Of a stretch of 64,000 nucleotides of DNA, positions 1-64,000 are shown piece by piece (position 1 is the stretch's first letter; every line of letters starts with the position of its first letter). A program made the position numbers and the translations under genes. The notes under the pieces are model-generated. The model searched no databases. It was not told the origin of the DNA and saw only the letters and a program-made list of their open reading frames with translations. The stretch is from Apostichopus japonicus (Eukaryota; Echinodermata; Holothuroidea; Aspidochirotida; Stichopodidae). The stretch covers positions 9,893,013 through 9,957,012 of the forward strand of contig NC_092577.1 in NCBI RefSeq assembly GCF_037975245.1, written 5' to 3'.

Positions 1-992
1 CTAATTCTGTCTGGATGACATTGATACTTGTTGGAATCACATTTCTGTACTGTAAAAATCCTTACCAGTGAATTACATGGTCGATGCACAGAATGGGAGA
101 CGTGCTACAAATAAAAGAGATTGGACATCTCTGAATCTTTTCTGGTTCTCACTTAATTCTTGGATTGATTTAACGCACTTGCTCTGCAATTTAGTCAGAT
201 AGTCACTTTTGGAATTTTGAGCAAATTGTATATAAAGGAATCACAAAGCCAACTGGCTTTCAGGTTATTCTTTGTATTAAGAACAATTAGTTAAGTAGTT
301 AAATGTTGCGATTTTGGTGGACTTTAATACCCCCCCCCCACCCTCCCAATCGTCAAAATATTTTGTCAGGCCTGATTGGAGACAACACCAACGGCACTCG
401 TTATTTTTCTCCTATTTAATTGGCGGTGACCAGAATGGGGGAAGGTGTATTTAGCAGACCTAGTGAATTTATATCCAAGAGAATAAATATCTTCTATCGC
501 ATCTGAAAATTTTTCATTCAAAAATATTTCAAATTGCTATACAAGTGCAGATATTGTATATAGCAGTTTTATACACATCCGGTCTGAACCCGTAAATATT
601 TAATTACAAAAAAGAGGGCAAAAATCCGTAGCCTTTTAAACGGCTACATTTTGAATCTTAAAATTATGGCCTCATGAAAGGGCTACCCTTAATGTGGCTT
701 CACTAATACTTACAGCTTAGGAATTGTGTAGTACATTGTGTAATGCTTAAACACATTGGAACCGCTCTCTCCTGAATTTAAACTGGATGTGTACATGCAC
801 TGTATTCTAATATACGCATTTGAATAAATGGTCTACCTCGAGAATCACTAACCTCCCACATCATTGGTGGTTATTACGATGGGTGTGGCATTAACTAACA
901 AAATTATGGTCATGATACAATGCAAATCGATTAAAAATGACTACAAATTGTGTATGTTAAAGTTTGAGGTCGCATATATATATAAATATATA
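1..992. other. No gene recognised
   Basis: AT-rich DNA with stops in all frames and no reading frame that resembles a protein. A poly-C run lies near 331-340 and TA-rich sequence at 976-998 leads into the inverted repeat that follows. Confidence 0.6.
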
Positions 993-1259
993 TATATCAC
1001 ATAATGTACTTAACTAAACTATCATCATACTGCTACTCGGAGTTTCACGTGTGCGGCTCGCGCACCGATCATCAGGCAATTGAACAACATAGGCAATCTC
1101 GGCTTCAGGCGTGTGTGTTTATGGTTGCCATGGCGACACACACGCCTGAAGCGGAGATAGCCTATGTTGTTCTATTGCCTGATGATCGGTGCGCGAGCCG
1201 CACACGTGAAACTCCGAGTAGCAGTATGATGATAGTTTAGTTAAGTATATTATGTGATA
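993..1259. repeat. Long near-perfect inverted repeat (foldback or MITE-like)
   Basis: Two arms of about 125 bases (993-1118 and 1136-1259) are reverse complements with about four mismatches, separated by a loop of about 17 bases that itself contains the palindrome GCCATGGC. The outer ends read ATATCACATAAT and its complement. The arms are richer in GC than the flanks. The whole unit sits in TA-rich DNA, so a TA target duplication cannot be told from background. A transcript would fold into one long, almost perfect double-stranded hairpin. The 78-residue reading frame across it is a by-product of the palindrome. Confidence 0.9.
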
Positions 1260-2432
1260 TTCTAGCTCTGCCTTGGCATAGAGCACTCTTTCTGAATATT
1301 GACCAACATTCTATGTGATATATATATATATATATATATATGCCTGTAAGTCCTGAATATTATCGTCTATAAATTTTTTACAGGCCTTAAAATAAAAAAT
1401 TGATCAAATTGATTTTCCAGTGGCTTTAATGATTCTCGGACAAATAAATCTTCACTTTTGGTGCTCGGTCATAAATACCTCATATCTTTCATTGCAACAT
1501 GTTCTTATTGAGAGCACAAAAAAAATGAATCAAGTTTGGAAAAGATGGAAAAATATGATAGGGGGGGGGAAAAAAATGTTGCCTAGTTACAGGATAAGTC
1601 TACGGTGAATTTTGTAACACACTACAGTTAATTTTAGTCTTAACGATAAGTTTTGAATATCAGACTAGTTTTTGTCTGGACATGCCTCATCTGTCTAGCT
1701 GGATGGTCCTTGTTCGGTCACTTCTCAGACCATTGTTCTGGACATCCTTTCTAAAATCCATCTAGTCAGTCTGGACGTTACAGCAGTCTGTACACTGGGC
1801 TGTCGAAAGCATGACCTACCTGCACTTCTCTGTCTGCGTGTGTGTGTGTACATACGATGTGTGTATCCTTCTGTGTGTTTAATCATGTACAGTAGTACCA
1901 ACTAAATGATGCTGTGTATAAACCCTGATAAATGTGTGTGGTGTCATGTACAGGCCATTCAGGTCCCATTTCAAGTGTGCATGACAAACCTCCTTCGTGT
2001 TATCTGCATGGCATAGATGTTACCTATTGACAAGACTTATATGAAGCCAGTTTAATAGTTATTGTAGAAATACTGCAGAAATACTGTAAATTAGAATCAA
2101 ACAGTGATTTTTAACGTGTTTGATCTTTGAGGCATGTGCTGTTGTTTTGTGTTTCCTTTCTTGCTGTGAAAATGCTCACTTTGAAAATCCATCGATTACA
2201 GTACATGAAATGAAGGAATTGGGCTAAAAAATTTGCTGCAACATTTCCAAAGTCGTCTCATGTGTGTTTATAATATTCCACTTTTAAAGATAACACAACA
2301 ACAAAAGTTGTAGTACGAGAAACAGGTAAAAAGATATGGAGGTGGGAACTGAATTTTGAAATTCTCATGGTTCATATAATTTACCAAATTCCTGGCTTTT
2401 GTAATTAATACCATTCTCATCATGGCCAGTAG

Positions 2433-2504
<72 letters not shown>

Positions 2505-3296
2505 AAACGTTTTCTTGCATTTATTAATTTTATCAAATATAGCCTCAAACTCATTGAAAATCATGGAAGTTCAGTTTTTAATCTTCAAGTTCACTCATTT
2601 AGAAATTATAAACCATGTAGCCATCTTTCACACACATGACACCAATTTAGAACAATCTTTCGTTCCATTCTTAATATCTTGCTACTCCTTAGAATTGAGG
2701 ATGGATATATACTGTATGTAGGATGGTGTGGTGGGGAGAGGGGCAGGATGGGGAGGGGGGTACAGATTGTAGATAATATTTATGACTTACATTTACTCAG
2801 CCTTGAATTGAATCCATTTGAAATGCAAGGGTTAGTATGTGACATACTGTATGCGATGGTTCTGCCTTGAACTCAACCAATCGTTCATCAATATATAGCT
2901 GGTGTAGTAATAAAGTCTCTACATCTACTCGCACACATGTGTATTACATCAATACTAGTCCTCACATATTAAAATTCTTAAATTATGAAAATTTCATCTT
3001 CTTTAGAAAGCAATTTCTTTATGTTGAGTCGACTGTGTAGCTACTGTGAAACTTTTCAAGTTAAAGTTTGTTTGCTTTTTTTCTGCTTTTCAATGTAGTT
3101 TTATGAATAAGCCTCATAAATAATGTATAGCTTATGTGTGTCAGTTATGTTACGTTTAGTGTTAAGTCACTTAAGCCAATAAAACATAATTAGAGATCTT
3201 GTTCAATCATAGCTTAAAATATTGAACTAAAGTGATAGTTGTTATGTTCCATGGACCTCCAACTGCAGCACATATGACTTGGAATTAAGTGAAATT
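1260..3296. other. No gene recognised
   Basis: Intergenic or intronic DNA with short TA tracts (1319-1341, 2431-2499) and G-rich runs near 1560 and 2730-2760. I see no exon-like reading frame on either strand. Confidence 0.6.
2431..2499. repeat. (TA)n microsatellite
   Basis: About 69 bases of nearly pure TA dinucleotide. It gives a run of alternating Ile and Tyr on the minus strand, which is not a protein. Confidence 0.95.
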
Positions 3297-3445
3297 ACTT
3301 TTTTAATTTTTTTACTTTTGATGAATATAAATCTGTTAGTTTGGTGACTAGAATGAAAATTTCTTTTAATCACTTTTTAATTTTTTTACTTTTGATTAAT
3401 ATAAATTTGTTAGTTTGGTGAATGGAATGAAACTCTCTCTTAATG
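3297..3445. repeat. Tandem dimer, period about 75 bp
   Basis: Two adjacent copies start at 3297 and 3372. Each has a T-rich block, a GAATATAAAT- or TAATATAAAT-like block, and TGTTAGTTTGGTGA. They differ at several positions. Confidence 0.8.
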
Positions 3446-4286
3446 GCAATTTGTTTTCTTAGGGTGGGGGGGGGAGGCTAAAGCTTGCTTTTTATCTCCT
3501 GAATCAGTGTATCCTGCAGGGCTGTTTTCATTTGTAAGCATCTATGGATGATATGAAGCCAGTTTTGAAATATTGAACCTTGGGCTAGGAAAAGCCCCAT
3601 GAATCAAATCAAAACTTGTGAAGAGGACAATTTGGGATGACCGATTTTTTTTACTGATCCAGAATATTCTTCTTTTGAAAATATTCAGCCTCCATATTTC
3701 GGAGGATCCAAATTCCTGCAAGCGAACTCTTTATAAAATTGTAATTGTAAATAGGAGTAGGACTGTTTTTGTACAGTGTTTTAACATACAAGTACAATGC
3801 TTTTCAATGGTGTATGGTCGTCTGTATTTTTTATATAAGTTTTTATACGTTTCTTTTCTCATTGTTGTTTCCATAGTTACTCATTTATTTTTTTTATGAT
3901 TTTAATGGTTTTATGAATTACAACTAAAAACACAAAAAATAATAATCCAAACATTTAGATCTTCCTAATTTGAGAGAATAAAAAACGAAGAATCTTCTTG
4001 CATTCTGATAGAACACTGTACAAAATTTAATTTAAAAAAAAACTCACTCGATAGAGCGTTTTACAGAATTGATGGCGAAAAACAGGCTACAAGTTTTGCA
4101 AACATGATTTGAGGTTTAGTCAGCTTTACAGATATTGCACATGTATGTTTACATAGGGATGCAATGTATGGAAACTATCAAATCATTTAAGCAGACAGTA
4201 AGCTCATTTAAACCAGTACTCAGGCTGCCATTCAACTTAAATGTACAATCAGGTTTCAGGGCGTATTGTCAACATTTGATTTTATC

Positions 4287-4570
4287 AAACCAGAGCGTAG
4301 CTGCAAGCTCCTTTAAAGTATTTAAAGTAGCATTTAGGGCCTCAATGAATTGATAGTTGCGGTTATTGAGGACTGTGCACAATATTGGCATCAAAACCAG
4401 AGTATAGCTGTAAGTACCATTAAAGTATTTAAAGTAGCATTGAGGGCCTTGATAAACTGATACCTCAGGTTAGGAGGCATAGATGCATGCAATATTTATA
4501 ATCAAACCAGAGCATAGCTGTGAGTTCCTTTAAGGTATTTAAAGTAGCACTGAGGGTCTCACTGATTAAG
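4287..4570. repeat. Three diverged tandem copies, period about 110 bp
   Basis: Each copy carries ACCAGAG(C/T)(G/A)TAGCTG, then CCTTTAA(A/G)GTATTTAAAGTAGCA, then AGGG(C/T)CTC. Copies start near 4287, 4395 and 4502. The two short forward reading frames here (4135-4353 and 4520-4747) run through this repeat and are probably not genes. Confidence 0.75.
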
Positions 4571-5030
4571 AGGCGGCGTATACATCATACTGACAGTACT
4601 AAAGAAGGACTCACTGTAAGCGCCTTTAAAACTCAATTCAGAGTTTCATATCACCATGTTAAGAGTCACACAGGGATGCATAAAATTGACAGCAATGATA
4701 AATTTAGCCTAGTATTCCACCACCCACTCTCACCATTTGCTAAATAGCATTTGACTTACATTAATCTTAGTTTGCTAGTGGAGGGGTGTTCTCTCATCAT
4801 TGAAGTCATTTGTAACCTAGCAACGGATGTAATCATTATCGAATCGTAGGTCATTTTAAGTGACATCAGCAAATTATTAACTACCTTGTCAATCTTATAA
4901 CATATGTCATGTTTCAATATTTAAAAACCTTTTTCAATATTCATCATAATTCAAGAGTCTCGTGGAGTATTATCAGACAATGGAAAATGTATAATACAGG
5001 GGATATGTCCTGTAACTATAGTGTACCTGT

Positions 5031-5409
5031 CAGGGGCGTCGGAGCCGGTACGGCAGGTCCGGCGAACCAATATTCACGGCGCAAAAAAAGAAAAAAAGAA
5101 GTAGGACTAAGAAAAAAAAATGGCAAAAAATAATCTGGGAGGTATATTTTTCAATAATTTTCAATAATGATGATGGCAAGTAGGCTGAATGTGACTACTC
5201 TGGCATGGCAGGGGTCTTGTTTTCAAGCTCGGGAAGTGCCATTTCCTGCAATCTGGGAGGCATTTTTTCAAAATTTTCTCCATTACGCTACCCTCCAACC
5301 ATGGTGCCGCGTAGCCTAGTTTGACCTACCAAACGTCCCCCCGATAATTATGATAGATGTCCACACCCTGATCCGCCGTACCAATCCCAAATAGCTTCCG
5401 ACGCCCCTG
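5031..5409. mobile_element. Non-autonomous TIR element, CAGGGGCGTCGG ends
   Basis: The left end CAGGGGCGTCGGAGC (5031) matches the reverse complement of the right end, CAGGGGCGTCGGAAGC (ending at 5409). The flanks AGTGTACCTGT (5020-5030) and AGTGTACATGT (5410-5420) form an 11-bp target duplication with one mismatch. It is 379 bp long with no coding capacity. Its interior (around 5225-5350) shares blocks, such as CTCGGGAAGTGCC followed by TTTTCAAAATTTTCT-like sequence, with the larger element at 31044-32737. The superfamily is not settled; the terminal motif and the 8-11 bp duplication fit hAT- or Mutator-like elements. Confidence 0.85.
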
Positions 5410-5911
5410 AGTGTACATGTTGTGCGTCAATGAATGTCTCGAACGACTTCACACTGTTAATTCCCTGATGTCGCACATTGAAAAAAAATTGTCTTAAAAA
5501 TTAGGATTGAAGGGAGGGATTGCTGTGTGAGTCATTGCATGTATTATGAGCATCTCCATGGTAACCCTGCCTCTCAATCAATATGTATAGTCATTTAAAT
5601 TTTCTGTGCGTTTGTTACCGACCTGTCGGTAGCGTAGAGAGTGCCTGTACCGATTACTCAGATAATGGAAAGTGGGATCAAAATTTCATCTCATTGTGAA
5701 TTTTTTACACCATCCCCATGGTGATGCGTGCAATTTTACATTTTGATGTTTGTATTTGTTTTTGTAACAATATTTGGAACATTTCAATAAACAAGCTACC
5801 GACAACGACAATTGAAGTGTTCTGTTTGTAAGGATTTTCTTCCATTCCTGTTTCCGATTAGGACAGAATGGTCATTGTCGAGTGACACGGATGTGAGAAG
5901 GTAGCTTAGGG
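5410..5911. other. No gene recognised; possible transcript end inside
   Basis: Unique-looking AT-rich DNA between the TIR element and the 25-bp minisatellite. No reading frame stands out. Confidence 0.5.
5786..5830 (+). terminator. Possible polyadenylation signal
   Basis: AATAAA at 5786-5791 is followed, about 25 to 40 bases on, by a GT-rich stretch (GTGTTCTGTTTGT), the usual layout of an animal poly(A) site. No coding exon upstream supports it, so this is a guess about a transcript end on the plus strand. Confidence 0.3.
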
Positions 5912-6850
5912 ATTGGGGGTCCTGTGTAGCTATGGTATTGGGGGTCCTGTGTAGCTATGGTATTGTGGGTCCTTTGTAGCTATGGTATCGGGGGTCCTGT
6001 GTAGCTGTGGTATTGTGGGTCCTGTGTAGCCATGGTATTTGGGGTCCTGTGTAGCTTTGGTATTTGAGGTCCTGTGTAGCTATGGTATTTGGGGTCCTGT
6101 GTAGCTATTGTATTGGGGGTCCTGTGTAGCTATGGTATTGGGGGTCCTGTGTAGCTATGGTATTGTGTGTCCTGTGTAGCTATGGTATTGGGGGTCCTGT
6201 GTAGCTGTGGTATTGTGGGTCCTGTGTAGCTGTGGTATTGTGGGTCCTGTGTAGCTATGGTATTGGGGGTCCTGTGTAGCTATGGTATTGGGGGTCCTGT
6301 GTAGCTATGGTATTGTGGGTCCTGTGTAGCTATGGTATTGGGGGTCCTGTGTAGCTATGGTATTGTGGGTCCTGTGTAGCTATGGTATTGGGGGTCCTGT
6401 GTAGCTGTGGTATTGGGGGTCCTGTGTAGCTGTGGTATTGTGGGTCCTGTGTAGCTATGGTATTGGGGGTCCTGTGTAGCTATGGTATTGGGGGTCCTGT
6501 GTAGCTATGGTATTGGGGGTCCTGTGTAGCTATGGTATTGGGGGTCCTGTGTAGCTATTGTATTGGGGGTCCTGTGTAGCTATGGTATTGGGGGTCCTGT
6601 GTAGCTATGGTATTGGGGGTCCTGTGTAGCTATGGTATTGGGGGTCCTGTGTAGCTATGGTATTGGGGGTCCTGTGTAGCTATGGTATTGGGGGTCTTGT
6701 GTAGCTATGGTATTCGGGGTCCTGTGTAGCTATGGTATTGTGGGTCCTGTGTAGCTATGGTATTGGGGGTCCTGTGTAGCTATTGTATTGGGGGTCTTGT
6801 GTAGCTATGGTTTTGGGGGTCTTGTGTAGCTATGGTATTGGGAGTCCTGT
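5912..6850. repeat. 25-bp minisatellite, about 37 copies
   Basis: The unit is about 25 bp with core GGGGGTCCTGTGTAGCTATG followed by GTATT. Copies differ mainly at a few sites: GGGGG or TGTGGG before TCC, TATGG or TGTGG or TATTG after AGC. The array ends abruptly at 6850. Reading it gives no long open frame. Confidence 0.95.
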
Positions 6851-9800
6851 GAAAATACACATGATGTGGCACAGTGGACCTACAGTGGGGAACATTGAAA
6901 AGCCCAGTTCATAAGAGGGTTTACAAGAAAATTGTCTACAGGAAAAGTTGATTGGTGCACTGTGCTACTACCGTAGAAAATAGCTCATTCCATTTCTGAG
7001 ATGTACGGTATGAAAGAATACCCCTGCTTCCCTGTCCCCACACAGCAACAGCACTATTACTATGTAGAAGCACCAACTTGGGGGATAGTGCACAGACCTT
7101 ATTGGTATTCTGTGTAAAAGTCCCAATATTGAATCCACAAAAAGTAATATATTGGATACCCTGTACAAACATTTGCATGTCACTGAAAGTAACGGTTGAA
7201 TTTCTTATCATAAGCAGACTAGTTCTACGAAACACAGACCAAAATTGAACTGTCAATGATGTCATAAATGGAATCAAGACACTTTAACTATTTTCCCGGT
7301 AGCGTGCAGAAAAGAATAAAAAATTAAAGCAAACCAACCAACCAACGACCTGCTGTTGATTTCAAACCTTTGATTCCCAGGAAGCAATAAGTGTGTGTAC
7401 TTGATCTGTATTCACAAAAATATAATGTCAATCAAGGGACGAAATAGTTTTAGAGAATTGATTAGCAATAATTGCTCGACAATTCTTGGAAATAGCAATT
7501 AGCATTAGCAGGTACTGCATCTTTTGCTAATCAAAAGTAATATTGATTAGCAACTGGCAATTCTTGGGTAGCAAATTGCTATGCGAACCCAGTTATTTCC
7601 TTGTCAATACAGTACAGTTGATAATTAATGGGGATAATAGGCCTACCTGACAGCATCATTAGTGCCGATAAATTCTAAGCAGCTAGCTCGTTTTTTTGTG
7701 ATGATCTTTGTAAAATAGATTGATTTTTTTTCCTTTTTCTTGAGACAACTCACGAGCCGCAAAAAAATCACTGACTGGCCGCATGTGGCCTGCGGGCCGT
7801 AGGTTGCCCACCCCAGGCTCATAGATATGGAAGAGGAAAGCATGCCATATAGACCTACATACACAAGCCTTCAATTCTCAGTCATTACTTGGACGGTTAA
7901 GTAATTTTGATAAGTAATGACTGCCCAGATTTGATGTATAGAAAGGAAACATTTAAAGAAGATCTATGCCTCACATTGTAACGAAATCATTACGTAAATG
8001 GATAATTGAGGTTAATTGCATGAGAGTCAATTTGTCCCTTTTTTTATTTTTTATTAATTAATTAATTTATAACTACAGTAGCAGAACATTGGAGAAAAGT
8101 TATCAACCACAAAGACATTCTCAGAATAATTTAATCTCTTGAGATACAAGTGAGTGGAAACAATTTGTGAATTGATCGGAGGTTATAAAAAAAATTTTTT
8201 TACTTCATGTCAGCAATTTGTCAGACGTATTATGTAGGGACAAGTGACCCCTTTTCTTTTAAAAAAAAAAGAAGGGATTTGGATGCCACATGGCGGGCGC
8301 CATCTCATGATTTTCAACCCTCTCTCGTCACAGGACCGGTCAAGGTCTAAATCCAGGGGATTGCAATCATGAAAACAAACAGGTAATTTATTATTATTCC
8401 TCCTCCTTTCTGTGAAAACATTTTGTCCAAGCATGCACCTGAAAATAACCATTTTGGTGTATGTAACCTGGTGATGGGCTTTTATACATTGGCGTTCAAG
8501 AGGGGCAAGTGAATGAATGGTCCCATGTCTCTCACTTGTGTGTGTGTTAATCATACTGAGTAAACAAACTTGTGCCAAATTTTTCCCAAAATTTTGAGTA
8601 TCAAAAGTGACATAATTCCTTCAAGACAAAGGAGAACATTTTTTTCTTGTTTGCTTCGGAAAAAAAGATTTTCCAAAATTTGACAATGGCACCATCGTCC
8701 AATCCCACTACTCTTTGTCTGTGTCCAGTTTACATTACCTTCCTCCCCCCACCTGCCCACCCCCCCCCCCTCCAAGCTTTCTTGTACGCCTCTGGTTCTA
8801 TGTGCACCATATATTAACCACAACAAAATGATAAAGTGCCTAAATTTCTTTTTGCCTGTCACTCATGCTATTAACACATGTTAAGAACAATATCTTAGAG
8901 ACAACTTAGATAGATGCCTATGACTCATGTCTGCAATTAGTACTCTATCAGTATCAAAAGTCAGATCTTGTAAGAATGTCTTCAAGCGAACAGCAGCGAA
9001 CATCAGATGTAGTGAGATCCTTTGAGATATGTCTGTCGTTCACCGTACGACCATGCATTCCATTCCAAGTAATTGGTGGGAACATTAAGCATCATACAGT
9101 TTAGAATTGCTCTTGATTGTACTTAACATACTTGAAGGAACCTGCATGCAAAGAATTTAGCAAAATGCAGGGTAATAAGGATTGTCAAGTCTTTAAGTGG
9201 TGATTGGTTTTGCCCCTAAATAATAGTCGCTCTTTCTTCTCAATCTTAACGAGCATTTTACTTCCATCCATCGTATCATTTTTGCTCCTACGAAAAAACA
9301 GCTTATTTTCATACGTTACAAAATTCTGAAATGTTTCATAATGCAATTTGGGCATCCAGGAAAACTACTTCCAGAAACTCTCTAGCAAGTTTCAGCATGC
9401 TAAAGTTGGGCACATTACTAAGGAACCGTGACAGCTTGAGCAGAAAAAGCTTCAGTCCTAACGATGGAATAAACAAAGCATTCATTAATTATTAAGAGGC
9501 TTGCAAAAGCAGCTAGCTTGCATTTCATCGCTAATTTACATTCATTTTTTTACCGCAAAAAATTTGAGCAAAAGTGCAACTGAATTACCTCACAAGAAAA
9601 ATTATCGCAGCTTTTCTGTGTCATGCAAAGATTGCCAATTGGGTTAATGAATTACGATTCCATTCAGTTTTGGATAATATTTGTCACCAGGATACTTCTA
9701 TGATTTGTATTAGAAATTAATCACAACCTACTGTACTTTGCCCATTGGAACGAACGAAAAGACCAAATTACAAACACGTTTTACTTGATACTTTGGACGG

Positions 9801-11689
9801 AAATTGGGATTTCAATACTTCTTGAAGATGGGAGGATTGTATTATAAGAAAAAGTTGTAAAAAGCTTTGCTATTCTTGTTGATGAATTATTCATGATTCG
9901 TTGAGTATAATACAAGCGTATCAAGTTTCGACATACCCTTCATATTGTTAGATCAGTAAATCCACTTTGGTACCATAAAAAGGGTTTTGAAAACAAGTTA
10001 CGTACTTCAACAGAACTCAAATAGCAGGCCGGAATGGGGTGTGACAAAATGGGCATTGCTGATGATAAGGGCAGGGACTTGTTATAAAGCTGGCGTGGAA
10101 AAATGCAGCTGGTTTTATAGCTTTGCTTTGTGGGGGGGGAGTAGGGATTGGGGGTAGGTATATGGACATATGGGGGTAGGTATATGGACATGGGGGGGGG
10201 GTTATAGTCACCAATTTTGTAGGACACTGTGGCCTATAGTACCATAGGAATTTTCTTTGCCATGGAAGGTTTCAGTAATGAGTTCGGTAATTGGTACAGA
10301 GTTAATTGATAAACCTGAGAATTGGTGACCTAAAAAATCATATGAAAAATATGCCTAAACGTAGGATTCAACATGTTTGTGTAAATATATTGAATACTGA
10401 GACTTGCTGTTGCTTGCAAGTCCCTCCCCCCCCCCTCCATTTTTTTTGTTGCCGATTCTCTACCTCCCTTTATGCCCCCTCCTTTCCCCCTCCCCCAACA
10501 GTCAACGTTTCCTGAAATTATTGCTGTTGTTTCAAAGCCTGCTTCTCCTGGGTTTATGTTGCATGCCATAGTCTAATAATCATATTGAATGCACGTATCA
10601 AAAATAAAATCAAAATTGTTGCGGCTTTTTCTTTTACTTGTATCATTTGCATCTTATTTTCGTATCCTTCTTGTAAAATATATGTTTGGTAATTTCTATA
10701 TATAGTGTTGGTCCTCCAAACACTTCTATTTACTCGCTCTCGCACTCTCTCATATTGGCATATTGTGTTGTCATGGTAACCAAGGACTGTCTGTCAAATC
10801 ATATTCTAACATTTAACACTGACCAATTTTTTTCGCCCCTCTTCATATCGGTACGTTGAAAATAAATTATGGCTAATGATTTCATTTCACTTCTCCAATT
10901 CTGCAAGTTAAAAAAGTACAATGTATGATTGAGCCTGATGCTACATTTGGCTTTGAGTGAGTATGGCTAGAAAGGTAATAAATGATTTACCGATTTTGAT
11001 ATTTGCACTATGAATTATTAATAATTTTTGAAGAACGTAAAGGGGAAAGAGAATGGTATGGAGGGCCGGACGAGAAAGTGTTTCTTTTTGCAAGTGATAT
11101 CTTTGGCTGTACCACACGGTTTTGTTCCATTACTTAGCATATTTCATATTTCAGCATATTTCATAATGGTCAGGTAAATATCATTAACCGATTTGTATGA
11201 ATACTTGGTTAATACTGATATATGAAGTTGTGTGTAGATGAGTTTATATATTAGTAAGTGTACACTTACAGTTAACAACATGAAAGGTGTAGTATAGGTT
11301 GTTGGCTGACATTGAAATCGCTTCAGTGTTGTTTTACGAACCATACACTCAGAGGTGAAGGACAGTTACAGTACAGTACTAATATGGAGGGGACTACTGT
11401 GGACTTACTTAGGTACAGATGTTCTTAAGTACCTCTCTTTGATGCTACACTTATTATTAATTTTATTCTCTTCATCAACTTACCTTTTTTTTAAAGCCAT
11501 CAGTCACACAAAATTTCAAAAATTGTAATATTTGGTGTCATTTAATAAGTGCGGCGAATAGCAGTAGAACTGACACAGAATATCAAAGGGTTGAAGTCAT
11601 ACAGCATCCTTCTGCAGTCGGAAATGTGGCTGTTTTATGCATATGCCTACATTTCCAACTATGTCCTACCTTTTGCCATTCTTGTCAAT
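6851..11689. other. No gene recognised
   Basis: About 4.8 kb with stops in all frames. It has poly-C or poly-G runs (8760-8770, 10131-10138, 10194-10201, 10428-10435), a TTAATTAATTAA tract near 8052-8064 and a transposon end at 7748-7824. The minus-strand reading frames at 6936-7277 and 8210-8862 look random in composition and have no family resemblance. Confidence 0.55.
7748..7824 (-). mobile_element. Probable hAT-type transposon terminal fragment
   Basis: Read on the minus strand from 7824 the sequence runs CCTGGGGTGGGCAACCTACG, then GCCCGCAGGCCACATGCGGCC. This resembles the CAG-GGGTGGGCAA-C-TACGGCCCGCGGGCC ends known from several animal hAT families. No matching second terminus was found nearby, so it is called a solo or truncated end. 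Confidence 0.5.
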
Positions 11690-12990
11690 TGAGTACAATA
11701 GTGTGGGTCTGAGTACAAGTAGAATTCCAGTGGCGTGAGTACAAGAATGGGAGTACAAGGTAATAAGCATGAGCAAGAGATAATTTAGCACTAGTATCTG
11801 TACGAGATTCCAAGAAATATGTTTGGAGTACGAGATCAATTCCAGGAGGTTGAGTACAAATCCAGGAGTGTTGAGTACAAATCCAGGAGCAATGAGTACA
11901 AATCCAGGAGTGTTGAGTACAAGAAGGGGAGTACAAGGTAATAAGCATGAGCAAGAGTACTGTGATGATTTAGCACAGTTAGTATCTGTACTAGATTCCA
12001 AGAAACATGTTTGGAGTACGAGATCAATTCCAGGAGTGTTGAGTACAATTCCAGGAGTGTTGAGTACAAAGCCAGGAGTGTTGAGTACAAATCCAGGAAT
12101 GTTGAGTACAAATCCAGGAGTGTTGAGTACAAATCCAGGAGTGTTGAGTACAAATCCAGGAGTGTTGAGTACAAATCCAGGAGGTTGAGTACAGATCCAG
12201 GAGTGTTGAGTACAAATCCAGGAGTGTTGAGTACAAATCCAGGAATGTTGAGTAAAAATCCAGGAGTGTTAAGTACAAATCCAGGAGTGTTGAGTACAGA
12301 TCCAGGAGGTTGAGTACAGATCCAGGAGTGTTGAGTACAGATCCAGGAGTGTTGAGTACAAATCCACGAGTGTTGAGTACAAATCCAGGAGTGTTGAATA
12401 CAAATCCACGAGTGTTGAGTACAAATCCAGGAGTGTTGAGTACAAATCCAGGAGTGTTGCGTACAAATCCAGGAGTGTTGAGTACAAATCCAGGAGTGTT
12501 GAGTACAAATCCAGGAGAATGAGTACAGATCCAGGAGTGTTGAGTACAAATCCACGAGTGTTGAGTACAAATCCAGGAGAATGAGTACAAATCCAGGAGT
12601 GTTGAGTACAAATCCAGGAGTGTTGAGTACAAATCCAGGAGAGTTGAGTACAAATTCAGGAGTGTTGAGTACAAATCCAGGAGTGTTGACTACAAATCCA
12701 CGAGTGTTGAGTACAAATCCAGGAGTGTTGAGTACAAATCCAGGAGTGTTGCGTACAAATCCAGGAGTGTTGAGTACAAATCCAGGAGTGTTGAGTACAA
12801 ATCCAGGAGAATGAGTACAGATCCAGGAGTGTTGAGTACAAATCCACGAGTGTTGAGTACAAATCCAGGAGAATGAGTACAAATCCAGGAGTGTTGAGTA
12901 CAAATCCAGGAGTGTTGAGTACAAATCCAGGAGAGTTGAGTACAAATTCAGGAGTGTTGAGTACAAATCCAGGAGTAGGAGTACAACTAC
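11690..12990. repeat. 21-bp minisatellite with higher-order structure
   Basis: The unit is 21 bp, GAGTACAAATCCAGGAGT plus GTT, about 50 copies or more. Because 21 is a multiple of three, several frames stay open on both strands (7-residue repeats such as STNPGVL on plus and LYSTLLD on minus), which explains the apparent 386-residue frame at 11836-12996. A block starting near 12519 recurs about 292 bp later at 12811, including its variants (AATGAG, CCACGAG, GAGAGTTGAG, AATTCAGG), showing a recent multi-unit duplication. The left end (11690-12040) is also duplicated: GGAGTACGAGATCAATTCCA and GGTAATAAGCATGAGCAAGA each occur twice. Confidence 0.95.
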
Positions 12991-13357
12991 AGGCATCCTT
13001 GCTAATATACCAGTAGGAGTAGAGATACATTTGGACGTACTATAATTCTGCTATGAGTCAACCATAGATAGATTATTTATTGCATGGCAAAATTATGAAC
13101 AGCCTCAAAATACTAGAGGGTAGCAAACAGATATGTGGAAGTGTGTCTTAAAACGTTTGACATATTGCAAGCAAACAGTGTGTGACTCCATATGTCTGTA
13201 TGTAGTCTTACCTGTGTTGAGGGGACTAATCTATTTGGTTCATTAATGTCTCTATTTTTTGTACTAATGCACTGTGCTCTTGTGGTTTTCGTTAGGGAGA
13301 TCTTTAATATTGTAATTTCGTTATAACCTCCTCCATTTCTTCCTCGTCCTCCTGCAG

Positions 13358-14076
13358 GTAGCGTGAACAGTTGGAAAAACAGAGTAGGCCCGTCAAATAA
13401 TAATAATCTCAGAACCCAAGAAACACAGACCACTGCCAAAGTGGCCTTTGTCTCCGATCCAGAGAATGCTGCCTCGGACCCCAGGGGGAGCATCCATACC
13501 CCACGAGAACCAGGTCAGATGGGTACTCCATACCACGGGGGAGATGGCACTGCTCCTTATATGGGCGGTGGTGGAGGTAGCCGAGGAATGCAGTTAAGTG
13601 CATCCCAGCGAGGAGATGTCACAGAACAGCCCGAGAATCTTGGACATGGAGAACGAGGTGTTACTACTACCCAGGGGGAAGGGTTTGTTAATAATGAGGG
13701 AGCGAGGGCGGTATTCAATGGGAAAGAACCCTCGGCTGATAGATTCGATACGGTCAATAAAGGCGATGAGAGTAGTAACTTAGCACAAGTAAAGCCCACC
13801 CTCCCTCAAAGATCATCAAGGCATAACATCTTACCCCCTCTCGGCGAAAGTGCGGCGCGAGACTTTTCGGTCGAGGTCAAGGGCGGGAATCAAGGCAGTA
13901 CGGATGGTAGTGACGGTGAGGGCGCTAGCGACAAAAAACAGCGCAAGAGAAAACGTAAGCAGAAGAAACGGAAGTCCGTTTCCTCTGACGACGAAAAAAA
14001 TGACCTGTTGGATGATTCTTTCCAAGAGAGGGCGCTATCTCCATTAGGGGAGGAAGTCCCAGTGGTGGAAATGTAG
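13358..14076 (+). CDS. Last coding exon of an unidentified protein with a disordered basic tail
   Basis: A pyrimidine-rich tract ending in CTCCTGCAG gives a good 3' splice site at 13356-13357. The exon is open from there to a TAG stop at 14074-14076, about 239 residues. It enters with a split codon: one base comes from the previous exon, or the GGT straddles the junction. The sequence is low in hydrophobics and rich in Gly, Ser, Asn, Glu and Lys. There is a glycine cluster (about residues 66-73) and a strongly basic stretch, KKQRKRKRKQKKRK, near residues 190-203, followed by SVSSDDE, which looks like a nuclear-localisation signal beside a CK2-type acidic serine site. The protein ends LGEEVPVVEM. 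No membrane segment or domain is visible. Base composition is clearly higher in GC than its flanks, which supports coding. The upstream exons were not recognised and the family is unknown. Confidence 0.7.
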
Positions 14077-14680
14077 GTCGGCTCCAAGACCCCCCCCCCA
14101 CCCGTCCTTCAGCGATAGAAGCAGCCATGCGCTGGTAGCGGCCTTTGCCAAAGTGTAGGCTCTTAGACGAACACATACACTCTTTGACATTCCTTCAAAA
14201 CTATAGCTTTAATGTCAGTTACTTCTGCAGTGTTGTTTTCACTACTAAACAGGCACATGAAGTTAGCACAGTGAGACTGATTTGTTTGTACACATTTATG
14301 TTGTACTTTATAAATATTTATGGAAGGGGGAAAAATATCCATCCATGAGTCTAAAGTAGTTGTCTTCCTGTGACCATCCGGTAAAATCCAGTTTGATATA
14401 AAGCTGGTTAAATTTTCTCTTTGTTTCCCATGATGGCGGTTTCTAATCGGAACTGTTTGTTCCATCAAAATGACTTTTAATTAACGAAAGATCCTCTCAA
14501 GTCAGAAATGTAAACACTGCAGTCTGTCTGACAACACCATCATGGTGACAGATTCTATAAGGTGGTGATTAATGACCAAGCAATGAGTAACAACATACAG
14601 ACAACTACTGAAACCAAGTGAAAGATTAATACACCAATAAAATTGATAAATTCACAAAATAAATCAATTCCAAAATACCA
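14077..14680 (+). other. Putative 3' UTR of the unidentified gene
   Basis: Non-coding sequence following the stop codon, including a poly-C run at 14091-14099. AATAAA signals at 14636-14641 and 14659-14664 are the first good polyadenylation candidates. Confidence 0.5.
14636..14664 (+). terminator. Candidate polyadenylation signals
   Basis: Two AATAAA hexamers 23 bases apart, about 560-590 bases after the stop codon of the upstream exon on the same strand. Confidence 0.45.
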
Positions 14681-17542
14681 AAAAATAAAAATGCAAAGGA
14701 AAAGTGAATTTATGAAAATATCTTACTGAAGCCTAAAAAAATTTTCTTTCTTTATTGTTGCAAGTGTTCACTAGTATAGTACTTTCTGTTTTGAAAAAGG
14801 CTTTATATCAAAACATTTCAAAATGATTTATTTTATGATATATTCAATCTAGTCAATCTTTTATCATCCAAAGTGCCAAAGTTATCTATCGATCGCTGTG
14901 TATATAAATATTCTACTGTCCGTCCGTCTGCCATCTTAAACTGCCCACCTTGAACCTTTCAGATGTTATGCCTTTGATTTTATACTTGATGGTTTGTATT
15001 TAAGCAATTCTTCCATTTTAGTTTCAACTCTCTGTGATCAAGATTAAGTTACTACTCTCAACGCTTTGTTTTTGTATTGTGCCTACTTCAAAATGATAGG
15101 AAACTTGTTTTTATATGTTTGCTTTTTGTTTGTTTCTAAAGGACCACAATCACTATGGCATTCTTGTCATTCTTTAAGTTGCTTACAGGCCAGCCATGGG
15201 GGGGAGGGAGGAGGGAGTACATTGGGGGTGGGGGAGGGGTTTTATTATGTATAACAATTACTTATTATAATAACTATGATTTTATTTTATTTATCATTAA
15301 TATAAACTAAAACCAGGGTAAATCACCACCTACAAATATTCTCATCAAGGAATGTACACATTCAAAAGTTTTCAGTTGTTTTGAATCATCCAACTTCGGG
15401 GACTGTTTAAAACCATCTCCCCCCCCCCCATTCTCCTCAATCTCTAGTTCCTGGCCAGCTTTGTCCACTCTACAACCGTTTCTCAAAAGATCCTTTTTTT
15501 TTTTGTTATTGTCCATTTGCTGACATTTTTTGCTGTGAATAAATTGTATTTCATGAATTAATAATACTACAAGTGCAATCAATGGATATATGTTATATGG
15601 GCCTACCACCATCAATGTACAGACTTCAGTTGCATTTATTAAATAATTACCCATGCATCAAGAAAGTTGTCTTGTCTAATGTTGTTGGAAGGTGGGATGA
15701 AACTGTATAAAGAGGAGGGTAACACTGTGGAAGAAAACGTGTATTTAGTGTTTGAAAATCTCATGGTGTCAACCCCACCCCCCCCTCCCCTCGCATGGTG
15801 TCACCCAATGGAGGGTGGGAGAAGTGTAACACAGAACAGCAGTGTGAGACAGGGAGTGTGTGGTAATGAACAATGGTTTTGAAAAAGACAAATGTATGCC
15901 CTGTCTAGGCTTCACCTGCCCCTCTTCCTCCACCCTCCCCCACCCCACCCCACCCCCTCCCAACATACAGACACAAGAGCAGAATATCAGTACAAACAGC
16001 ATTTAATACCTGTAGCTGTTTCACTGCTGGTTCAAAACCAAATAACGTTCTGGACACATTGGGGCCATTTTTTCTTTCTTGAGGGTTTTGTTTTCATTTG
16101 TTAGTTTTTTTTTTTTTTCTGGTGGTTCTACATTTTCCAAAGTTTTAACATATAATCTTATATATTCATAAGCTATAAAAGTGGAAAAAAAGTCATATTT
16201 TGGTATGACCAAATTCTTGAAATCATTGCCTTTTATTTATAGTGTAATATTGTTTTAGTGTCATTATGCATGTATATTTCATACTTATTGTAAGACCAGT
16301 CGTGATTATTACCGCATGTTATTAAACGTTTTAAAGTCTGCAAAAATTATTTGAGAAAAAATAACTTTATAATATTCAAAATAAGTCATTAACTTAGTGT
16401 TAGTTTATTGTTTAGTGTATTCATGTGTGACGGTACATTTGTAGAACGATACTTTTCATTGGCTCACATTTGAACAGTTATCTCTAGCTAGCCAATCGTC
16501 ATCGTCATAAGACACTTGAGATTTTGAAGCACTCTCTCATCAATGCTGGAACAAACCTGTCCCCCCCCCCCCACAGAGTCAAGTTTCCTTGGTCAGGACT
16601 AACATACCGAATGGATGATAGTGTTCTCTGTGTGTGAAGGCCAAATGCTTGACCAAAAATAGTGGTAAATGGAGGGTTATGTTCATTCAAATTTCCAGGT
16701 GGAATTTGTCTGATGACATAGAAAGAGGCCATTCAAAGGCACAGACGCTCCCAACGTTGCCACAGAGTGTTTATATACAGTATTTATATGTAATAATCAA
16801 CACGTACTGTGGAAGTAGCGGTAAACTATAATATATGTTCGGCAATGTTGGTTGACCAGATTCACTAAGGTATAACCGGCCAAGTCTGTCATACTAATCT
16901 GCCATAGAGAACATGTAAACGTTAATGAAGGTATGTGTCTCTTTGGCAAATTAGTGTAGCTGGTTTGGCAGTTACTGTGATACATCTGGTCAGTAAACCA
17001 ACATTGTTGGAATGTTGGTTGAGATCGTCGGACACCATTCCAAAAGTGTTTCTTAAAAGACTGTGAAAGAATTCATCGTTGTGTTTTAATCTTCCATCTC
17101 ATAAAGTGCCGTGTAGCATCCGCTTGGAGCGTCTGTGCTTAAAGGTATGCTGTTCTGGCCCCAAATATGCTAGATATTCAAATATGGTCACCTTTGGTCA
17201 AAATTGTTAAACTGTTTTTATTACAAACCTCGAGGAAATTTTCCTCACTGGGACATTCAGTCATCTTGTGTGTTCCTTAAAAATGTCTGAGAACAATTTG
17301 GAGAGTAAAGACCTCCTGGAAAGTACTTTTTGAAACTTCTAGCAATTACAGCATGCTATAATTTGGGGCCTATACTGACTACCTTTAAAAGACAACCTTG
17401 TGACCCTCCTTATGATCTTGAGAACGTCATAATTATCAAATTTCTCAAAATGGCTCCGGCACGGCAGTCTTCCTCCACCATTCGGGAAGATATTTGAATG
17501 TTTTTTTTTTTCATCAGGTGCGATGACTCTAGCATTTCTAAG

Positions 17543-17574
17543 CGTGCTAATTAGCACGTCTTGCTAATTAGCAA
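17543..17574. promoter_or_regulatory. Paired palindromic TAATTA homeodomain-type sites
   Basis: CGTGCTAATTAGCACG (17543-17558) and TTGCTAATTAGCAA (17561-17574) are each perfect palindromes sharing the core GCTAATTAGC. TAATTA is the core bound by many Antp- and paired-class homeodomains. The two sites are 18 bases apart centre to centre. A regulatory role is inferred only. Confidence 0.4.
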
Positions 17575-19502
17575 AGCACTCCAGCAATTTTAAAGTGGCG
17601 ATGGTTTTCTATGTAAACTAACTGACTGGTACACTGTTTGAATCGGGTGGCAGGGAAATTTACTTTGACAAAATGTATCCTATTTGAGCTAAGTTTTCTT
17701 GAGTAATTTTTAGAAGACATTAAGGCATTAAACATACGAGTACCATTTCTTTCAATAGCCGGTTACGGGAGTTTTGCTTCATATTTTGTTTTTCCTTTTG
17801 ATAAAAGCAGTCAAATATAGAATGATTAACATAAAAACAGCAAAATGTTGTTTTGTCTTTTTGATATTTCTTAGTAAATGCTTGTAAATAGTTTGTGTTA
17901 ACATCAATTGTGAAAAGTCACCGTGGTCACACTCTCACCATCTGATGATCTCCCCTTCCCCTATAAATAGAGAATACCCCCCCCCCCCCACCCTCCCCTA
18001 AAGAGAGAATAGACCCCATCTCATCTACCAAGCCAAAGAGGAGAGAAAACAAACATTTGTCCTCATTTAAATCTTAATATTCAGAGAACTGAAATTTAAT
18101 TCAGTGATGTGCCAATGATATCAAAGCTAGGATGCTAAAATTCTAAATCTCTGCCCACACCTTTCCAGACAGATTTAGGCAGTGACTAAGCTCTATGAAA
18201 GAGCTTAAGGCGGATCCCGAATTTTATTCAGGTGGTGGTATTGGTGGCTCTTAACTTATTCTCACTGGCTACACCAGTGTTGCCACCCCACCCCCTCTAG
18301 AGGTTACTAAACATGGCTTAACTTTGTATTCTGTTTAACTACCATTTGTACTAAATTCATTTACTTCTTTTATCCCTGGAAGACAAAATATATAACATGG
18401 AACAAACCTTACTAAATAGGTAGTTGTTCCACAAATCTCTACAAAGCATGTAAGCATTGGAGTAAATGGCAACATTTGAAAGACTCCATGATAAGAAAAT
18501 CCTAAAAATAAGAATAGATCCTTACATAATTTATAAAAGCCATAAAGAAGTCCATCATGAAGAAAAGAATACTGTCTCAACAATTTCTATGTGTTTTCCA
18601 CTTGTTCATATTTTGGGTGGAGAGGGCAGGGGGGGGGGTGGGAGAGAAGGGATCAAATCATCCTACTTCCCACAAAAGTATTTTCCTTGTTCCTCCATTG
18701 ATTCAATAGTGTCTTGATAACAATAGAGTTTGGAGTGCACTTGGCAAAAATTTAAAAGTTCATTATAACTAATAAACTTTACCAAGTCTCCAATTTTGCC
18801 AAAAGGTGAAAAATAAATTTCTAGAAAAAACAAATTCTTCAGCTGTTTGCTATTTCTGAATAGACCCGAGGAAAATAAGATAAAAGAAGTTACATCTTAC
18901 AGCTGTTATCAAAAGATAGTTTATTCTTTAACAAGGTCTTGGTGAAACTCCAAGAGACATTTTTAATGAGCATTTCATGAGTAGCAATACAAGATAATGA
19001 AATATAGAAACAGTTTATAAAAATACAGATAAAAAAATATAGATATATAATAAAACGATGGTCCTTGATGGAAAATATGAAATAATGATACACTGGAATA
19101 TATAATAACTTAACTAAGAAAACAAACAAAAATTGTTAAAGCTAAAGGCGGTTTCTGGCATCCACATTTGGAAATTTAGCAAAATTAATAATAGCAGCAT
19201 CTCATAAAAAGTGCAGTTTATTTTATATTCAAAAGCTAGCCTCTTTTTTTAGTGTGAGTTGTGAGTGTGTGTGATTATGTAGTTAAAGGTTACAGTTTCA
19301 TCTCACATTTGGAGAAAAAAATGGATAAATATTTGATAACTTCTACCTTGTTTTTTAATAGGATTAATACCCCAAAAAACAGTTCCAAAAAAACTTCTTT
19401 ATTGGAAAAAAATGAAGAAAAACTCTAAAATTCACCCCATGAATAAATCTGGAAGACTTTCAATTTGATCCAATATTCTTTGTGTTATAATCAAATTACT
19501 TA

Positions 19503-19530
19503 CATATATATATATATATATATATATATA
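19503..19530. repeat. (TA)n microsatellite
   Basis: About 28 bases of TA dinucleotide, just upstream of the SINE region. Confidence 0.9.
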
Positions 19531-19819
19531 CATTAAAAAAATCATATGAATCTCAAGCCTTAGGGATGAAATAGGGATGAAATTAATTAGGCAGAAAATT
19601 AATTTTTGCTACGTTCTAGACTGTTACAATCCACTGTTATCGGTCCACATTGCATTGCTTATATTAAAACTTAATTTTTGAAAAATTATCCTTTTAAACA
19701 GCTAAGATTCATCAATGAAAGTGACTGGACTACTACATCTATGAAACACAGGTCAGGTCAGTGCCTCAGATGTATTACAAAACTCAATAGGAAAACAAGA
19801 CTTTTATGACCTCAAATGT

Positions 19820-20045
19820 GGAGTGTTAGCTCAGTGGTTACAACGGTGCCTTCATAAGGTCCCGAGTTCGAGTCACTCCAAGATTAATGTATGTCGTCCA
19901 GTTACAGAGTTGTTGACAATTCATAATCATGGACGTTAAATATGAATCTAAGAGACTGACTTCCGTCAGCTTGCGGCTTTGATAAGCCAATGAGGCTTCT
20001 TCGCGAGTTCCTGCTTGCAGGAGGATCTAAAATACATACATACAA
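19820..20045 (+). mobile_element. tRNA-headed SINE
   Basis: The first 61 bases (19820-19880) read like a tRNA: GGAGTG at the start pairs with CACTCC at the end, an A box (TTAGCTCAGTGG), a seven-base loop TTCATAA with a CAT anticodon-like triplet, and a B box (GAGTTCGAGTC). The 3' half of the T stem is missing, so it cannot be a working tRNA. It is followed by an unrelated body of about 150 bases and a tail of ATACA-like repeats. CAAATG lies at both edges and may be the target duplication. Pol III-type internal promoter boxes are visible. Confidence 0.75.
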
Positions 20046-20144
20046 ATGACACATTGTTTACAAATGACATTACAAATTTGTTAAGGACAAATAGTGCTGA
20101 ATGTCATCTAAGTTGTTTTACATCAAGTTTTACAAGAACAAGGT

Positions 20145-20474
20145 TTGGTTGATTTATTCGAAATATTGTTAAACAACGGACTAACATTTAGGCCTGCAAC
20201 TGAGGAGCAGAGGTTTCTTACCATCATCAAGTTAGCCTTAAAGGAGCATTTCAGAAATTTAGAATATTTTAAAGATGAGGGACATCTTGAAGACCGGAAT
20301 CAGTTACAGAAACATATTTCCGCCCAAAGATTCACAAAAACACAATTCCAGCAAGTTTGCTCGGCAATCGACTTCGGCTTACAGAAAATGCTTTCAATAT
20401 GCAAATACGACTCATGTGCAGACAGTAGGTGCGATCTGTCAATTTTTTTTTTTTTTTTAACAATTTCGTTTTAA
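20145..20474 (+). other. Doubtful 109-residue reading frame, probably repeat-derived
   Basis: An open frame with mixed composition (EEQRFLTIIKLALKEHF near the start), ending in a poly-T-coded run of Phe. About 110 bases inside it (20240-20340) are similar to 25288-25400, an intron of the transporter gene: both have AAGGAGCATT, then CATCTTGA, GACC, GAAT and TACAGAAACAT in the same order. That points to a dispersed repeat rather than a gene. No splice context or family match was seen. Confidence 0.3.
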
Positions 20475-21897
20475 ATCTATTTTTCCACACCTATCAATGT
20501 GGGAACTGTGAAACCTGCTACTCAATTCCACAAAAATCCACAACATAGTTTTTCGTGTGGACTGGTGAATACGACCTGAACAAAAGGAAAGGACTGCAAG
20601 AGCTGCTTTTGGAAAGAGACTGAACAGTAATAGTGAGTAATATCTTGATATCCCTTCCCAAATGTAAGTTAGGACAAATTTTACCACTCAATGATCAAAA
20701 AATGGTTTGGCATGGGGAAAAGTTAAAGGAGTTGGAGCCACTGTCCAATACTACAAGTAACTTAATAGCAGTAAGATACCAAATATAGAACTAATTAATA
20801 TGTAAAACCACAGAGCACTTCACACTTTTACAGGAATATTCTCACAAAGGGCGGTAGGGCCCGGCAGTTCTGAAATGCCGCCCGGCACAAACAGTATTTC
20901 AAACTTTTCCACCCGGCACAATATTTGATGATTAATTTAACACATTTTACCGTGACCAAAATATGGGTGAATACTTAGCACATAAGTTTGCTCCAGAATA
21001 GGAAAAGAAGGGAGGGGGAACCCCCCACCCCTTAGACCCCTCCCCAAGGACGTGGATCACACTGCCCCACAAATCCGTCTGGCACTCAAAATACTCCTGA
21101 GAACATCCCTGCAATTATTTGATGATATTTTTATCCAGCCTCCATAATATCTTAAAACAAGATAGGAATTAACATTTGATATTTTTACTTATAAAAGAGC
21201 AATATTTCTTTAAGTTTCTGTTGACATGCATAAAATTATGGAGACCATGACACAATTTATATTTCATTACCAACATCACTATAGTCTTGTTAGAGGAATA
21301 TTGCCATATCGTAACTTTCAAAATTTCATTTGAACCTTTTTTTTTTCCTGTTTTTTTTGTTCATTCCTCAAATGTTTTGAAAAATGTAGGAATAAAGTAT
21401 ATAGCACCGTTCGTTACTCTAGAATATTTTATTACCAGCCTCCATAAAACATTGAGTGAGCAAATATATATTCACATTTTTACTTCAAAATGTGCAAATT
21501 TGTTCAACTTCTGTTTATTGGAGCATAAAATGCACAGCACACTTTGTTTAGAATATTTCCTCCCACAAACCTGCTTACAACTTTGCACGAGGAACATAAA
21601 TATTCGTATTTACTTGCCAAATGGCAAGGGGAGGGATTTCCCCTCCCCTACCCTATGAGATATATTGTGGGGTAAAGAGGGGGGGTTAGATGCATGATGG
21701 TGCTATAATTTCCATCATTATTACCTACATTTGTGTAGTACAAGTTGAGATTTTTTTAGCATGTTATTAAAAACAAAAGTCATTTGGAAAAAAAAAGGCT
21801 AAAAAATTCCAGCAGGCGAACCTCAAACAACTACATAAATAAAACCCTTTTTTACTTGAAGGGAAAAACAATAAGCTTTGTCCACGGACTCTTTGTC
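20475..21897. other. Intergenic and probable 3' UTR of the SLC35F gene
   Basis: Contains a GC-rich patch at 20845-21090 with CCCGGCA repeats and CACCCCTTAGACCCCTCCCC, a motif that recurs in the elements at 31044-32737 and 51574-51938. TTTATT at 21513-21518 (AATAAA on the minus strand) is a possible poly(A) signal for the transporter transcript. Confidence 0.4.
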
Positions 21898-22154
21898 TTA
21901 GACCGAGACATCAGCGTTCCCATCTATTTCACTCTGTTTCAATTCCAACTCCTCTTCCCTCTCTTCTAAGCCTTCCTCTCTCTCCTCCTTGGAGTCTAAA
22001 TTTTGGTGCTCAGCTTTCCTCCTGAAACAGCCAAAGGCCATTTTCTCCTGATATGAAGCTGGTAAGACCATGAAGGTGAACCCTACGACTATCAGAGCGC
22101 CCCCAATCAGTTTTAGAGTACTGAAAGTAGTCCCGCGGAATGTAACATCCACGA
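21898..22154 (-). CDS. SLC35F-like last coding exon
   Basis: Acceptor TTCCCGCAG. 257 bases to a TAA at 21900-21898. Encodes the last membrane segment (LIGGALIVVGFTFMVLP) and a charged, Glu-rich cytosolic-type tail. Confidence 0.9.
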
Positions 22155-25100
22155 CTGCGGGAATCAAAACGAACAAGTGTCGTCAAATAGTAGGCCGCAT
22201 TGAACTTGTCGCAGACTGAAGGCAGCATACTCCATCGCTAGAGGTACATTAACGTTCTTGCAAACGTCTGTTACTTTGGTCTACCAAATACCACAACAGG
22301 AGTGTTAAAACTCAGGGGTGGTATAGAGCCGAGGTGCACCATGGCCCCAGCCTCTCCTCCACCCCCCCCCCCACCAACCTCATCACACCTCAATCCACTG
22401 AAAAACCTGAAAATTGTCACCTTTCATAAACTACAAGTACCTATTTTTTTTTTATTTGAAAGCAGCCTTTCACCCACTATAGTAAATGAAATAAAAAGTA
22501 TTGTTTAAAAAGTGCCTTTCATTTTCATCATTAAAAAGTGTCCTTTTGTTGAAAACAAAAAAACACTCAAATATTTGAAATTAAGGGTACAGAATGTACA
22601 GAGGGCTCATATTCTGGGGAAAATTCTTGGGGTCAATTCATTGCCTTGTCACCTCAGGTAAAAATTCACATGTCCCGCTGCCCCTCGAGGTTCGTCTGTA
22701 GTATTTTCGCATCGAAATTTTAGCTGCTTCGAGCAAGAGAGTGGATAAAAAAAATTGAAAAAGCATGGATAATTGCAAAACAACAAACCTGATTGAAGAT
22801 CTCACCTGCATTAGCTGGTATTCCCAACACGTGTCCTAACGATATCAACAGAGGGAACGTGATGGCTATCCCAAAGTTGACTAGAAAGTTAAACACTGTA
22901 CGGTAAAGAGAGAGAAAAGAGCACACTTGAAGGTAACATGTAATACTAATGCACAATCCTACGTTTACCTACTTACACTTCCCCCAACCCCTTTAATGTT
23001 TGGCTTGTTCGTAGCAATGGAACAAAAAATTTTGGGGGGGGGGCACCGACATTCAAGACGTAATACCTCAAAATACCCAGGCCACATAAAAAAACGTTTT
23101 GTTAACCTCCTCATCAAAGCAAGGATGGAAAAGTAATCTAGCGACCATCACTAAATTTGCCAATTTGACTCACCTACGATAAGAGCGGAACTTCCACAGA
23201 GGAAACCCCAGGGAATTACATCCCACGACTCCTCTCCTGTGTAATACAGGGCTAGCAGAACAGGCCACAGAGAAACCAAATCCAGAAAGCCCAGCACAGA
23301 TAAGAAGAGAGAGACTTGGCCGAGGGAGGCGTCCCCAATGACTCGTTTGAAGACCACCTGAGAGAGGAATGTTAGGTAATTATGCCGTCGGAGTGGAGTG
23401 GATAAAAAAGGCAGTGCCACTACAAAGTAAAAGACACCTAGAATTGCGAGCACCTGGTCTGTTAAAGGATAGTTTTCTATCCGGGAGAAAATCTTTGTTC
23501 CCCCCCATATCTGAAATGATCTCCGATGCCAATTGTACAACACAAAATACAAAATGAGGTATAGAAAAAATGTAAATTGGAAGCCACTCCAAGTGAAGGG
23601 TAGGTTATATTAAGCTGATTTGGCTTCTCTCACACACACATGTATGTTGCTCGTTAGCGTCGTAAAAAAAACTGATATTTAGAGCACCCAGAGCTGTTAA
23701 TCAAGGCAAACCAAAGACATTGTCTGAGAGGTCATAATGGAGGCCTCGTTGCCTGAGACCCAACAATGTCTGCACGAGCCCGAAGTCAACAGATCCTGAC
23801 TACTATGCAAGAATATGATATGCAGAAACATGATTTTTTTTTTTTTTTTTTTTTCTATTAGTTTTGATTTGTCTTTGATAACATGCATGATTGAAGCTTG
23901 TCTTATCCTGATCAATTACCATTGTTTTGAGTAATTTTTTTTTTTATCTTCCAAAAGAAATAGTTGCTGAGATTGGAGTCGACGTTAGTGGGCGACTTGT
24001 AAGGAATCTGACGTCCGTACTCGCTCTGTACTCATTTACTCACTCTCTAATTTACTCATTCTCATGGATTTGGTCTCATACTCTAGGCATGTTGTAGTAC
24101 TAGTAGCTATGCTAGAGCAAAATTAACTACGCGTATTTTAGAGCGTTGTACACTCATAACTCACACCAAGTCAAGTTTTGATCGCACTGTTCGTGATCCT
24201 AAAAAGACTTGAATACCAATTTGCATTGAAATTTGGCAAATTCTTTTATGACATTTATATGTAAAAATTTCAAACCATATAAAATTCTTATTTTTGGAGA
24301 ACTTATTTTGTAATTCGATAACTAACCAATATCCAGACAAGAGTTTTTGACAAAAGTTGATGCCATCTCCCTGAGGGTAACATACCTTGTAAATGGCAGA
24401 ACCAGTGGCAGCTAAAAGGGGTAGTATGATGGCACCGACTATTCGGTTACCGGCTTCAAATCCCTCCGAGTAGGACACCAGGACTGTGCCGGTCATGGAT
24501 AAGATGACTGATAATACCTGTGAACATCAGAAAGAGAAATTAGAAGCAAATCATAAAAAGGGAGGGGAGGGGGGGCCATAAAATGACTGATAATACCTGC
24601 GAACAACAGAAAGAGTAATTAGAAGCAAATAATAAAAGGGGAGGGGAAGGGGGGCCATAAAATGACTGATAACACCTGAGAACATCAAAAAAAGAAATTA
24701 GAAGCAAATAATAAAAGGGGAGGGGAGGGGGGCCATAAAATGACTGATAACACCTGAGAACATCAAAAAAAGAAATTAGAAGCAAATAATAAAAGGGGAG
24801 GGGAGGGGGGCCATAAAATGACTGATAATACCTGCGAACATCAGAAAGAGAAATTAAAAGCAAATAATAAAAGGGGAGGGGAGGGGAGGGGAGGGGGGGC
24901 CACTAAATGACTGATCATACCTGTGAAGATCAGAAAGAGAAATTAGAAGCAAATGATACTTAGACTTGATCAAGTCTTCAACCTTTTGTGCCAAGGATCA
25001 TGAAATCTGTCAAAATGGACTCACATATATCTATAGACTAATAACGATGGCTGGGTTTGTGTCTCCTGGCTGGGGTAATATGAAATGTGGGGTGGGATGG

Positions 25101-28100
25101 GTGGGGGGTGGGCGGGATGGAGGGGAGGGTTGGTCATGAGTTATCTCTATCAGACAGACCAACAATGATGGTTGGGGTTGTGTCTCTTGGCTGGGGTGAG
25201 GTGTGGTGTGGGGAGGGGGAGGGGCAAGTTGTTCATGACAGTTCTATCAGACAGACTAATAATGATGGTTGGGTTAGTGTCTCCTATAAAGGAGCATTCG
25301 CAGCATTTTCACATATTATAAAGGTGGTCATCTTGACGACCAGAATAGCTACAGAAACATTGCTAGCATACAAGGTTTCAAGTTCTTCTTCTGTGGAACG
25401 ATACTCATCGACATTAAGTTTTTAGGCTTAAGTCTTCCGCTAAAGAAGTGAAAAACTTGAGTTTTGAGATTTGTGAGACAAAAAAAAACGGCCAAAATTT
25501 ATGAAGAGTGCAGACCTTTGACGGAATCTGAGCCACGACCTCCGTCAGAAGAATCCAGGATAGGACGTAAACGACGACTGTATTGGTCACAAACAATGTC
25601 GTCACCACCGTGGCACTCGTGATCCCCAGGGCTCGGACGAAGACATAGTTGGTCAGCATCCACAGGACCAAGAATGGTCCTGTCACCTTGATAGCGGTCA
25701 GCAAGGTCAGCCCTCTCTCTCCGTATACCCGTTGATCCTCACTACAGAAACACAAGAGAAAGCCAATAAAGATGCAGCCGATGAATGAGCCTCACTACTG
25801 AATGATCTTGCACTTATCACGGTGGATCTGCATACTAAGTATAATATTCATCCCGGCTTTACTTTTGATATTAACACGTGCAAAAAAAATTCTTCAGACT
25901 TTGACCTTTGACCTCCACCACTTTCATCAGAGTTCTTGTACTCAATGAGGTGGACCTATCTAGAAGTTCATCTAGGGTTTACAGAACTTTGCAGTTATTG
26001 TGTTTTACCAATGTTTTCAGACTTTGACCTTTGACCTCCACCACTTTCATCAGAGTTCTTGTAATCAATGAGGTGGACCTATCTAGAAGTTCATCTAGGG
26101 TTTACAGAACTTTGCAGTTATCGTGTTTTACCAATGATTTCAGACTTTGACCTTTGACCTCCACCACTTTCATCAGTTCTTGGAATCAATGAGGTGGACA
26201 TATCTAGAAGTTCATCTAGGGTTTACAGAGCTTTGCAGTTATTGTGTTTTACCAATGTTTTCAAACTTTGTTCTATATGTTGACTTCAAATGACCTTTGA
26301 CCTTCCCAATTTTATTCGGGTCCTTGCACTCACCGTGTGGATTTACATATTAAGTACGAAGTTTACTTCTTTTGCAGTTATCGACTTTACACAACTCTTT
26401 CAGGCTTGGACCTCTTTTGACCTGAAGTGGCCTTTGACCTCCACCAATTTCAATAGGATTTCTTTGTTCACCAAATGGGGTCTATAGACCAAGTGTGAAC
26501 TTCAGCCAGGTTTCACTTAGTGAGTAATATGAAATTCATTCACTTGTGGGTTTTATAGTGTTTACTCGCCAAGACATCGCACACAAACACACACATCACC
26601 AGAGCATGGATTCTGTTTGACTTCAGCAAGCAACTTCAAAAAAATAATAAATAGGAATTATGCTGATTTTGCATTACGTAGCAAAAAACAGAAATGAGGA
26701 TGTCTAATCTTACTATAAGAGAGGAAATCTCATAGTTAATTTGATAGATAAATATATAACTTTACTCCAAAAATGTGTCCTTTTTCCATTTACGACTAAT
26801 AATTACAACATTTTTTTCTTTTTTTCCCCATTTTTTTTTCTTTTTTTTTCTTTCACTCTTTTTTCACTTTTCACTTTCACTTTTTCTTTTTCACTTTTTC
26901 ACTTTCTTTTTCACTTTTCACTTTTAACTCACACAGTTTTTTTTCTTTCACTCTTATATTGCTCTACTTGATTTTATAGTACCTACTCATAGATGTTTCT
27001 GATTCCACGCTTCCTTCGCTCGGGAAATACAAGGACGGTTATAACGACGTACAGAGGATAGCACGCCATCATCCAACTCGTCGAGAACCACATGTTGAAG
27101 AACGGACCGTTAAAACTCGGAGAGTACGTGCTCTGCGTGAACTGTGTAGCCGCGACGAATGAGAGGCAGACCCCTAGACCGAAGAAGGCTCCCACCAGAC
27201 CGCTTCGAACGCTACCGGTTTGTTCTTCGTCAGGTCCGATTGGGCTTTCGGAATCCTTCTCCATGTCTGCAACGAGAAAACAGAAGGGTCATTCCATATA
27301 GATTCACCAAATTTTGGAGTATGTTGTAGTTCGAAATCTTTTTAAAATATTGAATATTTTGACACTTTTTAAGTTGACCTAACTCCACAAGACAATGCTT
27401 TTGTAGCCTAATTTTTTATATTCCTGTTCTATGGGATAGACTCTATAGGCATTTGTAATAGAACGGTAGTAGGATGTTTATTTCCTGAGAAATGAGACCT
27501 CAAAAGTCAAGAAAATGCCAAAATGCCATGGTGGCGACAAATTGCGGAATTTCAAAGTGTGATAAATCGGCCAATTGTGAAGCAATGCAACTGAAATTTT
27601 CAGAATATGCTAATTGCATGGTGTTCCAAACATACTATCAGAAACATCAGAAAACTACAACAGAAAAGGGTTTAAAATAACCTCTATGCCACTCCTTGCT
27701 TAAGTTGCTAGCAGGCTCAATGTTTACCATATTCATTACAATCCTCACATTATATGTCAAAACATAACTGTATATCTTCATGTCTCAAGATTCTACTTTT
27801 TCATCACTGAAAAGAGACTTTTGTAAATTATATAAGAAGGAATTGTTTCACTATTTAAAATTGATTCAATTACATACAAATTTATCATCTTTATTGTTTA
27901 GAACCTTTTAGGCCATTTATATCAATGATCTGTTTATGGTCAACAGTTTTCAAGTCAATTGCAAGGAGTTTTTTATGTAGTTTTCAGTTTGTGTGAAAGT
28001 AGGTTGGCCTGACGTTTCGATCCTAGCAGGATCTTCTTCAAAGGCTAAATGACAAGTAACAGAAGGGACAAAAACACGCACAGAATACAGACAGGTTCAT

Positions 28101-29600
28101 GAGCATGGTGAACACAAAGAGATACATGTAAGGGGATTAGTAGACAAGGGATGGAGAGAAGAAAGAAAGAAACCAACGGGGGAAGAGGAGAGGTAGGAGA
28201 TTAACAGTGGAGGGACAAAGAGAGGATTCAGTTGGTAAGAATATAGTCACAGGGCTTTTATACCAAAACAATCTCTCCTTTTTGTTTCCCTTTCTGTGTC
28301 CTTTCTTTCATGTACATGTTGTACAATTGTGCTCATTCAGGATATATTTTGATGGTATGTCAATTGCAACTTGAGTTTCAATTCATGCTTGAAATTTATA
28401 AGAATTATCCAAGGGAGGAAGAGGAGGGTTGAGAGGGAGGGGAAAGGAAGGGGGAGGGAAAGAGGGAGGGAGAGAGGGAGAGGGAGGGAGGAATAAATGG
28501 AGATGGAGGGGAGGGGAGAAATGGAGAGGGAGGGGAGAGAGAAATGGAGAGGTAGGAGAGTGAGAAATGGAGATGGAGGGGAGGGGAGTTGTAGGTATGA
28601 AGGAGGGGGGTGCCAGCTCACATTGATTAAATGTATTCAAGGAGACACAAACCCAACCACCCTTATACAGTAGATCTGTGTGATAGAGATAACTGTCATG
28701 AACTGCTTTCTCCAAGCAGCGAAAACATATATGATTTTATTTGGAAGATTTTCACATATTATTAAGTGTTTCTTCTCAAGGCTGAAGACTGGATCAAGTC
28801 CACATGTGACATCATCAAGCCACATGCACTTCCACTGATTTATGTTTGTCTTGTTTGTTTTCTGTAAATGGGCATTGCTTTTGCATATTGAACCTCTACA
28901 ACATGACGGTCTAATGATAGCATTGGTTTCAGTTCGTACACGGTTTTGATCACATTCTAATTTGAAAATGGGGGGGGAGGTGGGGGGTGCAGGGAAAGAA
29001 AAAATATAGAAAAATCTAAGGAGCACCACGACATCAACAGATCTAAGGAGCACTACGACATCAACATATCTAAGGAGCACCACAACATCAACAGATCTAA
29101 GGAGTACAACGACATCAACAGATCTAAGGAGCAGTGCTACGACATCAACAGATCTAAGGAGCACCACAACATCAACAGATCTAAGGAGCACCACGACATC
29201 AACAGATCTAAGGAGCACCGCGACATCAACAGATCTAAGGAGCACCACGACATCAACAGATCTAAGGAGCAGTGCTACGACATCAACAGATCTACTAAGG
29301 AGCACCACGACATCAACAGATTTACAAGATGACAACTCCCCGACATGGCTCCTAAACTACGTAGTAATTAATAGTGCTCATGCCTCTCAAACACAGCAAG
29401 AACTTTCTTGTGTTTCCCTCTTAAGCTGCCCAGGGGTTCCTCATTACATATAACTCCAGTCCTGATATTTGGAGCTCAGGCTTTTACATGAAAACCATTC
29501 GATAAGGCATTTTACCTATCTTGTCTATCTCTGCTTCCACATACCGATCCGTGCTGTGGCTGCTGCCATCCTGAAGTGAGTCATAGTTGTTATCTGCCAT
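21898..29600 (-). CDS. SLC35F3/F4-like solute carrier, seven coding exons
   Basis: The joined exons (29600-29516, 27266-26987, 25741-25516, 24517-24386, 23357-23174, 22895-22806, 22154-21898) total 1254 bases, 417 residues plus stop. All junctions are GT-AG and phases agree at each join. It is a drug/metabolite-transporter superfamily membrane protein with about ten hydrophobic segments. Conserved SLC35F3/F4-type blocks are visible: FNGPFFNMWFSTSW, FLVNFGIAITFPLLISLGHV and ALYYTGEESWDVIPWGFLCG. SLC35F3 has been linked to thiamine transport; the substrate here is not shown by sequence. The N-terminus (about 50 residues) is acidic, soluble and without a signal peptide. The C-terminus is a Glu-rich charged tail. 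The ATG at 29600 has a strong context (ACAATGG). Whether it is F3, F4 or a common ancestor is not resolved. Confidence 0.88.
22806..22895 (-). CDS. SLC35F-like coding exon 6
   Basis: Acceptor CCGTACAG, donor GTGAGA. 90 bases encoding VFNFLVNFGIAITFPLLISL then GHVLGIPANA, the most conserved block of the family. Confidence 0.9.
23174..23357 (-). CDS. SLC35F-like coding exon 5
   Basis: Acceptor CCTCTCTCAG, donor GTGAGT. 184 bases, from VVFKRVIGDASLGQ to CGSSALIV. Leaves phase 1. Confidence 0.9.
24386..24517 (-). CDS. SLC35F-like coding exon 4
   Basis: Exactly 132 bases (44 codons), from VLSVILSMTG to ATGSAIYK. Acceptor GATGTTCACAG, donor GTATGT. Its first 14 bases and acceptor are tandemly multiplied in the intron upstream. 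Confidence 0.9.
24504..24958. repeat. Tandem repeat of a 3' splice junction, six copies
   Basis: The period is 78-79 bp (one copy 89 bp). Unit starts are 24504 (the real exon edge), 24583, 24662, 24740, 24818 and 24907. On the transcript strand each unit holds a purine/pyrimidine-biased tract, TTTCT, an AG, and then GTATTATCAGTCAT or a close variant, which is the start of SLC35F exon 4. The poly-G/A part is the most variable and is expanded in the last unit. All copies keep the AG. Confidence 0.9.
25516..25741 (-). CDS. SLC35F-like coding exon 3
   Basis: Acceptor TGTTTCTGTAG, donor GTCTGC. 226 bases, encoding GPFLVLWMLTNYVFVRAL and TNTVVVYVLSWILLTE, typical of the EamA-like transporter fold. 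Leaves phase 0. Confidence 0.9.
25894..26520. repeat. Tandem repeat, period about 123 bp, carrying DR1 motifs
   Basis: Lies in SLC35F intron 2. Three good copies followed by one or two degraded ones. Each good copy has TGACCTTTGACCT (25902-25914, 26025-26037, 26148-26160; also 26291-26303), then CCACCACTTTCATCAG, TCAATGAGGTGGAC, and TTCATCTAGGGTTTACAGA. The reverse of the motif is AGGTCAAAGGTCA, a consensus direct repeat with one-base spacing. Confidence 0.9.
26987..27266 (-). CDS. SLC35F-like coding exon 2
   Basis: Acceptor TCGTTGCAG, donor GTAGGT. 280 bases. Encodes the first two membrane segments, with the motif NGPFFNMWFSTSWMM between them. Leaves phase 2; the next exon completes an Asp codon. 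Confidence 0.88.
28011..28044 (-). ncRNA. Hammerhead-like motif (degenerate)
   Basis: On the minus strand, GCCTTTGAAGAA is followed by a stem GATCCT-GCT-AGGATC and then GAAACGTC. This resembles the hammerhead core (CTGANGA, stem II, GAAAC) known from Penelope-like retroelements, with T for the first C of the core. It lies in SLC35F intron 1 in the sense direction. The rest of a retroelement was not recognised. Confidence 0.3.
28404..28592. repeat. Purine-only G/A tract
   Basis: Nearly pure G and A on the plus strand (GGGAGGG, GAAATGGAG units) for about 190 bases inside SLC35F intron 1. Such tracts can form triplex or G-quadruplex structures. The two Pro/Ser-rich minus-strand frames across it are artefacts. 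Confidence 0.7.
29015..29322. repeat. 27-bp minisatellite, about 11 copies
   Basis: Core AGGAGCACCACGACATCAAC plus AGATCTA, with AGTGCTACG variants adding three bases. Because the unit is a multiple of three it keeps a minus-strand frame open (VDVVVLLRS repeats), inside SLC35F intron 1. Confidence 0.95.
29516..29600 (-). CDS. SLC35F-like coding exon 1
   Basis: Begins ATG (MADNNYDSLQDG) and ends GATAG before GTAAAA. 85 bases, leaving phase 1; the split codon becomes GAC (Asp) with exon 2. Confidence 0.85.
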
Positions 29601-30530
29601 TGTCACGGTACAATTTCTAAGTGAAATTTGTCAACACATGTATATGTCTGTTTGTATCTAGAAGAAAACAGCAAAAAATATGGGCACCCAATTTAACATT
29701 TGGGACTTAATCAACTTCCATGCACATGACGAAGAAACTTAAATTGAGACGATAGTCCAGAATAACAGCAAAGTTGCCAGATATAAAGGTCTGGCACCTT
29801 GCAAAACACTAAGATGTGGCCGGTCAATCCATGCCAAATCATCAGAGGCCTCCACTTCGACCCTCTCAGAATCGTCTGTAGTTGATATGGTGTCTTGCCA
29901 TAGCCTATGTCTCAAAGGAAGAAATTTGGGCAAGAAAATACTTTTTAAAACATTTTGGTTGCTAAGATACGGCCACGCCTAGCAACCAAATCCAGGTTGC
30001 ATTTTAAGAGCCCTGAACTTTCCCTCAAGTAAAAAAAAATGTTAAGTATTTAATGTCTGATATTGCAGATAACGTGGAAGACATGTGAACAGTCTTCTAA
30101 TTTAGGCCTAGCTAATTTTGAGGAAAATTAACGGTCTAAATTTTTCGTAACATGTAATTAAAATGGCAGAAAATGAGAGAGGGGCGATTTCTGGCCATAC
30201 TTTGAGTGTGCTCCATATTCACAAGCAAAGTAACACGAGCCTTACTTAGGCTTACACTGGCTACGATTGGTTAGGCACAACCATAGGCCTAGGCTAGCCT
30301 ACATCTCAATTTCAGGAGTTTGACCTAGTCGAACGTTACGTGGGCCTAGTAATTAGTAATTATTACACAGCTAAATCGTGACATTGAAAACTTAAACAGT
30401 CCTTAGGCCGAGGTATTTGATCACACTTTAGCATATCTGAAATTCGGTACTCTATGTCTGTATTTATGTTTCCCTACCTTCAAACGTCGTTTCGCGTAAC
30501 TATGGAGTCATGCATCTAGCGTGACGGGTG
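29601..30530 (-). promoter_or_regulatory. Putative 5' UTR exons and promoter area of the SLC35F gene
   Basis: Upstream of the start codon a good acceptor (TTTTCTTCTAG) ends at 29658, which would give 57 bases of 5' UTR in the first coding exon. A donor-like AAG|GTAGGG at 30478-30477 on the minus strand could close an untranslated first exon starting near 30530, in a locally CpG-containing patch. No TATA box was seen. This is inference from splice-site patterns. Confidence 0.3.
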
Positions 30531-30574
30531 CGGATTTTTTTTTTTTCGTAGTATATCGAGGGGAAAATCGGTAC

Positions 30575-32868
30575 AATTATAGAATACAGGGCCATTCATT
30601 AACTCTTCCCAGCGTCCGGATGCGCGGATGCGCGGTGTGTCTGTACATGTCCGTACACGTATGACGCCCTCTAAAATTCCATCACGTATTTCATTTTAAC
30701 TTCGCATCCGCGCATCCACCACGGGAGTACTAGGAAAGGACTTAGATAATTTTCGAAAAGTTTCAACATATACCATCACATATTTCATTTTGACTCCGCA
30801 TCCGCGCATCCACCCCGGGAGTACTGGGAATGGAATTAAATAATTTTCGAAAAGTTTCAACATATACCATCACGTATTTCCAATACTGAAAGTCCCGTAT
30901 GTACGAAGATATTCCACATCAATAGTGTGTCGTTCTTAAAAGGCATCCGTACATGTGCGAAGCCCTCTAAAATTTCACCACAGAAGTACTAGGAAAGGAC
31001 TTAGGAAATTTTTGACTTCGCATCCACGCTTCCGCGCATGATCCAGTGGCGTCGCCAAGGCGGGGGGCAGGGGGCACGTGCCCCCTGGAAAACCTAGTGC
31101 CCCCCTCGAGTGCCCCCCCCCCCATCTGAGATTTGGGTTGGTAAAAATATATATATATATATTTTATTATATTCAACTCCCATCATCTGAGTTGGTTTTT
31201 CATAAGGACAAAGTAGCACAGTATGTCGTATTTCCTTCAAATGAGCTGCGAAAAAATGAAAAAGTTTATCCTTGAACGTCGGGTATCGAAGTCGTAACCC
31301 GCGCCATCACAACGGGTGTCGATATTTACATTGAATGTGTCAGTGCTCACGCCATACCAGCGGATATACACGTCCGCTTCACGAGCTACATGACTGTGAG
31401 GAGGGAGGGTACTGCGGTATGTTGCCTTGGTCTGAGGTTGACAGGTTAGGAGCTGACGAAATGTGAGAATGTGAAGGTCCGCAGGCACCATACTTGCCTA
31501 TATATTTGTGGACCCATATATTAACCCTGTTGTGTAGGGGGTGCAGAGGTCATTTGAGACCGGATGCTTGTAGGAACAAATGGCGAATGTTCACACCTGC
31601 ATACTGAGCCATACTCGATGTGTGATCAAACTTTGGATTGCATGGTGAGATCCCTGATAGGAGCCAATAACGATGCTGGAACCTGTTACATCTTAATAGA
31701 TAATGGGCGAAAACGAGAAGGACAAGAAAGGAGTCGGGGGTCATGCACACATTAATTCAACAAATGTAGGTTCTATTGATAGGGTTAGGCATAATATCGA
31801 CAGCATGTGGTTCACATCCTCTGTTAAAATCATTACCTCAAAAATAGCAATTTCTGGAGATATCTTCAAATCGAATTTAGCATCAAATGTGGCAGCATTT
31901 TGCATCTTGCCCTTCCTCCGTATGCGGAGGATGGGCTCCAAATGAAAAATCCCCCAATCATCCCCCAATGAAAAAGTTGAGGGGGCAAATGCATGATGAG
32001 CCCCCCCCCCCCCCCCCAATATTTACCAAGGCTCCGAAACGTGCATCTGCCCATTTTTCAATGCATACTTGTCGATCTGTCCGATGCACACGTATACTAT
32101 ATAGGTGTAATAATTTTAGTAAATGCTGGGGGGACCCTCGGCCCGTCCCCTGGCTATAGACCACATTGTCACCCCAACAGCGTCTTCACCCCCCGTGAAA
32201 AGTGGAAGCAGTGAGTGTGAGTACCAGTAAGCGCAACACAACTTCGTCTTAGGCCAATGACTTGCTTCATTTCAGCCAGTTCTCCAACATGCCCTTACTA
32301 CACTCAAAAACGTCTTTGCGAGTACACTACGAGTAATAGCTACTCTCTTAAAACACCATCGAATATACAAATTACTATGTTTTTACATACTTTTACGTGC
32401 AATCTGAGAAATTACAGGCTTGAGACCCATATTTTAGGGCTAGGTATTTGCAGCATAAAACACTCGGGAAGTGCCGTTTCCGGTCATCTGGGGGTTGGAA
32501 AAACCCAAAATTTTCTTGTACGATCCGCGCCAACCGATGGTGGCGCTCCGCTTAGATAGTCTCTACAAATTAGCCCCCCCCCCCTAATAATTTTCCCGTT
32601 CCGCCGCGCCTGGAGGGGCACCCCTCCCCTTAAACCCCTCCCACAGGACAGCGATCCGTATCCACCTAAGTGCCCCCATCAAATGCTGGTGCCCCCCCAT
32701 GTGCCCCCCCAGACTGAAAAGTCTGGTGACGCCACTGCGCGCATCCACTCAAAAAGAAAAAACTGGGACTTTGACATTTTTTACTCACATACGTACTGGG
32801 GTGAGACTGAGCATCCGCGCATCCGGATGCTCAGATAGAATCATCGAGTGGCCCTGTATTCTATAATT
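30575..32868. mobile_element. TIR element with 20-bp perfect ends, hosting another element
   Basis: AATTATAGAATACAGGGCCA at 30575-30594 is repeated as an exact reverse complement at 32849-32868. Just inside both ends are (C/G)GGATGCGCGGATGC-like sequences. The left interior has ATCACGTATTTCATTTT plus CGCATCCGCGCATCCACC repeated at about 94-bp spacing (from 30680, 30774, 30869). A second element (31044-32737) is inserted inside it. No coding capacity. It begins about 45 bases upstream of the proposed transporter first exon. Confidence 0.75.
31044..32737. mobile_element. Non-autonomous TIR element, CAGTGGCGTC ends, nested
   Basis: CAGTGGCGTC begins at 31044 and its reverse complement GACGCCACTG ends at 32737. 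Subterminal C-rich blocks (GTGCCCCC repeated) occur at both ends. About 1.7 kb, with no transposase frame. Blocks at 32460-32600 (CTCGGGAAGTGCC, then AAAATTTTCT, GGTGGCGC, CCTAATAATT) match the order of blocks in the 5031-5409 element, so the two are related. A clean target duplication was not found at its edges. Confidence 0.7.
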
Positions 32869-35330
32869 ACTCCGGAAAATCATGATTTGACGTGGTAGAT
32901 CACTGAGGTCAGTGGGGTACATCCATGTACAATTTTTCTGCTTACAATCAAGGGTATGGGCGGCCATTACCGCCAACAAAATACAAAACTATTCAAATTA
33001 TCCTTGTTCCCTATATTTCATATTCCCTATGTTTCATATTCCTTATTCAAATTAAAATGTAATAAGTCGCGAAATAAGCTCACTACCAGATCAAAGCATG
33101 TTATGAACGCAAAATTAAAAATAAATTATCATAACAAATGTACTTTTGCCAAACCAAAACTTTTAACAGCCAAAAGTTGTTTCCAAAATTATGTGTGTTC
33201 CAAGATTAATAAGAAATTCCCCAAATGAAACTAGATATAATTGAACTTACAGGCAAGTACATGGATGCTCAGTAATTGTTATATGGGTATCAGTTTTAAC
33301 GGCATTGAAGACTCGCCCCATACCACGCACGTCCGTCTGAAAAAGTTAACTTTCTGTTGCTTGCAACTGACGTTTTGTTCGTGTCGCTACAAAATGCAGA
33401 CAGTACAGTAATGAAATGTGATACCTTGATTGTTATCTTTAGCTGGACGTGAGATGACAATCGCTGTATCGTTTGTATACTGTGCTGTGGGTATTGACCG
33501 CAACTGAATGTACTACTGTTACACCTCATTCGAATCTAGGTCAAATTACCGGCATTAGACGTTTTTTTTTTGCGCGAGCCTTCACACCCTTTTAAATGCC
33601 CCTTAGTGACGTCGTTGTGGGAATGTCAACCTTTTTCAAGAAATTACGTGTCATACAATGTATACAATGTAATATTGTTCCATTTTCCTAACCAGATCAA
33701 ATCAGGGATGGGACTGAGCTGGGGAAAAAAATCTGAAATTTATCGATCGCCGTCCTGTGGGAGGGGTTTAGAAATTTTTTGTCTGGTAAGGAGGGCTTAG
33801 ATGCAAAATGGTGGACTCTAGATGGAATCTATCACATCACGTAACTCGCCAAAAAAGTGTGGAATTTCTGCTTGTATAATTTATCTATTAGCTTTTTTGA
33901 ACCAAAAAAGGCTTTTTTGCTTGCTTTGTGCTACTTGATTCCACCACTGGTCAAATTGGGTGTTCCTTCCCTTCACAGTCCAGCATGTTCGGCCAAAAAA
34001 AAATAATAATTAATTTAAAAAAATAATAAAAAATAATAAAAAACGCGAATTACGAGAAAAAAACGTGAAAATGAAAAAAAAAAAATCGGAAATCCGCGTT
34101 TCCGCGGAAGAGTCTCATGCCTGTCAAATACAACTGATTTGAAATTTTTGATATTATGTGGCAGCAGATATATACAGTTCCCTTGGTCGTAAGTGTTTAA
34201 GTATGTTAATAATAGTATTGTATTTTGAAGTCAACAAGTCTCCATTGGCAAAGTTAAATGTTCTTCTGTGCCTGATTGGCCCGAGCCACTATTTTGGAAA
34301 CATTATTGCACCATATAAGCAGTATGAATCATGTGAATTAATAATATAGTTGGTTAGAAGAGATAAATTGCCCAACTCATTCTTGCTTTTTCTTATTACA
34401 TTAAGTGGACAGAATGGAGCTCATATTGGTTACATAGTTTGAACTGAATTTGACTCAATATCAGTAGAATATAACAAGATTTTTCCTCAAGTACAGCATA
34501 TCAAGACTAAAACATCTGCAAAACTTCCAACTTTTTAAGTTACAATTGAGAAATATTGGCTAGAATATAGGCAACTTTGGCAATACCAGGCAATGCGTCC
34601 ATATGAAAGCAGGCACAGTACAAATTGAGATGGTCGTCCTATTTCAAACTTTGAATAGTCTGTTCATTGTGAATTTTAATGTTGTCTGGTTGTATAAACT
34701 GATTATGAAAAGGACATATTTTCCCCTTCTTTTTGTGTTTTATAACTACACAATTGTCCACAACAATTTTCTAATTCATCCCTCCCATCCAAGCATGCAG
34801 TGAATACCAATGTCCGCATCAAAGACGAATAGACTAATAACCAGAATGCAAATATGCATTGTGGTTTCGATTATGTATAATGTAACATGAGCAGTTTTCT
34901 TCATGCATCTGACATAATGGATAGTGAGGGTGTACATGCTTACAAGGGTTTCACGATAAAAAAAAAAAGGGACAACAATTTTCATATTTATCTTTTTCAA
35001 ATTCTTTCATTTTCTCTTGACCGCCATCCAAGCTTCCTTTTTGCACATTTATCAACGTTCTTTAAACACATGGACTTAAATGTTAAGGCATTCATAAAAC
35101 ACTCTCTGTTGGAGTCCTGCATTTGAGGCTTTTTTGTTAACTCTGAAAATTTCTGTTCTTAACAGTCTTAAAACCAGCATCATCTTTTTACTGCCTTCTT
35201 TTTAACATATTGAGAATTCAAAAAGTACAGTTAAAACACATACAAGCAGCAGCTATGAGCAGGACAATTTCCAAAAACAAAAACTGAAACAACAAAAAAG
35301 CTGCTTTTTAATATCACATTATAGCACGTC
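32869..35330. other. Intergenic; no gene recognised
   Basis: AT-rich DNA between the TIR element and the 3' end of EF-1alpha, with a poly-A-rich patch at 33990-34090. No convincing exon on either strand. Confidence 0.55.
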
Positions 35331-35347
35331 TCTCTTAATTTATGGTG

Positions 35348-35353
35348 TTTATT
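35348..35353 (-). terminator. Candidate EF-1alpha polyadenylation signal
   Basis: AATAAA on the minus strand about 330 bases after the EF-1alpha stop codon, giving a 3' UTR of about 350 bases. Confidence 0.5.
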
Positions 35354-35681
35354 GTGATTTTTTTAAACCTTCCTCTTACATTTTAATATTACTTTTGTCT
35401 CAATTAAAAGTAACAAGTGAGACTTTTCACATCCGATATTGTTATAATCAAACAGCAAACCCCCTTTTCCTTCGGAAAAACTTCCTGTGAAGTGCTGATA
35501 GGTTTTTTGTCCTAGCAGGGAAGAACCTTACATTACTGACCAAGAAGCCATCTTGTTGAATGGCTTTAGCCATTTCCCTTTGTCTGAAGTGGTTACTAAA
35601 ACATGTATGACTAATTTCAACTAAGTATGATTTTAACGTGGTAGCTTTCAGGGTGTGGGTCAGGGGGGCTGACTCCAACCA

Positions 35682-40816
<5,135 letters not shown>

Positions 40817-41411
40817 CTTTGAAGGGAGTTGTAGGTTGTGGTTGCAGTATGAGCAAATCACACACAGGTTGGTGAACCTTTGAGATAAAAAATTTACAGT
40901 GAAAGCCTTCAACATAACAAGTATATTCAAACCTTAACAACCAATTTTTCCTACAAAACCTTTTATTTTAGCAAAATACATACACGTCAAAGCTCTGCAA
41001 ACAATAGTTTATGAAATGAAAAGTTGGTGAATCGTAACTAAACCTGAAAGTCAGTTGGCTTAGTAATTCCTTGTCACATTGTGCATAAGAACATTAAACA
41101 ATAACACCAACAATTTTCAAAGCATTCACCTATTCATTTTGCCTTGATCAGCAGCAAGGTTCTTGCACAAAGACAGGCTTACCTACCAACTTATCTATCA
41201 AATACAAAGCTCATCTAAGCTTTACAAAGGCAAACATCATGTGTCATACAGGCTGTTTCGATTTATATTTACTTCTGAGCAATTCCATGGTAGCAGGACC
41301 TCTTGACTACTGATACCACATTCCAATCAAATGTATCACAAACATTCCATCAAATAAAAGTCACCATGGTATTACTTGAATACATTGCCACATCTTTGTA
41401 TGTGTAAATAC

Positions 41412-43447
41412 TAGTGTTTACACGGGTCCAAAAATCGGGAACCGGGTACCCGAGGGTAGGCTTAGGGTAATCGTAATCAGTAATCGTAATCGATTACATT
41501 TTTTGAAGTAATCACAATCGTAATCGATTACTTTTGTGAAAATTACAAAGTAATCGTAATTGTAATCGATTACAAGGGCAAAGTAATCGTACTCGAATTA
41601 CATTTATGATTACAGTGAAATTTGAATGAGAAGGGCAAAATTAGTAGAAATGATTAAAACTAATTCTTACTATTGGCTTTTAGTGTGACCAAAGAAGTGT
41701 TCCTGCTTCTAGAATTTGGTGGATCAGAATTTGCTTTACCAGAGTTGAGCACTTTTTGATGAAAATAATTTTCTTTTACTTTGGCCTTCCATGTCCCATG
41801 TACTGTGGAATGCCCCATTTCAAAGCTGTTTAGTTTTATTTTGGGTTATAATGTAAAAGAGTTTTTAGTTTTGCTGCTATGCAGAAATTATTAGTTTACA
41901 AAATATAGTGTTGCATGAAAATCTTCATTTGTTTTACTTTAGTATATGTCTGTTTAACTTTTTGTCTGTTTAAATAGTATTTTTTACTGGACTTATTGGT
42001 TACACATCTTAAACGTGTTAAGGCATAAATGTGTAATGCCTGGTAGGAATTGTAGATATACTTCCACAATTTTGTCCGTATATACTGTAAATGCCTTTCC
42101 TTTGCCCTATTTCATTGCCCTATTTCCCGACAAAGAGTTATATTAAACAGATATGCAGAGGATTGTGCAAGTAACCACAATGTAATCGTTATTGTAATCA
42201 CAATTACATTACAATGTAATCGTAATCGATTACTTCAACTTTAGACTGTAATCGTAATCTTAATCATACATTCTTAAGTAATCGTAATCGATTACATTCA
42301 GATGTAATCGCCCCAAGCCTGTCCGAGGGCCGTTACCCGTCGGGTATCCGGGTACCCGAAAAAAAATTTGTTTACCCTCGTGTATCACGATTTTCAAGAA
42401 ATTACATATTGGATGCTGTAATAAATGCATTATATTCTCTACTGACAATTTTTTCATGTTCAAATACGTAGGTGTAAGATAAGGTATAAAACCTCCCTCA
42501 ATAATTTTTATTTGCTTGTTTCTTTCATTAACTTGTTAATAAATAAATTATTTAATTATAATTAGCATTACTACTAACATCGCACTGCCGCCGCTGCTTA
42601 TGCTAGCTCGTGCACGTCTATTGGATCAAACCATATAGATATCCAATTTAGCTCTTAAGCAGTTTTAAATACTAGTACTATCTATTATGCAGGCCCAGGG
42701 TTCTCATTAGCCGCATTTGGAATAAACCATTAGTAAAACGCCACTTGCGATTACTATTTTTCAGTTATCCCGTCTATAATCCATAAACATCGCATAAAAT
42801 AACTTGTCAGCCTTTCCTTCTTTAAAATAAACGAATGAATAAATAATTATTTCTTAAACATGGTAGCCTAACACCACACTTAAGTCAATGAGAAATCTAG
42901 CTAAGCCTAACCATCTGTTTATTTGCTGGAGATGTGACGCAGTTATAAGACATCCATGGAATACTTTCGTAATTGCAGTTACGTTCGACCACATGGTTGC
43001 CTAACACCACACTAAGTCAATGGGGGCAGTCTAGCCTAGCCATCTATTTATTAGCTGAAATTGTGACGCAGTTATAAGATATCTATGGAAAGCTTTCGTT
43101 ATTGCTGTTATCTTCGAACACATGGTAGCTTAACAACACACTAAGTCTATGGGAAATCAGCCTAACCATCGGTTTGCAATTGTTTTTTTTAAACAATCAC
43201 ACTTTGCGTAGGCCTATGATTCGGGTAATAAATTAGGAACCGGGTAGTATCGCGTCGAACGGGCCCCTTCGTTATTGCTGTTATCTTCTACCACATTGTA
43301 GCCTAACACCACGCTAAGTCAATGGGAAATCTGCCTAACCGTTGGTTTGCCCTTTTTTTTTTTTTTTTTAATCACTTTGCTTAAGATTCGGGTAATAAAT
43401 TAGGAACCGGGTAGTATCACGTCGGGCGGGTACCAGTGCAAACACTA
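41412..43447. mobile_element. hAT-like non-autonomous element A, split by an insertion
   Basis: Ends are TAGTGTTTACACGGGT at the left and, on the complement, TAGTGTTTGCACTGGTACCC at the right. A perfect 8-bp target duplication GTAAATAC flanks it (41404-41411 and 43448-43455). GC-rich subterminal blocks ACCGGGTACCCG and GGGTATCCGGGTACCCG are characteristic. The right half has three to four diverged internal repeats containing TGCCTAACACCACACTAAGT-like sequence. No transposase. 2036 bp in total, of which about 870 bp is the inserted element. Confidence 0.92.
41457..42322. mobile_element. hAT-like element B inserted in element A
   Basis: Ends are TAGGCTTAGGG at the left and, on the complement, CAGGCTTGGGG at the right. 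The flanks CCCGAGGG (41449-41456) and TCCGAGGG (from 42322) give an 8-bp duplication with one mismatch. Both subterminal regions consist of repeated TAATCGTAATCGATTAC and variants, forming many short palindromes (TAATCGATTA). The middle is AT-rich and non-coding. Confidence 0.85.
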
Positions 43448-45026
43448 GTAAATACCTTTCATTTTTTTTAAATATGAATATTATGAGCTTGGAAACTGAA
43501 GGACTGCATTTCCTATAACAGCATTTTGCATAAACTTTGTGTTAAGTTAATAAGGTTTTAAAGTTAATGAACACAATCCTTACAGATTTAGCTACACTAT
43601 ACTCCTTTCCATTTATGTTTGATGACATAAATATAGTGACCAGTTGGTTAATAATTGGTAACGAAAGGACCAAAACTGAAGGACGAAAGGTTTATTCAAT
43701 ATAAATTGAACAAACAATTGTGCCTAATGATACAACAAGAAAACTACCGCAAAGTGCAATGTAATATCAAAGATTTTACAGCTACCATAACTAACATAGA
43801 TAAATAACAGCTACATGATGGGTTTTTAAAAATTAAAATCCTTGTTAAAAAGTTGACAGAAAAACCACCACTCCAAATTTTCAACAAGTACAGTTAGAGC
43901 CTTGGTTATGCATTATGAAGATACATGGCATACTACAATCAACAGCTTTACTGCTTTGTGACAGCCATTTTGTAGCAAAAGGTTTGACTGCTTAGTGCAC
44001 AAAGCAGCTCATGAAGGCACAACTTGAAAGTTGTCTTCAGTCAAGTGACAGGGGGTGGGGGGGGGGTGGCAGGGAAGAGGATCAAACTAGCTCCTGCAGG
44101 TTACCAAAAATAATGAAGTATATTAGTATATGACAGAGGATAGAGTAGGAATAAAGACAAGCAAATAACTTTTCAGGCTGGAAGCATAAACAGAAATTGA
44201 CAGATTACTGCCAGTCAGAGGAAGCCGAATTCACTGGTAAGTAAACTTTACTTCCCACATTTGACTAACAAGCCCTCTAGCTAACTGGTTCCTAAACACC
44301 GTAACTGTCTTCAGACATCACATAGATGTTTCTGTCACTTAATAGTTGGTTCTTTTTGTGCAGTACGGACATATAGCAATAGACCTACATCCAATTTAGG
44401 CTAGGCCTTAGCATAATGTCACGAAAATGGGTCTCCATCCTATGTTACACTATAGAATAGAGTAACCCACAAATCTTGGGGACTATGGGGAGATTTTGCT
44501 TAGTTCATCATTCGCAATGTGGTTGCTTGATTCAGCGATCTTTTCACTTACTCTGAGCTTCAGCAGGTGTGTATATATTAACACAGTATCTTCTATCTTA
44601 ACACACGCATTCATTTTGTTGAGACCGTTCTGGATTCATCCTCCCAACATTGATTTGACAATCTTTTTTACTATAACACAGTAAGTCATTGGCAATCCCC
44701 AGCCCCCCCCCCCATTGAGTTAACTGTTTGAGACAAAAATCACACAGAGTAACAGCCCATTGACTTGGTCGCGTGAAATCAGAATTGCTTTAGTCTGGTA
44801 CAGAACCCCTTGGTAGAAGTACTAACAGTCCCTTTAGAAACAATATCAGTCAACAGTCATATGGCACATACCATGTTTGGAATGGGGGGGGGGACACTAA
44901 CCATATCACTTTAACAGTCTGGCAATACACCCCCAATCAATACAGAAATAAATACGTGTCGTACACAGAATACTATAAAATGTTTGTGGAACTACTTAAA
45001 ATTAACAAAAACTATATTGATTCATC

Positions 45027-45910
45027 TAGTGTTCACACGGTACTGGGTATGTGAGAGCCGTTACCCGTTGGGTATCCGGGTACCCGGAAAAAACTTGTTT
45101 ACCCTTGTGTATCACAATTTTCAAGAAATTACATACTGGACGCTAAAATAAATGAATTGTATTCTCTACTGACAATGTTTTCATGTTCAAATACGTACAT
45201 GTAAGATAAGGTATAAAACCTCCCTCAATAATTTTTATTTGCTTTTGTTTCTTTCATTTCCTTTCAATTACATCACTACTAACATCGCACTGCCGCCGCT
45301 GCTTATGCTTGCTCTCCACCTCTTGGATCAGACTATATAAATATCCAAGTTAGTTCTTAAACAGATGTTACGACTACTATCAATTATGCAGGCCCGGGGT
45401 TCGCATTAGCCACGAGATTGCACGAGTCGCCGATTTGATCGCATTTGGAATAACGATATAAAAAGCCACTTGCGATTATTATTTTTTAGTTGTCCCGTCT
45501 ATAATCCATTAATATCTCGTAAAATTCCTTGTCAGCTTTCCCTCCTATGAAATAAACGACTGAATAAATAAAAATTGTGAGAATCCTTTCAATTTCTTCC
45601 ACATGGTAGCCTAGCACCACACTTAAGTCTAAGGGAAATCTGCCTAACCATCGGTTTGCAAAAGAAAATCACACTTTGCGTAGGATTCGGGTATTAAATT
45701 AGGAACCGGGTAGTAACGCGTCTGGGGTACCTTTGTTATTGCTGTTATCTTCGACCACATGGTAGCCTAACACCACACTAAGTCAATGGGAAAACTGCCT
45801 AACCGTCGGTTTGCAAAAAAAATCAACACTTTGCGTAGGATACAGGTAATAAATTAGGAACCGGGTAGTATCACATCAGGTGTGTACCCGGATAACTCAT
45901 GCAAACACTA
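45027..45910. mobile_element. hAT-like element, second copy of family A
   Basis: Same ends (TAGTGTTCACACGG and, on the complement, TAGTGTTTGCATGAG) and same interior order as the 41412-43447 copy: GGGTATCCGGGTACCCG, TGTATCACAATTTTCAAGAA, CTCTACTGACAAT, AACATCGCACTGCCGCCGCT. The flanks GATTCATC (45019-45026) and CATTCATC (45911-45918) form an 8-bp duplication with one mismatch. 884 bp, lacking the internal insertion and one of the internal repeats of the other copy. Confidence 0.92.
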
Positions 45911-46978
45911 CATTCATCGCTTCATGATCTTCATGAGCAAAAAGGAAAAGTTTAATAAAGCTAAATTTCAAATAGAAAGAGTAAGGACTACACAACATAA
46001 CACACAGTCATGTATGTAAAAACACAACTAAAGAGCATGTGAAAGAGTCATTAACTTTTGTGAAACTTAATGTGAAAGAGTCATTAACTGTGACAGCTTT
46101 TTTTTTGTCTAAACAAAACTTAAATGAACATTGCCGCAGAAGCTACACGGTCTTGACTACTGTACTGAGTTGTTGAAGTCACTACCATCATAAGTTCACC
46201 CAACTTTAGAACACAAAGAATATTACTTTCCAGATACCTTTATGAAAAGGAAACTTTGCTTATTACAACAGTGCAAAATATATTCCAGTGGCAACTTTAT
46301 GAGTTTATGTTAGGCCTAACTTGGTCTTGGAAATTTCACCTTAACTTATGCCTATGTCCACTACATTCATAATCATATGGAAAAATGCCTTTCTAAACCC
46401 AAACAAAGCAAGCATATGTAAAAGTTAAAATGTCTTGCAAGATAAATCATGTTGAAGTTCCCAATTCCTGTGCAAGGCAGGGCGTGATGATGACATATGC
46501 TGCTTTGTCATTACTCATTCATATTCACAGCGATTGGTACGGTTTAGCTACATACTAACGTTAGGATATGAATAACCTAACCTCCTATGTGGCATGAACC
46601 CATGATAGTATAGCACAGAAAATAACATAATAAATTATATAATTGACAAAGAAAGTGGTGAACAAAAAAGGGACTCCATATTAAACTCAATAGGCAATAG
46701 TATAGATATTATTCAGAACACTAAGCACGTAAAAAAAATTATAACTTGTTAATGTAAGTGCTAAGGAAAACTAGTCGAGAGATGATACACCTTACAGTTA
46801 CACAAGTAACGACTTTTCAAAAGTCAAATTTATCAACATTTTCAAACTGAAATCACTAAATACTTATATTAAATGACATTGCAACTTTTAAAGGGTAGAA
46901 CTGTAAAATATTGCGTTAAAATCATGAGAAACAAGCAAAATTAAAACGGATATAAAATTGAGTTCAAATTATACTTAC

Positions 46979-47013
46979 AGCACTCGATTGCCACGCGTGA
47001 CGAAAGGAAAGAG
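46979..47013 (-). other. EEF1A: Putative untranslated first exon of EF-1alpha with 5' TOP start
   Basis: On the minus strand the sequence CTCTTTCCTTTC (47013-47002) lies about 25 bases past a TATA box and is followed 20-odd bases later by a consensus donor, GCT|GTAAGT at 46978. A pyrimidine tract starting with C at the cap is the hallmark of translationally regulated TOP mRNAs, and EF-1alpha genes of animals usually have a short untranslated first exon of this kind. Confidence 0.75.
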
Positions 47014-47045
47014 CTCTGATGTCACAACGTATATATATAACACCG
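47014..47045 (-). promoter_or_regulatory. Putative EF-1alpha core promoter
   Basis: TATATATA (47038-47031 on the minus strand) is placed 25-27 bases upstream of the pyrimidine-rich start. Between them is GTGACATCAG, similar to a cAMP-response element (TGACATCA versus TGACGTCA). Confidence 0.75.
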
Positions 47046-48921
47046 AGAGGGGGTCAGGCAATTGAGCAATGACACGACACCCTAAGTTGATTGCGAAATC
47101 GCCAGCATGTGTATACATATGTGGGTGTGAACCCTGATTGAGATGTATGAGAGAAGTGTATGTATTGGAGTCCTAAATGTAGGCTACATTGAGAAAACTA
47201 TTTTACAGTCGAAGACACTTTTCCCCGAAATAACGCCTCCATTATCTGTGTTTGGTGCAACATGGGGGCTAAAAGTTGTAATTTATTCCATCAGTTTCTG
47301 CGCAATTCAATTGATACCATCATTGAAAATGACTGCATATCGTGTTGACAAATAAAGGACTTTTTCCAATATGACAATCGGCGTGTACTCCACTGAAGGC
47401 CAACATCACCCTTCGGGTCGTGAGATTGGAGTAGGCCCGAAGGGCAATGTTCGCACTAAACAATAATCTACTTTAAATTGGGTACTTGCTTAAATCATGT
47501 TTGGGTAGGTCAAACCATGGAACTATTACAGAAATATTCGGTAATAGCTCCATGGTCAAACAAACTATTAGGGATGTTCTGTACTGAAGTGCAAATTATG
47601 TCAAATTCCTTCCTATACAGCCGTCACATCGTACTATACTGCCAGGGTATATTCCGTGTGTAACATATTCTTTATAAGCATATGTTAGGTTTAAATGGAA
47701 AGCTTTTCGCTTTAATTTGCCATTAACAAAACGTCCGTACTATATAAGATGGCAACTATAATCCTCACTTGTTTTCTAAAACGAAAAAGTCACAGGATTG
47801 TAATGATTTTCGCTATACAGACGAGATGGATTGTGGTGCTGCGAACGGCGTGGGTACGCCAAAAGCTTTTGTTTAGAAAAGCTTGTAAATAGAGAATCCG
47901 AAGTGTTTAGAATTCTACATAAGCTCATTTGTTTTCCCATACGTTTATCCTGGATAAACTGGGCCGGCTTATATCGAAGCCTTCTCTTTCGATGAATCTG
48001 AGGGAATATAATTTAGCATGGGAGAGGCAGGGGGGGGGGGGTTAGGAGAGGGATACACCTTTCGGGCCCGGGGTCAATGGGTGGGACCTCAAATATGGAA
48101 TTGGGGTACGGGAAAATGTTAGATAAAGAAGAAGTGATTTTTATTTTCATTACAGACTTCAGGCAAAATGGAAAGTGCCAAAAAAAAATGGGGAGCATGC
48201 GTGACTCATTGTTCCCGGGGCCCGAACGGAATCTCGGCGACGGCTTCACTACTTTAGCTCCCATCAGATCGATGGACGCCAGCATCTGAGGGAGATAAAG
48301 CCTGCACCTCCGTCATGTTGAGTTAATGATGAAACAATTAAACGGAAAGTAAAACTGAGTGTATATAATATATATCTTAACTTTAATTTCTCATGGGATA
48401 TAGCCTATTCGATAAAGTGTTAAGACTCATTATAGGCGCGTTTTCTAGACGAACCTCTTTATATCAATATTATCCACGTTGACAAGCATCGTTTTGAGCT
48501 TGGTCGGCAATTACTTCCAAACCAGCCGATTATAATATAAGAATCGGCCTATGATGTTATACGACGCAATGCAGCCAAACACATAGCCTAGCTACATCGT
48601 ACAAAACATGTATACTCAATTGGACGGTAGCCGAATGGCTCGAAACGTACACGTCACGTCCGGTGGCTATTCAATTCATTCTTAATTTTCTTTTCACGAT
48701 TACTAAAGACCTTCACCAAATGAGAAAATAGTGGGTGTCTCTTGAAATACAAAATATAAAGACATGCATCTTTTGGCCGGCCAAGGGATTGAATCCACGA
48801 GCATCCACGAGCTAGTCTTCATTGTTTCTAATGTGCCCCATATCCCGACATTCGACCATTACTAAAAAAAAGAGCTACATTTGATACAAAAAGAGACTTT
48901 CCAATTATTATTATTATAATT

Positions 48922-49106
<185 letters not shown>

Positions 49107-49250
49107 TTTTTGTTCAGTTTGACCAGATCAATTGGTTTCAGTGATGTGTTATGCATATGAAGAGAAAAGGGCTTGCATAACAAACGGGCTTGCATAAGCA
49201 ACTTTCTTTTACCATCGAGGTAATTTAAAGGAAAAGGATTGTGAACAGCT

Positions 49251-49274
49251 ATACGGTATACCGGTATACCGTAT
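49251..49274. repeat. 24-bp perfect palindrome
   Basis: ATACGGTATACC is followed directly by its reverse complement, with GGTATACC nested in it twice. It has no loop. Confidence 0.9.
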
Positions 49275-51573
49275 TAATTTCGGTAAAGTGAATGGGCGGT
49301 GCTGAGTATTAATTCCGTACTCGTGGCGAGTAGCGCCCACATCGGACCCCTGAAATGTTTATGACTAATTTATGTCATTCGTGTTTCTTAAAGTATATTC
49401 TGCAAATGTGAATTCATTATATTCATTATCATTCCATATTTCCCCTCCATGCCGTTTACTGGCCCCCTCGCTTCCCGGACTGTATCCCCTTACCCCCTCC
49501 CCCACCCCCCTCCTCTTCAGCTGTCTCATTTTACACATTTTACAAGCTTATAAATTTGCGATTAGTGAAGATTGAAAGAACTTGCAGCATTTTTCTTACA
49601 GTAATTAGTTTCCCACACTTTAATTGAAATTCTGTTCTGGATGCTCTTGCCCCCTTTGAGATACTCAAACATGTTTAATTCATTTCAAATACTGAGATTA
49701 ACGTCGAAAATTTCGAAAGTTTCAAAAATTGATTTGCTTTCCTTATATAAATTGTGAAAGCATTGTGTGTGGGGTGGGTGTGGGCGGGGTGTTTACACCT
49801 CTGCCCCTTCTTGAACCCCCCAAAAAACATGAAAAGCAGATTCGAGCATAACTTTGCATGTGGACTTACATATATGCCATATTTAGAGCGTATAAATGTG
49901 CCTCAAGATGCACCCTTCACGTCACAATTTAATTTTTGGGTGATAGGGTGGGATTTGCGGATCTCCACCTCCCCCCCCCCCCTCCAAACTGTGGGAGTGA
50001 GCTTCAATTATCCCAGGGTCACACTCATTCGAACCGGGTAAGATTGGTTTAATTGTCGACTAGATGCAAGAACGCTACTTTATCTGGGCTTTTTCGTTTG
50101 TGTGTTTGGCTGTCTGAACCTCGCGATGGAAACATGTTCGGCAAACAGCATTGTCTGCCAAAGCACGTTATGGCCGATAACTCTTCAAGAATTGTCGTCA
50201 GAGCACGGCTACCGTTTTTGTAGATCAGAAACAGCGCCACTAATTTGCATACGCGCTATCATAGCGGTTTAGCACAGCAGCTTATAAATGCCATCAAGAT
50301 AAGAGTATATAACTCTAATAAGTTGACATTTGCGGGAAATTGTTGCAATGTCGTCATTTCAACAGTTTTCAGAAAATTGTCAAATTGTACGCTTGGAAAG
50401 AAGTTAACAGCTGAACGATTCGCTCAAAATTGTTGAAAAGACAGAATGTAGTACCGGAGTATTGTCATTTGCCCAGGATTGTTAAACTGCACCACTTGGA
50501 AAAAAACGTCAACAATTGAACTTTTGAAAACGATTCTAGAATTTTCGATATAACACAGGCAAATAATTCATAATTTTTTCTGTTGCTTATTTTCTAAGGA
50601 AATTACCTTCCCAATTGAACGTTTGCCCCCGAAAATTGTCACCTTATTAGGGTAAGGATGTTGCCTTAATGGAGATTAAAGGCTACCGTAGCCGAGCTAC
50701 GTTGTCCCTGCGCAAAGGGGAACTGGAGTCAATCGAACAATGTTATTTTGTCTGTTTGAGAAATTAGACGTTATTCTTACGGCGTTAATGGTGCATGGCC
50801 GGTTGAAGGGTTTCTCCCTTAATTGAAACGATCGTTACGTGTAGTGTATATGTACTTAGCATATTAAAAGAAATTAGCAATATTTTGGTAACATGTCGCA
50901 ATTTAGGAAAGGTTACCAATGGAACAAGTTTGAAATAATTTCTTACGACAACGTAATGGGAAAAGCGATCAAATTAGCATTTAATACAGTCTGCAGTTTG
51001 TTGCATTTCCTTGTTCGTTTGTCAAGAAAATACATCCACCTGCAAGTTAACAACAATTTGCAAAGTTGCAAGTTTATTTTCCGTAATGGCAACTTACGCT
51101 TCCGTAGTTATCGATCCTTTGGAAAGCTGCCAACTATAGACACAATGAGATGTGTCGCAATCATTTCGCAACCGGAACTACGAAGTATGTACATATTGCA
51201 TCATCGTAGTGCGAAGCCATAGTACAAGTGACCTTATACTTGCTTACCGTGTGTAGGTCTCGCACCACAATTAATTGTTCTATCGACTTACACACTATAC
51301 TCGTCACTTTCAAGACCTGTCAAAGCATAGATAGAAGTTTTCAACTGGTATATATCCTACCCACCACATGATAGCTGAGTTCTTGGCCTGTCATAGCACT
51401 TGCAAATTTTCATATCATGACAGTTTAGATTTTGAGCTAGAAGAGGAGCAAGTTTAGCATACTGAACCCCAACCATTCCATCTGCTCGCTCGGAGTAATA
51501 TCAACATGTAACCAAAGATTTTCTACAATGGTTTATATCACAGTTCAATCCTCCCTATTTTCACACCATCTGT

Positions 51574-51938
51574 CAAGGGCGTAGGAACCGGGGGGCTGGG
51601 GGCGCCAGCCCCCCTGTGAAAAATATGGTGGGGCGGAAGTATCATTCCGCCCCCCGCTTCGCAAGTCAGAAAACCCCTTTTTCATTTCCAAATGTGAAAA
51701 AAATCTCATTTGGAGCACCAAATTGCATCTAAGGCCAGGTGAAAATGCAAAATTATTTACAAAATGGAGTGGGTGTTGAAATGTGCTATATTGCACCAAA
51801 TTGCATCTGAGGCCACCTGGAAATGCAAAAAATTTCCAAAGGGGAGGGGACACCCCCTCCCCTTAGACCCCTCCCCCAGGCCGGCCATCAGTCTTCAGCC
51901 CCCCCCCCCCCACTCAAGAGTACCTTCCTACGCCACTG
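51574..51938. mobile_element. Short non-autonomous TIR element, CA(G)GGGCGTAGGAA ends
   Basis: The left end CAAGGGCGTAGGAACC matches the reverse complement of the right end, CAGTGGCGTAGGAAGG. The flanks CCATCTGT (51566-51573) and CTATCTGT (51939-51946) are an 8-bp duplication with one mismatch. The interior has two GC hairpins (GGGGCGGAA with TTCCGCCCC at 51632-51655; GGGGGCTGG with GCCAGCCCC at 51587-51610) and an imperfect internal dimer with CACCAAATTGCATCT repeated. 365 bp, non-coding. Confidence 0.85.
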
Positions 51939-54900
51939 CTATCTGTACTTTAAATTATGATCGTTCACATAAAAGCAGAAAAAAACAAAGCATGATGGTA
52001 ACTGATAATATGCTTAAACAAGCATTACATTAGGTACTTTTAGCTCTTTTCTCCGACAATGGTTAACCTTTCGAGCGGATACACTACTGTAATTGTGGTA
52101 CGGTACCTTTATAAACTGAGTCATTTCCAACATGGAAGTATTTTTTTAACTGACCAAGTAATTTCTTCCACGGTTCAAAGAAATTAACATTCACGCCATC
52201 ACAGGCTAAACGCTATCCAATAGAAACAGGTGTTGCGACAGAACCGATATAGCTCCCAGAATATGGCCGTCATACAAGGGAACTCTGAAAGCTCACTAGG
52301 CCGGACTGATGCCCACGGCAAGGGGTGGGGAGACGAGGCCAAGCAGAGCCCTGCACCAGAACGAAACATATTACAGTGAAATATCACATGAATTTCATCG
52401 ATTCTAGAACATGTAGGAGCCATAGCCTACAGCGAATGGGAATCCGCCTGCCCCCAGCTTTACTTCTGGAGTGAACGCGACTTCACAGCATGTCATGACT
52501 TTGACCTTCACAGAAAGACACGATAGAGTTGTTGTTCTACTTAACTACTACAGTGGAACAAGTCAACACGTGACACTATTCCACCGCCACTCTGATCCAA
52601 ATCGTTACCACAGATAAATAAAAACGAGGCCCAAATCCGAATGAAATTGAGGTTTATTTATCTGCACCCCCCCCCCCCTACATTTTTCTGCGATAGTGTC
52701 CTCCAAGTTAATGATTTATCCTTGAAAAAAATGGCAAGAGGTCGCAGAAATCACGAATGAGATAATCATTGGAAAATATCATTGGCAATAAATTTGAAAT
52801 CGTTGGTGAAAGATTGGATCTGAGTGGAGGGGGATGTAAGACAGAATACGAAGGGGCCAGAGTTGGTTAGCTGGGGGGAAAGGATACTACATTATTGTCT
52901 GAAAGTTAAGGTCTACACCTTTTAAGTGGACACAATTTTTTGAAGGTTTCCCTTTGACGTGGGAAATATTCTCCAAGACCTATGCGGGAGGGTGAGCTTT
53001 TGAGTACAAACACCTCAACATTTCCTGTTACAGGAAACTCACGTTTTTTGTTTACGGTTTTTTCCGTTGGTTAAGAGGAGGGGAAATTGTCTCCCTCACC
53101 CTCCATTCCCTGCTGGCATCATTAAATGGGGTATTTCCGCAATGGTATTAATATGGTACCCTAGTTTGACTTTTATTGGGGTGGTAGGCTTCTCCTATTT
53201 ACTAACATGTCATTTGTTTTATATTTCAATGAGCCTATACCATGCATAGTAGCGTCTCTTAAATACATTGCATAACTATTATCCATATTAAGATGCAGGC
53301 TGGGGTAGGAAGAAGGGGGTTGGAGTCGAGGATAAGGTTATCCAGATATACAATGATTGATGCAATGTAATACAATTTTTTTTATTAAAGTTCAAAATGC
53401 AAATATGGAGAAGACGACGATATTAGTGGTTGACCGTTTCGGACTTTTCTATTTTTGTATTGGGAGTAACTTCACACAATCAAAAAACAAACCATATTAT
53501 TATTAATACTGATCTCTATTCTCATCTTTGACAAATTAATAAACAACAACCGTTTCCTTTCAGTTTTTAACGCATTTTCAATAACTCCAGGTTCGATTAA
53601 AATTATAAATGAAGCAGACAGCAGATGATGAGGGCTTATTGGACTCTGCAAATGAATAATATACCATTTTATTTGCCTGCGTGATGATGTGAATAGAAGA
53701 GGGGGGGGGGGGAGGGACCGGAGAGGGGGAAGAGGGTCCGGAGAGAGGGAGGAATAGGAACCAAATCCAAACATTATCACTGGTTCACATGATAGGGATC
53801 TCTGTGATGAACAACTTGCCCACATAGATGAGGGGAAAAAAAAAAACCTTTCAATGTTTTTTTCTTCCCAATCTCACAATTGAAGACTTGAGCAAGTCTA
53901 AATATGTCATAACTAAAGCCATATATACTTGAATATTTAACTATTTTTGTTTCTATATTCATTACTGTTATTTTTTCTGTAGTGGATATACGGTTTGCAG
54001 ATGCTGGATGTAGAAGGTTTCAAATGTCGTAACATAAAAACCAAATTATGGCACTGGTTTCAGCCTCAAGACTGCCTACATTCAACTTCAAAAATATGGA
54101 ATTCAAAGCAATCGGACAGTTAAGGTCCCAACGTCTCCCCGCCCCCTCCCCGTGGCACCAATGACATCACAAATCAACAAATGGCAGCCCACAGCCATAT
54201 AATCTTCCAGACAGACCAAGATTTCCTCTGATCAATGTTTGGAGATTTGGGGGGGGGGGGAGGAGAGAGAAGTAGGTGTGTTCATCACAGACATATATCA
54301 TGTTAGGCTACAAAGATCATGGTTTGGGTTTGTTCCTCCATTAGAAACGATGTAACAGGAGTGTATTTTCTATCGAAACCACTATTTCAAAGGTGGGTTC
54401 AATTTAAATGATAACACCCGCCAAAATCCATTTTTATATATTATTTTATCTTCGGTATCATGGCATACCAGTTCTTTCCCGGTCCTTTGGGTACACAACA
54501 AATATCAGCTGCTATATTGGGTTAGAGCACCAAAGCACACTTTAAGAGTGACGATATTACCCTACCCCTGCAGAATTTGTGCACCCTGGGTGCACCACTC
54601 CCCCCGCCCCCACCCCCCACCTGGACTTCATACTCTGTAAGCTTGATTAAGCTTAGTAGTAAGCACAGGCACACTGATGGATTACCCACTGTCATCTACT
54701 TCACAGAAGTCGAGTAGAATCGTGGTCTAACTACAGTATTAAAGCTACTAGATCAATTGTAGAACCAAATATCTACTGATGTTCTTAACAGGTTAAATTG
54801 GGGTTTTTTTTCAGCAATTACTTACCTTGATCTTGAAGAGAGAAACCAGCAAATTGAAATGATTTGTACACCATGTATAATTCCTATGGCATTTCGTTAT

Positions 54901-55194
54901 TTTGTACCCTCTCCCCCTGTACAGTATGTGAAAGGTGGGAGACCTTGGTTTAGTCTTGTGTAAATGCAGAACTATACAGATATACTTTATATATGATTAC
55001 ACCTCTCTAGTAATGATATAATACAATTATGATGTCATATTTTCCTTCCTTCAGGCTTCAACCATGACCACACAAAAAGAAGCTAACATCACCTGGTCAA
55101 CAGTGAAATGTCACCAGATGCAGTTATCACCACCTGCATGGAGTTAGAAGAGAGTAACTGTAATTTAATGTGTAACCATGTCATCAACTATAAC

Positions 55195-56035
55195 CAACTA
55201 GCTGAACTTGACAGTAACCAGCAGAGATAACTTTAATAACCAGCTGAACTTGACAGTAACCAGCTAAGGAACAGTAATCAACAGCTGAACTTGACTGTAA
55301 CCAGTTGAGGTGACAGCAATGAGCAGCTGAACTTGACAGTAACCAGCTGAGGTAACTGTAATCACTAGCTGAACTTGACAGTAACCAGTTGAGGTAACAG
55401 CAATCAGCAGCTGAACTTGACAGTAACCAGCTGAGGTAACAGCAATCAGCAGCTGAACTTGACAGTAACCAGCTGAGGTAACTGTAATCAATAGCTGAAC
55501 TTGACAGTAACCAGCTGAAGTCATTGTTATCGCCAGCTGAACTTGACAGTAACCAGCTGAGGTAACTGTAATCACTAGCTGAACTTGACAGTAACCAGTT
55601 GAGGTAACAGCAATCAGCAGCTGAACTTGACAGTAACCAGCTGAGGTAACTGTAATCACTAGCTGAACTTGACAGTAACCAGCTGAGGTAACAGCAATCA
55701 GCAGCTGAACTTGACAGTAACCAGCTGAGGTAACTGTAATCAATAGCTGAACTTGACAGTAACCAGCTGAAGTCATTGTTATCGCCAGCTGAACTTGACA
55801 GTAACCAGCTGAGGTAATTGTTATCACCAGATGAACTTACCAGTAATCACCTGAGGTAACTATTATCACCAGCTGAACTTGACAATAACCAGCTGAGGTA
55901 ATTGTTATCACCAGCTGAACTTGACAGTAATCAGCTAAGGAACAGTAATCAACAGCTGAACTTGACAGTAACCAGTTGAGGTACAGCAATCAGCAGCTGA
56001 ACTTGACAGTAACCAGCTGAGGTAACTGTAATCAA
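55195..56035. repeat. 42-bp minisatellite, about 20 copies
   Basis: The unit is 42 bp: AGCTGAACTTGACAGTAACC, then AGCTGAGGTAACTGTAATCA or AGCTGAGGTAACAGCAATCA, plus two bases. Longer blocks of several units are themselves repeated (the pattern with AAGTCATTGTTATCGCC occurs twice). As 42 is a multiple of three, a 187-residue minus frame of 14-residue repeats stays open (55264-55827). It lies 0.5 kb downstream of the Tribbles stop codon, so it may be in or near its 3' UTR. Confidence 0.95.
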
Positions 56036-56543
56036 CTCATAACACAATAACAGTTAACTTTACTCAGTAGATGAAATGGATAGCTATCACCAAGGTTAAC
56101 TGCAGACACCCGCCTCCCATGCTATGATTGGTTACAAATTAATATGCTTCCCTATTGACATAAACAAAATACCGATCTATTATAAAACAAAACCCTCCAT
56201 CTGGTTTTAACTATCAAAATCTACCAGTGCTGCTGTTGGGTATAAAGAAACTTTCACAATTTTAATACAAAACACATGGAATAACTAGCGAAAAAAACCT
56301 CTCCCCTGCTTTCTGCAACTGAACCAACGTTTAAAGTATCGCTCAGCAGCTACCTCTCTCTGCATTTAAAAGGTGATGTACCCTCCTCCACGGTGCAAAC
56401 CCTCTGAACCCACGGACGTTCAATGTCTCACGGGTGACCCCCTTCCCCCCCTATCTTGGTATAACTTCACCCTGAAAAATAATATTTCAATACTTTGTTA
56501 ATCCCTCTGGTGGTGTGGCAGTGATCTATCAGAGTGGGAATCT
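56036..56543. other. Probable 3' UTR of the Tribbles gene
   Basis: Non-coding DNA between the minisatellite and the stop codon. No clear AATAAA on the minus strand was picked out here. Confidence 0.4.
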
Positions 56544-57018
56544 TTACGTGAAGAAGAACATGTCCCCCTCTTCAAATACTATGTCGGGAACCAGCTGGTC
56601 GGGGGCAGCCTTGGTCTTGCCGGACGACCGTGACGTACCCTCCGAGAAGCTGTGGAACCAAGGATGGCACAGGATCTCCTCCGTGGTGAGCCGTTCGCTC
56701 GGGTCTACTCTCAATATGCTGTACAAGAGGCATTTGGCCAGTGGGGACAGTGACTCGGGGACGACGAACAGCCCCTGGCGAATCTTGGCAAACAGTTTGG
56801 CGAGCTCGGCGTCGTGAAAAGGATAACGTCCGACTAGCATTGTGTAGAGGATCACACCCAGGCTCCATACGTCTGCTTGCTTGCCAGAGTACACCCCAGA
56901 GGGGTTGAGTATCTCCGGGCTGACGTAGGCCGGGCAGCCGTGCTTGTCTTGTAAGGTGTCATCCTGAGGGTCGGGGAGAATGTGCGCATCTTCTAAATTA
57001 TCTAATACCAGATGAGTT
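56544..57018 (-). CDS. TRIB: Tribbles last exon
   Basis: Acceptor TTCTCTTGCAG. 475 bases from [14 protein letters not shown] to a TAA stop, including the C-lobe and the COP1 motif. GC content is visibly higher than the introns. Confidence 0.97.
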
Positions 57019-60000
57019 CTGCAAGAGAAGAGGAAAAGAAAAAGAGCTGTAAAGTATTCCGCTGGACAATGTCGGTTTCTTGTAGACACTGTCTCACCAA
57101 GAGAACAGACAAATTTATACTAGATGCAATGATTAAGGCCTATGCACTGCACAGTCTCCAGGTATGTTCAACATGTTGGCATAGACACTTGTTTGAAATG
57201 TAGGATGCTGTGGAGGTTGCAGAAAAATATCCATTGTTATTTATTTTTATTGTTATAAATGATGACACTGCTCTTGCTGCAGCTTTTCTTTTCGACACGG
57301 CGGCGACCACCACACTTACGTTGGAAGCTGCACAGTACATCTGGTATTGCAGACACAGAACCGTTGTTATCTCCGTGCATACAAGCTCTTACACACAAAA
57401 TCCAAACCTGGGCAAAATGCATGTATACACACACCCACCCAAATGAGTACACTATTTCATGCTCTGCACACTGAGAGAGGCAAGGACTACAGTAGCCACT
57501 ACTGGAATGTATTTACTGTATAAGAATATAGGTGGTTACCGTGGGTGACTGAGTAAAGTGGATGCACCTGACAGAACAGACTGGGGTTCCATAACACAAC
57601 TGTAGAATTTTTTACAGTTTTATGCTAACTATACCCAAGAATACTTCAACATACTATATCATATTGTATAAATATATAGATATGCTTAATTTAACATTTT
57701 AAATACTGAATGATTCTGAGAATTTGTTGAATTCCTCATTTTGAGTAGATAAATGATTTAATACATTGGTTTACTGCGAAAGCGACAAAACATTATGATT
57801 TCTGAAATGGCAACTAAACGACCTTGTCCCTATACAGCTACAAAATGTCACTTTAGAACACTGTGGACAATATATTTTGAGACTTTCTAGTAGGATTGTA
57901 TTTTAATGATCAATGTTTATAACAGCCTCAGGGAATAAGATCTTTTTATGTGTTCAAACTTTATCTAGCAGTTTTGAAGGCTCTGACTTCGGTTTCTTAT
58001 AAAGTACTACGGTCCCTGTGTGAAAAATTGCGCAACACATTGTTTGGAGTTTCTAGCAACCAGACCATTTTGCATCTATAGCCTTTTTGCGATCAACATG
58101 TGATACCTGATAAATGAGTCCAGGCTGTGTATTATACAACCACTCAACCTCAACTCTGACAATATTCACTGTGCACAGAGCACTGCTCATCACTCTCATC
58201 ACTCCCTAGCTTGGTACATAACATGATATTACTGCTGATGTCCCCCTATAGAGCCCCAACAGGTGGATCCAACTTCGAGTAGTGCTGCACAGTTTATCAA
58301 TACACCACCTTATCAGCACAGAGCCAGCCTGTCTGTCAATACGATTGCAACAGCAAACAGACAGATCTCTTGCAACATTAGGGAAATCCCTGCCAGCAGT
58401 TTTCAAAGAGAAAGTAAGGCAGGCAAGAAAGGTTAATTGCAACATCTTTGGAAAATGCCCAGGGAGTATCAATTCCACATAACAATGAAGGTCAGGACTA
58501 ATCAGTACACAAGGGCAATACAGAAAGTCAAGAGACGCAACTTACAGTATGCTGCATTTATGTAGTACAGTATGGATACTGTATGTGCAGTACAGTTATA
58601 CTGTGCAAAGATGTACAGTACAGTATGTTTTACATGGTAAGGTATGGCACACTTTGTACTGTGAACAAGATGTACAGTATGTGCATGTTGTACACATGGT
58701 ACTGTATGGTACAGTATGTACTGTGAACAAGATGTACAGTACAGCATGTTGTATATAAGGTACTGTATGGTACAGTATGTACTGTGAACAAGATGTACAG
58801 TACAGCATGTTGTATATAAGGTACTGTATGGTACAGTATGTACTGTGAACAAGATGTACAGTACAGCATGTTGTATATATGGTACTGTATGGTACAGTAT
58901 GTACTGTGAACAAGATGTACAGTACAGCATGTTGTATATATGGTACTGTATGGCACAGTATGTACTGTGAACAAGATGTACAGTACAGCATGTTGTATAT
59001 ATGGTACTGTATGGTACAGTATGTACTGTGAACAAGATGTACAGTACAGCATGTTGTATATATGGTACTGTATGGCACAGTATGTACTGTGAACAAGATG
59101 TACAGTACAGTATGTTGTATATGATACTATATATGGTATACATGTATATGGTAGATGCATGTATTTACATACATGGTACTGTACAGTATGTACACTGTAG
59201 AGAGATATAAATGTATTTATGTATCCTACAGTTATATAAGGAACAGACCCATGCACCAGGAACATGGAAATTGCACCACAATTTAAGGGGAACTATGTTC
59301 TATTGTTGAGCCAGTATTCCCCGCACCAATCACTTGTTTGCTTGGCTCATGCTGACGTCAAACTAGTGCGAAAGCCCTTTATCAGTGCCTTTTGTTCACT
59401 CCAGCTTTGACCTTTGACCTGTTACCTTTTACGGAACCTGCCCTTTTCATACATCCAGATCCGTTAACGCTCAAAAAAGGGTTAGTACAGTAGACTTTTC
59501 GAATGCTTTCGAATTTCTGAATGAGAAAATTCCAGTAAAATATTCCCCTGGTTATGGCATAAAAATTACCCATAATTTCTTTTTTTAGAAGACTACAGTA
59601 TGTGAATGGGTAATTCAACTTTGTGTTCACAAGTGCTGAGAGATTATACAATGTAGACTGAACGCACAGAATTTGATTTTGCAAGTTTACACTCTGCCGG
59701 GAATGGATCGTTATTCCAACTGAGTAGCACCCCAATCTCCTCCCCCCCCCCCAACCCACTCCATCGGACACCCTGCCACCCCTCTACTGAAGAGAAATAA
59801 TGCTATATATATAGTTTCCAAAGTCAGTACCACACCCTAAATGAGATGGTTAATTCTGGTCACCGAGCGCAACAAACTCTTCACATCCCAAAGTCCGACT
59901 AGTTATCGGACTTTTCACCTCCTGAATTCAAAATTTCAGACCCAATAAAAATATACGACTATGTACTGGTTACTTACTGCTCTGGATTAGCGAAGACAAA

Positions 60001-60270
60001 TTTTCTTAGTTTCAGATCCCTCAGGATGATACCGCTCCTGTGGCAATGGGAAACAGCCGAGACGATCTGGCGGAACAGCCGGGCGGCCTGCGGCTCCTTC
60101 AGCTTCCTCTGGCTCCTGATGTGAGTGTGAATGTCCCCGTAGGTCCACGGGAAGAAAACGTACGCGTGGTCGTCGCTGAACAGAAGTTCGTGCACATTGT
60201 TTATGTTCTCTTGGGGCGCCACGTTGAAGCGCGGAGCAAAGGTCTCCTGGTACTTGGATCTCGAAGCAAT
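56544..60270 (-). CDS. TRIB: Tribbles pseudokinase, last two coding exons (5' partial)
   Basis: Exons 60270-59978 and 57018-56544 join in phase to give 255 residues, the C-terminal two thirds or more of a Tribbles protein. Tribbles are pseudokinase scaffolds that bring substrates to the COP1 ubiquitin ligase and bind MEK1. The altered catalytic loop LRDLKLRKF (83-91) and the absence of DFG (NLE at 105-107 in NLEDAHIL, where vertebrates have SLE) are Tribbles hallmarks. [11 protein letters not shown] (125-135) and DVWSLG (147-152) are the activation segment and helix F. After the kinase fold come ILCHPWF (213-219, MEK1-binding type) and DQLVPD (238-243, COP1-binding motif). The first exon, with the N-terminus and the beta-strand lysine region, was not found in the 3.7 kb upstream and is probably outside the window. 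Similar to TRIB1/TRIB2; not resolved further. Confidence 0.95.
57019..59977 (-). other. Tribbles intron
   Basis: About 3 kb with a 61-bp minisatellite (58648-59130), a DR1-type TGACCTTTGACCT at 59408-59420 and no exon-like frames. Confidence 0.8.
58648..59130. repeat. 61-bp minisatellite in the Tribbles intron, about 7-8 copies
   Basis: The unit contains GTACTGTATGGTACAGTATG, TACTGTGAACAAGATGTACA and GTACAGCATGTTGTATAT. Copies are marked by GTGAACAAGA at 58661, 58723, 58784, 58845 and onward every 61 bases. It is very rich in the near-palindromes TACTGTA and TACAGTA. 61 is not a multiple of three, so the long minus frames shift reading through three phases and are artefacts. Confidence 0.95.
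59978..60270 (-). CDS. TRIB: Tribbles internal exon
   Basis: Acceptor ACCTTTGTCCACAG, donor CA|GTAAGT. 293 bases from [15 protein letters not shown] to ANPE plus two bases of a Gln codon; carries [13 protein letters not shown] and the LRDLKLRKF loop. Confidence 0.95.
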
Positions 60271-63200
60271 CTGTGGACAAAGGTAAGACAGAACTCTTGA
60301 ATGTCAAGAAAAAATTTATATAAATTGAACTATTTACAGGTTTATAGCATTTGCAGTCAGACTGCTCACAACAGCGCCACATGCACACACACACCAACTG
60401 GCACACACGTCGCATGCCATGACTATTACGTACCATTATTCACAGTACTGTTTGCTGTGATGTAAAGATTGCACGTTACACTTTGACGACGTTGTGACTA
60501 CTGTATGATATCTTCCAAACCAACTACATCATTGGTAACAAACCTATTTCATGGAATCAACAATTTGTACACAATCTGAGCATTGTCAATTTAAGTCTTT
60601 TTTCTCACAAGAAATAAGAAAGACCAAAAAACAAAATCCTGCTCTTTAACAGAGATCTACCACTTAACAGCACTCGAATACTATACAGTGCTACAGCACG
60701 GTAATGTACAGTAAACCACCAAAATTCTGTTGGTTTTTAGTTTGTCAAACACAGGCATCTCTTTATATAATTCAACCATGCAACATGCATCCATCTCAGA
60801 AAGGTCACAACACGGTCGTCATCCTACTGAATGAGAAATGCCTCTGGCGTCTAGACAAAAAAAAAAAAAAACTGAAATATCCCTTCGAGACCCAACCTAA
60901 ATTCTTAAACCTCCAATCTTAAGGACTAAACATTTTCTGAGGCGTGATCGCCCAATCGCATGATGCAGCCAGCGCCTACCATGATTGGACTCATGAACTG
61001 TATATATATATATATCTGGATTGTGCCAATAGTGCGGTCGACTCGGTCCCTTCAGGAGCGCGATAGAGTATGACTGACTGAGCAAAGACTTCTGTGGAAA
61101 TTTGGCGACGGAAGAACCGCGATCAAGTTTTTATCAACTTAGAACCATTGTAGCAGGGCTAAAGAACAAAAGATATAAGTTATGTCATTTCCTTGGTTAC
61201 GAAAGAGAAAACTGCGGATGACTGATTGAGCGTCCTCTGTTGAAATAGTTTTGTCATTTTTAAATTTAGTGTAGCGTGATCACTATAACCAGTTTGCAAT
61301 GCTGCAGTGCTTACATTGACAAAAAAAAAGAACAACAAAACCCATCAATATCTATGAGCTGTAAAATGACAAATTTCTGATGCCAATTTTTGCAGACTGT
61401 GAGTTCAGAAAAAAACCTTCCCACCATAATTACTTCTACGGTATGTAATATTCAAGCAGGGAATTCTCATTTGGTATAAAACCGTAAGGTAGAATTTTTC
61501 ATCAAAGTGAGAGTCTGTGAGAGTGACGTACTAATACAGAATTTCCATTTCATACTGGCAGTGAAACTATCGCCGCCGCTAAAACACACGTTTCTACATT
61601 TTCTCTACTGTCTACCAGGGCTGTTAGCAAGGTGTTGTGCAATTGGAACACCACAAGTTGTCAGAATTTGGCTGGTACTGTAAGATCATTATTTGAAGAA
61701 AAAAACAATCAGCTCTTAGTATCTTTAATTTTAAGTAAATCGCCTTTTATGTACCTATTTTTAAAAGTCAGTGCACAATAGGCGTCTCAATGAGGCATCT
61801 GACAGGTACAGTAGGAATCACCAATATATCCAAATATCCCAATTTAACTAACTTCTGAGAGGGACCAAAACACACAATTTGAAGATTAAATTTCGGAGTC
61901 TGAGCCTTCCACCATAATGTACAGTAGTTAGTGTAAAGTTTATGTTCAGTAAATCTTTCCCCCAAAAATAATATAATTCTGCACTAAATACAATTATGTT
62001 CATATGAAAGGTAATCTTACATACTACCTGAATACACCCTTCCCCCCCCCCCAACCCCTGCCTTACCACCACCCTCAAAATCCAGACCTGTATATATTGC
62101 AAACAGTTGACAATTCTAGAACCTAGTTCGAGATGAAGCAAGAACGAGAAAGAGATCTCGTAGATGAACGCACATTTAGGCTTCAGCATATCATCATACT
62201 TGACGTATATACAGTATATATACCGTAAACTAAAAGTATATATCAAACTAGATTCGACCGCACTCTGAGAATAGAAAGCAAAGGATAAAATAAATAATCG
62301 GCTTCCTTGCCAACAGTTAAAAATAGAACCACTGGAGTGACCTTTTCCTTTCCCTGCATTAGATCCGATGACAGTCAACTGTGAAAGTACAGCAATGAAC
62401 AACCACCAAATTCCTCTTGTTCGAAAGTCTTTCCGACCCTATTTTGCCGTACTTTGGGGAAATTTCCTCCAGTTCTGCTGATAGAATTATCTTTCACAGC
62501 ACGCTGACTCACTGCAATTATTTTTTTTGCCTCTCCCACTCATTTTTAACTTCTTTGCTAAAAGCAACCTTACAAGAAAATTATAGCAAAGCTCCCCTAA
62601 GACAGTAAATGATAACCCCATCAACGAATATTTCAAAGGCTATTTCGCAACTACCAAGAAAACAATAGGCATTGTGTTTAAATAAGCCATTGTCAGATAT
62701 AATCTCTCTCTCCCCTGATATTACTACACTACAGCTTATCACAGTTGAGTTCCACTTGATGCTCTATTCAACCTTTAACCGGAAATATATTGACCAGTAT
62801 TACCAGATGTCCCATACATTAAATAGTGTATTCTCTTGTGTGCACACTGGCCACAGTGAGAAAGGTCGAGGTTTGTGTATTGTGCAATAGTCGTATAATT
62901 GCACAATGCTTTTCACACACACTCACACACACTGACTAAGAACGTGAGTACTACCTGCCCACTCAAACCAGAAATTTGAAGGTGAATCAGATGCATGAAA
63001 AAGCAGGTCAACCTGAGGTTTCTTCACCAAGGAAGTGTAGAACGACTGATATTGACTCACTGTGGGATACTTAGTTAGAATTGTAGACCAAATTTACTCA
63101 CTGTATAAAATGGTCATGGCTTTGTTTTTGGTCCCATGATACAATATTGCTCACTGATGATCATAGTTATTGTCATAGCAACAACTTTGCAAAACTGTTA

Positions 63201-64000
63201 TTGTTTCTCTGTACTATTTTATTTATGTTTTGGCAATGTCATGCCTCAAGACACAAATTTCCAATGAAATTTCAATTTTCAATGGTATTTCTAAATGAAT
63301 TTTTAAGTGCTCTTAAGTTTTGTTAAACCTATAATCTCTATACTGTATGTATACAAGCACACATCTGATTTGCATCCATACATATATATATATATGTACA
63401 CCAAATAACTACAACCATGTAAAAGTGAAGTTATTCACAATCATTTGAAATTCATCACTTGCTTTCGATGACATGTCACTGGTTACAGTGAAGCAAACAA
63501 AACAAGTTGACATTATTGTACGTTGGACTTTCGTAAGCAACATACTTAGTTTGATCAAGTAGCATCGAAAGTGTACGTCATTCGATTCTACAGGAAAACA
63601 CACTTTTCGAGAATGTAGTCCCTTACACGTCATAGATCTATTGCGCAATCAGACTTGTAATTCCGAGGAAAGTTGGAACATTTCCTTCGGGAGACACTTG
63701 CAATGTCCTCACTCTGTCAGTTGATGATCTTTGTTCATCCGGAGTTTTGGAACAAATTACGAGAATCGCTCCACTAAATGGAACCTGCTGGAAAAAAGGC
63801 CCACAGAGCCCTGACCTCTGTCCTGCCAACAGTTTTAACAGAGTGGGTGCAGGCTTACAGGATGGTCCACACCGCTCACTTCAGCTGGTTCATAGATCAG
63901 TGAGTGGTGCACCCGCCATCAGCATCGTGGGCAGCCAGTCAGGCTGTCCTGATAAAAGAACACAGTGACTTGAGAATCAGACCGGTGCACTGAACTCTAT
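60271..64000. other. Upstream Tribbles intron or flank; no exon recognised
   Basis: About 3.7 kb. I searched the minus strand for the Tribbles first exon and found nothing similar. (TA)n at 61001-61014, poly-C at 62042-62052. The stretch 63640-63970 has more balanced composition and modest open frames on both strands, but neither matches a family I know. Confidence 0.5.

Follow-up and report, generated by a model that had tools for sequence, protein, structure and literature searches.

A transporter gene with a repeated acceptor

The window, by which we mean the whole stretch of 64,000 nucleotides of Apostichopus japonicus DNA that was analysed, carries on its minus strand a gene of which six coding exons were recognised by eye, and whose product resembles drug/metabolite-type transporters of the SLC35F3/F4 kind. 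The SLC35F name follows from likeness to the human SLC35F3/F4 sequences; the profile PF06027 (SLC35F) scores 17.8 bits with three joined exons, under its cut-off of 21, and for a longer joined model the sole Pfam match is EamA, also under threshold (13.6 against a cut-off of 28.2). The third of the recognised exons, numbered exon 4 in the initial annotation, is separated from the preceding one by an intron of 998 nt (25515-24518), which carries the array described here.

25516-25741, minus strand: preceding exon, ending at 25516 with the weak donor AAG|GTCTGC, its upstream border placed by eye
24386-24517, minus strand: true exon of the SLC35F3/F4-like transporter gene, 132 nt, phase 0 at both ends, placed by its open frame and the donor AAG|GTATGT

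The 132-nt exon is open from 24517 to the good donor at 24386, and its upstream edge can be compared with that of a paralog on contig C1 of the same genome, which shows 55% and 39% identity over two exons and shares 23 of 42 residues with the 132-nt exon. In the paralog, the preceding exon ends with AAG and the next one starts two codons before a conserved Ser-Val, as in the window, placing its exon 3/exon 4 border at the matching codon position and likewise in phase 0. Open frame, donor and paralog border together make the predicted edge of the 132-nt exon well supported. At this equivalent border of the paralog, neither Tandem Repeats Finder (TRF) nor self-comparison detected an array, and a single acceptor is seen, after which the exon starts with GG, not GT; since the border is shared and the array is not, the array is not needed for this gene structure.

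In the window gene, the acceptor of the 132-nt exon is the last of six similar copies in the direction of transcription, the elements of which are as follows.

24499-24958, minus strand: complete array with the 3' splice site in six tandem copies, from TRF and a repeat search
24504-24555, minus strand: core of the true acceptor, CACAG|GTATTA
24583-24634, minus strand: decoy acceptor 1, CGCAG|GTATTA, 79 nt upstream of the true site
24662-24713, minus strand: decoy acceptor 2, CTCAG|GTGTTA, 158 nt upstream of the true site
24740-24791, minus strand: decoy acceptor 3, core the same as decoy 2, 236 nt upstream of the true site
24818-24869, minus strand: decoy acceptor 4, CGCAG|GTATTA, 314 nt upstream of the true site
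24907-24958, minus strand: decoy acceptor 5, CACAG|GTATGA, 403 nt upstream of the true site
24873-24899, plus strand: longest G-rich spacer, with a G-quadruplex pattern, C-rich in the transcript
24560-24575, plus strand: shorter G-quadruplex pattern match in a spacer

TRF gives the array a period of 78, 5.7 copies, 89% matches and a score of 656, and the repeat search resolves six copies spaced by 79, 79, 78, 78 and 89 nt; given this score and the length of the unit, the repeat itself cannot be a product of chance. The initial annotation had described a unit that spans the intron/exon border, with five intact decoys upstream of the true site, and alignment of the six copies bears this out: each core comprises 52 nt, 38 intronic and 14 exonic, and includes a branch-point-like motif, a pyrimidine tract, the AG and 14 exon bases, so that the exon edge is part of the unit in every copy. 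The core of the true acceptor reads TATGATTTGCTTCTAATTTCTCTTTCTGATGTTCACAG|GTATTATCAGTCAT (minus strand), and the first exon-like base after the AG falls at 24517 (true), 24596, 24675, 24753, 24831 and 24920. The 14 exon bases GTATTATCAGTCAT recur exactly in two of the five decoys and with one base changed in the other three, while AG|GT is intact in all five, and hence at 6/6 points with the true site included, which makes each copy a possible donor as well. The motif CTAAT (TTAAT in decoy 4) lies at the same distance in every copy, indicating that the entire acceptor, and not the AG alone, has been repeated.

Pairwise identity of the six cores ranges from 87 to 100%. The inner decoys 2 and 3 show no difference over the 52-nt core, and for the inner decoys 1 and 4, identity to the remaining cores is 88-94%. 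Decoy 5, at one edge, is 87-94% identical to the others, and its nearest relative (94%) is the true site, which is the other edge copy. Between the cores lie spacers that are C-rich in the transcript, e.g. TTTATGGCCCCCCTCCCCTCCCCTTT, and no such C/G-rich tract occurs on either outer flank of the array, left of the first core or right of the last. Copying of a single uninterrupted stretch would leave spacer at one outer end and therefore does not account for the unit, for which a simple one-step duplication is insufficient. When the array was searched against its own genome (one assembly, with common words skipped), it matched at this locus only. Among the other repeats in the neighbourhood, three 123-bp tandem units with TTTGACCTTTGACCTCC lie at 25893-26270, upstream of the preceding exon (minus strand) and apparently intronic.

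Boundary-spanning arrays elsewhere in the genome

The window holds a second array at an exon boundary, on the donor side of an exon in an EF1A gene, an assignment that is taken from the identity of a neighbouring exon.

about 39488-39890, minus strand: second boundary array in the window, EF1A exon donor in four copies, last exon base 39883

The three downstream copies of this donor, at 39750, 39658 and 39546, all read CACAG|GT and score 8.56, 8.56 and 6.94 against 8.44 for the true donor on a matrix of human averages. The TRF interval of 39488-39798 stops short of the true donor at 39883, so the EF1A edge is counted by homology only. This array is the donor-side counterpart of the acceptor array in the SLC35F-like gene. 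The SLC35F-like paralog itself has an array further along (loci L077/L078, about C1:19288230-19288602), where the exon-5 donor is present in four copies, three of them downstream, with scores of 9.27-9.39 against 9.39 for the true site by the same human matrix. Its spacers are G-rich, and runs of at least three G number 27 in the array. No such richness is seen in the EF1A array, and G-runs are thus not required for boundary arrays.

Two further cases were seen among myosin exons. In one (L032), the donor together with about 75 nt of the exon end recurs a single time, 220 nt downstream. In the other (L011, 1729-2710; C4, about 23.98 Mb), units of about 53 bp give a row of 19 AG|GT points at intervals that are nearly always 51-54 bp, the first point being the exon's own apparent donor; the shared exon part amounts to only about 4-7 nt, making L011 a borderline boundary repeat. 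Two other candidates were rejected: at L063 a minisatellite with a 21-bp unit lies past the end of the exon, and at L038, which is no tandem array, the junction of a myosin exon end with its donor recurs as one dispersed copy on the upstream side of that exon (junction and copy at 1475-1522 and 1867-1922).

How often such coverage of an exon edge would arise by placement alone was estimated in two ways. Arrays cover 11.7% of the span of the two recognised window genes, for which 2.1 of 18 exon edges, as read by eye from the list of open reading frames, are expected to lie inside arrays; 2/18 do so by homology and 1/18 strictly within a TRF interval. At the array density of the window, an array that covers an exon edge is unremarkable. 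Other repeats in the window include minisatellites of 25 bp x 38 (5901-6851), 21 bp x 45.6 (12025-12976), 42 bp x 20 (55200-56034) and 61 bp x 8.8 (58590-59122), and a perfect ATC x 61.7 run at 48922-49106.

The wider survey sampled 64 loci with 128 match edges (30 of at least 70 myosin matches, 30 of at least 126 kinesin matches and 4 of at least 4 SLC35F matches), some of the loci overlapping or belonging to one gene. Under four settings, 3, 4, 3 and 1 of the 128 edges were flagged, against 8.4, 8.2, 6.8 and 5.4 expected from random pseudo-edges placed in the flanks of the surveyed loci, where the edges are those of profile matches, possibly off by several codons and in some matches read through stops. 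In the first run, 3/128 edges and 6.4% of pseudo-edges were flagged; loci were not oriented to the match strand, and the left and right labels do not correspond to 5' and 3'. The four edges ever flagged comprise two tandem boundary repeats (L032 and L011), one dispersed copy (L038) and one non-boundary repeat (L063). Targeting of duplication to splice sites was rejected on this basis: sampled edges are flagged less often than random intronic positions, which gives no sign of duplications seeking splice sites in the sample, and if anything exon edges are avoided. Mirages, as boundary-spanning minisatellites have been called in amphioxus, look like those outcomes of a general propensity for tandem duplication that are tolerated.

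The genome analysed has 671,581,487 bases in 35 contigs, one of which, C35, is a mitochondrial genome of 16,099 bases. Its codon pattern is that of the echinoderm mitochondrial code, and an amphioxus source, which the mirage literature had suggested at first, was rejected on this code and on the genome statistics; a search for the GFP family gave no match, but it gave none in 14 control genomes either and carries no weight. Compared with mammalian-type COX1 in the Protein Data Bank, AAA stands at Asn in 10/11 cases, AGA at Ser in 4/7, TGA at Trp in 14/14 and ATA at Ile in 12/23; the minus strand of C35 carries several tRNAs and an ND6-like frame. Mitochondrial-like sequence also occurs outside C35, in contig C29 (31,219 bases; L005-L007), where five pieces of COX1 lie on the minus strand.

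Choice among near-identical acceptors

The initial annotation had also proposed that use of a decoy would break the frame and that only the exon-proximal copy had been kept functional, and these two claims fared differently. When the frame of the preceding exon, which ends in phase 0, is carried on into each decoy, a stop follows after 1, 22, 22, 18 and 18 codons (farthest to nearest), in all five cases before the true exon, in agreement with the first claim. For the second there is no sign in the sequence. Scored with simple splice-site matrices that are human averages, the host being a sea cucumber, the true acceptor reaches 12.93 and the decoys, starting with the farthest, 14.25, 12.93, 14.23, 14.23 and 12.93; each of the six falls in the top 0.4% of the 3,512 minus-strand AGs of the window. 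Decay of the decoys is rejected, as none of them scores below the true acceptor, and in two of the five the six bases after the AG are the same as at the true site. Exon length alone is no bar either, since use of decoy 1 would give an exon of 211 nt. Masking of the decoys by RNA structure was rejected as well (the array folds less well than its shuffles, 95/100 of which are at least as stable; z = 1.61), and Rfam at gathering thresholds gave no match anywhere in the window.

Splice-site strength thus does not single out the true acceptor, and if the proximal site is used, it must be the exon context that chooses. The exon-proximal of duplicated splice sites is reportedly preferred (Reed and Maniatis, 1986). 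We regard it as likely that the array is an intronic minisatellite of the mirage type, which is spliced out as intron from an acceptor that is exon-proximal, and which is without function; no evidence of a function appeared in this analysis. Most likely it is a neutral by-product of tandem duplication, tolerated since the spliceosome takes the site nearest the exon. An early tandem duplication with C-rich filler would have copied a stretch across the intron/exon border or, alternatively, a spacer may have been lost later at one end before core and filler expanded; slippage or unequal exchange would then have amplified core and filler together until six cores were present. With splicing at the exon-proximal acceptor, which alone yields an intact 132-nt exon, the other five copies would have turned into intron, while any decoy-spliced transcripts, with their early stops, would be removed by nonsense-mediated decay. 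The same rule, by which the exon-proximal site wins, would also cover donor-side arrays. The identity of decoys 2 and 3 over 52 nt fits turnover within a tandem array, and so counts for this explanation, as do the array-free border of the paralog, the further boundary arrays in the genome, the edge counts in the window genes and the survey, and the undisturbed splicing reported for amphioxus. Against it count the failure of the matrix to single out the true acceptor and of any RNA structure to account for the choice, and the spacer missing at both outer ends counts against a simple one-step duplication.

The AG|GT present at 6/6 points raises the question of whether the array might instead serve as a ladder for recursive splicing, in which use of a decoy re-creates a donor, the next step leads to the following copy or to the true exon, and mis-splicing stays silent. 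A far decoy could act as the first ratchet point: on the human matrix, the farthest decoy, CAG|GTATGA, combines the top acceptor score (14.25) with a donor score of 8.19, in the top 1% of minus-strand GTs in the window, and joining the preceding exon to it would give a donor of 8.02 against 4.33 for the native AAG|GTCTGC. At the four remaining decoys and at the true exon, the same matrix gives re-created donors of only 3.83-3.95, leaving one strong donor in six; the paralog exon starts with GG and has no array; and the intron measures 998 nt, whereas Drosophila ratchet points lie in long introns (PMC8605326, from the accessible part of that paper). The Drosophila data given there are compatible with the exon-junction complex suppressing donors that splicing has re-created, an effect that, according to the same part of the paper, intronic ratchet points evade. 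The juxtaposed acceptor and donor AG|GT is common to both systems, unlike the short intron, the mostly weak re-created donors and the six near-identical copies in a row found here. The ladder, whether in its general form or with the far decoy as first ratchet point, is accordingly improbable, and a silent ratchet unlikely; slightly less probable again is a natural ladder from the weak preceding donor via the far decoy to a stronger donor, with silent steps thereafter, which would make splicing error-tolerant and not error-prone.

About as doubtful is a regulatory role, in which competition among acceptors would yield stop-containing transcripts and so lower expression via nonsense-mediated decay. 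The stops within 22 codons in all five decoys and their acceptor scores, not below that of the true site, would suit such a role, against which stand the paralog without an array and the consideration that intronic acceptors would mostly yield stops anyway. That the copy number was inflated or collapsed in assembly, an error to which tandem arrays are prone, is very improbable indeed: the genome analysed matches the published A. japonicus assembly, and that assembly (671.60 Mb in 34 scaffolds, with 23 chromosomes of 18.21-46.02 Mb) was, in the available text, built from PacBio HiFi reads with hifiasm (PMC10344927), reads that should easily span 460 bp, and the copies differ in bases and in spacing (89 versus 78-79), although the cores of decoys 2 and 3 show no difference.

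Relation to amphioxus mirages

The amphioxus precedent, together with the outer ends free of spacer and the donor potential of each copy, goes beyond the initial annotation. In the available parts of two papers (PMC3087553, PMC3902484), mirages are boundary-spanning minisatellites described in amphioxus Adh3 and globins (BflGb6 and BflGb9) and additionally in troponin C and PGBD5, with unit lengths of 10-72 bp in Adh3, about 150-160 bp in the globins and 60 and 108 bp in PGBD5. They lie on the 3' or 5' side, keep AG/GT in many but not all units and evolve in concert within a cluster; normal splicing is reported there to be undisturbed, and the structures were proposed as a route to new introns. 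Like these, the sea cucumber unit crosses an intron-exon boundary, the splice dinucleotides are kept in the intronic copies and the inner copies are homogenised. The amphioxus pattern of homogenised inner and diverged edge copies is present here, though not on a strict reading. Unlike them, the array has a C/G-rich spacer between its cores and at neither end, and its host is an echinoderm, whereas all mirages so named in the available parts of PMC3087553 and PMC3902484 come from cephalochordates. A cephalochordate host is a habit of occurrence and not a structural criterion of mirages. No echinoderm mirage was found in the literature searched, which consisted of open-licence papers, and as far as these searches show, echinoderms are a new host phylum for repeats of the mirage type.

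Related duplications are known from intron gain by tandem duplication (the Rogers AGGT model, ATP2A1 and potato RdRp), which shares with the present array a duplicated AGGT and 3' splice signals; in potato RdRp, according to the accessible portion of PMC4974935, a tandem duplication across an intron-exon boundary made a new intron, whereas the sea cucumber copies lie within an existing intron and no new intron is evident. Internal tandem repeats in human paralogs likewise change exon-intron structure, to judge from the title and the start of the abstract (PMC2812944).

The occurrence of acceptor-side and donor-side mirages at several genes of the sea cucumber suggests that such structures are not peculiar to lancelets. 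The array constitutes a natural test of how the spliceosome chooses among near-identical sites, where local signals are equal and context is different, and in a species with a HiFi assembly this choice is directly testable with RNA and population data.
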